Positions 1-64,000 of a stretch of 64,000 nt of DNA are shown in pieces. Source of the stretch: Planctomycetota bacterium. Lineage in GTDB: Bacteria; Planctomycetota; UBA1135; GCA-002748355. The DNA lies in assembly GCA_027021385.1 (NCBI GenBank), contig JALUUL010000058.1, positions 49,038-113,037 of the forward strand, in the 5' to 3' direction. A model generated the notes under the pieces. It was not told the origin of the DNA. It saw only the letters and a list, made by a program, of their open reading frames with translations, and ran no database searches. A program made the position numbers and the translations under genes. Each line of letters starts with the position of its first letter. Positions within the stretch are counted from its first letter, which is position 1.

Positions 1-1
1 C

Positions 2-556
2 GACGGGGAGGACTGCCTCGTCGTTCCCCAGAAGAAGATCTGCTACGCGACCTATTCCGGCGATCTCGCCCCGGTCTTCCTCGTGCTCGACGCCGTCCTC
101 GATCTGGCCGGACCCCAAGGGGAACGCTCGATGCCCCTCCGGGAGTTCTACGCCTTCGACGGGATCCGCCGCTTCCGCAAGGAGCCGGACGAGATCTGCC
201 TGAGGATCCGGATCCCCAAGGAGTCGGAGGGGCTCCGGACCGGCTACCGCAAGCTCCGGGCCCGCGACGTCCTCGAGTATCCGGTCATGGGGGTCGCGAT
301 GGGGCTCCGGGTCGCGGAGGGGGCGGTCCGGGACCTCCGGGTCGCCGTGACGGGCTCCGAGGCGATCCCCCTCCATTACGGGGACCTGGACCTCGGAAAC
401 GGGATCCCCCCGGGCGAGGAAGGCGCCGAAGCCGTGAAAAGGGCCCTGCTCGAGTGGGTCAAGACCTACCGGAACGTCCCCTTCCCTCCCGGCTACCGCC
501 GCGCGATGGCCGGGGAGTTCGGAAGGGAACTCTTTATGACCCTGGTCTCGGCCTGA
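2..556 (+). CDS. Molybdenum hydroxylase FAD-binding subunit, C-terminal part (partial)
   Basis: The gene runs in from the left edge, so the N-terminus is missing. The visible 184 residues match the second half of the FAD-binding (CoxM/HcrB-like) subunit of xanthine dehydrogenase / 4-hydroxybenzoyl-CoA reductase type enzymes: the segment CYATYSGDLAP near the edge is the typical 'CY..ysgD.ap' stretch of the FAD domain, and the later part (from about YRKLRARDVLEYPVMGVA) is the CO-dehydrogenase flavoprotein C-terminal domain. Such subunits pass electrons from the Mo centre and FeS clusters to FAD in a heterotrimeric cytoplasmic enzyme; the partner subunits would lie to the left. It is convergent with the selenium genes that follow, which is suggestive because some molybdenum hydroxylases need SelD-derived selenium. 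The substrate cannot be told from this fragment. Confidence 0.75.
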   Translation, partial: DGEDCLVVPQKKICYATYSGDLAPVFLVLDAVLDLAGPQGERSMPLREFYAFDGIRRFRKEPDEICLRIRIPKESEGLRTGYRKLRARDVLEYPVMGVAMGLRVAEGAVRDLRVAVTGSEAIPLHYGDLDLGNGIPPGEEGAEAVKRALLEWVKTYRNVPFPPGYRRAMAGEFGRELFMTLVSA

Positions 557-610
557 GCCACCCGACCGCCCTACCCGGAAGGACGCCCGGCGGGGAAGAT
601 GCGCCCCGGC

Positions 611-781
611 TCAGGGCTCCTCGAAGCGGAGTTCGACCCGAAGGTCTTTGCGGAGACTGCGAAGGACCGGACAGGACGCGGCGGCCTTTCTGAGCAAGTC
701 CTTGGACTCCTGCGGCAGGCCGGCCGGCCAGACGAAGGAGACCTCGAGCGTCCCGATGCGGCGGAGGGGATCCTGGACCAT
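611..781 (-). CDS. OsmC-like C-terminal fragment downstream of selD
   Basis: A 56-codon frame from ATG, too short for most gene callers. It contains the second half of an OsmC-like fold: a beta strand (LEVSFVW), a helix and the second conserved cysteine motif (ASCPVLRSL), ending in a final strand. Intact OsmC proteins are about 140 residues with a first reactive Cys that is absent here. The frame is open upstream right up to the UGA stop of selD, 24 bases before this ATG, and the extra residues (RGRVVKH) also look OsmC-like. It may therefore be the remnant of a truncated osmC gene, a tiny genuine protein, or a tail reached by UGA read-through from SelD. The family match rests on eye alignment only. 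Confidence 0.45.
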   Translation of the reverse strand: MVQDPLRRIGTLEVSFVWPAGLPQESKDLLRKAAASCPVLRSLRKDLRVELRFEEP

Positions 782-805
782 GTGCTTGACGACCCTTCCC
801 CGGGA

Positions 806-1855
806 TCAGGGTTCGAGCCGCAGGACGACCTCCTCCCGCGGGAAGGCTTCCCCTAGGACGAAAGCCTCGACCCCGCGCTCGGCCAGGGCCGCGAGGACCT
901 CGTCCCGCCGGGAGGGAGGGAAGGCCGCGAGGAGCCCGCCCGAGGTCTCGGCGTCGAAGCAGAGACCGGCGAGGGGTTCCGGGACCCCCGGCTCGACCCG
1001 GCAGTCCTTACCTAGGTAGGCCCTCGTCCGGGCCGCGCCCCCCGAGAGGAGCCCGCTCCGGGAGAGTTCGAGGGCCCCGGGGAAGACCGGGACCTCGGAG
1101 GCGGAGATCCGGAGCGAAACCCCGCTCGCGTCGGCCAGTTCCTTCGCATGTCCGAGGAGCCCGAATCCCGTGACATCGGTCGCCGCGCGGAGTCCGAGTT
1201 CCACCAAGGTCTCCCCGGCCGCGCGGTTCAGGGTCGCCATCTGCTCCATGGCCGCGAGGGCCCTGTCCTCGGAGAGCCGCCCCTTCTTGAGGGCGGTCGT
1301 CACGGCCCCCATGCCGATCGACTTCGTCAGGAGGAGCAGGTCTCCGGCCTCGACCTTGGCGTTCGTCAGGATGTGCTCCGGATCGCAGGTCCCGGTCACG
1401 GCGAGGCCGTACTTGATCTCCGCGTCGGTGACCGTGTGCCCTCCGGCCAGGATCGCCTCCGCCTCGTCGATCTTCTCCTGCCCTCCGGCCAGGATGCGCC
1501 CGAGGAGGTCGGGGGAGAGCCCCTTCGGCCAGCCGACGATCGAGAGGACCGAATGCGGGCGTCCCCCCATCGCGTAGACGTCGGAAAGGGCGTTCGCCGC
1601 GGCGATCCTCCCGTACCATTCCGGGTCGTCGACGACCGGGGGGAAGAAATCGACGGTCTGGACGAGAGCCAAGCCATCGGCCAGCCGGACGATGCCGGCG
1701 TCGTCCAGGGTCGAGGGCCCGACGAGGAGATCCGGGGAGCGGGCCGGGGGGAGATGGGTCAGGGCCTGCACGAGGTCCCGGGGATCCATCTTCGCCGCTC
1801 AACCGGCGCAGGAGGCGTATCGGGTCAGTCGTTCGTCGCGTTTCCAGAAGGCCAT
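806..1855 (-). CDS. selD: Selenide, water dikinase SelD, itself a selenoprotein
   Basis: SelD makes selenophosphate from selenide and ATP, the selenium donor for Sec-tRNA and for Se-cofactors. The body is unmistakable: an ATP-binding Asp/Gly-rich region (VQTVDFFPPVVDDP, AAANALSDVYAMGG), LAGGHTVTD, TDVTGFGLLGH and SGGLLAAF. The first ATG after the in-frame UGA (base 1789) would give a protein lacking the catalytic segment. Reading upstream through the UGA to the ATG at 1855 adds LTRYASCAG-Sec-AAK, which aligns with the RLTQYSHGAGCGCK segment of E. coli SelD, placing Sec19 at the catalytic Cys17 and Lys22 at the essential Lys20. The full product is 349 residues, the usual SelD length. It lies 54 bases behind selA in the same direction, so the two are probably cotranscribed. 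Translation of full-length SelD should depend on SelA/SelD/SelB, an autoregulatory arrangement known for Sec-containing SelDs. Confidence 0.92.
1762..1779 (-). promoter_or_regulatory. Candidate bacterial SECIS hairpin in selD
   Basis: On the mRNA, GGGACCU-CGUGC-AGGCCC can fold into a 6-bp stem with one bulged A and a 5-base loop. The loop begins 27 bases after the UGA, and a G lies at loop position 2. These properties agree with the general bacterial SECIS description (stem-loop just downstream of UGA, G in the first two loop bases, loop roughly 16-37 bases away). The pairing was found by eye in GC-rich sequence, where chance hairpins are common. Confidence 0.45.
1799..1801 (-). other. In-frame UGA predicted to encode selenocysteine (SelD Sec19)
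   Basis: This TGA interrupts the selD frame between residues AG and AAK, exactly where homologues have catalytic Cys or Sec. Conserved residues are found on both sides in one frame (LTRY upstream, LVQAL and LLVG downstream), so it cannot be a normal stop. Confidence 0.88.
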
Positions 1856-1909
1856 GTCCGCATCTTTCCGGGATCTTCGAATGACTTCTCTCCCCCCGGA
1901 ACGGGGGAC

Positions 1910-3331
1910 TCAGGAGGAGGCGTCCCCTCCCGAGGCGAATCCCTCGAACACCCGCACGACTTCCCCCGCGTCCCCGGGCTCGAGGGAACGGAGATCCAAC
2001 CAGAGCGCATCCTCCTCGACCCGTCCCCAGATCGACGGACGGGCGAGACGCAGGCGCCGGGCGAGTTCGCGGGGGGACCCCCCTCCCGTGGACCCGAGGA
2101 CGACCGCGAGGCTCGCGATCGATCGGGCGGGCGTCGCGCCCGACCCTACGTAGGCCGGGCTCGGGCGCAAGACGGCTTCGAAGGAAAGGCTCCGGGCCGC
2201 CGGGGCGAGAGCCTTCACGAGAGCCTCGCCCTCGGCTTCCAACTCCTCGAGCGGGCGGAAGATCGCCCGGAGCACCGGGATCTCTTCCTTCGGGTTCCCG
2301 TGGAGGTAGATCCTCAGGGTCGCTTCAAGAGCGGCGAGCTGGCACTTGTCGCAGCGCAGGGCCCGGTAGAGGGGATGGGAGGCCGCCCGGTCGACGGCCT
2401 CCTTCCGACCGGCGAGCAGGCCTGCCTGGCAGCTTCCGAGGAGCTTGTCCCCCGAGAAGCAGACCAGGGCCGCCCCTTCCTCGAGGCTTCGCGACACCGG
2501 TCGTTCCCGCCCGTCATGGGGGAGGGGTTCTTGGAGGAGGTAGCCGGAACCCTGATCCTCGAGCACCGGCAATCCGTGTTCCTCCCCCAGCGTGACGAGA
2601 TCCGCGAGAGGAACCGAGGCCGTGAAACCCTCGATCCGGAAATTGCTCGGGTGGACCTTGAGCAGGGCCCGGGTCTCGGGTCCGATCGCCCGGGCATAGT
2701 CGTCGAGCCGCGTGCGGTTCGTCGAGCCGACCTCGACCAGGCGGCAGCCGGCCTGGGCCATGACTTCCGGCATCCGGAATCCGCCCCCGATCTCGACGAG
2801 TTCGCCGCGGGAGACCGGGACCTCCCCCCCGCGGGCCAGGGCGTCGAGCGCAAGCAGGGTCGCGGCCGCGTTGTTGTTCACGACGAGGGCCGCCTCGGCC
2901 CCGGTCAACCGCCGCAGAAGCGCGGCCACCGCCCGCTCCCTCCTTCCCCGCTTCCCGCTCTCGGGATCCACCTCGACGAGGGCCTGCCCCGAAACCTCGA
3001 CCAGGGCCGCGCGCGCGGCCCTCGGAAGGGGCGCCCGGCCGAGGCCGGTATGCAGGAGAATGCCGGTCGCGTTGACGACGCGCCGGTGGGCCGGAGTCTC
3101 GAGGCGCCGGCGGACCTCGGCCAGGGCTCCGGCGAGGCCGCGGTCCTCGAAGAGGGCCTCGAGATCCGGACGCCCCCCGGCGAGGAGCTCCCCCCGCAGC
3201 GATTCGAGCAGGCGGCGGGCCGCTTCCCGGGCCAGGGGCCCCGGAACCCCCTCCTGCAGCCGAAGGCAGCGGTCGACGGAGGGGAGCCTTCGCAGCAGGG
3301 CCGAGCGGTCGGGTTCTTCGGCTTCGTTCAT
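1910..3331 (-). CDS. selA: L-seryl-tRNA(Sec) selenium transferase SelA
   Basis: SelA is the PLP enzyme that converts seryl-tRNA(Sec) to selenocysteinyl-tRNA(Sec) with selenophosphate. The 473-residue product has the normal family length and features: an N-terminal helical region for tRNA binding, VVNATGILLHTGLGRAPL, the turn VNNNAAATLL, and the PLP lysine in CFSGDKLLGSCQAG, followed by RALRCDKCQLAALEATL. It is divergent from recJ with about 80 bases between starts. A -10-like TATCCT lies on the minus strand about 27 bases before the ATG, without a clear -35. It heads the selA-selD unit; selB and tRNA-Sec (selC) are not in the window. Confidence 0.95.
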   Translation of the reverse strand: MNEAEEPDRSALLRRLPSVDRCLRLQEGVPGPLAREAARRLLESLRGELLAGGRPDLEALFEDRGLAGALAEVRRRLETPAHRRVVNATGILLHTGLGRAPLPRAARAALVEVSGQALVEVDPESGKRGRRERAVAALLRRLTGAEAALVVNNNAAATLLALDALARGGEVPVSRGELVEIGGGFRMPEVMAQAGCRLVEVGSTNRTRLDDYARAIGPETRALLKVHPSNFRIEGFTASVPLADLVTLGEEHGLPVLEDQGSGYLLQEPLPHDGRERPVSRSLEEGAALVCFSGDKLLGSCQAGLLAGRKEAVDRAASHPLYRALRCDKCQLAALEATLRIYLHGNPKEEIPVLRAIFRPLEELEAEGEALVKALAPAARSLSFEAVLRPSPAYVGSGATPARSIASLAVVLGSTGGGSPRELARRLRLARPSIWGRVEEDALWLDLRSLEPGDAGEVVRVFEGFASGGDASS

Positions 3332-3413
3332 CGCTTCCTGGGGATCGAGGTCGCCAAAGGATACACTCTCCCCCTTCCCCGTTCCCCGGAGTCGTCCCCG
3401 AAGCCTGGTCTCC

Positions 3414-5171
3414 GTGCCGCCGATCCTCCCCCCCGAAACCGTTCCCGAGACCGCTCTCGAGGCCCTGGCGAGGAGTTGCGGACTCTCCCTCCCCCTGGCC
3501 GAACTGCTCTGGCGCCGCGGGCATAGGAGCCCCGAGGAGGCTCGGGCCTGGCTCGACGCCGATCCCCGCGGTCTCCACGATCCATTCCTGTTCCGGGCGA
3601 TGCCCCGGGCCGTCGAGCGGATCCGGAAGGCTCTCCGGGACCGGGAGAGGATCCTGATTCACGGGGACTACGACGTCGACGGACTGACCGGCACCGTCGT
3701 CCTCCTCTCCTTCTTCCGGATGCTCCAGGCCGAGGTCGACTGGTTCATCCCCCGCCGGGACCAGGGATATTCCTTCTCCGAGGCCTCGATCGAGAAGATC
3801 CGGGAAGGCGGGCACAGGCTCTGCATCTCGGTCGACAACGGAACCGCGGCGGGCCGGGAGATCGAGGCCATCCAGGCCCTCGGCTGCGACGTCCTCGTCA
3901 CCGACCATCATGGGGGAAGCGGGGATCCCGCGCCCGCCTTCGCGATCCTCAACCCCAGACTCGAGGACGCGGGGTATCCCGACCCCCACCTCGCCGGCGT
4001 CGGCGTCGCGTTCAAGCTGGCCTGGGCGGTGGCCGAGTCCTTCTCAAGCCGGAGGATCCTTTCCGAGGAGTTCCGCCGCTACCTGCACGACGCGGCGGCT
4101 CTGGTCGCGCTCGGGACGGTCGCCGACATCGTCCCCTTGACCGGGGAGAACCGCATCCTCGTCCGCATGGGCATGAAGGCCCTGCGCCACACCGGCAATC
4201 CGGGGCTTGCGGCCCTCCTCGACGTCCTAGGCCCCGAACGCCGCACGATGTCCGCCGAGGATGTCTCCTTCCGGCTCGGCCCGCGCTTGAACGCCGCCGG
4301 AAGGATGGGACACGCCGACACGGCTCTCCGCCTCCTGACAGCCTCCTCCTACGGCGAGGCCCGGCGTCTCGCCGACGAACTCGAGCGCATGAACCGGCGG
4401 CGACAACAGGTCGAGGCCGCGACCCTCGAGAAGGCCGAGGCCTTCCTCGCCTCCGCCCCCGGCGGGACCTCGACCCCGGTCCTCCTCGCCTGGGGAGAGG
4501 ACTGGCACCTCGGCGTCCTCGGCATCGTGGCCGCCCGTCTCGTCGACAAGTACCGCAGGCCCGCCCTGGTCCTGACCGTGAAGGACGGCCTCGCGCAGGG
4601 ATCGGGACGCAGTCTCGGAGGCATCGATCTCCGCGCCCTGCTCGAGCGGGTCTCGGACCGCCTCCTCCGCTGGGGGGGGCACGCCCGCGCCGTCGGACTG
4701 CGCTGCCGGGCCGAGGACTGCGAGGGACTCCGCGAGGCCCTGCGGCAGGCCCCCCTCCCGGGCGTGAACCGTCCCGAAGCTCCGATCCAGGCCGAGGTCC
4801 GGGCCCCCCTCGCCCGCTGGTCCTCGTCCGAACTCAAGGCCCTGGCCCGCTTCCGCCCCTTCGGGGAGGGGAACCCCCTGCCCCGCTTCCTCGCGACCGG
4901 CGTCCGGATCTCGAGGAACGCGCGCCGCATCGGACCCGGCGGCCGGGGGCTCCTGGGCACCGCGATCCAGGACGGGACCGCCCTGTCCTTCCATGCCCCG
5001 GTCCTCGGCCACCGTCTCGAGGAGTTCCTCGGACGGCCCGGACCCTGGACCCTCCTCTACACGCCGCAATTCGCCGCGCGACCGGAGGCGGGACCGATCC
5101 AGCTCCACGTCCACGCGATCGAGGCGGAGGCCTCACGATCCCGGTCCCTCCCCGCCGAAGAACGAGCATGA
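3414..5171 (+). CDS. recJ: Single-stranded-DNA-specific exonuclease RecJ
   Basis: RecJ degrades ssDNA 5'-3' in RecFOR recombination, mismatch repair and base excision repair. The DHH motifs are present: DYDVDG at about residues 85-90, SVDNG, and VTDHHG at about 161-166, followed by the DHHA1 region with LGPRLNAAGRMG and a C-terminal OB-like part. The frame stays open further upstream, but the GTG at 3414 gives a 585-residue protein of usual RecJ length and avoids running over the start of divergent selA; no ATG is well placed. The last four bases overlap the next ATG, so it is likely translationally coupled to the membrane protein that follows. Confidence 0.93.
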   Translation: MPPILPPETVPETALEALARSCGLSLPLAELLWRRGHRSPEEARAWLDADPRGLHDPFLFRAMPRAVERIRKALRDRERILIHGDYDVDGLTGTVVLLSFFRMLQAEVDWFIPRRDQGYSFSEASIEKIREGGHRLCISVDNGTAAGREIEAIQALGCDVLVTDHHGGSGDPAPAFAILNPRLEDAGYPDPHLAGVGVAFKLAWAVAESFSSRRILSEEFRRYLHDAAALVALGTVADIVPLTGENRILVRMGMKALRHTGNPGLAALLDVLGPERRTMSAEDVSFRLGPRLNAAGRMGHADTALRLLTASSYGEARRLADELERMNRRRQQVEAATLEKAEAFLASAPGGTSTPVLLAWGEDWHLGVLGIVAARLVDKYRRPALVLTVKDGLAQGSGRSLGGIDLRALLERVSDRLLRWGGHARAVGLRCRAEDCEGLREALRQAPLPGVNRPEAPIQAEVRAPLARWSSSELKALARFRPFGEGNPLPRFLATGVRISRNARRIGPGGRGLLGTAIQDGTALSFHAPVLGHRLEEFLGRPGPWTLLYTPQFAARPEAGPIQLHVHAIEAEASRSRSLPAEERA

Positions 5172-5803
5172 GCCTCCAGGAACACGGCGAGCCCCCCGCC
5201 CGCGGGGGTCCGATCCGTCGCCTCTACGACTGGACCCTGCACTGGGCCTACACCCCCTACGGGAATCCGGCCCTCGCCGTGCTCGCGTTCATGGAGTCCA
5301 GTTTCTTCCCGATCCCCCCCGACGTCCTCCTTCTCCCCCTGGTCCTCGGACGAAGGGATCGCTGGCTCCGTTTCGCCTTCCTGTGCACGGTCTTCTCCGT
5401 TCTCGGAGGTCTCTTCGGATACTGGATCGGCCACGCGCTCTGGGAGGACGTCCCCTGGATCCAGCAGACCTTCTTCTCGATCCCGGGGGTGACGCGGGCC
5501 GCCTTCGAAACGGTCGAGGATTGGTTCGCCGCCTACAACTTCTGGATCGTCTTCACCGCGGGGTTCACGCCGATCCCGTTCAAACTCTTCACCGTCACGG
5601 CCGGGGTCTGCGGGGTCGATCTCCCCCTCTTCCTCCTCGCGGCCACGGTCGGTCGCGGCGCACGTTTCTTTCTCGTGGCCTGGATCCTCCAGCGCTTCGG
5701 ACCGAAGGCCCGGGAAATCCTAGAAAGGCGTTTCGGCCTGATGACGATCTGCTTCGTAATCCTGTTGCTCGGAGGATTCCTGATCGTCAAATGGATCCTT
5801 TGA
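5168..5803 (+). CDS. VTT/DedA-type (YqaA-like) inner-membrane protein
   Basis: A 211-residue membrane protein. The conserved N-terminal pattern ESSFFPIPPDVLLLPLVL is the signature of the VTT (DedA/SNARE-associated, YqaA) family, followed by a second half with FTPIPFKLFTVTAG, the matching re-entrant loop with the conserved 'F.PiPf' motif, and a final hydrophobic segment at the C-terminus. Family members are linked to lipid or undecaprenyl-phosphate translocation and membrane homeostasis; the specific substrate here is unknown. The start overlaps the recJ stop by four bases. Confidence 0.85.
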   Translation: MSLQEHGEPPARGGPIRRLYDWTLHWAYTPYGNPALAVLAFMESSFFPIPPDVLLLPLVLGRRDRWLRFAFLCTVFSVLGGLFGYWIGHALWEDVPWIQQTFFSIPGVTRAAFETVEDWFAAYNFWIVFTAGFTPIPFKLFTVTAGVCGVDLPLFLLAATVGRGARFFLVAWILQRFGPKAREILERRFGLMTICFVILLLGGFLIVKWIL

Positions 5804-5842
5804 GAGGGAGCGCGGGTTCATCATGCAGGAAAGACTTGGAAC

Positions 5843-6835
5843 ATGGCTTGCAACGTCGTAACCGGAGGAGCCGGTTTCATCGGTTCCTGCCTGGTCGCTG
5901 GCCTCGAACGGAGCGGCGGGGAACCGACCGTCGTCTTCGACGAACTCGGCCGGGGATCCAAGTGGCGGAACCTCGCCAAGCGTGAACTCGAGGCCCTCCT
6001 TCCCCCCGAGGCCCTCCTGCCCTGGCTCGAGGAGCATGCCTCAAAGGTCGGCCGCGTCTTCCACCTCGGCGCCGTCTCCGCAACGACCGAGACCGACGTC
6101 GACCTCATCCTCTCGCAAAACTTCCACCTCTCGACGAGGCTCTGGGAGTTCTGCGCCGCCCGGGGGATTCCCTTCTTCTACGCATCCTCCGCGGCGACCT
6201 ACGGCGACGGTTCGCAGGGCTTCGACGACGATTGGAGTCCGGAGGCCCTGGCCAGGCTCCGGCCCTTGAACCCCTACGGCTGGTCGAAGCACCTCTTCGA
6301 CCGTTGGGTCTCCCGGAGGATCTCGGAGGGAAGGCCCGCGCCCCCCTCCTGGGCCGGGCTCAAGTTCTTCAACGTCTACGGACCCGGGGAGAACCACAAG
6401 GGGGAGATGCGAAGCGTCGTCTCGAAGGTCTTCGACGCCCTCCGGGACGGGCGGCCCGTCCGCCTCTTCCGCTCCCACGACCCGCGCTACCCGGACGGCG
6501 GGCAGTGCCGGGACTTCGTCTGGGTCGGCGACTGCGTCGAGGTCCTGCTCTGGCTGGCCGCGCAACCGGACCGCCGCGGCATCTTCAACGTCGGGACGGG
6601 CAGGGCGCGCTCCTTCCTCGACTTCGTGAAGCCCGTCTTCGAGGTCCTGGGGCGAAGGCTCGAGATCGAATTCATCGACACCCCTGAGGGGATCCGGGAG
6701 AAGTATCAGTACTTCACGCAGGCGGAGATCGGACGACTCCGGAAGGCGGGATACGAACGACCCTTCCTCGATGTGGAGGAAGGGGTGCGCCGCTATGTCG
6801 AGGAATACCTCGCGGCGGGGGACCCCCACCCCTGA
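5843..6835 (+). CDS. hldD: ADP-L-glycero-D-manno-heptose 6-epimerase
   Basis: An extended short-chain dehydrogenase of 330 residues. It has the NAD(P)-binding GGAGFIGS near the start, the HLGAVSATTETD stretch typical of HldD/RfaD, the serine region ASSAATYGDG and the catalytic YxxxK as NPYGWSKHLFD, followed by FFNVYGPGENHKG. HldD converts ADP-D-glycero-D-manno-heptose to the L form used in the LPS inner core, so this is evidence for a heptose-containing LPS. The start ATG follows the previous stop by about 40 bases; a GGAAAG stretch precedes it. Confidence 0.93.
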   Translation: MACNVVTGGAGFIGSCLVAGLERSGGEPTVVFDELGRGSKWRNLAKRELEALLPPEALLPWLEEHASKVGRVFHLGAVSATTETDVDLILSQNFHLSTRLWEFCAARGIPFFYASSAATYGDGSQGFDDDWSPEALARLRPLNPYGWSKHLFDRWVSRRISEGRPAPPSWAGLKFFNVYGPGENHKGEMRSVVSKVFDALRDGRPVRLFRSHDPRYPDGGQCRDFVWVGDCVEVLLWLAAQPDRRGIFNVGTGRARSFLDFVKPVFEVLGRRLEIEFIDTPEGIREKYQYFTQAEIGRLRKAGYERPFLDVEEGVRRYVEEYLAAGDPHP

Positions 6836-6925
6836 TCGGGCCGGGCGGACCGCACCCGCCGCCTGCCCTGCGGTCTTTCCGACCGATCTCCGGCGGATCC
6901 CCGCGCTCTCCCCGACCGGTCCCGG

Positions 6926-9133
6926 TCAGCGGCTCGCCTGGAAGGCGAAACGCTTCTTCAGGCCCACGAGGTTGTAGGAGTTGCGGAGCACGGAGAGGAG
7001 ACGCTCCCGGGAGAAGGAAAACCATTCGTTCAGGAGATGACGGCGGTCGACCCCGGCGAGCCCGGCCTCCTTCTTCCCCGCGAGGCGGCAGACGTAGAAC
7101 ACCCCCTCGGTCGCATCCTCGAGCACGTCGCTGACCCGTCCCTCCTCCAAATCCCGAATCGAGGGTTCGGCTTCCAGGAAGGCCGCAGCCCCCTTCACCT
7201 TCAAACTGAAGAGCGGGTCCGAGGACGCGTCGTCGAAGAACGGGCCGAGGGTCCGGATCTCGAGTCCCGCGACCTTGGCGGCCTCCGCGAAGGCCTCCCC
7301 GAGTTTGGGGGCGATCGCCTCGACGATCTCGGGATCCAGCTTCTTCTCGATCTCCTTGCGGATCGACGCGCGTTCGTCCTCTCCGCGAGAGAGTTCCTTC
7401 TCGAGTTTCGCGAGCTGTTTCTTGAACAAGGGGATCGCCCGCTTCACGAGGTCGGGCGATTCGAGCATCTTCTTCTTCTCGGCGATGTCCTTCTCGAGGC
7501 TGCTCTTCCATGCCTCGAATTTCTTTCCGACCTCCTCCTCGATCCGCTTGCGGATCGAGGCGACCTTTTCGGGAACGAGGGCCTCGGCCTTCTTCCTCAT
7601 GAGTTCGAGGAAGCGTTCGGCCCTTTTCTTCGCCTTCTTCTTGGCTTCCAGCTTCGCCCAGGTCTTCCGGGCCTCATCCCTGATCGAGGCGAGGGGCTTC
7701 AGGACGTTCATCTCCCGTTCGAGGAGATGGAAGAAGAACATGCCCTTCTCGGCCGTCTGCACGGCCGACAGCATCCCGACCTCGGAAACGCTTCCGAGGG
7801 CCCAGAACCCTTCCCATCGTCCGAGGACACCGAGTTCCTTGTATTCCTCCGGAGCCTTCAGTTCCCCGGGCTCGAGAAAGGTCAGCCCCTTCCTCCCCTT
7901 CGCGATCTTCTCGAACCAGGCCTTCAGGTCGAAGGAGGAAGCCGCCCCATCCTTGGAATCCTCCTTCCCCTCGCTTCCGGTCTTCTCGCCGGCTTCCTCG
8001 CTGGCCTTCCGGGCCTGATCGAGGAGGCGCTCGACGACCGCCTCCAGCTTCATCCGGCGCTTGACGTCTTCCTTGACCTCCTGGAAGGGTCTGTACTTCG
8101 CCTGTTCCGGGGTCGGAGGGAGCATGGGTTGCGGCTTCGCGGGGGGCTTCGTCGTTTCTCCGCCCCCCTGTCCCCCGGAGCCCGCCCCGCCCTGGGGATC
8201 CTGGAGGAGCCCGCCGTCCTCGTCGCGCTTCCCGCCCCCGTCCCCGGAGGCGTCCTTACCCGGTTCCTTCCAGTCGGGACGGACATAGAGTCGATCCCGA
8301 TCGAAGTTGTAGCGGGTCTCCAGGTCCTCCTCCGAGGGATCCTCGTAGTCCTTCAGCTCTTCCGCGAACTCCTCGAGCTTCGCCTCGGCCTCGAGGAGGG
8401 CGACTCCGTCGAAACGGACGTGGACCGGGTCGACGAAGCCGTATTTCGTCTGGTCGTCCTTGGACAGGGAGGCGATCCAGGCGGAGAGCTTCCCGTCGTC
8501 AGGCGGATTCTCGAGGAGCTTCTTCTCGTCCTCCTTGCTCGAGAACTCGAGGTACTGGAGTTCGAGGAGCTTGCGCTTCCTGCCGAGGGCCTCGGCCTGG
8601 GCCGCGGCGCTCAAGTCCGTCCCCGCGAGTTGTTCGAGATGCACGAGGATCGAGATCTTGAGGCCCTCCCGGACGAGGAGCCGGAGGGAGGACTCATCCC
8701 CGACCCCGAGGGCCCGGGCCAGCTGGCGGGGGTCTCCCCCCACCTTCGAGACCAGCTCGAGTACGGCCTTGTCCGTCTCCTCGTCCGAGACGTCGATCCC
8801 CCTCTCGATCGCCACCCGGCGCAGGATCGCGAAGACCAGGGTCGGATCCTGGGTGAAGTCGGGCTCCAGGTCGGCGAAGACGAAACTCCGCCAGGGAAGC
8901 TGCATCTGGAGGAGTCTCGCCTGCATCCGGGCAAGGCTCATCCCCATCTGCTGGTCCTCCATCGTGAGTTCGATCGTCTTCGACCCGTTCTCCCCGACCG
9001 GGACCAGGATCGTTCCGAGGCTCGGCTGGCCGAGCCGGGCGACGTAGGCGTAGATCGCGCCCGTGATCGAAAAGGTCACGAGGGCGAAGAGGGTCAGGGC
9101 GAGGAACAGGGGTCGCTTGTATTTCTCGAACAT
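6926..9133 (-). CDS. Membrane-anchored SurA/PpiD-like chaperone-type protein
   Basis: A 735-residue protein with one transmembrane helix at residues 9-31 and a large periplasmic part, the layout of PpiD. Residues of roughly 50-230 form a helical SurA-N-like chaperone region. A glycine/proline/aspartate-rich linker follows (about 285-345), then a long charged, Lys/Glu-rich helical stretch (about 480-600) that could form coiled coil. No clear parvulin domain is visible, so it may be a chaperone without isomerase activity. It is the last gene of the long pseudopilin operon, 96 bases behind scpB, with its own possible -10 element in that gap. Similarity is by architecture, not by a diagnostic motif. 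Confidence 0.6.
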   Translation of the reverse strand: MFEKYKRPLFLALTLFALVTFSITGAIYAYVARLGQPSLGTILVPVGENGSKTIELTMEDQQMGMSLARMQARLLQMQLPWRSFVFADLEPDFTQDPTLVFAILRRVAIERGIDVSDEETDKAVLELVSKVGGDPRQLARALGVGDESSLRLLVREGLKISILVHLEQLAGTDLSAAAQAEALGRKRKLLELQYLEFSSKEDEKKLLENPPDDGKLSAWIASLSKDDQTKYGFVDPVHVRFDGVALLEAEAKLEEFAEELKDYEDPSEEDLETRYNFDRDRLYVRPDWKEPGKDASGDGGGKRDEDGGLLQDPQGGAGSGGQGGGETTKPPAKPQPMLPPTPEQAKYRPFQEVKEDVKRRMKLEAVVERLLDQARKASEEAGEKTGSEGKEDSKDGAASSFDLKAWFEKIAKGRKGLTFLEPGELKAPEEYKELGVLGRWEGFWALGSVSEVGMLSAVQTAEKGMFFFHLLEREMNVLKPLASIRDEARKTWAKLEAKKKAKKRAERFLELMRKKAEALVPEKVASIRKRIEEEVGKKFEAWKSSLEKDIAEKKKMLESPDLVKRAIPLFKKQLAKLEKELSRGEDERASIRKEIEKKLDPEIVEAIAPKLGEAFAEAAKVAGLEIRTLGPFFDDASSDPLFSLKVKGAAAFLEAEPSIRDLEEGRVSDVLEDATEGVFYVCRLAGKKEAGLAGVDRRHLLNEWFSFSRERLLSVLRNSYNLVGLKKRFAFQASR

Positions 9134-9175
9134 CGTCTCCCCATAGGGGGTTCGGGCAACCGAAGAAAGCGGGCC

Positions 9176-9181
9176 ATGATA
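9176..9181 (-). promoter_or_regulatory. Possible -10 element upstream of SurA/PpiD-like gene
   Basis: TATCAT on the minus strand, one mismatch from TATAAT, in a short gap between scpB and the SurA/PpiD-like gene. Transcription would begin about 35 bases before the ATG. There is no good -35 hexamer. Confidence 0.3.
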
Positions 9182-9229
9182 GGCTCCCGGCTTCCCCCGG
9201 GAAACCCGAGCACGGGGGAAAGCCCGAAC

Positions 9230-10066
9230 TCAGATCCGACCCTGCTGGAACTCCCGGAGGGAGGGAAGATCCTCGAGGGAGGAGAGCCCGAAACGATCGA
9301 GAAAGGACCGGGTCGTTCCGTATTGGAACGGGGCGCCGGGAACCTCCGCCCGTCCCAGGACCCGGATCAGTTTCCGGTCCAGGAGGGCCCGGAGCATCGG
9401 GCCGACCTTGACCCCGCGGATCGCCTCGATCTCGGCTCGGATGACGGGTTGCCGGTAGGCGATGATCGCGAGGGTCTCGAGCGCGGCGGGGGTCAGGCGC
9501 TCGACCCGGCGCAGCCTCTTGAGCCGCAGCAGGAAGGGGTAGAACTCCTGCCGCGTATAGAGTCTCCAGGCCCCTCCGTGCTCCCGGCATTCATAGGGGC
9601 GGCCCTCCCGGTCGAGCCGTTCCTCGAGCGCCTCCAGGGCCTCCTTGACCCGACTGGCGGGGACCCCCAGCACCTCGGAAAGCCTCCCGAGGCCCAGGGC
9701 TTCCGTCGACGCGAAGAGGACCGCCTCGAGGGTCCGTGACAATCTCCGCTCGTCCTCCTCGTCCCCTTCCATGAAGGGATGGACCGCTGGAACCTCCTCC
9801 CCCCGCTCGGAAAGCCGGATCTCCGCGTCCTCGAAACCCTCTGCCTCCGGGTCGGGGTCCCGAGGGGACGCGGCGCGGGATTCCCGGCCTTCGGAATCGG
9901 ATCGGGTCGGGCTCTCCGGGGCGGGGACCTCCGCCGGCGGCGGAAACGCGGACCCGACCGGCGCCTCGGGAGGAGAGGGGACCTCGTCCTCGAAGGGACG
10001 GTCCGGATCGGCCTTGCGGATCATGCGCTCACGATACCAGGGGAGGAAGTCGAAGACAGCCGTCAT
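9230..10066 (-). CDS. scpB: Segregation and condensation protein ScpB with acidic N-terminal extension
   Basis: ScpB forms the SMC-ScpAB condensin complex with kleisin ScpA. The last 190 residues show the two winged-helix domains: LEAVLFASTEALGLGRLSEVL at the start and the highly conserved ALETLAIIAYRQPVIRAEIEAIRG block, then GTTRSFLDRFGL near the end. The first 90 residues are a Pro/Glu/Asp-rich low-complexity extension that usual ScpBs lack. The ATG at 10066 overlaps the preceding stop by four bases; an internal ATG at 10024 is an alternative. ScpA is not adjacent, and the gene is embedded between two foldase-type genes, an unusual place for scpB. Confidence 0.9.
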   Translation of the reverse strand: MTAVFDFLPWYRERMIRKADPDRPFEDEVPSPPEAPVGSAFPPPAEVPAPESPTRSDSEGRESRAASPRDPDPEAEGFEDAEIRLSERGEEVPAVHPFMEGDEEDERRLSRTLEAVLFASTEALGLGRLSEVLGVPASRVKEALEALEERLDREGRPYECREHGGAWRLYTRQEFYPFLLRLKRLRRVERLTPAALETLAIIAYRQPVIRAEIEAIRGVKVGPMLRALLDRKLIRVLGRAEVPGAPFQYGTTRSFLDRFGLSSLEDLPSLREFQQGRI

Positions 10067-11082
10067 CCCTCCTTGAGAAGGAAGGCCGTCATGTCCTCCG
10101 GCCGGATCGGACGGCGGGCCAGGTCCTTCTGGATCTCGGGCCAGACCTCGGAGAACGGGCGGGGATCGGGAAGGGTCCGTTCGAGCACTCTAACGAAGGC
10201 GAAGAACCGCCCCGATCCCCGCTCCTTTCCGCCGAGCTGGGTCGAGGGGAAGGGGAGGAGGGGCGACAGGGCCCCGGCGGGCACCCCTTTCGCCAGACGC
10301 ACGTAGATCCCCCCCCCGGAGAGGGGAAGCCAGCGCAGCAGACCTCCGGCCGGTCCGCTCGGATGGACGGAGGAGGCTCGCGCGACGACCCGGAAGTCGG
10401 CCCCCGCGGCGATCTTTTCGCGAGCCTTGCGGGCCTCCTCCGCCGCGCCCACGAAGATCCGGAGGCGGAGGATTCCTCCGCGGCGCTGGGCGTAGCGGAG
10501 GGCGTAGGCGCGCAGCCCCCTCCGCCAGGCGAGGAGCGCGATCCGCCGGCGCAGGGAGGGCAATTCCTCCCCGAAGGTCGCGGACACCCAGTCCTCGAAG
10601 GAGAGTCCTACACGGCCTTCCCGCCGGAAGCGCCGCTCGAGACGCGCGAGTTCGGAGCGCAGCGCGAGCCTGAGGTCCTCCTTCGGAACGAAGATCCGAT
10701 GGCGTTCCGCGAAGGCCCGGACCGCCTGGTCCAGCCGACAGAGTTCGAGGAGCTCGGCGACGGTCTTCGGGTCGCGCTCGGCGAGGCGGTCGAGGAGATG
10801 ATGGGCGCGGATCTCGCCCTCCTTCCCCCTGCCGAGAACCCGATCCTCGGACCCCATGCCGGTCATCGCCTCGAGCGAAAAATCGGGAATCGCCCCCCCC
10901 GGATCGACCTTCCTTCCCGCCCGCCCTTTCGGGAGGGCTCCCGCCTCTTCCAGGTCCTCCTCGGCCCTCACGGCCACGGGCGCCTCGACCCGCCCCGCCC
11001 CGGGGGGAGGAGGGATCCTCGTCCCCCCGCATCCGGCGAACAGGCCCCAGACCAGGAAGGCCGCGCCCCCCCTCGTCCTCAT
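10063..11082 (-). CDS. Peptidyl-prolyl isomerase-like lipoprotein (PpiC/SurA type)
   Basis: A 339-residue protein starting with a lipoprotein-like signal (FLVWGLFAGCGG, Cys at about 18). The middle is helical, like the N-terminal part of SurA-family foldases, and residues of about 205-310 resemble a parvulin domain: LRIFVGAAEEARKAREKI, then the 'aaGadF..vA...S' pattern as AAGADFRVVARASSVHPSG, GGLLRWLPL, and a late LPFPSTQLG. The start ATG is chosen because it directly precedes the signal peptide and follows the previous stop by five bases. It is transcribed with the pseudopilin genes and may help fold exported subunits. Activity is inferred. Confidence 0.65.
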   Translation of the reverse strand: MRTRGGAAFLVWGLFAGCGGTRIPPPPGAGRVEAPVAVRAEEDLEEAGALPKGRAGRKVDPGGAIPDFSLEAMTGMGSEDRVLGRGKEGEIRAHHLLDRLAERDPKTVAELLELCRLDQAVRAFAERHRIFVPKEDLRLALRSELARLERRFRREGRVGLSFEDWVSATFGEELPSLRRRIALLAWRRGLRAYALRYAQRRGGILRLRIFVGAAEEARKAREKIAAGADFRVVARASSVHPSGPAGGLLRWLPLSGGGIYVRLAKGVPAGALSPLLPFPSTQLGGKERGSGRFFAFVRVLERTLPDPRPFSEVWPEIQKDLARRPIRPEDMTAFLLKEG

Positions 11083-11087
11083 TCCGA

Positions 11088-12584
11088 TCAACGGAAGCGC
11101 AGGATGCGGAAGAAACGCGTCCCGTGGCAGGTCGGGCAGGTCAGCTTGAGGGTCCGCCCCCCCTGGGGTCCCTGGGTTTCGAGATACCCGTTGCTCCCGC
11201 AGGTCGGGCAGGCGCGGAGGTGCGCGGACATCAGTTCGTAGTCGCCCCCGTTCTCGGCGTAGTAGGCCATGATCCATTGCTGGCGCTCGAGCGAAGTAGC
11301 CCGCTTCCACCATTGCTCCGGGGTCTCGAGATTGACGGCGCCACCTTTGCCGCCCCCCCCCCGGTTGACCCGCTTCAGGAACTCGCGCAGCCGCCGTTCG
11401 ATCTCCCGGATGCGTTTCGACTTCCCCCCCTTCGGGCCCGCCTTCTTCTTCGCGATCTGCTGCCCGATCTTCGTCCCCTTCAACACCCCGTCCTTTCCGA
11501 GGACCCAGGAACCCGTTCCGTAGTTCGCCTTGTGCTCCTTGAGCCCCCTCAACCCCATCCGCTCGCGGAAGAAGGTCTCGACCTCGCTCTCCTCGAGACC
11601 GTACTTCTTTGCGATCCTGGCTCGGATCTCCTCCCCGATCTTCTCCTGCGCGAGGGTCTTGGCCTGCTCGATCCCGAGACTGCGGTCGGTGGCCGCGATC
11701 TTGGAGAGGGTCAGCAGGGAATCGAACCAGGCCCCCGCCACCTTCCGGACGAGATAGGCCTTCCTCGCCTCCTCGAGCTTCTTCTTCCGGTTCTCGAACT
11801 CCCCCCGGAGGGGACTGTCGGGAAACCTCTTCTCGAACTCTTCGACGACCTTCCCGGCGCCGGCGAAATCCTTGCGGTTCCGGAGGATGTTGATCTTGGC
11901 GAGGAGATCGGCCTGCTCCTTGTTGTTCAGAAGGGTGTCCACCTTCGCGATCCGCTGGTCGATGACCCCGGCCTGCTTGCCTCCGCCCAGTTCCTTGGCC
12001 TTCAGCAGGTGCTCCTTGGCCCGGGCGTAATCCTCGACCCGGATCAGGTAATCCGCGAGGAGGGCGTGCTTGTCGGGATCCTCTCCGGGATCGATCTCGT
12101 TCCTCTTCCTTTCGTAGATCTGATCGGGGGTCAGGACTTCACGGATCGGGACCTCGAGGGTCTCGGGGATCCCTCGGAGATCGGCGACCCGGACCTTGTA
12201 GACGAGGGTCTTCTTGCGGAGGACGATCGTTCGTCCGTCCCGGGAGACGAGTTCGCCGACCAGGGTCTGGCGAGTCCCCCCGGGCCGTTCGACCTCCACC
12301 TTCAAGGCCTTCGTGAGGACGGCGTTCCCTGCGGAGGGATCGATCAGACTCCAGGCCTCGCGGATTCTCACCGCGTCCGGGGCCGCGAGGTCCGACCAGC
12401 GCAGTTCGAGGAGACCGCCGGTGTCCGCGCGCCGGAAACTCAGTCCGTTCTCGTCCGCGTGCTCGATCTTCCCGATCAGCAGTCCTCCCCTGCGCAATCG
12501 GATCGTGTCCGCCCGGAGACAGGCCGCGCAGAGGAAGATCGCGAGAAGAAGGACCCCCGAACGCCCGAAAGGTCTTCTGTTCAT
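11088..12584 (-). CDS. Secreted protein with C-terminal double-CxxC zinc ribbon
   Basis: A 498-residue protein with a signal peptide (about residues 10-25, LLLAIFLCAACLRA). The N-terminal domain (RRGGLLIGKIEHADENGL) resembles small beta-barrel 'SHD1-like' repeats seen in planctomycete secreted proteins. A helical region with tetratricopeptide character follows (about 165-290), then basic helices. The last 45 residues hold CPTCG and CPTCHG separated by about 20 residues, a DnaJ-like zinc ribbon. The ATG overlaps the GspI-type stop by four bases, so it is coupled to the pseudopilin genes. I do not recognise a named family; a periplasmic assembly role is only a guess. Confidence 0.6.
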   Translation of the reverse strand: MNRRPFGRSGVLLLAIFLCAACLRADTIRLRRGGLLIGKIEHADENGLSFRRADTGGLLELRWSDLAAPDAVRIREAWSLIDPSAGNAVLTKALKVEVERPGGTRQTLVGELVSRDGRTIVLRKKTLVYKVRVADLRGIPETLEVPIREVLTPDQIYERKRNEIDPGEDPDKHALLADYLIRVEDYARAKEHLLKAKELGGGKQAGVIDQRIAKVDTLLNNKEQADLLAKINILRNRKDFAGAGKVVEEFEKRFPDSPLRGEFENRKKKLEEARKAYLVRKVAGAWFDSLLTLSKIAATDRSLGIEQAKTLAQEKIGEEIRARIAKKYGLEESEVETFFRERMGLRGLKEHKANYGTGSWVLGKDGVLKGTKIGQQIAKKKAGPKGGKSKRIREIERRLREFLKRVNRGGGGKGGAVNLETPEQWWKRATSLERQQWIMAYYAENGGDYELMSAHLRACPTCGSNGYLETQGPQGGRTLKLTCPTCHGTRFFRILRFR

Positions 12585-13114
12585 TTCCGTGCTCCTTCCA
12601 GGATCTCGCGGATCCTGACCGGAAAAGGTTTTCCTCGTGTCACGAGGAAGCGGAAGTTCTCGCCGACCTCCCTGCCCTGCCGTCGCCACCGGACCGAAAC
12701 GAGGACGTAGACCTCGCCGGGACGGTCGGGATCGATCTCCGCTTCCAGATCATAGACCATGCCCGGAAACTCCGGCAGCGCGAGCCCTCGCCGTGGAGGC
12801 GGCAAGGCCTCTCCGAGGTCCCCGATCCAGGCCTCCTCGACGACCCTCTGTTGGACGGCGCGGGCGAGCCTGGAGGCGTCGTGGACCAGTTCGGCGCTCC
12901 GCTCCAACGCGATCCCCCGGGAAAAGACCCCGAGCGCGGTCGTGACCGTGAAGGCGAGGATCATCAAGGCCGCGAGGATCTCGATGAGGGTGAACCCGCC
13001 CTCCCCTTTCGACGGAGGAACCGGTCGGGATCTCGAGGACCCGGACCGTCCCCCTCCCGAACGGAAGAAAGGCGAGGAGACCGGAGTTCGAGGGGATCCG
13101 CGGTTCTCATCCAT
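12581..13114 (-). CDS. gspI: GspI-type pseudopilin
   Basis: A 177-residue minor pseudopilin. After a charged leader of about 45 residues rich in Ser, Arg and Pro, it has the prepilin peptidase site and hydrophobic helix EGG/FTLIEILAALMILAFTV with Glu at +5. The C-terminal part is a small alpha/beta domain with VYDLEAEIDPDRPGEVYVLVSVRW, like GspI. It lies after GspJ and overlaps it by eight bases, the conserved order in type II secretion clusters reversed by strand. The start ATG at 13114 makes the leader unusually long; a closer start is possible but not obvious. Confidence 0.75.
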   Translation of the reverse strand: MDENRGSPRTPVSSPFFRSGGGRSGSSRSRPVPPSKGEGGFTLIEILAALMILAFTVTTALGVFSRGIALERSAELVHDASRLARAVQQRVVEEAWIGDLGEALPPPRRGLALPEFPGMVYDLEAEIDPDRPGEVYVLVSVRWRRQGREVGENFRFLVTRGKPFPVRIREILEGARK

Positions 13115-14363
13115 TCCAGGACTCCCTCGCGAGCGGAAGGGGCAGGACGAGAACCCCGGTCCGCCCGACATGGATCCGGGCCCCCGCGGGATGGCGGCGG
13201 GGTCGCGTTCCCCGCCCTCCCCGGCTGAGTCCGGAGAGGCGGTTTCCGCGCAGGCTCCGGTACCGGATCCATTCGCTGCGGATCTTGATCCACGCGTAGG
13301 GTTTCGGAACCGGCAGGGATTCGGGGCGATCGACGAGGATCTCCTCGTCGCGCTCGCCGAGTTCGGAGCGGAGGCGCGCCGTCCGCGCGGCCCCGGGCGG
13401 CGCGTCCACGACGACCTCGATCCGGACGGCGGAGGGAAGGATGTCGTCCAGGGGGTCGGAGAGACTCCGGGCGTCGAGGTCGAGACCGAATCGGAGCACC
13501 GGGTGTCCGTCCGGGAAGCCGCCGGCCCGGGCCGAATCCCAACAGGTCTCCGGCCCCCGGTCGGAACCCGGGGCCTCGTCGAAGCTCGTCGTGTACTGGG
13601 ATTTGAAGAGGTAACCGAGATGGAGGAGTCCGGTGAGGAGGGGCTCGTAACGCGGCCCCCCCCGTTCCCGGTCGTCCGGATCGAGGTCGTCGACCCAACG
13701 GCCGCCTCCCTCGTCTTCGAGGAGACGCACGGCCCGTTCGAGGACGAGGTAGGCGCCGTCCTCCTCACCGGTCGGACGGACCCGGAGACAGACCTCCGCG
13801 AGCGGGAAGACCCGGATCTCGCCGAGACGCAGCCGGAGTTCGTTTTCGAGTTCGGCCTCCCCCGATTCCCTGCCTTCCTTCCTCCATTCCTCGATCCACT
13901 TCTCCCGGAGGAGGCGGACGGCCTCCATCGGCGCGGGTTGGATGACCATCCGGATTCTCGGAAACCAGTCCTTCCGCCCGGGATCCCCCTCGGCGGCCTC
14001 CCCGGGCGTCCTCTTTCCCGAGGGCTCGAAGGGGAGGAAGTCCGCCCGGAACCGTCCGGCCGTCGAGACCCGGTCCCCGGGTCGATAGGCCGCGAAGAGT
14101 CCGCTCCTCCCGGTCGTGTAGTTCCGCCCCAGCAGGGGGGCCATCCTTCGGAGGTCCGCGGAAGCGTGCGCGAGGGCCGCCGAACAGCGGGCCTCGAGGG
14201 CCGCTTGGCCCTCCCCCGTCTGCCAGATCCGGAGGCTCTCGGTCAGGAAACGCGTCAGGAACAGGAAGAAGAACGCGAGAATCCCCATGACCAGGAGGAG
14301 TTCGAGCAGCGTGAAGCCCGAGGCGCAGCCGGGCCGTCCCCCCCTCTCGATACGGCCCCTCAC
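13107..14363 (-). CDS. gspJ: GspJ-type pseudopilin with C-terminal 'ELIxY' module
   Basis: A 418-residue minor pseudopilin, about twice the usual GspJ length. The prepilin site is SG/FTLLELLLVMGILAFFFLF near residue 17. The core carries PLLGRNYTTGRSGLFAAY and a GspJ-like beta-rich region. Near residues 365-400 there is a segment (IRSEWIRYRSLRGNRLSGL) that matches a module repeated in the adjacent GspK-type protein. GTG start overlapping the previous stop as GTGA. It would sit at the pseudopilus tip with GspI and GspK. The extra length is the odd feature. Confidence 0.7.
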   Translation of the reverse strand: MRGRIERGGRPGCASGFTLLELLLVMGILAFFFLFLTRFLTESLRIWQTGEGQAALEARCSAALAHASADLRRMAPLLGRNYTTGRSGLFAAYRPGDRVSTAGRFRADFLPFEPSGKRTPGEAAEGDPGRKDWFPRIRMVIQPAPMEAVRLLREKWIEEWRKEGRESGEAELENELRLRLGEIRVFPLAEVCLRVRPTGEEDGAYLVLERAVRLLEDEGGGRWVDDLDPDDRERGGPRYEPLLTGLLHLGYLFKSQYTTSFDEAPGSDRGPETCWDSARAGGFPDGHPVLRFGLDLDARSLSDPLDDILPSAVRIEVVVDAPPGAARTARLRSELGERDEEILVDRPESLPVPKPYAWIKIRSEWIRYRSLRGNRLSGLSRGGRGTRPRRHPAGARIHVGRTGVLVLPLPLARESWNG

Positions 14364-17300
14364 CGACTCGCCTCCTGCCGGAAGATCCTCGTCGGCGCCT
14401 GGTAGGAAAAGGCGAAGGTCTTGATCGCCGGGCTCTTCTTCCAGGCCGTCGCGTTGAAGAGCACCGGCTGGAAGGCCCCGGCCAGGTAGCGGACCCCGAA
14501 ACGGAAATCCCAGAGCGAACCCTGCGCCAGGATGCGCCGCCCGAGCCTCCCATCCTTGCGCCGGGGATCCCGGAAGCGCCAGAGGCCGAAGGTCCCGTCC
14601 GGAGCCGAGAACGGGACCCTTTCGTCGACCCGGACGCTGAGCTCGAGGTCCATCATGGATTCGGGGATCTCCTCCTCCCAGGTCACCTCCGTCAGAAAGA
14701 CGTCCGGGGCCTCGAAGCCGAAACCGAACCACGCCATCTCCGGATCCTCGGCCTGTTCGGCGTAGCGGTCCCAGTAGCGGATCGGCCAATGGATGACCAT
14801 GTCGCCCTGGGCATGACCGGCGGGAGTCGTCCCGTAACGGCCGCGGAAGAGTCCCTGTCCCGCATTCCCCCCCTCGGAACTCGCGGCGACCCGGACGGGC
14901 ATCTCGAGGAGATTCCCGCGCGTCCAGGTCCAGTGCACGAGTTCCTGACCGATCAGGGCGGTCCCGGTCGAACGCGGGAGGCGGGCGGGCGCCTGGACGA
15001 GCAGCCCCGGGGTGTCCGCCTTCATCTGGGCGGTCAGGAAGGTCGCGGGCCGGCAGGAGAGGAAATAGACGGGTTCGCCCCGGTCGTGGCTCGCGGGGGT
15101 CGTCCCGAGCAGACCCCGCCCGCTCGGGGAGAGCTGGACCCGGCCGCCTCCCCGGTCCTCGCCGACCGCGCCCAGGACCTCGCGTCCCACGAGGAGGAGG
15201 CCCCCCGACCCGAGGTCCGCGAGGATCGGAGCCCCCCTTCCGAACCGGATCGAAAGGCTCGTGTCCGAGGGACCTACCGGGGCGGTGAGCGTCCCGAGGA
15301 TCTGGTCTCGACTCCCGTCGGAGATCGGGAACCGCCGCAGCCCGACATGACTCTGGACGTCATCGAGCAAGCCCCGGAATAATGGAAGATCCTTCTGAAG
15401 CGACGCTCCGAGGCTGGCCTTGTCCGAGAGGTGCATCGGCAGCTCCCCGCTCGGAAACTTGACGATCCGGTCCAAGAGGCGGGTCTCGCCGCGGAAAGGC
15501 CCCCCGATCAGCGGGATACCCGCCCCCCGGTCGAGGGCCACGAGGTTGCCGGGGGGGCCGAGGTTCGGACCCTGCGCTCGGCGCCCCCTTCCGCGGCCTC
15601 CCGCACCCCCCCGACCCCGCCGGTAGTTCGTCCGGAACGAGGGAAGGCGGACCGCCCAGGTCACCCGGTTCCACTCCGCGGCTCCGGGGTCGCTTGTCCC
15701 CGCCTTCAGGAGGGCGACCCGATCGCCCCGTCCCGGTCTCCCGAGATCGAGGGACCGTTCGAGATCGTCGGCAAGGAGGGTCCGGAAGACCGGAGTCACG
15801 AGACTCCCCCCCCCGTGCGAGTGCGTGGCCGTCCGGGTGAAGGGGTCCCCGCGGAAACCGAAGACCAACCTCGCGAGATAACTCGGTCCGTCTTCCTCGG
15901 GATCGGGGTCGCCGATCTCCGGACGCGAGCTTCGCGGCGGCGTCGGGAAGGTCAGGGGGGACCCGGGGGCCGGTCCGACCATCGACCGGGCGTCGCCTCG
16001 GACCGAGGTCCTCCCCGTGCTCCGCGTGAGGACCTGCATGAGCCTGCGCACCGCCCCGCGCCGGGTCCTCAGGATCATGTCGCCGCGAACGTGGTCGTAG
16101 CGGATCCATTCCAGGTCGTTCTCGGCCGAGGGGTTCCGGAGCTGGACCCATTCGGGGTGCTCGCGGGGGGAGGGATCGACGAGGGCCAGACCCTGGATCG
16201 AGACCGAGATCGGTACGACCCAGGTGAAGAGCTGGGGAAGCTTGTCGGGATCGACCTTCGAGCCGAAGAAGCCCTTTTCCCACTTCGTCACGAAGCGGCT
16301 CGGACCATCGGAGAACCAGGTCCCCCTCCCCGCCCGGAGGTCGGGGGGGAGTTCGCGGATCCCCCGTTCCGCCAGCGTCAGCCTCGAGCCGTCAAAACCA
16401 GAATACCGGATGATCTCGACCCCCCCGACCCGAGTCGTCTCATTGGTCCTCGTGTCGGTGAAGGTGTAGGGCCTCTGGATCAGGAGGGCGTAGCCCCCGT
16501 TCCGGTCGAAGCCGGGAAGCCTGGTCCCGCCGCTCCCCCCGAGTCCGGGCACGGCGAGGGTAAGGCTTCCCCGGAACTTCTCGTCGATCCCGTCCCCGAT
16601 CTTCCGGCTGTAGGAACCCGAGGTGATCGAGATCACGTCGTCGTTGTTCGTCATCCGGGCCACTCCCCACCGCTCGAGACTCGAGGAGCCGAGCCGTCCT
16701 TCCCCCGGGAGGAGGATTCCGTCCCGGACGAGGGGGTTCGCGTATCCATAGAGTTCGATCGAGGCCCCGGCGGGATGGGGATAGATCGGAATCGACGTAA
16801 TCGGGAAGGAAGGTCTCTTCCCCTGATTCCGGGCGTAGGCCCACTCGAGGAGATCGACCCGCACCGCCCGCCCCCCTCTCGAGTCCTTGGGGTCGAGGCT
16901 GAGTCCCGTCCCCGAGATCCCGGTGTATTCGATCAGTTCGTTCCCGATGCGGACGACGCCCTCCGGAGGCATGTCCTCGAGGTCGACCCCGGAGACCGCC
17001 GCTTTCAACTCCGGAAGGACGACGTCCCTCGGCACCCGCACCCCGCCCCGCACGGAATTCTGCAGGAGGGGTGCGAGGTCCAGTTCCGGAAGGTCCGCGT
17101 TCAGGGTCCCGAGGAACGAAGCCTTCCCCTTCAGGGCTCCGTCGGTGAAGAGGGCGATCCCCGAGGGTTTCCCGGACCAGATCTCGAAGGCCAGGTGGAA
17201 CCAGGTCCGCGCCTCGATCCCGTTTCCCTGAAGGGGCACGGTCCACCGGAGCGCGTTCTCCCGGGGTGCGGTCGTCCCCGGATCCGGATCGACCCCCGCC

Positions 17301-19507
17301 GCGTCGTAGACGCGCAGACTGATTTCCTGGTCGTTGATCAGGACCAGGATGCGGTTGCGGAACGGATCCGTCCCCGAATAGTCGAAGAGCACGGCCTCGC
17401 TCAGGGTCTCGGGCTTGAACCATGCGGAGAGCCCGAAACCGATGCCCCGCCGTGCCGAGTCGTCGAGGGCCATCGGCAGGAGTTCGACCCGTCCCGAACG
17501 CAGGATCTTGAGGAACGTCGAGAGAAGACCGGCCTTCGGGTTCGAAGGGATCGGGACGAGGGGATTCACCCCGAAGAGTCCTTCGCGCGTGATGTCCAAG
17601 CCCTCGGGATTCGAGGAGGTCTCGAAACTCCAGACACGGTTCAGGGGGCCGAAGTCCGGAGCCTGGGCGATCGCGAGCTGGATGCGGCTCTCCCCGGCCC
17701 GCGGAGAGGGGAAGCGCGCTTCCTTCCCGTGAAGGAAGGGCATCAGGTGCGGGGGGGACATGTCCGGGGGTTCCCCGGACGCCCGGCCCAGCCGCATCGT
17801 CGTATTCATCGGGTCGCTCCTCCAATAGGGGCGGCCCCGGTCGAGGCGGTTCGCCTCGTCGAAGTGGACCTGGGTCGCATAGACCCGGTCCACGACCCTC
17901 GAGGGTTGGGGGAAGGCCGTTCCCCGGATCTCCCGACGGGCCATCGTACGCCCGGAAAGGCTCCGCACCGCCCCCGCGGCCCGGAAGGAGACGAGCCCCG
18001 AGGATTCGAAGACGATCGGGATCCCGGCCTGGGCGAGCCTCGCCTGCCGTCCATTCACCATCGTCGCGTAGAGATCGAAGAGTTCGGGATTCGAAAGCAG
18101 GCCGTCCTCCTCGACGGCTGGGCGCAGGACCCGCCGAAAGAGGTCCTCGAAGCCCTGGAAGGGCCCGCCGCCCTCGGGGGCGTCCGGATCGGGTTCGCGC
18201 TCCGCGAGGATCCGGCCGGCCAGCGTCCGGGCCGTCGAGGGAGACAGCGGGGTCCGGACCACGGTCCGCCCGTGGAGGGCGACCCCCGGCCGGGCCCGGG
18301 TCCCCGCGAGGATGGCCTCGAGGACTTCGCGCGGGGCGGTGTTGACGTTCACCGGAGCCGGAAGCAGGGGTTCGACGATGGCCTCCCCCTCCTCGGCGTC
18401 CAGGTGGAGGACGCGGTCGAGATCCAGGATCCAGGATCCCCCGAGATCGGCGGAAGTCCGCCGCCCTCCCCCCGGGCGGTGGCGGACGACGAGGGCCCAT
18501 TCCGTGAAGTCGCGGAAACGGACCCGCACGACGGCCCCGGCCGGGAAGGAGGCCCCGTCCCGGACGACGAGGTTCCAAGTCGTCCCGGCCTCCAGTCGGT
18601 TGAACACCCTGGCGCTCTTGCCGAGGGCCCGCCCGTGCGGGCGGCCCGAGTCGAAGCAGAGGACCCGGCGGAGGAAGGTCAGTTTCTCCTTCGGGATCCC
18701 TTTTCCCTCCTCGGTCTCGATCGAGGCGAGATCCCCGATCGCGGACCAGGGACGGAAGCGGTCCCGGATCCGTCCGGCCTCACGATCGAACTGGCCGGTC
18801 ACGAGGGCGCGGAGGCGGATGTCGACGACCATACTTCCTTCGGGGTGCGCCGCCGGAGGTCCGTAGGGATCGGGAGGGGCGTCCTCCTCGCTTCCGTCCC
18901 CCGAGGACTTGCAGCCCCTCGTCAGGCCGCTCAGGCCCTCCGGGGTCTTCCTCGTGTATTCGATCAGCTCGTTCCCGATCCAGACCCAGCCTCGTTCGTC
19001 GAAATCCTCGAGGTTCGTGACGGGGATCAGGTCCTCGTCCTCCGCCGAGAGGGGACGCTCCAGCACGCCCCACCATCCGCAGAGGTTGCCCCAGACCTGG
19101 AGCGGGGCGGTCGGAGCGTGGATCCTGGACTGGAGATCCAGGACCTCTCCGGACTGGATCCGACTCGAACCGAGGAGCGATCTTCCCTCGACGTCCTCCG
19201 GGCGTTCGAGTCCCTCCGGGAACTCCTCGAGACCGTCGGAGCCGGGGGTCGCATCCAGGGTCCCCTGCCCGGCGCCGACCCGGGCGAGGAGCCGATCCCG
19301 GGCTCCCTCCGCGAGGAGTTCGGCCTCCCGGGAAGCGGCCTCCTGATCCGCGGACTGGAGTTCCTGGCTCATCCCGAGGAGGAAGGGACCGATCAGGGCC
19401 ATCAGGATCCCGAGAACGATCAGGACCGCGACCAGGGCGAAGCCGCGGGAAGGGACCGAACCCGGGTCCCGGCCGCCGGAAGGCCCTCCTGTCGCCGGCC
19501 GCCTCAC
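14360..19507 (-). CDS. gspK: Giant GspK-type pseudopilin with lectin-like and repeated modules
   Basis: A 1715-residue protein that starts like GspK: SRG/FALVAVLIVLGILMALIGPF (no Glu at +5, as in GspK), then helical regions and the helix-hairpin-helix style segment PAPVNVNTAPREVLEAIL at about residue 385, followed by EGGGPFQGFEDLF. Usual GspK is 300-350 residues. About residues 670-830 look like a LamG/concanavalin-type beta-sandwich (GFGLSAWFKPETL, TWFHLAFEIW, IALFTDGALKG). At about 180, 860, 1035, 1135, 1455 and 1535 there are related modules around GNELIEYTG that end in patterns such as GLLGTTPASHDRGEPVYF. GTG start overlapping the GspH-type stop. It probably caps the pseudopilus; the extra domains suggest binding to a surface or polysaccharide, which is inference. 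Confidence 0.75.
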   Translation of the reverse strand: MRRPATGGPSGGRDPGSVPSRGFALVAVLIVLGILMALIGPFLLGMSQELQSADQEAASREAELLAEGARDRLLARVGAGQGTLDATPGSDGLEEFPEGLERPEDVEGRSLLGSSRIQSGEVLDLQSRIHAPTAPLQVWGNLCGWWGVLERPLSAEDEDLIPVTNLEDFDERGWVWIGNELIEYTRKTPEGLSGLTRGCKSSGDGSEEDAPPDPYGPPAAHPEGSMVVDIRLRALVTGQFDREAGRIRDRFRPWSAIGDLASIETEEGKGIPKEKLTFLRRVLCFDSGRPHGRALGKSARVFNRLEAGTTWNLVVRDGASFPAGAVVRVRFRDFTEWALVVRHRPGGGRRTSADLGGSWILDLDRVLHLDAEEGEAIVEPLLPAPVNVNTAPREVLEAILAGTRARPGVALHGRTVVRTPLSPSTARTLAGRILAEREPDPDAPEGGGPFQGFEDLFRRVLRPAVEEDGLLSNPELFDLYATMVNGRQARLAQAGIPIVFESSGLVSFRAAGAVRSLSGRTMARREIRGTAFPQPSRVVDRVYATQVHFDEANRLDRGRPYWRSDPMNTTMRLGRASGEPPDMSPPHLMPFLHGKEARFPSPRAGESRIQLAIAQAPDFGPLNRVWSFETSSNPEGLDITREGLFGVNPLVPIPSNPKAGLLSTFLKILRSGRVELLPMALDDSARRGIGFGLSAWFKPETLSEAVLFDYSGTDPFRNRILVLINDQEISLRVYDAAGVDPDPGTTAPRENALRWTVPLQGNGIEARTWFHLAFEIWSGKPSGIALFTDGALKGKASFLGTLNADLPELDLAPLLQNSVRGGVRVPRDVVLPELKAAVSGVDLEDMPPEGVVRIGNELIEYTGISGTGLSLDPKDSRGGRAVRVDLLEWAYARNQGKRPSFPITSIPIYPHPAGASIELYGYANPLVRDGILLPGEGRLGSSSLERWGVARMTNNDDVISITSGSYSRKIGDGIDEKFRGSLTLAVPGLGGSGGTRLPGFDRNGGYALLIQRPYTFTDTRTNETTRVGGVEIIRYSGFDGSRLTLAERGIRELPPDLRAGRGTWFSDGPSRFVTKWEKGFFGSKVDPDKLPQLFTWVVPISVSIQGLALVDPSPREHPEWVQLRNPSAENDLEWIRYDHVRGDMILRTRRGAVRRLMQVLTRSTGRTSVRGDARSMVGPAPGSPLTFPTPPRSSRPEIGDPDPEEDGPSYLARLVFGFRGDPFTRTATHSHGGGSLVTPVFRTLLADDLERSLDLGRPGRGDRVALLKAGTSDPGAAEWNRVTWAVRLPSFRTNYRRGRGGAGGRGRGRRAQGPNLGPPGNLVALDRGAGIPLIGGPFRGETRLLDRIVKFPSGELPMHLSDKASLGASLQKDLPLFRGLLDDVQSHVGLRRFPISDGSRDQILGTLTAPVGPSDTSLSIRFGRGAPILADLGSGGLLLVGREVLGAVGEDRGGGRVQLSPSGRGLLGTTPASHDRGEPVYFLSCRPATFLTAQMKADTPGLLVQAPARLPRSTGTALIGQELVHWTWTRGNLLEMPVRVAASSEGGNAGQGLFRGRYGTTPAGHAQGDMVIHWPIRYWDRYAEQAEDPEMAWFGFGFEAPDVFLTEVTWEEEIPESMMDLELSVRVDERVPFSAPDGTFGLWRFRDPRRKDGRLGRRILAQGSLWDFRFGVRYLAGAFQPVLFNATAWKKSPAIKTFAFSYQAPTRIFRQEASR

Positions 19508-20511
19508 CGCGGCATCCCCCCCGCATCGAAGCGGATCTCCTCCCGCTGATCCTCGAAGGTCAGGAGAAGGATCGGAGCATCGGGATGGAGCCTCCGGTCG
19601 AGCCTCCCGTCGGGGGCGAAGACCAGGCTCTCGGGAGCCTGGATCCGCAGGCCCGGGGGAAGATCGACCCGGGCGATCTCCGTGAAGGCGTCATACACGA
19701 CCTCGTCGACGATCCCGTTCGCCGGGTCCGAGGGTTCGGAGATCGTGAACTCCCCTTCCCGATCCAGCCAGATCTCGTTCCCGAGGTCCGCGACCGCCTC
19801 CTCGACCCCGTCCTTCTCGAGGACCAGGCGCTCCCCGTCGGAGAACAGCCGCAGATGCGTCCAGGCGCCCGGGAGGACTGGGCGGAATCCCTTCAGGAGG
19901 ACCCGGCGGCCCGGCTCCCCCCGTTCCCCGGTCAGGAGGACCGCGGCCTCGAGGACCCCGGAGGGGGCCACACCGAGGGAGAGGCTCCGTCCCAGACGGA
20001 AGAGGATGCAGCTCTCGACGGATTCCGGTTTCCAATCCGCCTGCAGCGAAAAGCCCCGGCGGGGATCGAGGGTCCGGGCCTCGGAGGCGGGGAGGAAGAA
20101 CCCGGGCTTCCCTCCCTCTCCCGTCAGGACGAGGCCGTTCCCGAAACGTCCGCGCCCCTCCTCGACCCTTCCGGCGAGGATCTCCCCTCGGGGTCCGAAC
20201 CCCCTCGTCTCGAAGTTCCACTCGGCGACCGGAACGAGGGCGAAGGCGCGGACCGACACCGAGCCCTCCTCCGGATCCGTCGTCCGGATCGTGACGCGGG
20301 TCGAAGCCCCGAGAAAGCGGGCGCGGGCGCGGGCCGCCCGGAGGAGGTCGCGGACCTGGAGCGCCGCCCGGTCGAGGGGATTGCCCCCCGCCTTGAGGAA
20401 CCCGACGCCGATCCCCATCAGGACCGAAAGGATCATCATGACCGCAAGGAGTTCGAGCAACGTGTAGCCCCCCTCCTTCCTTCGCGACGATCCTCGATCT
20501 CGATCAGTCAT
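19504..20511 (-). CDS. gspH: GspH/FimT-type pseudopilin with inserted LamG-like domain
   Basis: A 335-residue pseudopilin. The processing site EGG/YTLLELLAVMMILSVLMGI is followed by the GspH/FimT-like helix (LRAARARARFLGASTRVTI). Then about 200 residues form a LamG-type lectin sandwich: EWNFETRGF, GRFGNGLVLTG, FSLQADWKPESV, AWTHLRLFSDGERLVLEKDG and, near the end, NGIVDEVVYDAFT, which is the usual last strand of LamG_3 domains. The protein then returns to a short pilin-like tail. Usual GspH is about 170 residues. It overlaps GspG by eight bases and GspK by four. Fusion of a lectin sandwich into a pseudopilin is the notable point. Confidence 0.75.
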   Translation of the reverse strand: MTDRDRGSSRRKEGGYTLLELLAVMMILSVLMGIGVGFLKAGGNPLDRAALQVRDLLRAARARARFLGASTRVTIRTTDPEEGSVSVRAFALVPVAEWNFETRGFGPRGEILAGRVEEGRGRFGNGLVLTGEGGKPGFFLPASEARTLDPRRGFSLQADWKPESVESCILFRLGRSLSLGVAPSGVLEAAVLLTGERGEPGRRVLLKGFRPVLPGAWTHLRLFSDGERLVLEKDGVEEAVADLGNEIWLDREGEFTISEPSDPANGIVDEVVYDAFTEIARVDLPPGLRIQAPESLVFAPDGRLDRRLHPDAPILLLTFEDQREEIRFDAGGMPR

Positions 20512-21190
20512 CCTCTTCCTGGATCACGAAGTTCGCGACGTCGTCCCTGGTGTTGAACACCCCGTCGGGCCCCGCGGAGAAGAGCTGGAAACTGCGGGGA
20601 TGGAACCATCTGCCGTCCCGGGTCCGCCATGCCTGCACGACCTGCTCCTCGGCCTCCTCCGGATCCCCTTCCTCCCCGCCGCCCATCCTGTAGGTCTGCT
20701 CCTCCCCGTAGTTGCGGTGATGGAAATAGGCGATCGGATTCCCCCAGGGATCGAGGAGTTCGACCTTCTCCTTGCGGTCGAGGCGTCCGAGAACGGTGTC
20801 GGAACGGTCCCCGTCGGTGTTGCCGAACCAATCCTCGTGATCGCTGAGGCCCGGTTCCCTCGAATCCATCCGGTGGAGGAAGACGAGGAAGGACTCGATC
20901 CCCGGGTTGACCGAATCGCGGGGAACCTTGATGGTCCCGTCCGGATCGCGGAAGTCGTCCGGAGGATAATCCCCGAACCTCCGCTGGGACTCGTAGGCCC
21001 GGGCGGCCGCGGCCGCCGCCTCGATCCGGAGGCCGCACTCGTGGATGCGTGCGGTTTGCTTCCCCTCCACGAGCTGGGGAACCAACACGACGAGCAGCAT
21101 CGAGAGGATCCCGATGACGATCAGGAGTTCGATCAGCGTGAAGCCGCGGAGTCGGTCGGGGTTCGTCGCGTCGCGCATGATCGCCCTCAC
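20504..21190 (-). CDS. gspG: GspG-type major pseudopilin
   Basis: A 228-residue pseudopilin with the processing site RG/FTLIELLIVIGILSMLLVVLV (Glu at +5). The C-terminal part has the GspG hallmarks LDPWGNPIAYFHH and FSAGPDGVFNTRDDV, the latter forming the calcium-binding loop of T2SS major pseudopilins. It is longer than typical GspG (about 145) through a mid-domain insert. GTG start overlapping the upstream stop by four bases; an ATG four codons later is possible. As the major pseudopilin it would form the fibre body. No gspE, gspF, gspD or prepilin peptidase is near, so these must be elsewhere. Confidence 0.85.
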   Translation of the reverse strand: MRAIMRDATNPDRLRGFTLIELLIVIGILSMLLVVLVPQLVEGKQTARIHECGLRIEAAAAAARAYESQRRFGDYPPDDFRDPDGTIKVPRDSVNPGIESFLVFLHRMDSREPGLSDHEDWFGNTDGDRSDTVLGRLDRKEKVELLDPWGNPIAYFHHRNYGEEQTYRMGGGEEGDPEEAEEQVVQAWRTRDGRWFHPRSFQLFSAGPDGVFNTRDDVANFVIQEEDD

Positions 21191-24036
21191 TGCCTGCGGA
21201 TCAGATGGAAATCGTCGAAGGAGCCATGGAGGCGGCTGCCGCTCGGCCCCTCGACGAGCAGGTCGAAGAACAGGGGCCTGCCCCGGGCGGTCCTGAGTCT
21301 CGCGAGCTTGCGGCGCATCACTTCCCTCCCGTCGATCGCGAGGAGGACCTCGACCGTCGCCCGGCGGGAATCGTCGGACTTGACCAGACGCACCTCGACG
21401 TGGACGGGATCCCCTCCCCTCCGGGGACCGACCCCCTCCGGGAAATCCTCGGCCAGCATCTCCTCCGGCTCTTTCTTCTTCCCTCCCCCACCTTCGAAGA
21501 CCGCGGCGTAGGGGCCGTTCCGGCGGAAGCCGAGGAGGATCCGGAATCCGCTTCCGGCCTTGCGGCCGCCTTCCTCGGGATCCTCGTCGGTGATCCTGAG
21601 GGCGAGGGTGCGGCCCCCGAAGTCCTCCGCGACCCGGAGGTCCACCCCGACCTCGACGAAGTCCTGCACGTCCTCAAGGGTGTAGCGGCAGAAGCCCGGG
21701 TTCTCGCCCCCGGAACGGCCGGAGACCCGGAGCCTCCCCTCGCTCTGGGTCCAGGTCAGGCGCGTCTGCCCCTTGCGGTGGAGGACCCAATGCCGGGCCC
21801 GCGTCGAAGCGTCGAAGCCGTCCTGGAACAGCCTCTTGCTCCTGTGGTCGAGGATCCGGGCGAGGACGTCGTCGACGTAGCGCCGGTAGGGATCCTCCTT
21901 GTCCCGGAGGACTTGCTGGAGGTCCCGAAGAAGACCGAGGGCCTCGTCGGTCCGACCCTGACGGTACTGGATCAGGGCCTGGAAGATCCTCGCGTGCACT
22001 CCCCCCTTCGGGTCGAGGGTCTCGGATTCCTTGAAGGCGCGCCTCGCATACTCGTTTTCCCCGAGGGCGTAGCGGATGACGCCCGCAAGGTCGTGGAAGA
22101 TCCAGGCCTTCGTTCCCCGCCGTGCTTCGACCTCGAGCATCCGGTCGGCGAAATGCGAGGCCCGCCGCAGCTGTTCGGCGGCGTCCTCGGGGGACTGCAG
22201 GGCCTGCTCGTAGAGACACAGGGCCATCTCGGCCATCGCCTGGTAATACCCCCGGCCTCCGCGGAGGCAGCGGTCGAGGGCCTCGAGAGCCTCCGTGTAG
22301 CGCCCGTTGCGGCGGTGGATGCGTCCGGCGAGGTAGAGCGCATAGGGATCGGTCGGATCCCCCGTCAGGGATTCCTGGATCCGCGTCGAGGCCTCCTCGA
22401 CCTTCCCCTCGAGATCGAGGAGGAAGGCCAGGGCGGCCCGGACCCTGGGCCGATCCAGGCTGCTCTCCTTTTCGGCGGAAGAGAGATCCCCCGGAGGGGA
22501 GCCGGCCCTGAGGGCGGGCACGAGAATGCCGAGATCCGGTTCCACGCTTCCTTCGAGGGCTCCGGAGGCTTCGCTCAGGCTCGCATAGGCGCCGGCGTCG
22601 TCACCCTTTCCGGCCAGCGCGATCCCCTGGAGGAACTTCAGATACGGGAGTTCGAGAGCGGGATCCATCGCCTCATGGATCCGCCGTTCGGCCTCCTCCC
22701 AGTCGCCCACGGCGAGGAGACAGGCAGCGAGCATCGAGCGGATCTCGAAGATCCGCCGCGGGCGCATCGAGGGGACCTCCCGCTTGCGGGCCTCCCGGGC
22801 CATCCGGAGCGCTTCCTCGCCCCTTCCCTGGCGGAGATAGAAGGCGGCGAGGTCGTGGAAGCCGCGAGGGTCCGTGGGGTCGCGGTCGATCGCGGTCCGG
22901 AGGGAGGACTCCGCCCGGTCCTCGAGCCCGAGAGTCAGATCGAGGGCCGCGCGATACCGGTGCACGAAGGCGTCGTCGGCGAAGGACCCGCCCTTCAACT
23001 CGGCGTCCAGGAAGGCGGCGAGGTCCTCGAGGAGCCCGCTGCGGAAGAGGACCTCCGCGAGGAGTTCCGGGCCCCGGCGTGCGTGCGGCGCATCCTCCAT
23101 GTAGATCCGGGCCTGGACGACGGCCTCCTCGGGGGCCTGGGGATAGTCCCGGTACTCGTTCAGGAGCCGCAGAATGAAATCCTCCCGATCCTGGAGTCCC
23201 GGCCCGCCGGCGGGAATCCGCCTCTTCTCCATCTCGATCCGGTTCTTCAAGGTGTCTGCGAAGGTCACCTCGCGCACCTGCTCCGGGGGCACCGGAATCG
23301 GCGCCCCGAACTTCGGCTTGCCCTTGGCCGGATCGTATTCCTGGAAGAGGACGGGCCTCTTGAAGGGACCCCGCAAGGTCAGGAGGTCCGCCGGGTCCGG
23401 GCGGCCGATCCCGTATCTCTGGGGATCCCGGAGGAAACCCCAGAGGGGCCGGCTGTCCCCGACCCGCATGAGCTGGTCGAAACCGGCCTTCCAGGAAGCG
23501 GTCGGATCCTCCTGCGGCACGCCGGCCGGATCCTCCCCCTCCTCTCCCGCCTCCTCCGTTTCGGAGTCCTTCCCCCCCTCCGTTTCGTCACCCGTCTTCG
23601 GGGCTTCCCCTTGCCCCCCCTCCGGCGTCTCCGTCCGTTCCTCCCCCGGGTTCTCCGCGGCCTCCCCCGCGGAGGCGACGCGGACCTCCCCGGGCCGGAG
23701 CCGGAGGAGATAGAGGTGGGCGGGATCGGGACCCGGCCGGGTCGGAGGCGGCAGCACGGGGAAGGCGCCGTGCGGGAAGGGAGGGGGAGGCAGGTCGAGG
23801 GGCGGAAGGGGAACGGTCTCCGAGGGCTTCAGGAACAGGTCCCGCGGAGCATCCTCAAGGGTCCTCGGGGTCCCGGAGACCCAGACCCGGACGGGCATCC
23901 GGGGTTCCTCGTATTCGAGCGAAGTCAACCGCAGTCGGGAACTCGGCTTCCGGCTCTCCCTCCCGGTCCAGAGGAGGAGGAGAAGGGCCAGGGTGATTCC
24001 GAAGAGGACCTGTTCCTTGTTCGGGCGGAAACTCAT
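21187..24036 (-). CDS. Large TPR protein with N-terminal membrane anchor and C-terminal beta-sandwich
   Basis: A 949-residue protein. One transmembrane helix (about residues 9-22), a Pro-rich then Glu/Gly-rich acidic linker (about 90-190), and a long tetratricopeptide array (about 280-740), for example IDRDPTDPRGFHDLAAFYL and RIHRRNGRYTEALEALDRC. The last 200 residues start at LFQDGFDASTRARHWV and look like a lectin/glucanase-type sandwich, ending in GSFDDFHLIRR, the typical last strand of such domains. ATG overlaps the PilO-like stop by four bases. Placed where a PilP/GspC-type connector might be, it could scaffold the pseudopilus machine in the periplasm. No named family is recognised. Confidence 0.7.
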   Translation of the reverse strand: MSFRPNKEQVLFGITLALLLLLWTGRESRKPSSRLRLTSLEYEEPRMPVRVWVSGTPRTLEDAPRDLFLKPSETVPLPPLDLPPPPFPHGAFPVLPPPTRPGPDPAHLYLLRLRPGEVRVASAGEAAENPGEERTETPEGGQGEAPKTGDETEGGKDSETEEAGEEGEDPAGVPQEDPTASWKAGFDQLMRVGDSRPLWGFLRDPQRYGIGRPDPADLLTLRGPFKRPVLFQEYDPAKGKPKFGAPIPVPPEQVREVTFADTLKNRIEMEKRRIPAGGPGLQDREDFILRLLNEYRDYPQAPEEAVVQARIYMEDAPHARRGPELLAEVLFRSGLLEDLAAFLDAELKGGSFADDAFVHRYRAALDLTLGLEDRAESSLRTAIDRDPTDPRGFHDLAAFYLRQGRGEEALRMAREARKREVPSMRPRRIFEIRSMLAACLLAVGDWEEAERRIHEAMDPALELPYLKFLQGIALAGKGDDAGAYASLSEASGALEGSVEPDLGILVPALRAGSPPGDLSSAEKESSLDRPRVRAALAFLLDLEGKVEEASTRIQESLTGDPTDPYALYLAGRIHRRNGRYTEALEALDRCLRGGRGYYQAMAEMALCLYEQALQSPEDAAEQLRRASHFADRMLEVEARRGTKAWIFHDLAGVIRYALGENEYARRAFKESETLDPKGGVHARIFQALIQYRQGRTDEALGLLRDLQQVLRDKEDPYRRYVDDVLARILDHRSKRLFQDGFDASTRARHWVLHRKGQTRLTWTQSEGRLRVSGRSGGENPGFCRYTLEDVQDFVEVGVDLRVAEDFGGRTLALRITDEDPEEGGRKAGSGFRILLGFRRNGPYAAVFEGGGGKKKEPEEMLAEDFPEGVGPRRGGDPVHVEVRLVKSDDSRRATVEVLLAIDGREVMRRKLARLRTARGRPLFFDLLVEGPSGSRLHGSFDDFHLIRRQ

Positions 24037-24857
24037 GATCCGCCTCCCGAGAGGGCGACCAGCGTGCACTCGACGAGCAGGGGCTCCCCGGGTTCCCGGC
24101 CGACATCCTCGATCGAGATCGACTCGCAGAGGAGAGGTCGCGACCCGCCTTCCCCCCCGTCCCCGAGGAGATTCTCGAGGAAGGATTCGAGGGTCAGAGA
24201 GTCGGCCCGGAACTTGATCCTCGCCGTGATCCGCTCCCCGATCCCCGGAGACTTCGAGGTCACGCGTGGCCTCCGGTTCCGCCGAAAGCCTCGGCCACCC
24301 TGGATGCGGAGATTCTCGACGGCGGTCAGACCGTGGTGGAAGCCGGGCAGGGTCACGACTCCTTCCGAGGCCCGCAGGAGCCTCTCCAAGGCGTCGGAAA
24401 GGATGTCGAGCCCAACCAGCACGCGGCGGATCTCCTCGCGGTCGACCGGGGACTGGCTCGGCAGGCCGAGGTCCTGGGCTAGGAAATCGACGTTGGCCGC
24501 GTCCATGCCCCGCTTGATCTCCTCCCGCACCTTCGAGGTCAGGCTCAGATAATGGAGCGAGGGGTCTCCCTTCCCCTCGAGTCGGAAGGCCTCCCGGGGC
24601 CGATACAGGGTCCGGTTCCGGGCCTCGTCGAGCCGCGCCCTCAAGGTCTCCCCGGTCTCCCGGGCGGCGCGCAGGTCCTCCGCGCCGTACCACTTGCCCT
24701 TGCGGAGGGTCGTCTTCGCCCGGGTCAGGGACCGCCGGGCCGGGCCGGTGTCGTAGTTCCCCCGGATCCAGGAATCGGCGAGGAAGAACAGCACGACGCC
24801 GGCGAGGACTCCGAGGATCCAGTTCTTGCTCTCCTGCCAGAACTCGTTGAGGTCCAT
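24033..24857 (-). CDS. PilO/GspM-like inner-membrane protein
   Basis: A 274-residue bitopic protein: a short cytoplasmic start, one transmembrane helix at residues 14-29 (LGVLAGVVLFFLADSW), a helical coiled region, then a small alpha/beta domain (about 180-270). This is the layout of PilO/GspM, and its place right after the PilM/PilN fusion supports that. Sequence similarity is weak. It would help form the inner-membrane assembly platform. One base separates it from the previous stop. Confidence 0.6.
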   Translation of the reverse strand: MDLNEFWQESKNWILGVLAGVVLFFLADSWIRGNYDTGPARRSLTRAKTTLRKGKWYGAEDLRAARETGETLRARLDEARNRTLYRPREAFRLEGKGDPSLHYLSLTSKVREEIKRGMDAANVDFLAQDLGLPSQSPVDREEIRRVLVGLDILSDALERLLRASEGVVTLPGFHHGLTAVENLRIQGGRGFRRNRRPRVTSKSPGIGERITARIKFRADSLTLESFLENLLGDGGEGGSRPLLCESISIEDVGREPGEPLLVECTLVALSGGGS

Positions 24858-24858
24858 G

Positions 24859-26484
24859 TCAGCGGTTCTCCTCGCCGGTGGCGGCCTCCGCGGCCAGGAA
24901 ATCGACGGTCCCCTCGAAACGGAAGCCCCGCGAACTCGTCGTGCTGTCGAGGAGTTTCGGGACCTTGGCGCTCAGGGCCTTCTTGAAGGCCGCGTAGACC
25001 GATTCGATCGGGCGGCCGCTCACCGGCTTCCCGCTCCCCTTGAAGGAGAGCAGCGGCCGCTTCGGCGCGCGCCGGGCCTCGCCCTCCTTGCCGGAAACCG
25101 CCCAGGGGGCCGGACCCTCGAAGGTCTTGATCTTCCGGATCCAGAAGTCCTGGGGAAGGGTCTCCCGCATCGCCCGCAGGAGGCGCACCGTCCCGTGGAG
25201 GGGCACCGCCTCCCTCGCCAGGACTTCGAGTTCCGCCCGCATCTCGTCGTTCTTGCGGATCTCGGCGAGGGTCCGTTCGTGCAGGCCTCGGATCCGCTTG
25301 ACCTTCCCGACGACCGACCTCTCGATCCGTTTCGTCTTCTCGAAGGTCTCGGATAGGGTCGAGACCTCCGCGCCCAGATAGACCAGGGCGAGGACCAGGG
25401 TCGCGATCGTGAAGACCGTCCGGGTCAGGAAGCGGCGTTTCCGCTTCACGGCCTCGGGCAGGATCTCCATCGCGTAGAGTTCGTCGAAGCAGGGGGCCGC
25501 GGCCAAGCCGAGCGCGAGGACGATCTCGGGTCCGAGCTTCTTGCAGAGGGCGCCCTCTTCCGGCGGGAGCGCGCCGAGGTCGAGTTCGATGACCGGGTTC
25601 CAGACCTTGACCGGAGCCTGGAGGCCTTCGGCCAGGAAACGGTCCATGCCCCGGACCTTCGCGCCCGGGCCGCAGCACAGCACATCGTCGAGTTCGAGGT
25701 CCTGGATCTGGATCTGCGACCGGCAGAAGGCCAGCGTGGAGCGCAGGGCGGCCAGGATCTGTCCGGAGACCCCGGCGACCGCATGGGCGACCTTCTCCTC
25801 CTGGGAAGACCCGTAGGAGCCCTTCGCGGCGGGGTCCAGGTTCAGGAGTTCGTTCCGGATCTTGACCGCACGTTCCTCCCGGACGTTGAAGTTTCCCGCG
25901 ATCGCCTGGTCGAGGATCCCGAGCCCCCCGCTGACGGTTCGGACGAAGAGGAGGGACCCGCCCCGGACGAGACAGAGGTCAAGGGAAGTCTCGCCGATCC
26001 ACGCGAGCAGTTTCGTCTTCTCGTCCTCGACCGGCCCGACCGCGAGGAAGGCGTTGTAGAGGGCGATCGGATCGGGAGTGAAGGCCTCGACGGCCCCCTT
26101 CCAGAGCCCGACCTTACGGACGCGTTCTTCGAGGACCGAGGTCTTCGCGAGCGCGAGAAGGATCGTGTCTTCCCCGCTGAGATCCTCCGAGGCGGGGAGG
26201 AGGTTGTAGTCCGAGGCGAGGCTCTCCCCCGCCTGCCCCGCGATCTCCTGGACCTCGAAGTCCATGAGTTTCGCGAGCTGCCAATCCGGGACTGCCGGCA
26301 CCTTCGAATACTTGAGGGTCAGGTCACGACCGGAAAGTCCGACGGTCACCTTCCCGATCGGGCTCGAAGCCCGATCGTCGAGGAGTGCGCAACGCAGGGC
26401 CTGGAAGGCGAAGCCCTTTCTCTTCCCCGAGAAGAGGATCGCCCGGCGACCCTGCCAATCCAAACCACTTCCCTTGTTCGCCAT
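24859..26484 (-). CDS. PilM-PilN fusion (GspL-like) assembly platform protein
   Basis: A 541-residue protein. Residues 1-345 form an actin-like PilM/GspL cytoplasmic domain: GKVTVGLSGRDLTLKYSKVP, LLAWIGETSLDLCLVRGG (phosphate-binding strand turn), GLGILDQAI, and LCCGPGAKVRGMDRFLAEGL; LVLALGLAAAP-like VLALGLAAAPC ends it. A transmembrane helix follows (about 358-378), then coiled coil and a PilN-like periplasmic ferredoxin fold. Separate pilM and pilN are usual in type IV pili; the fused form is typical of GspL in type II secretion. It sits directly upstream of the PilO-like gene, the conserved order. Confidence 0.8.
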   Translation of the reverse strand: MANKGSGLDWQGRRAILFSGKRKGFAFQALRCALLDDRASSPIGKVTVGLSGRDLTLKYSKVPAVPDWQLAKLMDFEVQEIAGQAGESLASDYNLLPASEDLSGEDTILLALAKTSVLEERVRKVGLWKGAVEAFTPDPIALYNAFLAVGPVEDEKTKLLAWIGETSLDLCLVRGGSLLFVRTVSGGLGILDQAIAGNFNVREERAVKIRNELLNLDPAAKGSYGSSQEEKVAHAVAGVSGQILAALRSTLAFCRSQIQIQDLELDDVLCCGPGAKVRGMDRFLAEGLQAPVKVWNPVIELDLGALPPEEGALCKKLGPEIVLALGLAAAPCFDELYAMEILPEAVKRKRRFLTRTVFTIATLVLALVYLGAEVSTLSETFEKTKRIERSVVGKVKRIRGLHERTLAEIRKNDEMRAELEVLAREAVPLHGTVRLLRAMRETLPQDFWIRKIKTFEGPAPWAVSGKEGEARRAPKRPLLSFKGSGKPVSGRPIESVYAAFKKALSAKVPKLLDSTTSSRGFRFEGTVDFLAAEAATGEENR

Positions 26485-26495
26485 GCGCCGTCCCC

Positions 26496-28592
26496 TCAGC
26501 CGTCCTCGAGGCTCCGCTCGAGGGCCTCGATCTCACCCTTCATCTCTTCCGCAGCCTTCGTCCCGGGGCAGGAACGGCACAGGTCCCGCGCGACCTCGAG
26601 GGCGAGCCGGACCTTGCCCGCTTCCTTCAGCGCGCGGTAGACCGCCAACATGCGGACCGAGTCCTCCTCGGCCTTCGATTTCCGCAAGACCTCGATCCGT
26701 GCCCCGACCTTGCCGGCGAGTTCCTCGAGCGGCCCCTGGAGTTCTGAGGAGCCGTATCCCTCGATCTCGGCCTTCAAGCGCCGGAGCAGATCCTCGTAGA
26801 GGGTCAGGTAGTCGAGGTTCGAGGCCTCTTCGAAATCCTTTCCAAAGCGGGTCCATACGCGACGGGCCTCGTCCAGGATCCGGGCCCGCTGCAGGGCCGC
26901 GGTTCGAACCGCCGCGTCGTAGAACGGCACGCGACGGAGAATCTCGGTGTAGGCCGCGAGCGCCTTCCCCCGGTCCTTCTCCTGGAGGGCATCCTCGGCC
27001 CGGCTCAGGAGCTGTCTGGCCTCTCCGATCTCCTCGGTGAAATCCAACTGGAAGAACACGCCCCCGCCCGGGTCGAAGCTGAGCCGGAGGGACCCGTCCC
27101 CCGAGTCCTCGACCCGCAATCCCCTTCCCCGCTCCGGCAGAAGGACCATGCGGTGCAAGCCGTCCCCGACCGCAAGGGCCCGGAAGGAAGCCTCCTCGTG
27201 CCGCCCGGAAAAGCGGTCGAAGCCCCGGGCCTTCCCGTCCTCGCCGATCGGGTCCAGGAGATAGCTTCCGCCCTCCAGGGCCGAGGCGGTCAGGTCGCAG
27301 ACGAATCGCCCTTCCCCTTCCAGGCGAAGACGGAAACCCTTCGGCTCCCCCTTCCCCTTACAGGCCGTGAAGCCCGCGGCCAGCGGAAGGAGCGCGACCC
27401 GCGCGAGCGCGGAGAGGGCCGCGTCGTCCTTCCCGGCGGGGCGGAACCCGGCCCGGCGGAGCACGAGGTCCTTACCGACCGCGATTCGAAAATCGCTCCA
27501 GCCCGCGTCGGCGGCCTCCACGCTCCGGCCGGCGATCTGGAGCCGGGTCTCCTCCGACGGGGTCTCGACGAGGGCGAGATCGTCGAAGGAGATCCCGCTC
27601 CCCTCCGCCGCCCGGTCCCGGGCCGCCAGGACGACGAGGAAGGGGGACAGGAGGGGAGTGTTCCCAGGCCTCCTCCCGACGTATTCCAACTCCTTCCAAT
27701 CCCCGCCGTCGCAGGTGACGAAGGCCCCGCCGCCGAGGAAGGCGGGCGGGGACCAGGAAGGCCTCCCCCCCTCTTCCTCCTCCTCCTCCCCGGAAGCGGC
27801 CCCCATCTCGTAGCCGGCGAGGAAGATTCCGACCCTCGTCCCCTTCTCTCCCCGGACCCAGACCGAGAGACGGAACGAGGATTTCCGGCCCGCGGAGAGG
27901 GGCGAGGCCAGGCTAAGAACCGCGAAGGGTTTGGGCTCTCCCCCCTCGAGGCCGGCCCCCAGGTCGACGGCGAGGGCGGAAGACCCGGTCCGGCCGGGCC
28001 TCCCGACCCGGAAGCCGGCCCCCGCGGGATGGGCGATCCAGGCTTCCTCGGCCCCGGAGTCCTCGAAGTGCGCCGCCGCGGCCGGAAGGAGGTTGCCCGG
28101 AACCTCGACGACCGGAAGCCCCCGGGAGGTGCGGGCCTTCGTCCCTTCGGAGGACAGGTAGAACCAGGCCCCCCCTCCCGCCAGGATCAGCAGGAGGGCG
28201 AGGATCGCGAAGAGCGCGCCGCTGCGCCTCGAGCTGCGGGCCAAGGCGGTCTCGTCGATGCGCAGTCCGAGGTCCTCGTCCGGGAGAGCCCTCTCCTCGT
28301 CGACGAGGGAGAGGCGAACCCCCCCGATCTGGAACGCATCCCCGTGACCGATCGGGAGTTCTCGGATCTTCTTTCCGTCGACACGGGTTCCGTTCGTCGA
28401 ATCGAGATCCGCGAGGATCAGGACATCTCCCTCCCACCGCAACTCCGCGTGGCGCCCGGAGATGTTCGCATCCGAGGGGAAGGACAGATCGCAGTCGGCC
28501 TTGCGGCCGATGCTCAGATTCCGCCCGGGAGTGAGCGGAATCCTCTGTTCGGGGGAAGACCCTTCGAGGACGCGGAGAACGTATCTGGCCAT
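26496..28592 (-). CDS. FHA-domain membrane protein with periplasmic beta-sandwich and helical tail
   Basis: A 698-residue protein. Residues 1-95 are a clear FHA phosphothreonine-binding domain: NLSIGRKADCDLSF, SGRHAEL and LADLDSTNGTRVDG. A transmembrane helix is at about 128-148 (LFAILALLLILAGGGAWFYL). The periplasmic part has a carbohydrate-binding-like beta sandwich (about 170-320), further beta domains, and a C-terminal helical/TPR-like region (about 545-698). It heads the pseudopilin operon, eleven bases before the PilM/PilN fusion. The FHA domain suggests that assembly is controlled by a Ser/Thr kinase, and such a kinase lies at 60.4 kb. That link is inference. Confidence 0.8.
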   Translation of the reverse strand: MARYVLRVLEGSSPEQRIPLTPGRNLSIGRKADCDLSFPSDANISGRHAELRWEGDVLILADLDSTNGTRVDGKKIRELPIGHGDAFQIGGVRLSLVDEERALPDEDLGLRIDETALARSSRRSGALFAILALLLILAGGGAWFYLSSEGTKARTSRGLPVVEVPGNLLPAAAAHFEDSGAEEAWIAHPAGAGFRVGRPGRTGSSALAVDLGAGLEGGEPKPFAVLSLASPLSAGRKSSFRLSVWVRGEKGTRVGIFLAGYEMGAASGEEEEEEGGRPSWSPPAFLGGGAFVTCDGGDWKELEYVGRRPGNTPLLSPFLVVLAARDRAAEGSGISFDDLALVETPSEETRLQIAGRSVEAADAGWSDFRIAVGKDLVLRRAGFRPAGKDDAALSALARVALLPLAAGFTACKGKGEPKGFRLRLEGEGRFVCDLTASALEGGSYLLDPIGEDGKARGFDRFSGRHEEASFRALAVGDGLHRMVLLPERGRGLRVEDSGDGSLRLSFDPGGGVFFQLDFTEEIGEARQLLSRAEDALQEKDRGKALAAYTEILRRVPFYDAAVRTAALQRARILDEARRVWTRFGKDFEEASNLDYLTLYEDLLRRLKAEIEGYGSSELQGPLEELAGKVGARIEVLRKSKAEEDSVRMLAVYRALKEAGKVRLALEVARDLCRSCPGTKAAEEMKGEIEALERSLEDG

Positions 28593-28727
28593 GCGCTCCT
28601 GCCGGAAACCGGGCCGATTTGGTTGCTGGGGTCCGGGGCTTCCAGACCTCCGGCGAGACGAAGGCCGACCCCCCTGCCTGGGGCGGGCAGGACCCATTCT
28701 CCCCTGAACCTAGAGGGGAAGGGAAAG

Positions 28728-28791
28728 AGTGTAACCGGCCCCCCGGGCGGGCTCGACCCTTTGGCATCCGGAAGCCCGGCCTTGTTACACT
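28728..28791. promoter_or_regulatory. Inverted AGTGTAAC / GTTACACT pair in divergent promoter region
   Basis: Perfect 8-base arms (28728-28735 and 28784-28791) separated by 48 bases between the divergent FHA gene and rsmE. Each arm contains TACACT reading toward its gene, and on the plus strand TG-T-TACACT is an extended -10 with TTGGCA further upstream. Start of rsmE transcription would fall within about five bases of its ATG, so the rsmE message may be leaderless. The arms could be paired -10 elements, a dimer operator, or both. Confidence 0.4.
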
Positions 28792-28802
28792 TCCCGGACC
28801 CG

Positions 28803-29522
28803 ATGGCGGACCGGTATTTCCTCCCCGAGTTGCAGGCCGGCAGGCATGTCCTGCCCGCTCCACTCTCCCGCCATCTCGGCCGGGTCCTCCGCCTCCGTCC
28901 GGGCGCGAGGCTCCGCTTCTTCGACGGGAAAGGGGGGGAAGCCTGGGGGGAAATCCTCGGTTTCGCCCCCGAGGGGGCCGAGGTCCTTCTCGACCCCCCG
29001 TCCGTCGCGGTCCCGGAGCCGGTTCGGGAGCTGACCCTGGCCTTCTCCCCACCCAAGGGGAAGAGGATGGAGCGATGCCTCGCTCACGGTACCGAACTCG
29101 GAATTGGGAGATTCCAGGTGCTTCGCTTCGAACGCACGCAGGGATGGGCCGTTCCCCGGAGGATCCCCGACCGCTGGAAGCGGATCCTCGAATCCGCGGC
29201 CGGGCAGTGCGGCCGCGCGGTCCTTCCCGAACTCCCTCCTCCCCGGGAGTTCGGGGACTTCATCGAGGATTGGGCCGATTCCGGAAGGGAATGCTGGTTC
29301 GGGGAACGGGGAGGGGAACGACTCGAGTCCCGGGCGGGGAGCGAGCCCCTCTGCTGCCTGATCGGTCCCGAGGGGGGGTTGACGGAACGCGAGCGGGATC
29401 TCTGCCGGGCAAAGGGAATCCGTCCCCTGGATCTCGGTCCCCACGTCCTCCGGGTCGAGACCGCGGTTCTGGCGGCCGCGGCCCTGCTCCGGCACCTCCG
29501 CCCGGCGCCGCCATGCCCCTGA
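28803..29522 (+). CDS. rsmE: 16S rRNA (uracil-1498-N3)-methyltransferase RsmE
   Basis: RsmE methylates U1498 of 16S rRNA using SAM. The 239-residue protein has a PUA-like N-terminal domain (MADRYFLP, HLGRVLRLRPGARLRFFDG) and the SPOUT knot with the family motifs HGTELGIGRF, LIGPEGGLTERE and LDLGPHVLRVETA. There is no Shine-Dalgarno-like sequence before the ATG, in keeping with a leaderless transcript. It overlaps the next gene by ten bases. Confidence 0.93.
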   Translation: MADRYFLPELQAGRHVLPAPLSRHLGRVLRLRPGARLRFFDGKGGEAWGEILGFAPEGAEVLLDPPSVAVPEPVRELTLAFSPPKGKRMERCLAHGTELGIGRFQVLRFERTQGWAVPRRIPDRWKRILESAAGQCGRAVLPELPPPREFGDFIEDWADSGRECWFGERGGERLESRAGSEPLCCLIGPEGGLTERERDLCRAKGIRPLDLGPHVLRVETAVLAAAALLRHLRPAPPCP

Positions 29523-30607
29523 GGATCCTCCTCCATCGCTTTCGGATCGCCTGGTCGCAGCAGGTCCTGGCCGGCCTTCTCCTCTCCCTCCCCCTGGGCG
29601 CCCTCCTCGGCCTGGTCACGATGTTCGAACGCCCGGAAGCAGTCTGGTTCCCGCCCCTCGAATCCTTCCTCCTCGCGACCGCCCTCGTCCTCCCGGACCT
29701 CTGCGGCCTGGCCGCCCTGGCGGGCCTCCAGTGGCACCTCCATCGATGGCGTCTCGACGGAGGTCTGCGCGCGAGCCGTTGCGGACCCGCCCACCCGATG
29801 TCGGTCCGACTCGCACCGGTCCTGGCCCTTCTCCCGTTCCTCCTCCTCCAGGATCTCGGGATCCGGGAGATCCGCCCCTGGGCGGCCCGTAGGATCTGGA
29901 CCGGGGCCTCCCTCGGAGGCTTCCCGGAGGGCGAGCATGCCCGCCGCGCGGTGCCTGCCCTCGCCTCGAGGAGTCTGGGGCTCGGCCTTTCCCTCGAGGC
30001 TTCGTCCGGCGGGGTCCTCCGAGGCCTCCGCTTCTTCCTTCCGCTGCGGGACGACCGCGTCGCCTTCGGTTCGGCGGAGAGGCTCCGGTGGCGCGCCGAG
30101 GGCCGTGCGCTCCGGCTCGAGTTCGGGAATCTGCACCTCTACCGTTCCTCCTGGCCCGTCCCACCCGGCCTCGCCCCCCTCGTCCTCGAGCGGGCGGCCC
30201 TGCGCATCGAGGGCGGGCTCGGACGCCCCCGCGGCGCCCTCCCGCCGGACATCCTTCCCGACGACATCCTCGTGGATCGGGCCGCGGATCTCGCGATCCT
30301 CGCCCTGCGCGAGAATCCAGGCAGCGGGACCGCGGCGGGGCGTGAGGCGGACCGGAAACGGACGCTCGCGCGACGACGGGCCCAGGGCTGGGGCCTCCGC
30401 CTCGCCCTTGGGCTTTGCCTGCTCCTCGGGACCGCCTTCGGGACTCCCCTCGCCGGGATTCCGGCCCTCCTGCTGCCCTGGATCCCCCTCGTGTTCGCAA
30501 GACCTCTCCTCGCCCCCCTGGTCGCAATTCCGGCCGGAACCGGCTTTTTCTCCGCGTGTACCGCCCTCCTCCTCCTCTCCTGGCTCCTCCTGAGGGAACG
30601 GGGATGA
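29513..30607 (+). CDS. LptF/LptG-like membrane protein (first of a pair)
   Basis: A 364-residue protein with two or three hydrophobic segments at the N-terminus (to about residue 125), a soluble beta-rich middle (about 130-275, ending LRLEFGNLHLYRS) and two or three more at the C-terminus. This is the topology of the LptFG/YjgP permeases that extract LPS. A segment in the first half (GGLRASRCGPAHPMSVRLAPVLAL) resembles the conserved 'E..aLra.G.s..rl..P' coupling region. Sequence conservation is weak, so the assignment rests on topology, the overlap with a second similar gene, and the presence of LPS heptose biosynthesis nearby. Confidence 0.5.
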   Translation: MPLRILLHRFRIAWSQQVLAGLLLSLPLGALLGLVTMFERPEAVWFPPLESFLLATALVLPDLCGLAALAGLQWHLHRWRLDGGLRASRCGPAHPMSVRLAPVLALLPFLLLQDLGIREIRPWAARRIWTGASLGGFPEGEHARRAVPALASRSLGLGLSLEASSGGVLRGLRFFLPLRDDRVAFGSAERLRWRAEGRALRLEFGNLHLYRSSWPVPPGLAPLVLERAALRIEGGLGRPRGALPPDILPDDILVDRAADLAILALRENPGSGTAAGREADRKRTLARRRAQGWGLRLALGLCLLLGTAFGTPLAGIPALLLPWIPLVFARPLLAPLVAIPAGTGFFSACTALLLLSWLLLRERG

Positions 30608-31425
30608 TCGGACGGATCGACCGCCGCCTCGCCTTGCGGACCCTCGGCCTCGGATCCGGGTTCGCCGTCCTCTTCCTCGCCCTTCTGTCCGGCGCCGCGC
30701 CGATCGGAGACCTCCCTCTCCGCGGACTCCTTCTCTTTCTCGCCCTTCCGGCCTTCGGCGCCGCCTCCTTCGTCGTCCTCCACGAGATCCACAGGGAGGG
30801 TTCCTGGCTCGCCCTTCTCGGCTCGGGTCAGTCCCCGTTCCGCCTGTTCCTTCCAATGGGAGCCGCTTCCCTGGCGCTCTGGACGATCACCTGCCTCCTC
30901 CCGGGCCCCGGGCCCTCGCCCCCCCCGGGAGAACCGCTCTCCTTCCGCCTGCCCGCGGGATTCTTGGCCGAGCCCGGACAGGGGGGACTTTGGATCCACC
31001 GGGCTTCCGTGATGAGGGAAACCCCGGAACCCGAAGGAACGGTCCGGCTCCATCTCGGCCCCGACGGCCTGTACGACGACCGACCCCCGCGCCCGGGGGA
31101 GCGGCTCCCGAAGGGAAGGGGGGAGGAGCTGCGCCGTGCGTTCCTCGAAGCCTCTCCCCTGCAAGGCCTGCGCCCCTGGACCTCCGGGAGCGCCGCGCTC
31201 CACGCCCTCTGGCTCTGGCTGCTCGTACTCGTCCCCTTCCAGCTCGGCTTCCCGATCTGGAGGAGGCGGCGGGCCGGACCCGTCTTCGCCGCCGGGCCAC
31301 TCGCCCTGTTTGCCGCGCAGGCGGCCTGCGGGCTCCTCCTCCTCGGCGCGTTGCGTTCCTGGATCCCGCTGGAGGTCGCGGTCCCCGCCGCGGCCCTTGC
31401 CGCTCTAGGGGCCTGCTTCCTCTGA
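30604..31425 (+). CDS. LptF/LptG-like membrane protein (second of a pair)
   Basis: A 273-residue protein in ATGA overlap with the previous gene. Hydrophobic segments at about 17-32, 40-62 and 80-100, a short soluble domain, and three more helices at the end. The segment GSWLALLGSGQSPFRLFLPM fits the LptF/LptG coupling-helix pattern better than in the partner gene. It is shorter than typical LptG (about 360) because the periplasmic domain is reduced. The 3' end overlaps the convergent histidine kinase gene by 21 bases. Confidence 0.5.
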   Translation: MIGRIDRRLALRTLGLGSGFAVLFLALLSGAAPIGDLPLRGLLLFLALPAFGAASFVVLHEIHREGSWLALLGSGQSPFRLFLPMGAASLALWTITCLLPGPGPSPPPGEPLSFRLPAGFLAEPGQGGLWIHRASVMRETPEPEGTVRLHLGPDGLYDDRPPRPGERLPKGRGEELRRAFLEASPLQGLRPWTSGSAALHALWLWLLVLVPFQLGFPIWRRRRAGPVFAAGPLALFAAQAACGLLLLGALRSWIPLEVAVPAAALAALGACFL

Positions 31426-33144
31426 ACCGCTCTCCGCGGTCGCGACCGGGATGGCGGGCAGACTCCAGGTCGACCGGAGATTCTCTTCAGGCAAGGCTTC
31501 CGCCTCTCCTTCCGAAGAATCCCCCACCTCGAAGATTTTCGCGGCTTCGTCCACCGGGCGGGAGACCTCCGGGGAGGCATGAGGAAGCAGGACGAAGAAG
31601 ACGGCCCCCCCGTTCTTCCGGTTCCGGCAATCCACGAGCCCCCCGTGCATCGTGATGATCTCCTTCGAGATCGGAAGTCCGAGCCCCGTGCCCTTCGGCT
31701 TGTCGGTCAGGGTCATGCCCCCCTGTTGGAAACGGTCGAAGATCCGCATCCGGAACCGTTCATCTCCGATCCCCGGCCCCCGGTCCAGGACACGGAAGAG
31801 CAGCCCCCCCTCGACAGCCTTCAGCTCGGAGCGGACCTCCTCCCCCTCCGGCGAGAACTTCCAGGCGTTCGTCAGGAGATTCGTCAGGACTTGGTGGAGG
31901 CGGTCCCGATCCCCGTAGTAGCGGACTTCCTCGTTCGGGAGGTCGACGGAGAAGAGGACGGCCTTCTCCCTGCAGAGACCGTTCAAGGACCGCACGACTT
32001 CCATCACGAGATCCCGGAAATCGAACCACTCGAGCTTCCAGGACATCTTCCCGGCCTCGATCTTGGCCATGTCGAGGATCTCGTTGATCAGGCGGGAGAG
32101 CCGGTCCGATTCCTTGACGATGATGCCGAGGAACTCCTTCCGGAGTTCGGGGTCCTCCTCCTCCCCGTATTCGAGGAGGATCTCCGCGAAAGAACGGATG
32201 CTCGTCAAAGGAGTCCGCATCTCGTGACTGACCGAGGAGAGGAACCCGTCCTTGGCCTGGTCCAGGGTCTTCAGTTCCTCATACGCGCGGCGGAGTTCGG
32301 ATGTCCGCTCCTGGACCTTGTTCTCGAGGGTCCGGTTCTGCCGCTCGATCTTCTGCCGGGACCTCGCGAGCTGCCCCGCCATCTCGTTGAAGGTCGCCGC
32401 GAGTCGTCCGATCTCGTCGTTTCCGTCGACGTCGACCCGGGTGTCGTCCCGGCCGAGTCCGAGCTGGGCGGCGGCCTCGTCCAGATGTTCGAGCCTTCGC
32501 AGGGGCCCGGACATCAACCAGAGGATGACGAGGACCATGACGAGGAGCAGGACGCCGCCGACCGTGAGAATCGAATCGGTGAACTGGCTCAACGCGCGAA
32601 CGACGGGTCCATGGTCGGCCCAGACCGTCAGCATGCCGTCAGGGATCTCCTGCCGCGCGGGTTGCGGGGGATTCCGGCCCTCTCTTTCGAGGAAGCCCAT
32701 ACCCCCCTCGCCCAAGACGACGGGATCGGCGCCCAGCGGGACCTGTACGACCTGGAACCTCTCAGGATCCTCGAAGGGGGAACCGCCCTCCTCCAAGCCG
32801 GGAAATCCTGCGAGATCCCGTTGCTGATCGAGGAAGAGCCTCATGCCCTTCCCCCCGGCGGTCCTCGTCCGGATCTGCACGCGGTACACGGTCAGGTCCA
32901 GGTCGAAGAGTTCGTCCACGGCCAGCCGCGCGCGGTCGGGATCGCCGGTCTCGAGAGAGAGGAAGACCCGACTGTCCCAGGAAAGGGCCTTGGCCAGCCC
33001 CTCGAGCCGGACCTTCTCCATGGAACTCAAAGTATGGTTCACGAGCGTGACCGAGTACTGGGCGAAGAGCACCAGCACGACGGCCGTCAGGAGGAAGACC
33101 GGGAACATGATCTTCCAGCGCAGGCTCGAACTCCAAAATCCCAT
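31405..33144 (-). CDS. Sensor histidine kinase (HAMP-HisKA-HATPase)
   Basis: A 579-residue membrane kinase: TM1 at 12-30, a periplasmic sensor domain of about 160 residues, TM2 at 191-211, HAMP with coiled-coil linker to about 300, HisKA with SSVSHEMRTPLTS (His307), and a catalytic domain with N box HQVLTNLLTNAWKFSPEG, G1 DRGPGIG and G2 GTGLGLPIS. A Glu/Ser-rich tail of about 50 residues has no domain. It ends the Clp-like / substrate-binding protein / TonB receptor operon; no response regulator gene is adjacent. The location suggests that it reports on a ligand bound or imported by the upstream proteins. Confidence 0.92.
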   Translation of the reverse strand: MGFWSSSLRWKIMFPVFLLTAVVLVLFAQYSVTLVNHTLSSMEKVRLEGLAKALSWDSRVFLSLETGDPDRARLAVDELFDLDLTVYRVQIRTRTAGGKGMRLFLDQQRDLAGFPGLEEGGSPFEDPERFQVVQVPLGADPVVLGEGGMGFLEREGRNPPQPARQEIPDGMLTVWADHGPVVRALSQFTDSILTVGGVLLLVMVLVILWLMSGPLRRLEHLDEAAAQLGLGRDDTRVDVDGNDEIGRLAATFNEMAGQLARSRQKIERQNRTLENKVQERTSELRRAYEELKTLDQAKDGFLSSVSHEMRTPLTSIRSFAEILLEYGEEEDPELRKEFLGIIVKESDRLSRLINEILDMAKIEAGKMSWKLEWFDFRDLVMEVVRSLNGLCREKAVLFSVDLPNEEVRYYGDRDRLHQVLTNLLTNAWKFSPEGEEVRSELKAVEGGLLFRVLDRGPGIGDERFRMRIFDRFQQGGMTLTDKPKGTGLGLPISKEIITMHGGLVDCRNRKNGGAVFFVLLPHASPEVSRPVDEAAKIFEVGDSSEGEAEALPEENLRSTWSLPAIPVATAESGSEEAGP

Positions 33145-33198
33145 CTCAGGCTGTCTTTCGGCAGAAAGGCCCCGGTTTCTTGCCCCGGGCGGAGACGG

Positions 33199-35157
33199 TC
33201 AGAAGGCCATCCGGAAGTCGAGATAGAAGCGGAACTCAGGCGTCCCTCCCATCGGGAGTTCGGGCCGGTCGACATCGAGGAGGTTCCAGAATCCGAGGCC
33301 GAGTTCCGGGCCCTGGGCTCCGAAACGATGGGCGACCCTCCCCGTCAACATCCAGGACGAGGGGATGTCCGTGATAGGACCGGCGAGGACCCCGAAGGGG
33401 ATGAGTCTCCTCGCAGAGAGGAAGGAGGCCGAGATGTCCACGCTCGTCCGCTGCTCGAGGAACAGGGTCAGACCCGTCTTCACGGTATGGGGGGTCGTGA
33501 GGTCTTGCCCGCCCCCCTCGTCCTGCTGGTATCCGTATCCGATCCAGGCCTGGGCCTCGGGAGAGAGGAGGAAACGGCCCTCGGCCTCGAAGCCCCGCGT
33601 CCTCACGTTCGCCAGGTTCCCGTAGGTCAGGACACCGGGCGAGAGGATCGTGGTCGAGAGGAGCTTCCGCCGGCTCACGTAGAACCCGCTCATGGAGACC
33701 CGCACGCGGTCTCCGATCTCGCCCTGGTAGTTGAGTTCGATGTGCTCGTTCCGGGCGGGCCGGATCTCGGGGTTTCCGAGAATCCGCACGACCCCGTTCG
33801 GCGTTGGAAACCGCAGGTCGGCGTAGGCGTGGACCTGGCCGGGATTCCTGTACCCTCGTCCCATGTCGAGTCTGAGGAAATGCCCTTCAGTCAGTTCCTG
33901 GACCAGGCTGAGAGCCGGGGAGATGTGGAGCCGGTCGCCGGTCGGATCGTTCTCGACCCGGCCGGACACCCAGACCGACGTCGCCTCGAAGGGTTCCCAC
34001 CGCAACCTGAGGAACGCGCCTGACTGCCAGTCCCGGACGTTCCGATCCAGCGAAGCCGGAGAATGGCTGTCGATGAAGCGGGATTCCAGGCCTCCCGTCA
34101 GGACGAGATCTCCGCGATCGAAGAAATCCCGTTCGAAACGGACCGCGGCCTGAAAGATCCGGTTGCGGTCCGAATCGACGATCTTGAAGCGCGTGACCTG
34201 GTGGCCGAGGTACAGGTTGACCCGCATGCCCTCCCGGGCATACCCGACACCTCCGTCGATCAAGTCCTCCTTGCCGAAGATCCCCGGGGGAACGACGAGG
34301 GAAGCCTTCCGGCTCCGGATCACGTTCATGAAGAGATCGAACTTCCCTCCGTTCGCGAGGTCCTTTTCCGCCTGCAGTCTCGAACGGCCGAGTTCGAGAC
34401 CTTTGCCCTCCTTGAGCCCGCCCGCCGGAAAGCGGAACGTGTCGGACTGTTCGTAGGCGGCGGTCGCCTTCAGGGACCAGCCGTCCTCAAGGCGGGCCGT
34501 ATACCTTCCTTCGACGAAGCCGCTGTTCCGGTTCCCGAGCCCTGTATGAATGTAGTTCCCGTCCTCCTTCGGGGAGCGGGTCTTGATCGAAATGACGCCG
34601 CTCGAGGCGTTGGCCCCGTAGAGGGCTCCCGCGGGCCCCCGTACGACCTCGATCGACTCTATGTCGTCGATCAGGACAGGAATCGTCTCCCAGCGGGTCG
34701 AACCGAAGAAGGGATCGAAATAGGGGGTACCGTCGACGAGGACGAGCATGTTGTCGCTCGTATAGTTCAGGTTCCCGCGCGCAGCGATCGAACCGTAGTT
34801 GACCGAGAGCCGGGCGACCTCGATCCCGAGGATCCTCCGCAGGAGTTCGGGCACGCTTCGGACCCCGGAACGACGGATTTCCTCCCGGTTCAGGACACGG
34901 ACGATCATCGGGCTCTTCTCTCGCCGGACCTTGGCGCGCCCCGCCGCCTCGACCTCCTGCTCGGGCTCGAAGAGGAACTCCTCCTCGAGGCCGATCGGGA
35001 CCTCCCTCTGGTCGTCGATCGACTGGAAACCGGAAAGCGGAGGAGAGGGGAAGGCCGCGCGGACCGAGGCGGGAGCCCCCCCGAGGAGCGCCAGGGCTCC
35101 CAGGCAGAGGGCGGCCGGGTTCCTTTCGGTCCGGATCGTAGATTCGAAAGTCCTCAT
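33199..35157 (-). CDS. TonB-dependent outer-membrane receptor
   Basis: A 652-residue receptor with signal peptide (LCLGALALLGGAPASVRAA), no long transport-regulatory extension, and a plug domain: SPMIVRVLNREEIRRSG, VPELLRRILGIEV, MLVLVDGTPY, IESIEVVRGPAGALYGANA and GVISIKTR. The remainder forms repeated amphipathic beta strands ending in aromatic FRMAF, the outer-membrane insertion signal. Similar short receptors include BtuB/colicin-I-receptor types, but the ligand is unknown. ATG overlaps the substrate-binding protein stop by four bases, showing tight coupling. Confidence 0.9.
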   Translation of the reverse strand: MRTFESTIRTERNPAALCLGALALLGGAPASVRAAFPSPPLSGFQSIDDQREVPIGLEEEFLFEPEQEVEAAGRAKVRREKSPMIVRVLNREEIRRSGVRSVPELLRRILGIEVARLSVNYGSIAARGNLNYTSDNMLVLVDGTPYFDPFFGSTRWETIPVLIDDIESIEVVRGPAGALYGANASSGVISIKTRSPKEDGNYIHTGLGNRNSGFVEGRYTARLEDGWSLKATAAYEQSDTFRFPAGGLKEGKGLELGRSRLQAEKDLANGGKFDLFMNVIRSRKASLVVPPGIFGKEDLIDGGVGYAREGMRVNLYLGHQVTRFKIVDSDRNRIFQAAVRFERDFFDRGDLVLTGGLESRFIDSHSPASLDRNVRDWQSGAFLRLRWEPFEATSVWVSGRVENDPTGDRLHISPALSLVQELTEGHFLRLDMGRGYRNPGQVHAYADLRFPTPNGVVRILGNPEIRPARNEHIELNYQGEIGDRVRVSMSGFYVSRRKLLSTTILSPGVLTYGNLANVRTRGFEAEGRFLLSPEAQAWIGYGYQQDEGGGQDLTTPHTVKTGLTLFLEQRTSVDISASFLSARRLIPFGVLAGPITDIPSSWMLTGRVAHRFGAQGPELGLGFWNLLDVDRPELPMGGTPEFRFYLDFRMAF

Positions 35158-36134
35158 CGCCTCTTCCTTGCGTATTGAAAGTTCGTCCAGGTCTTCGAAT
35201 CCCGAACCCAACGGTAGGGGGCCGGAAGGGGGGAGGATTTTCCATCCCCCTTGGGGCGCGTACGAAGGAGGTCGGCCAACGCCCGGCCGTAGGCCTCCGT
35301 ATCGAGTTGGAGGAAGCCGGCCGCACGACTCTTGAGATGGCCCTTCCTCAGAGAAAGCACGAACAGGTCCTTCTGGATCAGGATCCGTTCGAACTCCGCA
35401 TCGAGCCGGCTTCCCGGCATCGGCGTCGTCCGTGGATCCGGAAGCAGGATGATCAGTTCCGAGGAATCCGGGAACGAGGAAACGGCCTTCAGGACCTCGG
35501 CGGGCTTGCCGATCGGAATCGGCCGCAGGGAAAGCCCCTTTTTCTTCGCCTTTTCCACCAGAGTCTTCCATGGACTTTTCCCTGCGGACTTCGGAAGGAA
35601 GACGACCGCCCGATCCACCTCGGGAAGGTCCCGGGCCAGCATGTCCGGAATCCGCAGGGGATCGAGATCCATCGGGGAGAACCAATCGGCCTTCTTGAAG
35701 CGCTTCCGGCTCAGGCTCAGGACCCCGGCGACCGCGAAGGGATGTTTCCCGAGGAAGGGAAGCGCGCGGACCGCGGGGCGTCCCCCGAATGCCAGGACGA
35801 TCGCGGTCTCGGGAAGATTCTCCAGGGCTCCGGGGGAAAGCCTTCCCTTGGAGTTCAGGACGACCGGTCCCAGGATCCGGCCCTTCCAGGACGCCGCGAA
35901 GCTCCGGGCCGTCGCCGAGGCTTCACGGTAGGGACTCCGAAGGAAGAGGACGGGGGGGAAATGGACCGGGCATTTCCGGTCCTTGCAGGGGGCTTCCTCC
36001 CCATCCACGGCCCCCGGCGCCCTCTGCTCCGGTTGCGTCGCCCCTCCCGGGGGTTGGAGGAGGAGCGATCCCGGCGCTCCCCCGAGGAGGAACGCCAGCA
36101 TCGCGGCTCGGATCTGTAGGGAGGCGTGGGACAA
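35154..36134 (-). CDS. Periplasmic ABC-type substrate-binding protein (orphan)
   Basis: A 326-residue secreted protein with an N-terminal signal (AAMLAFLLGGAPGSLLL). The pattern AIVLAFGGRPAVRAL, then AVAGVLSLSRKRF, LPEVDRAVVFLPKS and SSELIILLPDPRTTP, follows the ABC_sub_bind family (type I periplasmic binding fold). There is no permease or ATPase gene near, so it is not obviously part of an importer; with the coupled TonB receptor and kinase it more likely serves as a ligand sensor. The first possible start is TTG; an ATG at 36101 would shorten the signal peptide n-region. Confidence 0.7.
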   Translation of the reverse strand: MSHASLQIRAAMLAFLLGGAPGSLLLQPPGGATQPEQRAPGAVDGEEAPCKDRKCPVHFPPVLFLRSPYREASATARSFAASWKGRILGPVVLNSKGRLSPGALENLPETAIVLAFGGRPAVRALPFLGKHPFAVAGVLSLSRKRFKKADWFSPMDLDPLRIPDMLARDLPEVDRAVVFLPKSAGKSPWKTLVEKAKKKGLSLRPIPIGKPAEVLKAVSSFPDSSELIILLPDPRTTPMPGSRLDAEFERILIQKDLFVLSLRKGHLKSRAAGFLQLDTEAYGRALADLLRTRPKGDGKSSPLPAPYRWVRDSKTWTNFQYARKRR

Positions 36135-36168
36135 GGAACGAATACTGCGAAGGTTGGAATGCAGGCCG

Positions 36169-37503
36169 TCAGACCGGGGTGGCGGTCGGAGCCGCCGCTT
36201 CCTCGGCCTCGACGAAGATCCGCCCCCTCCGCAACCTGACGAACAGCGAAGCGCCCGCCTTCAATCCCCGTTCGAGGATGCAGTCGGCGATCCGATCCTC
36301 GACCTCGCGCTTGATCAGACGCCGGATCTCCCGCGCGCCGTATTCCTCGCTGAACCCCTCGTTCGCGAGGTGGCGCTTCAATCCTCCCGACCAGCGGACA
36401 CGGATCCCTTTCGCCGAGAGGAGTTCGGAAATGTTCTGGAGCATCAAGGACACGATCCTCGTGCACACCTCGACGTCCAGGGGATTGAAGACGACGATCT
36501 CGTCGATGCGGTTCAGGAACTCGGGGCGGAAACTCTCTTTCAAGGCTTCGATCGTGATCGAGCCGTGATCGATCGATTCGAGGCTCCTTCGGTCACGGTC
36601 GAAGCCCATCCGACCGCGGATCTTCTCGACCGCGTCCACACCGATGTTGCTGGTCATCAAGATCAGGCAATCCGAGAAGGAGATCGTCTCCCCCTTGCTG
36701 TCGGTCAAGCGCCCCTCGTCGAGGATCTGCAGGAGGAGGTTGTGGACCTTCGAATGCGCCTTCTCGACCTCGTCGAAGAGAATGACGCAGGCCTTCTTCT
36801 CCTTGACCGCCTCGGTCAGGAATCCCCCCTCGGAATGTCCGATGTATCCGGGAGGGGAACCGATGAGCTTCGCGTACTCATGGGGAAGCGCATACTCGGA
36901 GCAATCGATCCGGACCAGCCGACCGGGGCTCTGGAACAGGGAGGAGGCGAGGACCTTGGCCATCTCCGTCTTTCCGGTCCCCGTCCTTCCGACCAGAAGG
37001 AAGGTGCCGATCGGGGTGTTCGGCCGCTGCAGGCCGATGGCCGCTTTCTTGACGGCTTTCGCGAGCAGATCGACCGCTTCCTCCTGCCCCAGCACCCTCC
37101 GCCGCAAGTTTTTCTCGAGGGCCTGGACACGCTTCGTGTCGAGCGGAGCCTCTCCCTCGCCGGCGGCCTCATCGCCGTTCTCGACCGGAAGGCTGACCTG
37201 GTGGATCTCGAGGGAGGGGTTGACGTCGATGCAGACCTGGTAGAGCAGGTCCTCGATCGTCAAGGGATCGAAGTCCTCTTCGAGGAAGGCGAGTCTCTCG
37301 GCGACCTCTCCCTCGTAGTCGGGGAGACAGACGCGGATGACAGAGCGGCGGTATTCGCTCTTGTTCCGGATGGAGCCCGGATCGAGACAGGCCAGATCTC
37401 CGTCCTGGAGGACCCGAACCCGGATGAACTCGTCGAGCAGGTCGAAATACTTCAGGACAAGATGGCTCTCCGTCGAGGTCACCTGGCTCTCCCTGGTTCG
37501 CAT
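36169..37503 (-). CDS. Clp-like AAA+ ATPase with a single D2-type domain
   Basis: A 444-residue protein. The first 120 residues are not recognised. From about 125 it is a ClpA/ClpB D2-type module: RRRVLGQEEAVDLLAKAV, Walker A GRTGTGKT (172-179), pore loop SPPGYIGHSEGG, Walker B VILFDEVEKAH, LLQILDEGRLTD, sensor MTSNIG and FRPEFLNRIDEIVVF, then the C-terminal small domain with GAREIRRLI. The N-domain and D1 of ClpB are absent, and there is no LGF/IGF-type ClpP loop that I can see. It starts the four-gene operon with the substrate-binding protein, receptor and kinase. It could be an unfoldase or remodeller with a specific adaptor domain at its N-terminus. Confidence 0.85.
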   Translation of the reverse strand: MRTRESQVTSTESHLVLKYFDLLDEFIRVRVLQDGDLACLDPGSIRNKSEYRRSVIRVCLPDYEGEVAERLAFLEEDFDPLTIEDLLYQVCIDVNPSLEIHQVSLPVENGDEAAGEGEAPLDTKRVQALEKNLRRRVLGQEEAVDLLAKAVKKAAIGLQRPNTPIGTFLLVGRTGTGKTEMAKVLASSLFQSPGRLVRIDCSEYALPHEYAKLIGSPPGYIGHSEGGFLTEAVKEKKACVILFDEVEKAHSKVHNLLLQILDEGRLTDSKGETISFSDCLILMTSNIGVDAVEKIRGRMGFDRDRRSLESIDHGSITIEALKESFRPEFLNRIDEIVVFNPLDVEVCTRIVSLMLQNISELLSAKGIRVRWSGGLKRHLANEGFSEEYGAREIRRLIKREVEDRIADCILERGLKAGASLFVRLRRGRIFVEAEEAAAPTATPV

Positions 37504-37670
37504 GACAAGGAAGGAAGAGGAACGGATCCTCTCGCCGATGGCCCCCTGTTCGGTCCTGAACGCGTCCGAACTTGAACCTCGACCCTCGGACGGAACCGGA
37601 GGAACCGGGAAGGCCCCGGAGGAGGGAAGCTCCGGCGGCCTCTCCCCAGGGAGGAGGGCCCTCCTGCGAA

Positions 37671-37706
37671 CCCGCGGGGCCGGGACGGAGAGACCGGCTC
37701 CGCGGG
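37671..37706 (-). terminator. Hairpin downstream of hsp20
   Basis: A 13-base stem with one mismatch (CCCGCGGGGCCGG against CCGGCTCCGCGGG) and a 10-base loop, beginning about ten bases after the hsp20 stop. There is no T tract, so if it terminates it does so as a GC-only hairpin or by protecting the 3' end. A separate perfect palindrome, AGGAGGGCCCTCCT, lies just beyond at 37652-37665. Confidence 0.4.
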
Positions 37707-37716
37707 AAGGAAGGGG

Positions 37717-38154
37717 TCAGTCCTTGATCGGGATCTTGCGGGCCCGCTTGCTCTCGACCTTCCGGAGGCGGATCGAAAGGATTCCGTCCTCGAGCCGGGC
37801 CTCGGCGCTCTCCACGTCGACTTCCTCGGGAAGCTCGACGACGCGGCGCATCCTCGTCCTGCAGACCTCCTCCCGGTGCCAGGTCCCTTCCTCCTCGATC
37901 TTCTCCGGTCTCGCGGTCAGGCTGACGACCCGCCCCTCCAGGTCGAGGTCGAGGTTCTCCTTCTTGATGCCCGGGAGTTCGAAACGGAGCAGGAAGCCTT
38001 CGGGATCCTCCTTCAGGTCCATCGCGGGCCTGCGGGTCCCGGGCTCCGTGCTCGTCGTCCAGGGGGCGACCTCCTCGTGGAGACCGAGAAGCCGGTCGAA
38101 ACGCCGGAACAGATCCTCGAGCGGAGTCGCCATCGGCATCAGCGATCGAGTCAT
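37717..38154 (-). CDS. Small heat shock protein, Hsp20 family
   Basis: A 145-residue alpha-crystallin chaperone. The conserved domain (about 42-132) has MDLKEDPEGFLLRFELPGIKK-type strands, VVSLTARPE, and the closing LEDGILSIRLRK; the C-terminal KIPIKD holds the I-x-I motif for oligomer assembly (IPI). The ATG at 38154 is preceded by a strong AAGGAGGAG ribosome site; earlier in-frame starts lack one. It is monocistronic, with a hairpin behind it and a palindrome in the upstream region. Confidence 0.93.
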   Translation of the reverse strand: MTRSLMPMATPLEDLFRRFDRLLGLHEEVAPWTTSTEPGTRRPAMDLKEDPEGFLLRFELPGIKKENLDLDLEGRVVSLTARPEKIEEEGTWHREEVCRTRMRRVVELPEEVDVESAEARLEDGILSIRLRKVESKRARKIPIKD

Positions 38155-38339
38155 GATCTCCTCCTTCTGCAAGGTCTTCGTCTTCCAACCCGGCGGGTGC
38201 GTCCGCGCCGGGCCCGAGGAACGTCCGGGTTGAAGTCTCAAGACGCATGCCAACCCTGAGGGACGGCCCCAAACCCTTGAGGATCCGATGCTTGGATTCC
38301 CTTCCGCGCGAAGGCGTGTCTCCAGGATGCCGGTAGTCC

Positions 38340-38355
38340 TGACAGGGGGCTGTCA
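38340..38355. promoter_or_regulatory. Palindrome TGACAG-GGGG-CTGTCA upstream of hsp20
   Basis: Perfect 6-base arms with a 4-base spacer in the region before hsp20. On the minus strand it overlaps a TTGACA hexamer that could be a -35 element; no convincing -10 follows at the right distance. It could be a repressor operator of the heat-shock gene. It does not match CIRCE. Confidence 0.35.
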
Positions 38356-38389
38356 AGTTGGCGGCGCTTCCGCCGTGGAGGGCCGGGCT

Positions 38390-39607
38390 TCAGGCCGGAC
38401 CGAGGACTTCGAGTTCATGCACCTTGAGGTAGTCTGCCTCCGGCAGGCCGAGGAGGACAGGATGGTCGAGGGCCGGGGGCAGTCTCCCCCGGTCCCGGAC
38501 GCGTTTTCCCGCGAGGGCCGCGGCCTCCGCGAGCATGTCCCGAAAGGCCTGGGCGGGCATGTGCGCACTGCAGGAGCAGCTCAGGACCCAGGCGCCGTTC
38601 CCGGCGAGGGCGAGGGCCCGGGCATTCAGTTTCCGGTAGCCGTGGCGGGCCCGCTCGAAGTCCCGTTTCGCCGGAGCGAAGGCCGGGGGGTCGAGCACGA
38701 TCCCCTGGAACCGTTCCCCGCGCGCGGCGGCTTCCTTCAGCCAGCCGAAGACCTTCGCCCTCGTTGCGCGGATTCCCCGGAACCCGTTCCTTTCTGCGGC
38801 CGCCTCGAGCAGGGTCAGCGCGGAGCGGGACTGGTCCACCGCGAGGACCTCGGCCGCACCTCCACGAGCCGCGTGCAGGGCGAAGCCCCCGCTGTAGGAA
38901 CAGAGGTCCAGCACCCGGAACTCCCCGCAGCCTTCCCCGGCCCGCCGGCGGCAGAGATCGAGGACACGGGCGCGCGCCGGCCTCTGGTCGAGGAAGTAGC
39001 CGGTCTTCTGTCCGGTGAAGACCTCGACCGGGATCTCGATCCCGTGCTCATGAATCCAGACCCGTTCCTTCCGGCGGCCGTGGAGGAGTTCGATCCGTTC
39101 GGGGAGCCCCTCGAGTCGGCGCGTCCTGTGGTCGTTCCTCGCGACGACCTGGGAGGGTCCGCAGAGTTCGACGAGAGCGGGCACGAGGATCGGGAGGCAG
39201 AGCTCCATCAAGGCGGTCGAGGTCTGGACCACGAGGGTCTCCCCGAAGCGATCGACGACGAGGCCGGGAAGCCCGTCCCCCTCGGCGTGGACGAGACGGA
39301 AGGCGTTCGTCGCTTCGGACAGGGGGGCGCGGCGCGCGGCCGCGCGCCGGATCCTCTCGGGGATCCATGCCTCCGGCCGCGGGTCCTCGAGTTCCCCCGG
39401 GGAGGCGATCCGGCGCAGGGCGATCTTCGAGCGGGGGGAACAGATCGCCCAGCCGAGTTCGACCCCGCCCTTGCCGAGGACCCTGGCGACGGCCGGCTCT
39501 CCGGGGGGCTCCGAGGCGAGGTCGTCCCTGTAGATCCAGGGATGCCCGCGCTTCCATCGCGCGAAGCCCTTCGGGCTCAGGACGATCTCGCCGATCGAAA
39601 CCCTCAT
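38390..39607 (-). CDS. RlmI-type class I SAM-dependent rRNA methyltransferase
   Basis: A 405-residue protein with a PUA domain (about 1-80, KGFARWKRGHPWIYRDDL, ARVLGKGGVELGWAICSP), the middle EEHEAD-like domain (VVDRFGETLVVQTST) and a Rossmann methyltransferase with VLDLCSYSGGFALHAARGG, VLAVDQS and the catalytic-type motif DPPAFAP followed by SCSCSAHM. This is the RlmI/YccW family that makes m5C in 23S rRNA. The ATG overlaps the stop of the upstream repeat protein by four bases. Confidence 0.88.
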   Translation of the reverse strand: MRVSIGEIVLSPKGFARWKRGHPWIYRDDLASEPPGEPAVARVLGKGGVELGWAICSPRSKIALRRIASPGELEDPRPEAWIPERIRRAAARRAPLSEATNAFRLVHAEGDGLPGLVVDRFGETLVVQTSTALMELCLPILVPALVELCGPSQVVARNDHRTRRLEGLPERIELLHGRRKERVWIHEHGIEIPVEVFTGQKTGYFLDQRPARARVLDLCRRRAGEGCGEFRVLDLCSYSGGFALHAARGGAAEVLAVDQSRSALTLLEAAAERNGFRGIRATRAKVFGWLKEAAARGERFQGIVLDPPAFAPAKRDFERARHGYRKLNARALALAGNGAWVLSCSCSAHMPAQAFRDMLAEAAALAGKRVRDRGRLPPALDHPVLLGLPEADYLKVHELEVLGPA

Positions 39608-42018
39608 CGCTTCCGGACGAGTTCCAGGAAACGGGGATCCCCGCGGAGGGAGAGGAGGTCCTTGTCCTTGGCGGCCCAGTCCCGCTGGCGGTTCCTCGCC
39701 TTCCGGGTCGGATAGTTCGTCTCCAGGTCGAGCGCGAGCCAGTGGAGGGCCTTCTCCTTCTCCCCGAGAAGGGCGAGGCTGCAGGCGAGGTTGTAATAGA
39801 CCGCGGGGATCGGATCGACGCGGGCGAGTAGGGCCCTCGCCTCCTCGCTCCGAGCGTCCCGCGCGAGATAGCAGGCGTAGAGGACGCGATTGAACGGACT
39901 GTCCTCGAGTTCGAAGGCCTTCCGGCAATGTTCCCTCGCGACCTCGAGCCGGCCGAGGACGACGTTGTTCAGAACGGCCATGCTGACGTGTCCGGCCGCG
40001 AGTCTCGCCGCATAGTAGGCCGACGCGCTTTTCGGGTCGGCGTAGAGATCCGGCGACTGCCGCACGTCGCGAAGCCTCGCCTCGAAGAAGGCGAGATACT
40101 TCTTCAGGAGGGCCTCGGCCGTCCCCGCGTCCCGCCGGTCCATCGCGAGGGAAGCCCGCTCGAAGAGGAAGCCCGCCCAGGCCTGCTGATTCTCCTGGAC
40201 CCCGCTCGATTCGAGGGCGGCGATCAGCCGGTCCATCAAGGCGAGGGCCTTGTCCTCCTCCCCGATCCGCGACCAGAACCGGAGGAGGGCCGCCGTCAGG
40301 TCCGCGTAGACCCGCTCCCTCTCCTTCGCCGCGGGGATCGGTCCCGTCGCCGGGAGCACCCGTTCGGGGAGGGCGGCCGCCAGGCCGTCGACGAGCCAGA
40401 GGAAGCCGGCCTCGGCCTCGGCCAGCCTGCGCCCGCGGACAGCCGCCGGGAGCCTCTCCTGCGTCCCCAGATTCCCCTCGAGCGCCCGGGTCAGGAGGTC
40501 CCGGGCTCCTCCCGGCATCATCAGCGCGAAATCCAGTTCGCGGTTCGGCCCTGCGAGATCCTCGTCCCACAGGGACTCGAGGTCGTGGAAGGCGACCAGG
40601 GCCCGGCGCATCCAGAGCCTCGCGGCTTCCTCCTTCCGGTCCAGGTGCGCGAGGGTCCCCCCGAGCAGGGCGAGGGCCAGGCGCTCCCTCCCCGCCATCC
40701 GGCGCAACCTCTCCAGGCTTCCGCCCTGCCGGAGGAACCGCCGGTAGCGGGCCTCGAGATCCCGCTCCGCGATCTCCGGGGGAACCCGCCGCCTCCAGGC
40801 CGCGAACCAGCCGAAGGCGGGGATTCCCGACAGGGTCTCCGGGTATCCGTTCGCGGGCTGCACGTGGAACCAGGCCCTCCGGGCCTCCTTCCAGCCGGCC
40901 TCCAGGATCGGTCCCTCGTCCTCCCCCGAGAGATGCTCGAGGATGGCCCGGAGCCTCCATCCGACGCCCGCTTCGGCCCCCTGCAGCTCCGCTATCAGGA
41001 CCTCGCCCTCCACCCGGCGACCTTCCTCCGGGGAGCCCAGGTCGCAGACCGCGATCTCGAACTCCTTCAGGAGGGCGTCCCGCCTGGTCGGGTCGGCGAG
41101 GTGGACCCGATGCCAGAGGCGGACCCGTTCGCCGTGGCTCTGGATCTCGAGGAGTCTCCGGTCGGCCTCCTGTAGGGCGAGATCCACGGCCTCCCGGATC
41201 GAGGCCTCCTTCGATCCCACCCAAGGATCGAGGGCGCCCTCCAGGCAGAGCTCCGGCCGCTTCCCGCAGAGCGGGAGCAATCCGGCGGCGAAGGCCCGTC
41301 CCCCGGGTTCCCGGAGCCAGGAGAGGACTTCCGGAACGAGCGGGGCGGCCTCCGACAGGGCGGCGATCGTCCGGGCCATCGCTCGGTCTCCGGCCCGGGG
41401 GAAGTCCCGGTCCGGCCGTTTCCGGAGGATCCGGAACAGGGTTCTCGCGACCCCGATCCGGTTCCAGGACTTCAACCCCTCGAGGGCGGCTCGGGCCGCC
41501 TCCCCGCCACCCTCGACGAGATCGAGTAGGGCTCCGACCCGCTCCCCCTCCTCGTCGAGGAAGCCGGGGAGGTCTCTCCGGGCGAACCACCGCGCGGCCC
41601 GAAGCCGGGCCGCGGGCCCGAGATCCGGGAGCAGGCCCCGAAGGGAGCCGCTCGCCGAAGCCGGCAGGAGTTCGAGGCAGAGGTCGACGACCCGAGGGGC
41701 GAGTTCCGCCGGCCGGGGCTCGCGTTTCCAGGCCTCGAGCAGGGCGAGCCCGGCCCGCGCCCCCCCCTTCCTCAGCCTCGGGGCGAGACGGTCCCCGGTC
41801 CTCGGATCGGCATGGAGGAAGGCCCGGGCAATTCGCGCAAGATCACGGAGTCCTTCCTGGGGCGACCCCGGCTTCCGGATCGAGAGGGCCGGCCCTGGGG
41901 AAGGCGGAACTCCGCGCCCCTCCCCCCGAAGGATCGGAAGCGGAGCGAAGAGGAGGAGGAGAGCGAATTCCCGTCCCGCGCCCCTTCCCCGGGTCGCCTC
42001 ACCGCGACGCTCAATCAT
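39604..42018 (-). CDS. Secreted helical-repeat (TPR-like) protein
   Basis: An 804-residue protein beginning with a basic stretch and hydrophobic signal (EFALLLLFAPLPILRG). The body is almost all helical, with Leu/Ala/Glu/Arg-rich repeats. The last 150 residues are tetratricopeptide-like (AREHCRKAFELEDSPFNRVLYACYLA, YYNLACSLALLGEKEKALHWL) and end with the 'DKDLLSLRGDPRFLELV' pattern typical of the last TPR in such proteins. No enzymatic motif is seen. It is coupled to the GNAT gene before and the methyltransferase after by overlaps. Confidence 0.65.
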   Translation of the reverse strand: MIERRGEATRGRGAGREFALLLLFAPLPILRGEGRGVPPSPGPALSIRKPGSPQEGLRDLARIARAFLHADPRTGDRLAPRLRKGGARAGLALLEAWKREPRPAELAPRVVDLCLELLPASASGSLRGLLPDLGPAARLRAARWFARRDLPGFLDEEGERVGALLDLVEGGGEAARAALEGLKSWNRIGVARTLFRILRKRPDRDFPRAGDRAMARTIAALSEAAPLVPEVLSWLREPGGRAFAAGLLPLCGKRPELCLEGALDPWVGSKEASIREAVDLALQEADRRLLEIQSHGERVRLWHRVHLADPTRRDALLKEFEIAVCDLGSPEEGRRVEGEVLIAELQGAEAGVGWRLRAILEHLSGEDEGPILEAGWKEARRAWFHVQPANGYPETLSGIPAFGWFAAWRRRVPPEIAERDLEARYRRFLRQGGSLERLRRMAGRERLALALLGGTLAHLDRKEEAARLWMRRALVAFHDLESLWDEDLAGPNRELDFALMMPGGARDLLTRALEGNLGTQERLPAAVRGRRLAEAEAGFLWLVDGLAAALPERVLPATGPIPAAKERERVYADLTAALLRFWSRIGEEDKALALMDRLIAALESSGVQENQQAWAGFLFERASLAMDRRDAGTAEALLKKYLAFFEARLRDVRQSPDLYADPKSASAYYAARLAAGHVSMAVLNNVVLGRLEVAREHCRKAFELEDSPFNRVLYACYLARDARSEEARALLARVDPIPAVYYNLACSLALLGEKEKALHWLALDLETNYPTRKARNRQRDWAAKDKDLLSLRGDPRFLELVRKR

Positions 42019-42475
42019 CCCCGGTCTTCCCGGTGCTCCGGGTCCAGGAGAAACGCCGGAATCCACGGGCCGCGGCCCCCTCTTCCCGAAACCCCTCCTT
42101 CCGGAAGAAGGCGCGCGCAATCCCGTTGCCGTCCTGGACGACGGCCGTCAACCCGGCCCAGCCCCTTTGCGCGGCGATGAGCTTCACCTCCTCGAGAAGC
42201 AGGCCTCCGAGCCCCCTTCCCCGGGCCCCGGGAACGACCGCGATCGAAAGTTCGATCGGCTCGCCCCTGAGGAGCAGGGGCGGCGCCGCATCGAGGAGGG
42301 CGAGCCCCAGGATCTCCCCCGTTGGCCCGCACTCCAGCACCAGGACCTCCCGCCCCTCCGGTGCCTGCTCCGGGATCCGGCTCGGGTCGAAGAAGGGATC
42401 TCCGGCCAGGGCCTTCCTCAGGGAGAGGGGCACCCGCCGTTCCTTCCGGATCCGGTAGGAGGAGGGTTCGTTCAT
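42011..42475 (-). CDS. GNAT-family N-acetyltransferase
   Basis: A 154-residue GNAT fold. The acetyl-CoA binding motif A is IELSIAVVPGARGRGLGGLLLEEV (R/Q-x-x-G-x-G/A as RGRGLG), followed by AAQRGWAGLTAVVQDGN and ARAFFRKEGFRE. The substrate is not evident. First gene of a three-gene minus-strand unit with the repeat protein and the RlmI-type enzyme, divergent from nusA. Confidence 0.85.
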   Translation of the reverse strand: MNEPSSYRIRKERRVPLSLRKALAGDPFFDPSRIPEQAPEGREVLVLECGPTGEILGLALLDAAPPLLLRGEPIELSIAVVPGARGRGLGGLLLEEVKLIAAQRGWAGLTAVVQDGNGIARAFFRKEGFREEGAAARGFRRFSWTRSTGKTGDD

Positions 42476-42523
42476 CGGGGAGAGGGGACCGTGAAACCGC
42501 GGGGGGACAAGAACATACCGACC

Positions 42524-42551
42524 TTGACTGCCCGGAGCGAAGGTCTAGACT
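42524..42551 (+). promoter_or_regulatory. Sigma-70-type promoter for nusA-infB operon
   Basis: TTGACT, a 16-base spacer and TAGACT. The -35 differs from consensus by one base and the -10 keeps the key TA...T positions. Transcription would start near 42558, leaving a leader of about 270 bases before the nusA ATG. Confidence 0.5.
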
Positions 42552-42611
42552 CCTTCCCCCTGTTTCCGGGCGAGTTCCGGGAACGGGTTCTTCCCTGGCC
42601 GGCCCGGGGGG

Positions 42612-42637
42612 TCTCTTCGACCGATCTCTTCGACCGA
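42612..42637 (+). repeat. Perfect 13-base tandem duplication in the nusA leader
   Basis: TCTCTTCGACCGA occurs twice head to tail inside the predicted leader RNA, followed by GAAGA. The two copies contain UUCG and could offer alternative pairings with the downstream GAAG. Confidence 0.8.
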
Positions 42638-42826
42638 GAAGACGCCGCCCGGCCGAATGGAGCAAGGACAGCGCCCTTCGCCGCGTCTCCGAGGGCGGCG
42701 GATCCCGGACGATCGAAGCGGAACGGATCCGTCGGGGCTCGGGGAGTGCCGGGGGTCTGTCCTGATTCTGCAATTGGGGCGAACGCCGACAAGAATGGGC
42801 TCTGTGAGCCCTGGACTGGATCTCCA

Positions 42827-44137
42827 ATGAACGCCGACCTCGTACGCTATATCGACAGCATCCACCGGGACCGGGGGATCGACAAGGAAGTGCTCTTCGT
42901 CGCCCTCGAAGACGCGTTGATCACTGCGATCAAGAAGCGCTACGAACTCGACGACGACTTCGAACTCCACTTCGACCGCCAGACCGGGCGGATGGAATCC
43001 AACTACGAGATCCAGTTCGAGGAACTCGGCCGCATCTTCGCCCAGACCGTCAAGCAGACCTGGTTCACGAAGATCCGGGAAGCCGAACGCGACGTCATCT
43101 TCCAGGAGTTCGAGGGGAAGAACCGCGACATCGTGACCGGGATGATCCAGCGCTTCGAGGGGGACACGGTCATCGTCTCCCTCGGAAAGGTCGAAGGAGT
43201 CCTCCCGCGCTCCGAAAAAGTCCGGGGAGAGAGCTACCACATCGGGGAACGGATCCGCGCCTTCGTCCTCGACGTCAAGAAGGTCGGCCTCAAGGTCAAG
43301 ATCACCCTTTCGAGGACCTCGACCGGTCTCGTCCGGCGGCTCTTCGAACTCGAGGTGCCCGAGATCCTCGAGGGCATCATCGAGATCCGGAAGCTCGAGC
43401 GCGAACCCGGATACCGCACGAAGTTGGCCGTCAGCTCCTCCGATCCGCGTGTCGATTGCGTCGGCGCCTGCGTCGGCGTGCGGGGGACGAGGATCAAGTC
43501 GATCATCGACGAACTGGGCGGGGAACGGATCGACATCATCCGCTGGACCGACGACCCCGAACAGATGCTCCGCAACTCGCTCCAGCCCGCCGAGGTCAAC
43601 CACATCCAGCTCGACTACGCGAACCGGAAGGCCCTCGTCCTCGTCGAGGAGGACCAGCTCTCGCTCGCGATCGGCCGGAGAGGGCAGAACGTCCGCCTGG
43701 CCTCGCTGCTGACCGGATGGCAGATCGACATCATGACCCGGGCGGAACTCGAACGCACCCTCGCCCAGGAGGAGGAGGATGCGGCAAACGCCCCCACCGG
43801 GGAGGCCGGCGCGACGGACGATTCGACCGCGGAGACCGCCGAGGCGGGAATGAACGGAGACTCGGCGGCGGAGGCCGCCGAGACCGGAGTGGAAGGCGAT
43901 TCGACAGAGGAAACCGCCGAGGCGGGGACGGAAGGAAACCCGGCGGCGGAGGCCGAGTCCACCGAGGACGGGCCCGCCGAGGCGCCGGAGACGCCCCCGG
44001 ACTCCACGGAGGCGGATCCGAAGGAACATTCCTCCATGACCGACGGCGTTCCGGCGGGCACGGAGACCACGGACGAGGGTTCGGCTTCGAAGGAAGCCGG
44101 CGGCGGTGAAACCCGGGCGGAGGAGAGGGCCACCTAG
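42827..44137 (+). CDS. nusA: Transcription termination/antitermination factor NusA with repetitive acidic tail
   Basis: A 436-residue NusA. Residues 1-130 are the RNAP-binding domain (ALEDALITAIKKRY, FQEFEGKNRDIVTGMIQR), then S1 (VIVSLGKVEGVLPRSEK), KH1 (TSTGLVRRLFELEVPEI, KLAVSSSDPRVDCVGACVG) and KH2 (NRKALVLVEEDQLSLAIGRRGQNVRLASLLTG). After about residue 320 it has a 115-residue Ala/Glu/Gly/Thr-rich tail with 13-residue repeats in place of the acidic repeats of E. coli NusA. Heads the nusA-infB-DUF503-rbfA operon. The ribosome site before ATG is weak. Confidence 0.95.
   Translation: MNADLVRYIDSIHRDRGIDKEVLFVALEDALITAIKKRYELDDDFELHFDRQTGRMESNYEIQFEELGRIFAQTVKQTWFTKIREAERDVIFQEFEGKNRDIVTGMIQRFEGDTVIVSLGKVEGVLPRSEKVRGESYHIGERIRAFVLDVKKVGLKVKITLSRTSTGLVRRLFELEVPEILEGIIEIRKLEREPGYRTKLAVSSSDPRVDCVGACVGVRGTRIKSIIDELGGERIDIIRWTDDPEQMLRNSLQPAEVNHIQLDYANRKALVLVEEDQLSLAIGRRGQNVRLASLLTGWQIDIMTRAELERTLAQEEEDAANAPTGEAGATDDSTAETAEAGMNGDSAAEAAETGVEGDSTEETAEAGTEGNPAAEAESTEDGPAEAPETPPDSTEADPKEHSSMTDGVPAGTETTDEGSASKEAGGGETRAEERAT
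43820..43936 (+). repeat. 39-base (13-residue) repeats in the NusA tail
   Basis: Three consecutive 39-base units (from 43820, 43859 and 43898), plus a degenerate fourth, encode variants of D-S-x-x-E-x-A-E-x-G-x-x-G. The copies differ at several bases but keep the frame and spacing, so they are a drifted tandem duplication. Confidence 0.75.
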
Positions 44138-44189
44138 GCCCCGGCCGCCTCGGGGCCATCCGAGCGTTCCAACCATTCGAGGTGCATTC

Positions 44190-47024
44190 TTGGCCAAGCG
44201 TAGGGTATACGAGCTTGCGAAGGACTTCGGGATGAAGGGTCCGGAGTTGGTCCGGATCCTCCAAGACCTGGGCTTCGACAAGATCAAGACCCATATGGCG
44301 GTCTTGGACGATGCGGACCAGATGTTGATCGAGGTCCGCCTCGGCGCCTTCGGGTACAGCAAGACGGCGACTCCGGAAACCCCGAAGAAGAAGGGACCGG
44401 TCAAGAAGAAGACCGGACCGATCAAGAAGAAGGCTCCGGTCCGCAAGAAGGAGCCCGCGGAGGCGGAGGCCGCGGCGGAGGCATCCCCGATCCGCAAGAA
44501 GCTTCCGATCCGGAAGAAGGCCGTCGCCGCGGAGGAGACCGTCGCGACCGAGACCGCGGCGGAGAACCGCGCGGCGGTGATCGAGGCTCCGACCGTCGAG
44601 ACCGAAACCCGGATCGAAACGCCCGAGGCTCCCCCCGAGCCCCTTCCCGAGACCCAGGACCGGGAAGCCCCGGTCGAGACCGCGCCCCCTCCCTCCCCGC
44701 CGGAGGAGGAGGCCGGAGCCGAAGCCGCGGAGGTCCCGCCCCCACCGCCTCCCGCAGCGGAGCGGATGGAAGAGGAGAGGGCAAGCCCGGTCCTCGAACC
44801 ACCGACCCGCCGGGCGGAACCCGCGCCGACCGCCGAGGGCTCCGAAGAGGAAGGAGCGGAACCCCCTTCCGAGGAGAAGAGGGAAGAGGACGGATCCTCC
44901 GCGCCGGTCGCGGACGAGCCTCAGATCCGCCGGCTCCCCCAACCCGAACGGCGGGCCAAGATCCTGGGCCGGATCGAACTTCCGAAGGAGACGATCGCCG
45001 ACGCGACCCGACGCTCGGCCCCCGGAGGGCCGCGGAATCCGGCCAACGTCGACCGGAACCTGCGCAAGGCCGCGATGGAGCAGTTCCGCAGCCGCGGCGC
45101 CAAACGCGGTCCGGCCACGACGCGCCGTCAGGGTCCGGGCTTCGGTATGGGACGCGGTCCGGGCGGAGGGCGCGGCCGGAGCGGGGCCTCGGTCCAAAAG
45201 AAGAGGAAGGATCCGCTCGCCCCGCCCCCTGGCATCGATCCGACGAAACTCGTGCAGGTCGAGGCTCCGGTCTCGGTCAAGAAGCTCTCCGAGGCTCTCG
45301 GACATCGGGTCAACGAACTCCTCGTCGTCCTCTTCCGCCTCGGAGTCCGCGCGAACATCAACTCCTACCTCGACAAGGACCAGGTCGAACTCGTCGCTCT
45401 CGAACTGAACCGGAACGTCGAAGTCGTCGAGGAACGCGCAGCCGAGGACGAACTGCTCGCCTCCCTGACCGAGGATGCGGAGAAGATCACCGACAAGGAG
45501 AAGGAGACCCGGCCGCCGATCGTCACCTTCATGGGCCATGTCGATCACGGCAAGACCTCGCTCCTCGACAAGCTCCGAGCCTCCAAGATCGCCGCTGACG
45601 AAGCCGGGGGCATCACCCAGCACATCGGCGCCTACAAGGTCGAACGGGGAGACCACACGATCGTCGTCCTCGACACCCCGGGGCATGAGGCCTTCACGTC
45701 GATGCGGGCCCGCGGAGCCAAACTCACGGACATCGTCGTCCTCGTCGTCGCCGCCGACGACGGGGTCATGCCGCAGACCGAGGAGGCTCTGAACCACGCG
45801 AAAGCCGCGGGGACGCCGGTCATCGTCGCGGTCAACAAGTGCGACAGGCCCGAGGCGAACCCGATGCGCGTACGCCAGCAGCTCGCGACCCTGGGCCTCC
45901 AGCCCGAGGAATGGGGCGGCCAGACCCAGTTCGTCGACACTTCGGCCCTTACGGGCGAGGGGCTCGACGAACTCGTCGAGAAGATCGCCCTCGAGGCCAT
46001 GGTCCTCGAGCTGAAAGCCCACCCGGAGAGCCCCGCCTCGGGAACCGTGATCGAGGCCAAGCAGACCCCGGCTCAGGGCAACGTCATCTCCCTCATGGTC
46101 ATGGACGGCACCCTGAGGAAGGGGGACCACGTCCTCTGCGGCCACGGCACCGGCAGGATCCGGATCATCCTCGACGATCACGGCCGGCAGATCGACACCG
46201 CCCCACCGGGGACCCCGGTCGAGGTCCTCGGTCTTCCCGAACTCCCGGTGCCCGGCGACCCGTTCTACGTCGTCAAGGACAGCAAGATGGCGAAGGAGGT
46301 CGCCCAGCAACGCGCCGCCAAGCTGCGCGCCCGCGAGATCGCGGAGAAGAGCCGCGCGCGTCTCGCCGACCTCAAGGAGCAGCTCCAGGCCCAGAAGGTC
46401 GAGGAAATCCGGCTCATCCTCAAGGCCGACGTCATGGGGTCCCTCGAACCGATCCGCCAGGCCCTCGAGAAGCTCTCGAACGAGGAGGTCGGCGTTCGGA
46501 TCCTCCACTCGGCGCTTGGAGGCATCTCCGAGACCGACGTGGCTCTCGCGGACGCCTCGGATGCGATCATCATCGGATTCAATTCCGTGGCCGACGAGAA
46601 GGCGCGGGCCCGGGCCGAGACGACCGGCATCAAGATCCGTTTCTACAACGTCATCTACGAGCTCCTGGATGACGTGCGCAAGGCGATGGAGGGCATGCTC
46701 TCTCCCGAGCAGCGGGAGGAGGTCCGAGGTCACGCGGAAATCCGGAAGATCTTCCGTTCCTCCAAGTTCGGCAACATCGCCGGCTGCTACGTGCAGGACG
46801 GCAAGATCGGCCGCAACAATCAGGTCCGCGTGGTCCGGGACGGTGTCGTCGTCTACACAGGGAAGATCGCGGGGCTTCGGAGGGAGAAGGACGACGTCCG
46901 CGAGGTCCGCGAGAACTTCGAATGCGGGATCAAGGTCGAGGGCTACGACGACATCAAGGAAGGCGACATCCTGGAGGCCTTCGAGGTCGTCGAGATCAAG
47001 CGGACCCTGGCCGACATCGAATAA
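44190..47024 (+). CDS. infB: Translation initiation factor IF-2
   Basis: A 944-residue IF-2. The TTG start at 44190 gives [27 protein letters not shown], the conserved N-terminal IF2N domain, and has GAGGTG six bases before it. Then a long low-complexity region: Lys-rich PVKKK-type repeats (about 55-115) followed by Glu/Pro/Ala-rich sequence to about 240. A second IF2N follows (about 350-410), then the G domain with [17 protein letters not shown] and NKCDRP, and domains II-IV ending [12 protein letters not shown]. It follows nusA closely. Confidence 0.96.
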
Positions 47025-47061
47025 CCGGTTCTTGTCGCCGAGGAAGCGAGGATAAGGGATC

Positions 47062-47346
47062 ATGCTGCACATCGGGGTCCTCCAGTTCTCGATGGAGATC
47101 CCCTGGGCCCGGAGCCTCAAGGACAAGCGAGGAGTCGTCCGCAGCCTGAAGGACAGGAGCCGCCGCAAGTTCAACATCTCGATCGCGGAGATCGAGGATC
47201 TCGAGGAGATCACGACCGCGACCCTGGCGGCCGTCATCGCCGGGAACGACGTCGCCTACCTCAACGGTGCTCTCGACAAGCTCCAGGAGACGCTGCGCTC
47301 TTGGCCGGACGCCGAGCTCACCGATTACAGCCTCGAAATCCTCTGA
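47062..47346 (+). CDS. DUF503 (YlxP-like) protein
   Basis: A 94-residue protein starting MLHIGVLQFSMEIPWARSLKDKRG, the clear signature of the DUF503/YlxP family (ferredoxin-like fold), often found between infB and rbfA. YlxP proteins have been linked to ribosome maturation and expression control, but no activity is established here. Confidence 0.92.
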   Translation: MLHIGVLQFSMEIPWARSLKDKRGVVRSLKDRSRRKFNISIAEIEDLEEITTATLAAVIAGNDVAYLNGALDKLQETLRSWPDAELTDYSLEIL

Positions 47347-47355
47347 AGTTCCACG

Positions 47356-47823
47356 ATGACCTATTCTCCGCGCCGCATCGCCCGGATCCGCTCCCTCATC
47401 AAGGCGAGGATCGCCGAGGTCCTCCTCCGCGACATGCACGATCCAAGGCTCGGCTTCGTGACGATCACGAGGATCGAACTCGACCGCGAGTTGGAGCGCT
47501 GCAAGGTCTACTGGTCCTCCCTCGGATCCGAGAAGGAACGAAAGCTCAATGCGCACGCCCTCGCCCACGCCGCGAAGTACCTCCAGCACGAGGTCGCCGC
47601 CGTCCTCCCGACGAAGACGGTCCCCCGGCTCGAGTTCCACTTCGACCCCTCGATCGAGGGGGCGATCCGGATCACGAAGATCCTCCAGGAACTCGAGGAG
47701 GAGCGGAACTCCAAGGACTCCGACTCCCCGTCCCCCGGGGGGACGGAGAAGGAAACCCGTCCGGCAACGGGAAGGATTCCTCCCTTTCCTCCCGGGGAGG
47801 ACATCCCCTCTCGAGAGGAATAG
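47356..47823 (+). CDS. rbfA: Ribosome-binding factor A
   Basis: A 155-residue RbfA, needed for 30S maturation. The KH-type core is RRIARIRSLIKARIAEVLL, DPRLGFVTITRIELDREL, CKVYWSSLG and LRF-like PRLEFHFDPSIEGAIRI. A hydrophilic tail of about 35 residues after EELEEE is extra. It ends the operon and is followed by a hairpin. Confidence 0.94.
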   Translation: MTYSPRRIARIRSLIKARIAEVLLRDMHDPRLGFVTITRIELDRELERCKVYWSSLGSEKERKLNAHALAHAAKYLQHEVAAVLPTKTVPRLEFHFDPSIEGAIRITKILQELEEERNSKDSDSPSPGGTEKETRPATGRIPPFPPGEDIPSREE

Positions 47824-47833
47824 AATCCGGGCG

Positions 47834-47866
47834 GGATTCGGGAAGCTCGATGTGCGTCCCGAATCC
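47834..47866 (+). terminator. Hairpin terminating the nusA-rbfA operon
   Basis: A perfect 10-base inverted repeat, GGATTCGGGA and TCCCGAATCC, with a 13-base loop, ten bases after the rbfA stop. There are only two T residues behind it, so it may be a weak intrinsic terminator or an mRNA-stabilising stem. Confidence 0.5.
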
Positions 47867-47890
47867 TTCCGATCCCGACCGGAGGTCCCG

Positions 47891-48877
47891 ATGTCGCGTT
47901 CGCTTCCCCTCCTCCCCCTCCTCGCTTTTTGCACCGTCTCCCCGCTTTCCTCGCAATCGGGGAAGGACCCGGGAGTCCCGGTCCCCAAACCCCGGGTCCT
48001 GCAGACCGGCGGACCCGACGAATCGCAGACCCGCCCGAAGCCCGTCACCTCCCCGAAGGAGCGCATCGCCCGGCTCCTGAAGAACCTCGCCGCGACCGAA
48101 CGGATCTCGGGAAAGCTGGAACGGCACGCGAAGTTCCCCTTTCAGGTCGCCGTCGGGGGAAAGGCCCCCAAGATCCCCCCCGATGTCACGACCTTCCTGC
48201 AGGAGGGACCCCTCTGCGTCTGGAGCCGTCACGAAGGCGAGGGCGTCCTAGCCCGCCTAGGGGGACGCTGGGTCCGAAAGGACCGGGACGGCGCCTGGAT
48301 CCCTTCCCTCGGCCCGACCGGACCCCGTTTCGAACGGGCCTTCCTCCCCGACCTCCGCTTCCTGGCCCGCCGCCTGCTCGAGAACCTGGACGCAGGGCGA
48401 TGGACCTTCGAAGGAGGCGACACGATCGAGGATCGGCCCGTCCGGGTCTACCATGGACGCTTCCCGGGCAAGGCCTCCCGGCCCTTCCTCAGGACCGGCG
48501 CCCTTCCGCCCCCCTCCCTCACCCCGGGTCTCAACATCGTTTTCATGGGCATCGGAGGGATGAAGAATGCCCTTCCTCCGGAACCCCGGACCGACCTCGA
48601 TTTCGTGCTGTTCGAGGACCCAGCCCGCAAGCTCCCGCTCCGGATCCGCGTCGAGTACCGGACCAAGGGAAACGCGAACCCCTTCGGAGCCATGGTCCGC
48701 GTCGTGCGCGCGGGCGGCGGAAAGGACAAGAAGGAAGAGGAAGAGAAGGAAGAGGAGAACGAAGAGGAAGAAGAGGATCGCCCGAAACCCTCGATGACCC
48801 TCGACTTCCACCTCGACTTCGGAAAGGAAGCCCCCGGGGTCCAACTCCCGGAGGAGGCCCGCAAGTTCCTTCGCTGA
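47891..48877 (+). CDS. Secreted protein of unknown function with acidic linker
   Basis: A 328-residue protein with signal peptide (LPLLPLLAFCTVSPLSSQ). The middle has beta-rich segments (GPLCVWSRHEGEGVLARLGGRWV, DRPVRVYHGRF) like outer-membrane-lipoprotein-type carriers of unknown families. Near residue 280 there is a run made almost only of Lys and Glu, then a C-terminal amphipathic strand region. The GGAGG ribosome site is seven bases before the ATG. It is just before the deiodinase-like gene. I do not recognise the family. Confidence 0.65.
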   Translation: MSRSLPLLPLLAFCTVSPLSSQSGKDPGVPVPKPRVLQTGGPDESQTRPKPVTSPKERIARLLKNLAATERISGKLERHAKFPFQVAVGGKAPKIPPDVTTFLQEGPLCVWSRHEGEGVLARLGGRWVRKDRDGAWIPSLGPTGPRFERAFLPDLRFLARRLLENLDAGRWTFEGGDTIEDRPVRVYHGRFPGKASRPFLRTGALPPPSLTPGLNIVFMGIGGMKNALPPEPRTDLDFVLFEDPARKLPLRIRVEYRTKGNANPFGAMVRVVRAGGGKDKKEEEEKEEENEEEEEDRPKPSMTLDFHLDFGKEAPGVQLPEEARKFLR

Positions 48878-48919
48878 CTCCTCTCGCTCGAAGATGCCCG
48901 AACCCCCTTCCCGGAGGCC

Positions 48920-49432
48920 GTGATGCGCGGATGGATCCTGATGCTCGTCATTCTCCTCGGGATCCCTCGGCTCGGGCCCGCCAGGACCGCGGCAGGGGGG
49001 CCCCGAAAGTCGGAACCGTCGCCCCCGACTTCGAACTCCCCTCGGTCCATGACGGAAAACGGTTCGTACGCCCGCGTCCTCCTTCGCCGGAAAGAAACCC
49101 GTCGCCCTGGTCTTCGACAGCTACACCTGACCCCGTTCCGTTCTTCGGTCGGTCGACTGAAGGCCCTCTACGAGAAATGGAACGGGCGGGTCGCGAGGAC
49201 CTGCATGAACAAGCTGTCCCTGGAACCCATCCCCGCCGTCGGGGACCGCGTCGACGACGAGGTCAACCAGGCCTACGCAGCCTGGCCGGACCGCCTCTAC
49301 CTGGTCGGCAAGGACGGGAGGATCGTCTACGCCGGGGGACAGGGACCCTTCGGGTTCAGCCCCGAAGAACTCGAGAGGGCGATCGCCCGGGAGGTGGCCC
49401 GGATCGAGGCGGGGAAGGCCAAGAAAGGCTGA
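48920..49432 (+). pseudogene. Iodothyronine-deiodinase-like selenoprotein, frameshifted and internally deleted
   Basis: Read across frames, this gene encodes a signal peptide, a thioredoxin-fold start APKVGTVAPDFELPSV, GKKPVALVFDSYT-UGA-PPFR, and the C-terminal signature NQAYAAWPDRLYLVG, KDGRIVYAGGQGPFGF. This order and the SYT-Sec-PPFR motif are those of bacterial deiodinase-like (DIO) proteins, in which the Sec is the active residue. To read it, one base must be restored in each of three G/C runs: near 48996-49005 (after AAGG), near 49070-49075 (after GKRFVRP) and directly after the UGA (49131-49134). About 40 residues that normally lie between EKWNGR and the following CMNKL segment (the YIREAHP region) are absent. 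All three losses being in homopolymers suggests sequencing error; the deletion suggests decay. Either way it shows that this lineage has or had a deiodinase-like selenoprotein. Confidence 0.72.
49128..49130 (+). other. UGA at the selenocysteine position of the deiodinase-like gene
   Basis: The TGA follows codons for FDSYT and precedes PPFR after restoring one C. That is the position of the catalytic Sec/Cys in deiodinase-like proteins. No convincing SECIS hairpin was found by eye downstream. Confidence 0.65.
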
Positions 49433-49450
49433 GAGCGCGGCCTTCGGCCC

Positions 49451-50254
49451 TCAATCCCCTGCATCCTCCCGGTAGCGGGCCTCGCGTTCCCGGTCGAGCC
49501 GAGGGCGGTTCTGCAGATAGTCCTCGAGGTGGAGGATGTAGTCCTCCATCCAGGACGCGATCCGGCCCCCGAGGTCCGCGGCGTGTGCCCGCAGGACTTC
49601 CCGCCAGCCTCGGTCCCAGATCGTCCAGCTATGGGGATGGATCAAGGTATGGAGCCGTTCGTGCAGGCCGAGCTTCGTGCAGACGCAGCCCTCCCTCCAG
49701 TGGAAGCCGCTGTCCCCGAAGTAGGGGATGTCGCGGACGAGCCTCGCGTCGTAGGCGTCCGCGTGGTCCTCGGAGATCTCCGCGAGCACGGGACCGGTCG
49801 CGGGCTGGTGCTGGGCGATCGTCTCCGTCCTCCTCCCCAGGAGTTCCTCGAAGCGGGCGAGGTCCCGCCTCACCCCTTCGAGCGGGTCCCGGCCCAGGTC
49901 CATGTGGAAGCCCGGTTCGTAGTGCAGGCCGATCTCGTGCCCCAGATCCGCGATCTTCAGCATCGCCCGATAGGCGCCGGGTTCGGCCAGGTTGTAGGTC
50001 TCGGCGTGGAGCCGGAAGTAATATGTCGTCCGGACCCCTTCCTCGGCTTCCAGCTCGGCCATCTCTAGGGCCGCCCAAGGCGTGAGATCGACGTCGTGCC
50101 GGATCAGGAACCATCTTCCCCCCGGCGGATCGAAGGCGACGTCGCGGACCTTCGGGAGTTCATAGCCGAGCTCCCTCGCCTTCCGCAGGAGATAGCGGTA
50201 GTGCGGGAGGCTGTAGGCGTGCTCGCTCGAGACCTCTCGGTCCGTCACAACCAT
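49451..50254 (-). CDS. Polysaccharide deacetylase-like protein (WbmS type)
   Basis: A 267-residue protein with the divergent deacetylase barrel of WbmS-like proteins: FLIRHDVDLTPWAAL (metal-binding Asp pair), TYYFRLHAETYN, ADLGHEIGLHYEPGFH and, later, HPHSWTIWDRGW. It likely removes or modifies an acyl group on a sugar chain, but the substrate is unknown. The start overlaps the stop of the lipoyl-acyltransferase fusion by ten bases, so the two are coupled and probably act together. Confidence 0.75.
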   Translation of the reverse strand: MVVTDREVSSEHAYSLPHYRYLLRKARELGYELPKVRDVAFDPPGGRWFLIRHDVDLTPWAALEMAELEAEEGVRTTYYFRLHAETYNLAEPGAYRAMLKIADLGHEIGLHYEPGFHMDLGRDPLEGVRRDLARFEELLGRRTETIAQHQPATGPVLAEISEDHADAYDARLVRDIPYFGDSGFHWREGCVCTKLGLHERLHTLIHPHSWTIWDRGWREVLRAHAADLGGRIASWMEDYILHLEDYLQNRPRLDREREARYREDAGD

Positions 50255-51882
50255 CCCCCCCGGTAGCTCCAGGTCCGAGGATGCAGCCGGACCCCCCGCT
50301 TGCGCAGGAACTCTCGGAAGGCGTCCCGGAGCGGCCCGCGCGCGCCGCGGATCTCCGGCGGTTCGAGCAGGATGGCGCAGACCTCCGGGGGCAGGTCCTC
50401 GGGATCCTTTCCCTCCCCCGCCTCGAGGGAGACCCTTACTTCCTCCGCGGGCATCGGCTCCGTCTCCTCGAAGCCCGCGGTCTCACGGAACCTGAGAAGG
50501 TGGATCCGCCCCTCCTGCTGCACGACGAGCCGGAACTCGCCCGCGGTTTCCTCCTCCGCACAGTCGAAGCCCCTGAGCCGGAGCCCCTCCCCGAAGGCCC
50601 GGATCCAGGCCCGGAGGATCTCGATCTTCCCGTTCCGATCCGGGGGATGGGCCGCGGCCTTCAGATCGACGGCGGGGACGCCGCCGAAGAGACGCCCCGG
50701 CGGAAGATCGGTCACGAGCGAGGAGTTGGAGAGAAGGACGGCCCCCTCGCCGACCTTCACCCCGGGGAAAAGGACGCAGCCGATGCCGATCTGACTCCTC
50801 GCGGCGATCTCGAGGCCCGCGAAGCGCTGGGGATACCCGGCAAGCGCGCTCTGCCCGAAGGAATGCGTCATCAGGACCGCCTCGCGGGAGATCACGACCT
50901 CGTCCCCGACGAGCAGGGGCCGGCAGGGGTTCAGGTGGGTCCGTTCCCCGACGAATCCGTGGGAACCGATCCGGCAGAGAGCCTCAGGGTCCATCGCCCC
51001 TCCTCCCCCGATCTCCGCCTCGGGGGCGAAGAAGGCGTTCTCCCCGAGTTCGATCCTCCGGCAACGGAAACGGCAGCCCCTCCCGATCCAGGTCCCGGCC
51101 CCGGCCAGGAAGGACTCGGCCTCGATGCGGACCCCCTCCTCGATCCGCACCCCGTCCCCGAGCACGAGTCTCGAGACGAGGAGTTCGGCGCCGGGCGCGA
51201 GATGGCAGTCCGTCCCGATCTCCGCGCCGAGTCGACGGAGAAGGTCGATCCGCAGCTTGGAGGAGAGCCGTCCGAAGGCCTCCGCTTCGTTCTTCAAGGT
51301 CTCCACGAAGAGGGGATCGAGACGGCCCCCCTCCTCCCCCTCGGGGGGAGAGGAACTCGGGGCGCCCTTTGCGATCCAGGCCCGGACATCCTCGACCCGC
51401 ACGAGGCCTCCCGGCCCCCCCCCGGGCACGACCGCCAGATCGACCCCGTGTTCCCGGGCCAGGCGGCGCGCCGCCGGCGAGGCCGCGGCCCCCAAGGCGG
51501 GGGACCGGGGTCCGGGGGCTCCGGACGCGGGCCCGGCCGCTTTCCCGCTCCCCGACCTCCCGGTTTCGTCCTCCTCCCGGGCGGCCCGCCGCCCGCGGAG
51601 TTCGGCGCACAAGGCCTCGACCTCCGCCGCCGGGGGGGCCTCCAGACCGGAGGACCAGATCGCAAGGGCGGCGCCGACGGGGACCCTTGCCCCCTCGTCC
51701 TCGAGGATCCGGCAGAGGACGCCCTCCTCCTCGGCCTCGAGATCGAAGCTGGCCTTCAGGGTCTCGATCCGGCACAGGACCCTCCCCTTCGGAACGCGTT
51801 CCCCCTCCGCGCATTCCCAGGACAGGACGCGGACCTCCTTCTCGGCGGTACCGAGATACGGAGTCTTGAGCGGTCGAAGCAT
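50245..51882 (-). CDS. Lipoyl domain / subunit-binding domain / left-handed beta-helix acyltransferase fusion
   Basis: A 545-residue protein with an unusual domain order. Residues 1-78 are a lipoyl/biotinyl domain with Lys43 in IETLKASFDLEAEEEG, the lipoylation turn. Residues of about 133-170 (SPAARRLAREHGVDLAVV, GGLVRVEDVRAWI) are an E3/E1 peripheral subunit-binding domain as in dehydrogenase E2 proteins. Instead of the E2 CAT domain, residues 216-405 form hexapeptide repeats of a WbbJ/NodL-like acyltransferase, with MTHSFGQSALAG holding a likely catalytic His and GIGCVLFPGVKVGEGAVL near the end. The last 130 residues are unrecognised. It could move an acyl group from a lipoyl arm to a sugar or other hydroxyl/amino acceptor. 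The ATG follows a GGAGG; upstream in-frame starts are less likely. Confidence 0.8.
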   Translation of the reverse strand: MLRPLKTPYLGTAEKEVRVLSWECAEGERVPKGRVLCRIETLKASFDLEAEEEGVLCRILEDEGARVPVGAALAIWSSGLEAPPAAEVEALCAELRGRRAAREEDETGRSGSGKAAGPASGAPGPRSPALGAAASPAARRLAREHGVDLAVVPGGGPGGLVRVEDVRAWIAKGAPSSSPPEGEEGGRLDPLFVETLKNEAEAFGRLSSKLRIDLLRRLGAEIGTDCHLAPGAELLVSRLVLGDGVRIEEGVRIEAESFLAGAGTWIGRGCRFRCRRIELGENAFFAPEAEIGGGGAMDPEALCRIGSHGFVGERTHLNPCRPLLVGDEVVISREAVLMTHSFGQSALAGYPQRFAGLEIAARSQIGIGCVLFPGVKVGEGAVLLSNSSLVTDLPPGRLFGGVPAVDLKAAAHPPDRNGKIEILRAWIRAFGEGLRLRGFDCAEEETAGEFRLVVQQEGRIHLLRFRETAGFEETEPMPAEEVRVSLEAGEGKDPEDLPPEVCAILLEPPEIRGARGPLRDAFREFLRKRGVRLHPRTWSYRGGWL

Positions 51883-52183
51883 GAACCTCCGGAAGGCTTC
51901 GGACGGAACGGACGGTCCGCCCAAGCTAAGCCCTCGCCCCCTCCGTTCGAAGGGACAAGTTCTCCCCATCTTCGGTCCGCCGAGGCCCCGCCCTTAGCCC
52001 CCACTCGTCCCACCTCCCGAACCTGCAAGCCTCCGGCGGAACGGGCGCATCCCCCCTCTCCTTCCGGCAGCTCCGGTCAAGGCCCTGCTCCCTGGGGTCG
52101 ATACCGTGTCGGGAGGAGGCCGGACGGACTCGAGGCCCGGGATCCGGAAATCGCAGGACCTCCGGAGGAAAGGAGGGGAGCAT
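51883..52183. other. Intergenic region between divergent genes
   Basis: About 300 bases between the lipoyl-acyltransferase fusion and the hypothetical gene at 52184. I see no coding frame with convincing features, no good promoter pair and no repeat. A strong ribosome site (GGAGGGGAG) stands before the ATG at 52184. Confidence 0.6.
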
Positions 52184-52951
52184 ATGAGGAAGACCGGAGG
52201 AAGCGCCGGGGGCGCGGGGCGAGGAGACGGCACTCCCGACCCGACCTCCAGGTTCGAGCACGAGGAGAAGAGCCAGCGCTTCCTCGGGATCCTCCTCTTC
52301 CTCTGGCTGGTCCTTCCGGTCCTCTTCGCGACGATGTTCGGACTTCCGGTACGGCCCGAGTTCCCGTCCCCGGACGAGGTCGAGTCCCGGTTGGCCCTTG
52401 AAAGCCGGGCCCAGTGTCGCCGGATCCGGGACCGGATCCTGACACGGAAGGGCTTCCTCGTCCGAGGCCTCTCGAGGATCCCGGGCTCCTTCGATTGCAC
52501 CGAACGGCCCGAGACCTCGGGTCTCCCCCTCGTCCCGGGGAGGACCTACGCCGGACTGGCCTTCCTTCCCCCTCCCGAGGCGGGGTCCTTCCACCGGCTG
52601 CTTCCCCCCTCCTTCCTCCTCCTCTACTTCCATCCCGAGGCGATGGAACTCCGCAACGGCGTGGACGACGACGGAGACGGAATGATCGACGAGGGCCATG
52701 TCGAGGGCTGGACCGGGGAACGACACCTCGGATTCGGGGATCCGGTCGAGATCTGCGAGTTCCGGATCCATGGCTTCGGGATCGAGATCAAGCTCCGGAT
52801 GGCGGCGAAGGACTGGCTCGGCAAGGTCCATCGGGCCGAAGCCCGGCTCCCGGTCCTCTGGCGGGATCTCGACGCTTCCCCCTCCTCGGAATCCGGGTGG
52901 CCCCGATCCGAACCCGAGGCATGTCCAGCCCCGGGGGGAGGGTCCCGCTGA
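52184..52951 (+). CDS. Hypothetical single-pass membrane protein with Ca-type loop
   Basis: A 255-residue protein. A polar Gly/Ser-rich start, one transmembrane helix (about 32-52, FLGILLFLWLVLPVLFATMFG), then a secreted domain. Around residue 160, NGVDDDGDGMIDEG is a calcium-binding loop of the thrombospondin/dockerin-like DxDxDG type. A beta-rich end follows with VEICEFRIHGFGIEIKL. The start is fixed by AGGAGGGGAG five bases before the ATG. I do not know the family; resemblance to a minor pilin is possible but there is no prepilin site. Confidence 0.6.
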   Translation: MRKTGGSAGGAGRGDGTPDPTSRFEHEEKSQRFLGILLFLWLVLPVLFATMFGLPVRPEFPSPDEVESRLALESRAQCRRIRDRILTRKGFLVRGLSRIPGSFDCTERPETSGLPLVPGRTYAGLAFLPPPEAGSFHRLLPPSFLLLYFHPEAMELRNGVDDDGDGMIDEGHVEGWTGERHLGFGDPVEICEFRIHGFGIEIKLRMAAKDWLGKVHRAEARLPVLWRDLDASPSSESGWPRSEPEACPAPGGGSR

Positions 52952-52988
52952 AGTCTCGTTTCAAGAGTATTCGATTCTCGTATCAGGC

Positions 52989-53017
52989 TTGAGAACCCGG
53001 GCCATTCCGGGTATAAA
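52989..53017 (+). promoter_or_regulatory. Near-consensus promoter for the alpha-CTD-like gene
   Basis: TTGAGA, a 17-base spacer, then TATAAA: one mismatch in each hexamer. The spacer holds an inverted repeat CCCGG-N6-CCGGG, which could be the site of a regulator acting between the hexamers. Transcription would begin near 53024, about 170 bases before the main ATG. This is the best promoter match in the window. Confidence 0.7.
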
Positions 53018-53076
53018 GGCCTTTTCAGGTTCTCGAAATTCCATACCAAGTCCTCCCGCGAGACCGAAGGAGATCC

Positions 53077-53253
53077 ATGTTCCGGCGCGGCACCATGCGT
53101 ACGGGAGCAGGATTGACGTCGAAGCGTTCCGATTCAGGCCGGAACCCTCCCGGAGGCGGCACACCCAGGGTCGAATGGAACCCTTGGAGAAACCTTCATG
53201 TTGACACGATATCCGAGGCCGGGTCGGCCCCTCGTTCCTGCGAGCCTTCGTGA
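53077..53253 (+). CDS. Possible leader ORF overlapping the alpha-CTD-like gene
   Basis: A 58-codon frame that starts with ATG after a perfectly placed GAAGGAGAT ribosome site and ends 56 bases inside the following gene in another frame. The peptide starts MFRRGTMRTG, is basic and Ser/Gly/Pro-rich, and has no recognisable domain. Because it follows the strong promoter and overlaps the next start, it may be a translated leader that couples to or limits expression of the main gene. It may also be chance. Confidence 0.4.
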   Translation: MFRRGTMRTGAGLTSKRSDSGRNPPGGGTPRVEWNPWRNLHVDTISEAGSAPRSCEPS

Positions 53254-54589
53254 ACTCTTTCTCCGTTCCAAGGTCCCGTTCCTGAACAAGGAAGGGAAGC
53301 AGGAACTCTTCGCGCACCTGGACAGGGGCTGTTGGGACCGTTTCACGAACGCCCAGTGCGAGGACCTCGGTAAGATGGTCGTCCAGCGCCTGCAGGGCCG
53401 CCTGTCGACCTTCCCCGAGGAACTGAAATCCCGCCGCCTTCCCCCGTCTCCGGCGGGTCTGATCCTGGACGACCTCGCGCTCGAGCCGAGAACGATGAAC
53501 GCCCTGACGAAATGCGGATACCGGGAGCGCATGGAGGATCTCGAGCAGCTGACCCTGGGGGACCTCCTCGAGCTACCTTCCTTCGGGGCGCGCTGCATGA
53601 TCGACCTCCTGACGATCCTCGAGAGTCTCGCGATCCTCGGCTGGGAGCCGGAAGGCGTCGCCCCTCTCCCCGAACCCGTCGTTCCGAAGGAGCCGGCCGC
53701 CGCCTCTCCGCGGCGGAAGATCGCCGCCCCGGCCGGGCTGCCCGCTCCCTCCCCCGAGGGGGACCCGAGCCCCGGCCTGCCGGAGGTCCCGGTCCGCGAC
53801 CCCTTCGAGCGGCTGGCGCTCGCGATGAGCGCCCACGGAGGCGCCGTCCATATCGAGGATTTCGTCACGAAGCTCGCCGGCCGGATCGGAGTCGGGGTCA
53901 CCCTCGAACGGACCCGCAAGAACCTCGAGGATCTCGACGGCCTGGAATGGCTCGACGAGGAGAAGGCCTGGTTCTGGATCCCCCGGGCGGTTCTCGGCAA
54001 CGCCGGCCTGATCCACTATCTCGTGAAGCTCCTTCCCGAGGCGGGGGAACGGAACCTCGACAGCCTCTACGTCATGCTGAAGGAGGTCCCGGAACTCCGC
54101 GGCGCGATGCCGCCCGAGGGGGTGTTTCGCAAGCTCTGCGCCCGTCTGCCCGCCGTTCCGCTGAAGCGCCCCCGAAAAGCGAAGACCGCCAAACGGAGCG
54201 GGGGAACCGGGACGAAGCGAGGACCGCGGCGCAAGGTCTTGCTCGCCGCCGGGGAACTCGAGGATGGTCGCTTCCACATGAAGATGTGCATCTCCCCTTC
54301 GATGCTGAAGAACGGGATCTTCTCGATGCCGACCGCCTTCGTCGGAAAGGTCGAGGGGCGCTTCCCGATCTTCGGGGAGAACGGCCGGCAGGCCGGAACC
54401 CTGGCCCTGCAACGCCCGACCTCCTGGGGTCTCAGGACCTTCCTCCGCTCCCTGGAAGCCGGCGAAGGGGACGTCCTCGACCTCCGGATCGACCCGAAGC
54501 TCGGGAGGGTCGAGGCCCGTCTCGAGCGCGCAGCGACGGGCGAAGACTCGGGGGTCGCCCTGGCCGCCCCGACCGGCGAGACCGGCTGA
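53198..54589 (+). CDS. RNA polymerase alpha-CTD-like regulatory protein
   Basis: A 463-residue protein. About residues 88-145 match the helix-hairpin-helix fold of the RNAP alpha C-terminal domain (LDDLALEPRTMNAL, DLLELPSFGARCMIDLLTIL in place of 'leLS.Ra.NcL ... dLL...n.G.ksl.EI'). A Pro/Ala linker follows. Residues of about 205-330 look like winged-helix or HARE-type DNA-binding modules (LERTRKNLEDLDGLEWL, FWIP). A basic linker (KRPRKAKTAKRSGG) leads to a C-terminal beta domain (about 345-450). No catalytic motif is seen. A GGAG lies eight bases before the ATG. Together with its strong promoter this suggests an abundant DNA- or RNAP-associated regulator. The family is not named with confidence. 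Confidence 0.65.
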   Translation: MLTRYPRPGRPLVPASLRELFLRSKVPFLNKEGKQELFAHLDRGCWDRFTNAQCEDLGKMVVQRLQGRLSTFPEELKSRRLPPSPAGLILDDLALEPRTMNALTKCGYRERMEDLEQLTLGDLLELPSFGARCMIDLLTILESLAILGWEPEGVAPLPEPVVPKEPAAASPRRKIAAPAGLPAPSPEGDPSPGLPEVPVRDPFERLALAMSAHGGAVHIEDFVTKLAGRIGVGVTLERTRKNLEDLDGLEWLDEEKAWFWIPRAVLGNAGLIHYLVKLLPEAGERNLDSLYVMLKEVPELRGAMPPEGVFRKLCARLPAVPLKRPRKAKTAKRSGGTGTKRGPRRKVLLAAGELEDGRFHMKMCISPSMLKNGIFSMPTAFVGKVEGRFPIFGENGRQAGTLALQRPTSWGLRTFLRSLEAGEGDVLDLRIDPKLGRVEARLERAATGEDSGVALAAPTGETG

Positions 54590-54597
54590 AACTTCCC

Positions 54598-54618
54598 GGG
54601 GGACGGGGATCCTCCCCC
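54598..54618. terminator. Possible bidirectional hairpin between convergent genes
   Basis: GGGGGA and TCCCCC arms with a 9-base loop, in the 30-base gap between the alpha-CTD-like gene and the ribbon-helix-helix gene. Its short stem and lack of T tracts make it weak. Confidence 0.25.
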
Positions 54619-54619
54619 C

Positions 54620-54829
54620 TCAGGAACCGGACGGGGGATCCGTGGGGCGCCGGGCGGGGTCGCCGCCGTCCATCGGACCCTTCGGACCCATGCCGGTCCG
54701 CCGGAGCCAGTCCCTGAGGATGTATTCGATCTGACCGTTCAGGCTGCGCATCTCCTGTGCGGCGAGGCGCCGCAGGCTCTCGAGGAGCGCGGGGTCGAGG
54801 CGGAGGAGAAAGGGTTTCCGTGCGGCCAT
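54620..54829 (-). CDS. Arc-like ribbon-helix-helix protein
   Basis: A 69-residue protein. [19 protein letters not shown] forms the N-terminal beta strand and first helix of an RHH (Arc/CopG/Mnt) DNA-binding fold; [17 protein letters not shown] is the second helix with the Asn-Gly-Gln turn typical of Arc-like proteins. The Gly/Pro-rich tail is disordered. It lies 52 bases after the SPFH gene on the same strand and is probably cotranscribed, a pairing I have seen described in other genomes. No toxin gene is adjacent. Confidence 0.85.
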
Positions 54830-54881
54830 CGGGGAAAGGGGGGCACCTGAAGGGCGCCCGGTCCAAGTCGCGACGAAGAGA

Positions 54882-55760
54882 TCAGGAATACAGGGTCCCG
54901 GTGTTCACGACCGGGGTCGTCCCCCGTTCGGAGCAGAGGACGACGAGGAGGTTGCTGACCATCGCGGCCTTGCGCTCCTCGTCCAGCTCGAGAATGCCCT
55001 GGTCGCGCAGGTTCTCGAGAGCCATGCGGACCATGCCCACCGCGCCGTCGACGATGCGCGTCCGGGCCGCGATGATCGCGTCCGCCTGTTGGCGCTGGAG
55101 CATCGCCCCGGCGATCTCCGGCGAGTAGGCGAGGTGGCTCAAGCGCGCCTCGAGGACCTCGATACCCGAGAGCGCGAGGCGCTCGGTCAGTTCTTCCTTG
55201 AGTTCGGCGTTGACGACCTCGGCGTTCCCCCGCAGGGAGATCTCACCCTCGGCGACCTGGTCGTAGGGGTGGCTGGCCGCGAGATGCCGCACCGCGGCCT
55301 CGCTCTGGACCTGCACGTAGTCGTTATGGTCCTCGACGTCGAAGAGGGCCTGCGCCGTGTCCCGAACCTTCCAGACGACGATGGCTGCGATCTCGATCGG
55401 GTTGCCCCGCTTGTCGTTGACCTTGATCTTCTCGCTACTGAAGTTGTGCACGCGGAGCGAGACGTGGCGGCGGTAGGTCAAGGGATTGACCCAGTAGAAC
55501 CCCGACTCCCGGAGCGTTCCCCGGTACTTACCGAAGAACAGGACGACCTTGGCCTGATTCGGATTCACGAGGGTGAAACCGATCAGGTGGAAGATGAACG
55601 CCATCAGGAATCCGAAGGCCCAGATCAGGTGGATCGGCTCCTCCAGGACTCCGGCCAGCACGAAGGATGCGATCGAGGCCAGGAGCAGCAGGATGCTGAC
55701 CCCCAGCATCATCAGGCCGGAAGAGGGATGCGGATACGGAACCTCGCGGGACGTGCTCAC
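54882..55760 (-). CDS. SPFH/band-7 domain membrane protein
   Basis: A 292-residue stomatin/flotillin-like protein. Two hydrophobic segments at about 16-38 and 45-66, then the SPFH core: [60 protein letters not shown] and [22 protein letters not shown], and a C-terminal helix ending in [14 protein letters not shown]. Such proteins form membrane microdomain rings. The GTG start is preceded by AAAGGAGG. A possible extended -10 lies about 50 bases upstream. Confidence 0.92.
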
Positions 55761-55809
55761 CGGAACCTCCTTTTCCCCCGGATACGAACGACCGGAATAG
55801 GATTTCAGA

Positions 55810-55818
55810 ATGATATCA
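55810..55818 (-). promoter_or_regulatory. Extended -10 element for the SPFH gene
   Basis: TGATATCAT on the minus strand fits TG-n-TATAAT with one mismatch, in a locally AT-rich stretch about 50 bases before the GTG start. No good -35 is seen, as expected for an extended -10. Confidence 0.4.
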
Positions 55819-55864
55819 AATTGATTCCTGTGATGGAAGCCCGGGGAGGGGCTAGGATTCCGGC

Positions 55865-56719
55865 GTGAGATTCGGGGATGCAGCGGAACCCGGGGCCGGG
55901 AAGCGGGAGGATGGGCCACGGGACCGCCTGGATCGGCCCCATGGCTCGGGGAGCGGGGCAAGGGAGCCCGAGGGATCGGACGCGCAGCGGAGGCGCCCGG
56001 ACCCGGCTGCGGAACTCGAGGCCCTGGCCCTTGTCGGCCGGGCCGCCCGGGCCTTCGCCCACGACGGGGGCAACCTCCTGGCGACGATCCTCGGCCGCGC
56101 CCGGCTGGCCCTGAACCTGGCGGAAGGAGCCTCCCTGCCACCGGAATTCGAGGAATCCCTGGAGGAGATCCTCCGGAGCGGGGAAGCCGCGGCCGAACTC
56201 CTGCACCGGGTCCTGGACCTCGCCCAAGGAAGGGAGAGCCCTCCCCTGGACCTCCATCTCCCCGCCTTCCTCGCCGAGCGTCTCGCCTTCCTCGATCGCT
56301 GCTCGGGATCCCTCGTCGCCTGCCGATTGGCCTGCGCCCCGGACACGCCGAGGATCCGCGTCTCCCCGAGGCGCCTCTTCCAGAGCCTCCTGAACCTTGT
56401 CCTGAACGCCCGGGACGCGATGCCCCGGGGAGGGGAATGCCGGATCCGCACCGCCCGGCGCCTCGAGGGGCGGACCCTCTACGCCGCCCTGGTCGTCGAG
56501 GACGACGGAGAGGGCATCCCCCCGAAACTTCGGGAACGGGTCTGCGAACCCTTCTTCACGACGAAGGGGGAGGGGCGCGGCACGGGGCTCGGACTCGCGA
56601 CGGTCCGGGAGTTCGTCGAGGAGGCCGAGGGCCGGCTCGTCATCGGCGAGACCCCGGCGGGAGGGGCTCGTTTCACGCTCCTCTTTCCGGCCCTCCCCCC
56701 CGCGAAGGGCTCTCCCTGA
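55865..56719 (+). CDS. Small soluble histidine kinase
   Basis: A 284-residue protein with GTG start. A charged disordered start (about 1-45), a dimerisation helix with the phospho-acceptor His in [16 protein letters not shown] (an H-D-G-G-N variant of the usual H-E-x-x-N/R box), then the ATPase: [16 protein letters not shown] (N box), [10 protein letters not shown] (G1) and [20 protein letters not shown] (G2). No transmembrane segment or sensor domain is visible, and there is no response regulator alongside. It resembles NtrB-like cytosolic kinases. Divergent from the SPFH gene. Confidence 0.82.
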
Positions 56720-56790
56720 GAACCCGGCCGCCGCGCGGGGTTCCGCTTCGCGGTCTCGCCCGGTCCCAGGGACGCCCCGCCCCTCGGTCC

Positions 56791-58776
56791 TCAGTACTCC
56801 TCGAGGAGGGGCAGGCAGGCGGCGACGATCTTGCGGGCGGAGGGGAGGACGAGATCCTCGAGTTCGGGGCTCGAGGGGATCGGGCAGGCCTCGCCCGCGA
56901 CCTTGACGGGCGGGGCGTGCAGCCAGGGGAAAATCCGCTCCGCGAGCCCTCCGAGGACGCGGTCCCCGATCCCGAGGACCCCGCTGGCCTCGTGGACGAC
57001 GACGAGCCGGCCGGTCTTCTCGACGGAAGCCGCGACCGCTTCCTCGTCGAGGGGGGCGAGGCTGCGGAGGTCGAGGATCTCGATCGAGTATCCGCGGGCG
57101 GCCAGGGCCTCCGCCGCCTCCCGGGCGAGCATCAGGCCGTGTCCGTAGGTCACGAGACTCAGGTCCCCGCCCTCGCGGTCGAGACGGGCCGACCCCAGCG
57201 GCACGCAATGGCCGGCCGGGGGCATGCGGCCCTCCTCGGGGTAGAGGAGCTTGGGCTCGAGGAAGAGCACCGGCTCCTCGCTCCGGATCGAGGTGCGCAG
57301 GAGGCCGACCGCGTCCTCGACCGTGGCCGGCATGACGACCCTGAGCCCTGGGACATGGACGAAGAGGGCCTCGAGGCTCTGGGAATGCGTCGCCCCATAG
57401 CCCCGCCGCCGGCCGACCGGCATGCGGAGCGTGAAGGGCACCCGCACGGCGCCCCCGTACATGTAGCGCAGCTTCGCCGCGTGGTTCACGAGGGCGTCCA
57501 TGCAGCAGGTCGCGAAATCCCCGAACATCAGCTCGACGACCGGACGGAGCCCCCCCGCCGCGGCGCCGACCCCGAGCCCGACGAAGGAGTTCTCGCAGAT
57601 CGGGGTCTCGACGACCCGTTCCGTTCCGAATTCCTCGAGGAGACCGCGGCTCACGCCGAAGGCGCCGCCGTAGACCCCGATGTCCTCGCCGAGGAGGAAG
57701 ACCCTCTCGTCGCGGCGCATCTCCCCGCGGAGGACGTCGCGGATCGCCTCGGTCAGCGTCGTCCGCTCGCCTTCCGCGAGATCCCCGGGAGCCTCCCCGC
57801 CCTCGGCGGGGAGCAGTTCGAGGTCTCCGAGCGCGCAGGCGAGCCCCCCCGCCGGCGAGGCCAGGACCTCGCGCACCGCCTCCTCGAGTTCCTCTTCGAT
57901 CTCCGCCCGGATCCGGCCCAGTTCGGCCTCCTCCAGTCCCGCGCGCTCCGCCCAGAGACGCAGGGGATCCCTCTCCCGCCAGCGCGCCTCCTCCTCCCGA
58001 CTCCGGTAGACGCGCGCGTCGCTCTTCGAATGCCCGGACTGGCGGTAGGTCCGGCACTCGAGGAAGGCCGGACCGTCCCCGCGGCGCGCGCGGTCGAACA
58101 GAGGGGCGGCGGCTTCCCGCACGGCGGCGAGGTCGTTGCCGTCGCAGGACCTCGCCTCGAGATCCCGGTAGCGCCCGGCCCAGTCGACGAAGTCCCCGGC
58201 CGCGAAGCGCGACACCGGGGTCGACATCGCGTAGAGGTTGTTCTCCATCACGAAGACGACCGGCAAGCGGTGGAGGGCGGCGAGGTTCAGGGTCTCGTGG
58301 AAGTTCCCGGTGGCCGCGGCCCCGTCCCCGAGATAGGCGACGACGATCCGGCCGGGGCGGAGACGCTTCGCGGCCAGGGCGAGGCCCGCGGCGATCGGCA
58401 GGCCCCCGCCCGTGATCCCGTTGCTGCCCATGTGCCCGAGTTCGGGGACGGCGACGTGCTGGCTCCCGCCCTTGCCGCGGCAATACCCGCTCTCCTTCCC
58501 CGCGATCTCGGCCAGCAGGCGGCGCGGATCCGCCCCCAGCGCGAGGAGATGGCCGTGCCCCCGGTGCGTGCTCGTCACGCGGTCCCCCTCGACGAGCAGC
58601 GAGGAGACTCCGACCGGGACGGCTTCCTGTCCGATGCAAAGATGCGTCGTCCCCCCGATCTTCCCCTCCCCGACGAGTTCGAAGAGCCGTTCCTCGAAGA
58701 GCCGGATCCCGAGCATGCGGGCATAGAACCCCCGCGCGGTCTCGGGCTCGATCGGGTCGCTCGGTCTCGGGCTCAA
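56791..58776 (-). CDS. 2-oxo acid dehydrogenase E1, alpha and beta subunits fused
   Basis: A 661-residue thiamine diphosphate enzyme. The alpha half (1-320) has GQEAVPVGVSSLL, STHRGHGHLLALG, GSNGITGGGLPIAAGLAL and the ThDP motif GDGAAATGNFHETLNLAALH. The beta half (about 335-661) starts TEAIRDVLRGEMRRDERVFLLGEDIG and has ETPICENSFVGLGVGAA, and ends with a transketolase C-terminal domain (VTYGHGLMLAREAAEAL). Such enzymes decarboxylate pyruvate, branched-chain 2-oxo acids or acetoin and load the acyl group on a lipoyl domain. The E2 and E3 genes are absent; the only lipoyl protein nearby is the acyltransferase fusion at 50.2 kb. TTG start. Confidence 0.9.
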   Translation of the reverse strand: MSPRPSDPIEPETARGFYARMLGIRLFEERLFELVGEGKIGGTTHLCIGQEAVPVGVSSLLVEGDRVTSTHRGHGHLLALGADPRRLLAEIAGKESGYCRGKGGSQHVAVPELGHMGSNGITGGGLPIAAGLALAAKRLRPGRIVVAYLGDGAAATGNFHETLNLAALHRLPVVFVMENNLYAMSTPVSRFAAGDFVDWAGRYRDLEARSCDGNDLAAVREAAAPLFDRARRGDGPAFLECRTYRQSGHSKSDARVYRSREEEARWRERDPLRLWAERAGLEEAELGRIRAEIEEELEEAVREVLASPAGGLACALGDLELLPAEGGEAPGDLAEGERTTLTEAIRDVLRGEMRRDERVFLLGEDIGVYGGAFGVSRGLLEEFGTERVVETPICENSFVGLGVGAAAGGLRPVVELMFGDFATCCMDALVNHAAKLRYMYGGAVRVPFTLRMPVGRRRGYGATHSQSLEALFVHVPGLRVVMPATVEDAVGLLRTSIRSEEPVLFLEPKLLYPEEGRMPPAGHCVPLGSARLDREGGDLSLVTYGHGLMLAREAAEALAARGYSIEILDLRSLAPLDEEAVAASVEKTGRLVVVHEASGVLGIGDRVLGGLAERIFPWLHAPPVKVAGEACPIPSSPELEDLVLPSARKIVAACLPLLEEY

Positions 58777-58849
58777 TCCACTGCCTTCGTGTTTTCGAGG
58801 GGTCCGTCTCGAAGTCTACCCTCCGGCCCCGGGGGCGGACCGCGACGGG

Positions 58850-60313
58850 TCAGAGCGGCTCGATCCTCGGTCCCCCGGGTCCGTCGACGAGGGCGAAACC
58901 GAGTTCCCGGATCTCGTCCCGGAGCCGGTCCGCCTTCGCGAAATCCTTCGCGCGGCGAGCCTCCTCCCGCTCCCTCGCCAGGGCCTCGACACGCTCCCGC
59001 GAGGGATCGTCCGGAGGTCCGGCCCAGACGACGCCCGCCGCGGCCTCGACCCTAGGTTCCTCCCCGAGGCAGCCGGTCCAATCCTCGAGGGTCTCGAAGA
59101 ACTTCAAGGCCGACGAGGCCCCGGCCCGGTCCGGGCGGCAGCGGTTCAGGAAGGTCACGGCCTCGAAGAGCACGGCGAGGGCCTCCGAGACGTTGAGGTC
59201 GTCGTCCATCGCCTCCCCGAAGCCCCGCTCGAACTCATCCAGGGCGGAGCGGGGATCCTCGGCCCCGCAGGCCTCGAGCCCGTCACGGATCCGGACCAGC
59301 CGGGCCCGGCACTCCCGGATCCTCGAAAGGGCGCGGCGCGCTTCGAGCAATCCCTCGATCGTGAAGTTCAACGGCATCCGGTAGTGGACGCGCAGCAGGG
59401 CGTATCGGATCTCGAGGCCCGTGAACCCCTTCTCCCGGAGCGAGGCGATCGTGTGGAAGTTGCCGAGGGACTTCGACATCTTCTGCCCGTCGACGAGGAG
59501 ATGGCGGCAGTGCATCCAATGGCGGACGAAGGGACGATGCCCGGTGCTCGCCTCGCTCTGCGCGATCTCGCATTCGTGGTGCGGGAAGACGTTGTCCTCC
59601 CCCCCCGTGTGGATGTCGATCTCGTCCCCGAGGTAGCGCCGGCTCATCGCCGAGCATTCGATGTGCCATCCAGGGAAGCCCCTTCCCCAGGGGGAGTCCC
59701 ACTGCATCAGGTGCTTCGGGTCGGTCTTCCAGAGCGCGAAGTCCCTGGGGCTGCGTTTCTCCTCGTTGACCGCGACCCTCGCTCCGTCGATCAGCTCCTC
59801 GAGCTTCTTGTGCGAGAGGGCGCCGAAGTCCTCGAACTTCTCCTCCTCGAAGTAGACGTTCCCCTCGACGACGTAGGCGTAGCCCTTGTCGACGAGGGTC
59901 GAGATCATCTCGATCATCTCCCCGATGTGCTCGGTCGCCCGGGGGTAGTGGTGCGCGCGCCGGAAGCGCAGCAGATCGAGGGCCTCGAAGAACTCCTTCT
60001 CGTATTTCCGGGCGATCCGGATCGGGTCGAGCTTCTCCCTCCGCGCGGCGGCCATCATCTTGTCCTCGCCCCGGTCGAGGTCGTCCTCGGTCAGGTGGCC
60101 GACGTCGGTGATGTTCATGACCTGGAGAACCCGGTAGCGCCGGGCCTCGAGGTGGCGCCGGAGCAGGTCCGCCATCAGGAAGGAGCGGAAATTCCCGATG
60201 TGCGGGCTCGAGTAGACCGTCGGCCCGCAGTGGTACATCCGCGCCTCCCCCGGGACCCGGGGCTCGAAGGCGACTTTCCGGCGGGCCATCGTGTCGTAGA
60301 AGGTCACGGTCAT
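58850..60313 (-). CDS. cysS: Cysteinyl-tRNA synthetase
   Basis: A 487-residue class I synthetase. Zn-binding Cys29 in [16 protein letters not shown], with HIGN as the first signature, [14 protein letters not shown] (second Zn Cys), [20 protein letters not shown] and KMSKSLGNF as the ATP-binding loop. It ends with the anticodon-binding helix domain. A -10-like TATCAT lies about ten bases before the ATG, so the transcript may have almost no leader. Confidence 0.97.
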
Positions 60314-60322
60314 GGCCGGCGG

Positions 60323-60328
60323 ATGATA
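60323..60328 (-). promoter_or_regulatory. Possible -10 element for a leaderless cysS transcript
   Basis: TATCAT on the minus strand, ten bases before the cysS ATG; transcription would start at or next to the start codon. There is no good -35. Confidence 0.3.
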
Positions 60329-60412
60329 GCGGGGCCTCTCCGGCTCTTCCCCGGAGACTTCCCCCTATCCGCCCTTGTCGGAGGATTCGCGGAGGGCTAC
60401 GACTCGCGGAGC

Positions 60413-63400
60413 ATGGCGCGGGAATCGAAGGGGACCGGCCCGGACGGAACGGGGCTGAAGGAACTCGACCTCCTCCGGGAACTCGGGGCGGGGTCCTCGG
60501 GCACGGTGTGGGAGGCCCGTCTTCGCGGTCCCTGCCTCGGTCTCCCCGAGGGCCGACTCGTCGCGGTCAAGTTCCTGCACCAGAGCCTGCTCTCAGACCC
60601 CGCGGCGGTCGAGCGCTTCCGCCGGGAGGCCGAGATCGGCCTCTCGATGCGCCACCCCAACCTCGTCCGCATCCACGGGCTCCTCGAATCCCGCCTCCTC
60701 GGACTCGACCTGCTGGCTCTCGTCATGGACCTCTGCCGCGGGGCCACGCTCGCGGAGATCCTCGAGGTCGACGGCCCCCTCCTCGAACCGCTCTGCCGGC
60801 GCGTCGCCGGGGAAGCGGCCCGGGGGCTCGCGGCCCTGCACCGCAGGCGCATCGTCCACCGCGACATCAAGCCCGCGAACCTCCACCTCGGCCGGGACGG
60901 AACGACCCGGGTCATGGACTTCGGCTTCGCGACGCGCCGCCGCCGCGCGTCCCCGCGCTCCTCGCGGGGACGCGCCCGGGGAGCGCTGGCCTACCTCGCC
61001 CCCGAATGCCTGCGCGGCGACCCCGCCGAGGCGCCCGCCGACGTCTATGCCCTCGGCGTGACGCTCTTCGAGATCGCGACGGGCCGGCATCCCTTCGAGG
61101 AGGCCGCGACGGACGGGGACGCGATGATCGAGGCCCATCTCCACCGTCCGCCGCCGAGGCCCTCGGAGCTTCGTCCGCAACTCGGCGCCTTCTTCGACGA
61201 GTGCTGCCACATCATGCTCGCGAAGGACCCGGAGAAGCGGCCGTCCGCCGCCGAGATCGCCGAGATTTTCGCCGAGGGGGAGGCGGGACCCTTCTGGCGG
61301 GAGCGCCGACGCCGCGAGCCCCATCGCCTGGCCGAACTCAGGCTGCGGCGCGCGCGCCGCGAAGGACTCCTGCCCTTCGTCGGGCGGGAGGCGGAGCGGG
61401 CCCGCCTCGACGAACTCCTCGCGCGCGCCGCCGGGGGCGGTTTCGTGATCGCCTCCCTCGTCGGTCCCGAGGGAATCGGGAAGCGGCGGCTCTGCGAGGA
61501 ATGGCTCGACCGCGTCCTCCGCGAGGGACGGATCGGAACCCTGTTCGTTGGCGAGCCGACCGGACGCCAGCATCTCCGCGCGCTCTCGCCGATCGGTTCG
61601 TTTCTGATCCAACACTATGGGGGACTCGAGACCTACGCCGGCGAGGACCTGCCGGAAGGCCGCGTCGAGGCTCTCCGGCTGCGGATCGCGCATCGCATGC
61701 GCCGGGAGGCCCGCCTCTCGCTGCGCGCGGCCGGAACCCTGAGCCGGACCCTCTGCGATCCGGGCGCGGCCGGGGGGCCCCTTCCCGTCCGCGCGGCCGC
61801 GAGGGCGCTGGCCGCCGCCGGCGCGCCCGGCGCCCCGCTCCTTCTCAGGATCCACCGCGCGGACGAATGCGAGGACGGCGTCCGGCGCATCCTCGCCGAA
61901 CTCCGGGAGACCCCGCCCCCGGGCGGACTGTTCTGCCTCTGGACGAGCCACGCCCCCGTGCCCCGGGAACTTCGGATCCGCGGATTCCACGAACTGCGCC
62001 TCTCCCCCCTCGCGCCCGCAGAGGCGAGGCGACTCGTCGCCTCGGCCTTCGAACGACCGGAACAGGCCGGGGCGATCGCCGAGGGTCTCTGCGGGGAGGT
62101 CCCCCCCTTGCCGGGACTCCTCGTCGAGGCCCTGCGCTTCGCGGCCCGGAGCGGCCAGATCGAGGGGGAGCCGGGGAGCTTCGCACCGCCCTCCCGCGTC
62201 CCCGACCTCCCGATCTTCCGCGACCTGGCCGCCTGCTACGAGGCCTTCTTCGCGGACCTTCCTCCCGAGGGCCGCGCGATCCTCGAATCCGCCGCCATCC
62301 TCGGCTGGAGGTTCCGCGCCGCGGACCTGGCCGACCTCCGAGGCGAACCCGTGGCCCTGCTGCTCCGGAAGATGCAGGGCCTCCTCGAGGACTGGATCCT
62401 CGATTCGGGGGAGAGCCTGCGCTTCCGGCACCGGAGCCAGCGACGCTGGATCCTCGAACACATGGACCGCGGGGCGAGGATCGAGGGGCACCGGCGAGCC
62501 GCCCGCCGCCTGAAGGCGCGCGGGGCCGACGACCTCCACGTCGCGATGCAGTGGTCCCAGGCCGGCGACCACGAAGAGGCCCTTCCCCTCCTCCTGCGGG
62601 CGGCCGAGACCCTGGCCGACCTGCGCCGTCACCGTTCCGCCCGGCGGGTCCTGCGCCGCGCCTTCCTGCACCTCGACGCCCTGCCCAGGATCCCGCTGCA
62701 TCTCCGCCGGCGGGCGGCCGGTCTCGCCCTCGGCGTCCGCCTCGACCTCGCGGACGAACGGCCCGCCCGCGCGCAGGCGGGCCTCGACAGGATCCGTCCC
62801 CTGCTGCGCGCCCTCGGCCTCGAGGAGGACTCCGCCCTCCTCCTCCTGCGAGCCGCGACGGCCCTGGCCCTGGACCGGGACGAGGAGGCCCGCCGCTGTC
62901 TCGATCTCTGCCTCCGGAAGGCGGAGTCCTCGGGGGACGACCTCCGCGCGGCGGCGGCCCTCCGCCTTTCGAGCCTCTGCGCCGAACGCTCCGGCCGCCA
63001 GCGCGAGGCGCTCAGGCTCGCGGCGGCCGCCCTGACCCGGACCGAGACCGGAGGGCGCCGGCGTCCCGAGGCCCAGGCCGAGGCCCTCGCGAACCTGGCC
63101 GCCCGCGAGGCTGTCGCCCTGCACGTCGAACGTGCCGAGCGGCACTTCGCCCAGGCCGCGCGCCTCTTCGACCTCCTCGGACGGCGGGACGGCCTGCAGG
63201 ACCTCGAACTCGACCGGGCCGAACTCGCGATCGAGACCGGCGAGGGGGGGGCCTTCCGCAAAATCCTCGAGCGGAGGACCGAGGACCTCCCTCCGCGGGG
63301 CGCCGGGGCCCGGGCCCGCCTCCTTCTCGCGGCCCTCGAACTCCAGGAGGATCGCCCCGGGGCGGCCGAGGACCTCCTACGGACCCCGTTCCGGGAGGCC

Positions 63401-63832
63401 GGTCCGCGCCTCCATCTCCAGCGGGAGGCTCTGCGCCTGCGAGCCCTCCTCGCCCGGGACCGGCTTCCCCCCGATCCCGTCCTTCCGGATCCCGGGGCGG
63501 CATCCCCCTGGCCGGAGCTCAGGATCCGCATCCACGCCCTGCGGGCCGCATTCCTGCGCCGCGCAGAGGGCCCCGAGCACGCTCTCCGGGAACTGGCCGC
63601 ATGCAGGCCTCGTCCCGCCGCCCTCGAGGGCCGGGCCCGCCTGGCGCTCCCCCTCCTGCTCCTGACCCGCGCTCGGGCCGCCCGGGACCTCGGCCGCGAG
63701 GCCGAGGCCCGCCGCGACCTCCGCCTCGCGAGACGCGATCTCGAATCCCTGGCCGACCGCCTCCCCCCCGCACGCCGCCGCCGCTTCCTCCAGGCCTTCC
63801 CCGAACGCCGCGCCCTCTACAACGAAGCCTGA
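60413..63832 (+). CDS. Ser/Thr protein kinase with degenerate ATPase and helical-repeat region
   Basis: A 1139-residue protein. The kinase domain (about 15-290) is complete: RELGAGSSGTVW glycine loop, catalytic Lys53 in VAVKF, HRDIKPAN (Asp151), DFG (169-171), APE-like APECLRGD and DVYALGVTLFEIATG. Then a segment like an AAA/ORC-type ATPase starts with PFVGREAERARLDELLARA; its P-loop is GPEGIGKRR, lacking the Ser/Thr after Lys, so it may not hydrolyse ATP. The rest (about 700-1139) is Arg/Leu/Ala-rich helical repeats. This kinase/ATPase/TPR layout is common in myxobacteria and planctomycetes. A weak TTGTCG-17-TACGAC pair lies just upstream of the ATG. Confidence 0.85.
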   Translation: MARESKGTGPDGTGLKELDLLRELGAGSSGTVWEARLRGPCLGLPEGRLVAVKFLHQSLLSDPAAVERFRREAEIGLSMRHPNLVRIHGLLESRLLGLDLLALVMDLCRGATLAEILEVDGPLLEPLCRRVAGEAARGLAALHRRRIVHRDIKPANLHLGRDGTTRVMDFGFATRRRRASPRSSRGRARGALAYLAPECLRGDPAEAPADVYALGVTLFEIATGRHPFEEAATDGDAMIEAHLHRPPPRPSELRPQLGAFFDECCHIMLAKDPEKRPSAAEIAEIFAEGEAGPFWRERRRREPHRLAELRLRRARREGLLPFVGREAERARLDELLARAAGGGFVIASLVGPEGIGKRRLCEEWLDRVLREGRIGTLFVGEPTGRQHLRALSPIGSFLIQHYGGLETYAGEDLPEGRVEALRLRIAHRMRREARLSLRAAGTLSRTLCDPGAAGGPLPVRAAARALAAAGAPGAPLLLRIHRADECEDGVRRILAELRETPPPGGLFCLWTSHAPVPRELRIRGFHELRLSPLAPAEARRLVASAFERPEQAGAIAEGLCGEVPPLPGLLVEALRFAARSGQIEGEPGSFAPPSRVPDLPIFRDLAACYEAFFADLPPEGRAILESAAILGWRFRAADLADLRGEPVALLLRKMQGLLEDWILDSGESLRFRHRSQRRWILEHMDRGARIEGHRRAARRLKARGADDLHVAMQWSQAGDHEEALPLLLRAAETLADLRRHRSARRVLRRAFLHLDALPRIPLHLRRRAAGLALGVRLDLADERPARAQAGLDRIRPLLRALGLEEDSALLLLRAATALALDRDEEARRCLDLCLRKAESSGDDLRAAAALRLSSLCAERSGRQREALRLAAAALTRTETGGRRRPEAQAEALANLAAREAVALHVERAERHFAQAARLFDLLGRRDGLQDLELDRAELAIETGEGGAFRKILERRTEDLPPRGAGARARLLLAALELQEDRPGAAEDLLRTPFREAGPRLHLQREALRLRALLARDRLPPDPVLPDPGAASPWPELRIRIHALRAAFLRRAEGPEHALRELAACRPRPAALEGRARLALPLLLLTRARAARDLGREAEARRDLRLARRDLESLADRLPPARRRRFLQAFPERRALYNEA

Positions 63833-64000
63833 GGCCCCCCTTCGCGAACCGACGGTCCGAGCGCTACGAGGTAGGCGACCTGTTTACGCACTCCGGAGGC
63901 CCGAAGGGTCAGGGTCTATGAAGGTAGGGGCCTGCCGAAGCCCTCCTCGCAGGATTGGAAGATTTCCATACACCTGGAGAGCCACCATCCTTCCCCCCCC
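63833..64000. other. Unassigned right-edge sequence
   Basis: The final 168 bases after the kinase gene are less GC-rich than the genes. I find no coding frame, tRNA or known RNA here. A minus-strand frame of about 33 codons starts near 63985 but has no recognisable content. The window ends in a run of C. Confidence 0.5.

What the first reader, a model, noticed from the sequence alone, without database searches (positions are those of the whole stretch)
50245..51882. E2-like swinging arm fused to a sugar-type acyltransferase
Lipoyl domain (Lys43), subunit-binding domain and a hexapeptide acyltransferase in one chain look like a dehydrogenase E2 whose CAT domain has been replaced by a left-handed beta-helix enzyme. 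It overlaps a WbmS-type deacetylase gene, and a fused E1 enzyme lies 5 kb away. Together they suggest a route in which a 2-oxo acid is decarboxylated and the acyl group is handed from lipoate to a surface sugar, not to CoA. I know of no described system of this kind.
Basis: partly seen in the sequence, partly recalled or inferred. Interest (0 to 1): 0.75.

Follow-up and report, generated by a model that had tools for sequence, protein, structure and literature searches.

The report
Lipoate-armed sugar acyltransferase with own E1
A bacterial protein joins the predicted lipoate-carrying arm and docking domain of a pyruvate-dehydrogenase-type complex to an acyltransferase core of a type often used on sugars, and its gene keeps company across phyla with genes for an E1-type decarboxylase and often a likely deacetylase; together they would hand an acyl group made from a 2-oxo acid to a sugar instead of to coenzyme A.

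Summary
Window 50245-51882 (minus strand) encodes 545 residues: lipoyl domain (Lys43), E3-binding domain, hexapeptide acyltransferase core (His340), and a conserved C-terminal domain without a usable Pfam or PDB match. It is a family: 71 of 71 aligned members have the lipoyl lysine and hexapeptide repeats; 68 match the binding domain. In 26 of 30 related loci E1 genes lie upstream on the same strand within 10 kb (25 within 400 bp), in one more 13 kb upstream; the other three genomes have a fused E1 on another contig. No ordinary E2 core or E3 was found in the DNA held of these 30 loci or in the window (E2 control 23 of 23). The overlapping gene is predicted to fold like CE4 deacetylases, WbmS among the tied best matches, and directly follows the acyltransferase in 19 of 30 loci. 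The genome has a separate E1/E2/E3 set and lipoylation genes. A second family fuses a lipoyl domain to NeuD/PglD-type acetyltransferases. Best reading: a 2-oxo acid dehydrogenase complex whose E2 core was swapped for a sugar-type acyltransferase, probably putting a new acyl group on a deacetylated amino sugar. Lipoylation, substrate and acceptor are untested; a CoA-acylating version is not excluded.

The parts
50245..51882 (-). E2-like acyltransferase (called LipHex here), 545 aa: lipoyl + binding domain + hexapeptide core + unassigned C-terminal domain
   Evidence: Pfam; alignments; codons
51661..51870 (-). lipoyl domain, residues 5-74; Lys43 codon at 51754-51756
51382..51483 (-). peripheral subunit (E3)-binding domain, residues 134-167
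   Evidence: PF02817; 68 of 71 members match
50653..51228 (-). hexapeptide (left-handed beta-helix type) acyltransferase core, about residues 219-410; His340 at 50863-50865
   Evidence: PF00132; PDB sequence matches to hexapeptide acetyltransferases with His340 aligned to the His of SHSLDY in 3ect
50248..50649 (-). conserved C-terminal domain, residues 412-545, with R523, R527, R532, P535 and W538 conserved
   Evidence: conserved residues; no usable Pfam or PDB sequence match
49451..50254 (-). WbmS/CE4-type deacetylase-like protein, 267 aa, overlapping the acyltransferase gene by 10 bp
56791..58776 (-). fused E1 alpha/beta 2-oxo acid dehydrogenase, 661 aa
   Evidence: PF00676, PF02779, PF02780; counterparts beside LipHex in relatives are up to 66% identical

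Best explanation
LipHex is most likely the E2 component of an unusual 2-oxo acid dehydrogenase complex whose CoA-acylating core has been replaced by a hexapeptide acyltransferase of a type often used on sugars, so that the acyl group would pass from lipoate to a sugar (probably an amino sugar) and not to CoA. Steps: (1) the E1 alpha/beta enzyme (family shown by sequence; activity inferred) decarboxylates a 2-oxo acid on thiamine diphosphate; (2) it reductively acylates lipoate on Lys43 (lipoylation inferred; domain, motif and lipoylation genes shown); (3) the arm swings into the hexapeptide core, where His340 would activate the acceptor's amino or hydroxyl group (inferred from the family); (4) the acceptor is probably made ready by the deacetylase-like partner, which would remove an N-acetyl group so that a different acyl group can be put on, formally like LpxC followed by LpxD (recalled) but with lipoate in place of acyl carrier protein (inferred); (5) dihydrolipoate would be re-oxidised by an E3 encoded elsewhere (the genome's ordinary cluster has one; docking through the binding domain is inferred).
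For: Domains and K43/H340 conservation. E1 genes (whole, split into alpha and beta, or cut by a contig end) upstream on the same strand within 10 kb in 26 of 30 related loci, 25 of them within 400 bp, from Planctomycetota, Actinomycetota, Terriglobia, Oligoflexia and Deltaproteobacteria. Of the four others, L047 has a fused E1 13 kb upstream on the same strand and contig; the genomes of L044, L045 and L048 have one on another contig; the four are 63-70% identical to the window's E1, and in L044's and L048's genomes it lies beside cysS as in the window. LipHex and E1 distances correlate, r 0.917 over 27 loci including the window; LipHex and deacetylase-like protein 0.898 over 21 (shared descent inflates both). 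No E2 core or E3 at E 1e-3 in the 30 loci or window; the E2 query finds 23 of 23 control loci (no such control for E3). In 4 of 13 more distant E1 loci an ordinary E2 directly follows the E1, the slot that LipHex fills (three of the 13 were picked because one search showed a lipoyl match there). Partner with CE4/WbmS fold. WcaF family as best NCBIfam match of the core. Parallel lipoyl-NeuD/PglD family: Biotin_lipoyl, PglD_N and Hexapep in 30 of 30 aligned, E-T-x-K invariant; convergent with LipHex in L067 and, as a partial gene at the contig end, in L063. L062 lies among NeuB, cytidylyltransferase and flippase genes. Separate E1/E2/E3 set, a LipA-like gene and two LplA/LipB-family genes in the genome.
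Against: No acceptor is identified. PDB sequence matches of the core mix sugar enzymes with streptogramin, chloramphenicol and dipicolinate acetyltransferases. The core keeps the GGVPA turn, a form of which CoA-dependent hexapeptide enzymes also show, so CoA could be acceptor or donor. 10 of 30 loci show no deacetylase-like match in the DNA held, 7 of them with over 2 kb downstream. The Oligoflexia member (L062) lacks the lipoyl and binding domains although E1 genes sit next to it. In 3 of 71 members the binding domain is not matched. In three loci (L046, L075, L076) the genes lie beside a benzoyl-CoA reductase-type cluster, which hints at CoA chemistry. Seven of nine Actinomycetota loci have a sulfatase-family gene upstream, not a sugar-synthesis gene. 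Parts of the core are of low model confidence.
Confidence: 0.55

Rival explanations
1. A convergent E2: the hexapeptide core transfers the acyl group from lipoate to CoA, so the complex simply makes an acyl-CoA by another fold, as CatB-type and CAT-type chloramphenicol acetyltransferases reach the same reaction with different folds (recalled).
For: Arm, docking domain and E1 partner are those of a CoA-forming complex; hexapeptide enzymes of this type use CoA (recalled); three loci neighbour benzoyl-CoA-type pathway genes.
Against: The genome already has an ordinary E2 with its own E1 and E3; it does not explain the tightly linked deacetylase-like gene (19 of 30) or the lipoyl-NeuD/PglD family.
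Confidence: 0.2
2. An ordinary acyl-CoA-dependent sugar acyltransferase: the arm and docking domain only tether it to a dehydrogenase complex that supplies acyl-CoA nearby.
For: The core resembles CoA-dependent acetyltransferases; in L062 a relative without the arm sits beside E1 genes.
Against: The lipoyl lysine is invariant in 71 of 71, which a mere tether would not need; no ordinary E2 that could make acyl-CoA was found in the E1 loci.
Confidence: 0.12
3. Lipoate-dependent transfer to an acceptor that is not a sugar, such as an amino acid, lipid or protein amine.
For: Hexapeptide enzymes acylate many acceptors (dipicolinate precursors, antibiotics; names); no glycosyltransferase among the ten window proteins scanned; the C-terminal domain is unassigned.
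Against: CE4-fold partner, WcaF-type match and sugar-related neighbours in some relatives.
Confidence: 0.12
4. Chance fusion or assembly artefact.
For: The window's genome is in 86 contigs and the named relatives are metagenome-assembled.
Against: 212 proteins found, from several sources; lipoyl, binding and hexapeptide domains together in 68 of 71 scanned members; several phyla.
Confidence: 0.01

Closest known systems
E2 (dihydrolipoyl acyltransferase) of pyruvate/2-oxo acid dehydrogenase complexes
   Same: lipoyl domain, binding domain, linker and E1 partner gene
   Different: no CAT-type catalytic domain (PF00198 not among its Pfam matches); hexapeptide core instead; no E3 found in the locus
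WcaF, galactoside/maltose O-acetyltransferase and CatB/Vat hexapeptide acetyltransferases
   Same: hexapeptide repeats, histidine aligned with that of 3ect, GGVPA-type turn
   Different: carries its own lipoyl arm; below the curated cut-off of all 25 NCBIfam families shown of 34 (WcaF family 59 of 192 bits); extra C-terminal domain
Lipoyl-NeuD/PglD fusions (named by some sources NeuD-family sugar O-acyltransferase or UDP-perosamine 4-acetyltransferase)
   Same: lipoyl domain with E-T-x-K fused to an acetyltransferase of the hexapeptide class
   Different: another enzyme family, with PglD_N; E3_binding not matched; no E1 match in the two stretches examined, L087 and L088
WbmS (PDB 3hft) and CE4 deacetylases such as PplD and ArnD (8t0j)
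   Different: no Pfam match, no significant sequence match in PDB; substrate unknown
LpxC then LpxD (recalled): deacetylate, then re-acylate UDP-glucosamine
   Same: logic of deacetylase plus hexapeptide acyltransferase using a carried acyl group
   Different: the carrier would be a fused lipoyl arm, not ACP; the genome has LpxC as well
Agg4 of tetronate biosynthesis (PMC4979870, passages read)
   Same: an acyltransferase that acetylates a hydroxyl of a small molecule; its relation to E2 domains is recalled, not seen in the passages
   Different: tailoring enzyme of an antibiotic; the passages mention no lipoyl arm

Membership tests
2-oxo acid dehydrogenase E2 | lipoyl domain with modifiable lysine | tested here: met
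   PF00364 above cut-off; K43 71 of 71; actual lipoylation not tested
2-oxo acid dehydrogenase E2 | peripheral subunit-binding domain | tested here: met
   PF02817 E 9.7e-13
2-oxo acid dehydrogenase E2 | CAT-type catalytic domain (PF00198) | tested here: not met
   no PF00198 match in the protein; the one PF00198 place found in the genome is on another contig; E2 core query at E 1e-3 hits 0 of 31 sequences (30 loci and window), control 23 of 23
2-oxo acid dehydrogenase E2 | partner E1 encoded with it | tested here: met
   26 of 30 loci within 10 kb, one at 13 kb, three genomes with a fused E1 on another contig
2-oxo acid dehydrogenase E2 | acyl transfer to CoA | not testable with these tools
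   needs biochemistry
Hexapeptide (LbH) acyltransferase | hexapeptide repeats | tested here: met
   PF00132 in 71 of 71 members
Hexapeptide (LbH) acyltransferase | catalytic histidine | tested here: met
   H340 in 70 of 71, aligned to the SHSLDY His in 3ect; its catalytic role is recalled
Hexapeptide (LbH) acyltransferase | left-handed beta-helix trimer | tested here: inconclusive
   many short strands in the model but partly low pLDDT; the 50 VIA rows shown cover mainly residues 1-81; trimer not modelled
WcaF family acetyltransferase (NF007797) | curated score cut-off | tested here: not met
   59.1 bits against 192
CE4/WbmS deacetylase (partner gene) | NodB-type fold | tested here: met
CE4/WbmS deacetylase (partner gene) | Pfam deacetylase profile match | tested here: not met
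   no Pfam family at E 0.1
CE4/WbmS deacetylase (partner gene) | Asp-His-His metal site | tested here: inconclusive
   R52 H53 D54 D56, H111, Q148 H149, H202 and H206 invariant in 41 sequences; geometry not checked
E1 alpha/beta 2-oxo acid dehydrogenase | E1_dh, Transket_pyr and Transketolase_C domains | tested here: met
   NCBIfam: the beta-subunit subfamily PRK09212 is reached (324.7 of 321 bits), the pyruvate equivalogs are not, so the substrate is open

The most novel reading that the evidence does not exclude
Bacteria have a whole class of lipoate-armed sugar acyltransferases, with at least two separate fusions (this E1-linked hexapeptide family and the lipoyl-NeuD/PglD family), in which 2-oxo acids are oxidised to acyl-lipoate and the acyl group is written directly onto amino sugars without passing through CoA, after a dedicated deacetylase has cleared the site.
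Probability: 0.45. Interest if true: 0.88.

Novelty: new variant of a known kind. Interest (0 to 1): 0.73.

Why it matters
Lipoate arms are textbook parts of a handful of complexes that make acyl-CoA or move one-carbon units. A conserved family that couples its own E1 to a sugar-type acyltransferase would be a new outlet for 2-oxo acid oxidation, a CoA-free way of acylating glycans, and a clean case of an E2 core swapped for an unrelated fold. It gives testable hypotheses for a gene set that sources name only loosely (E3 binding domain-containing, biotin/lipoyl-containing, acetyltransferase-like or hypothetical protein).

Tried and rejected

The 30 are 27 of the 28 loci and 3 of the 6. Many contigs are short, so absences hold only for the DNA held. 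Gene names given without a Pfam call are by eye. Cluster 3 also held an overlong ORF of L057, which I ignored.

Full report

It is a family. The protein search found 212 proteins at E 1e-5 or better, the query included. Of 71 aligned, K43 and T41 are invariant and H340 is kept in 70; 71 match Biotin_lipoyl, 71 Hexapep and 68 E3_binding. A scan of species genomes with alignment A1 returned 28 loci, from Planctomycetota, Actinomycetota, Terriglobia, Oligoflexia and Deltaproteobacteria by record title. In a sample of 294 genomes of the window's phylum, 107 have some match, 7 a full-length or near full-length relative; the other listed matches cover one part of the protein, nearly all of them the arm. 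The window genome belongs with Planctomycetota: a same-family genome (G229) has its match on a contig of 22848 bases, the length of the Planctomycetota record DROQ01000127.1.

E1 is the partner. In the window the fused E1 gene is 4.9 kb away. In relatives it is usually the gene directly upstream: 26 of 30 loci have E1 on the same strand within 10 kb, 25 within 400 bp; in some it is split into alpha and beta genes or cut by the contig end. Of the four exceptions, L047 has a fused E1 13 kb upstream on the same strand of the same contig; the genomes of L044, L045 and L048 have one on another contig. The four are 63-70% identical to the window's E1. In L044's and L048's genomes it lies beside cysS, as in the window. 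LipHex and E1 distances correlate at r 0.917 over 27 loci (351 pairs), LipHex and the deacetylase-like protein at 0.898 over 21 loci (210 pairs); common descent of the genomes contributes to both. Among the 294 phylum genomes, the E1 matches at or above 60% identity lie in four genomes, the window's included, and all four also have LipHex.

No ordinary E2 was found with it. A query with this genome's ordinary E2 core finds nothing at E 1e-3 in the 30 loci or the window, but finds 23 of 23 control loci of other genomes of the phylum; an E3 query also finds nothing there, without a matching control. The ordinary complex lies on another contig: genes read as LipA, E1 alpha, E1 beta, E2, a second E1 alpha and E3 in a row, of which the E2 and E1 beta were found by Pfam families and the others named by eye. 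Two LplA/LipB-family genes are present, so lipoylation is plausible. I looked at 13 of the 33 other genomes of the phylum that have a more distant fused or adjacent E1. In 4 of the 13 (L123-L126) an ordinary E2 follows the E1 directly, the place that LipHex takes here; the other nine showed no E2 core in the DNA taken, with little DNA downstream in L118 and L127. Three of the four (L123-L125) had been picked because one search showed a lipoyl match next to the E1.

A parallel. In L067 the gene convergent with LipHex encodes a lipoyl domain fused to a PglD/NeuD-type acetyltransferase. The search with it returned 780 proteins at E 1e-5; the 120 listed nearly all carry the lipoyl domain, but the unlisted ones may include plain NeuD proteins. 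Of 30 taken from the list, all 30 match Biotin_lipoyl, PglD_N and Hexapep, none is reported with E3_binding at E 0.01, and E-T-x-K is invariant. It occurs full length in 3 of 12 genomes searched, those of L064, L067 and L069, and as a partial gene at the contig end just after LipHex in L063. In L087 a sulfotransferase-family gene precedes it, in L067 and L088 one that looks alike by eye; the L088 stretch also has genes that look like a flippase and chain-length determinants (by eye).

Mechanism. The anatomy says: E1 loads lipoate; the arm delivers to a hexapeptide acyltransferase; a deacetylase-like enzyme accompanies it. A deacetylase plus an acyltransferase in one operon makes sense if an acetyl group is removed and a different acyl group put on. 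The shown steps are domains, residues, gene order and predicted folds; the inferred ones are lipoylation, E1 activity, the acyl group, the acceptor and the role of E3. The main rival is transfer to CoA. Evidence against the sugar reading is listed above, chiefly the arm-less L062 protein, the mixed PDB matches and the benzoyl-CoA-type neighbours in L046, L075 and L076.

Literature. Ten searches of the open-access library listed no description of a lipoyl-hexapeptide acyltransferase or of lipoate-dependent sugar acylation. From PMC4979870 I read passages on Agg4, from PMC7489565 passages, from PMC3849452 passages that name wbmS as a gene of the Bordetella O-antigen locus; PMC6067878 (lipoate-binding proteins in sulfur oxidation) was seen only in the listing with the start of its abstract.

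Noticed in passing
L067:2444-3568 (-); L087:9951-11063 (+); L088:9503-10813 (-): A second family fuses a lipoyl domain to NeuD/PglD-type acetyltransferases (30 of 30 aligned members), beside a sulfotransferase-family gene in L087 (Pfam) and, by eye, in L067 and L088.
   Followed up: partly
L062:8022-11104 (+) and L108 (genome G305): Oligoflexia member: E1 alpha, E1 beta and a LipHex core without lipoyl or binding domain, in a NeuB/cytidylyltransferase/flippase locus; the same genome has a stand-alone 84-residue lipoyl domain beside what looks like a dihydrolipoyl dehydrogenase gene, a possible trans-acting arm.
   Followed up: partly
L046:12451-20878, L075:13020-19900, L076:5591-14386: In 3 of 30 loci the E1-LipHex-deacetylase genes lie beside a cluster that looks like the benzoyl-CoA reductase pathway (BadF/BcrA-type ATPase and enoyl-CoA hydratase family confirmed by Pfam in L046). 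The reason is unknown.
   Followed up: partly
L059, L060, L061, L064, L068, L069, L070: Seven of nine Actinomycetota loci have a sulfatase-family gene directly upstream of E1 alpha (Pfam-checked in L069); in L063 and L067 the contig begins too close to tell.
   Followed up: partly
L046, L052, L053, L056: A glycosyltransferase gene (family 4, Pfam-checked in L052) sits directly downstream of the deacetylase-like gene in L052, L053 and L056, and upstream of E1 in L046.
   Followed up: partly
L122:1730-4201 (+): Another E1 alpha/beta protein of the phylum appears to carry a lipoyl domain at its own C-terminus (824 residues, one frame).
   Followed up: no
window 53198-54589 (+): Protein with a weak, sub-threshold RNA polymerase alpha-CTD match beside LipHex; repeated relatives lie beside LipHex in L044 and L048, so local gene order is shared in this group.
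   Followed up: no
L002:8707-9789 (+): The genome's ordinary dehydrogenase cluster seems to have a second E1 alpha gene between E2 and E3.
   Followed up: no
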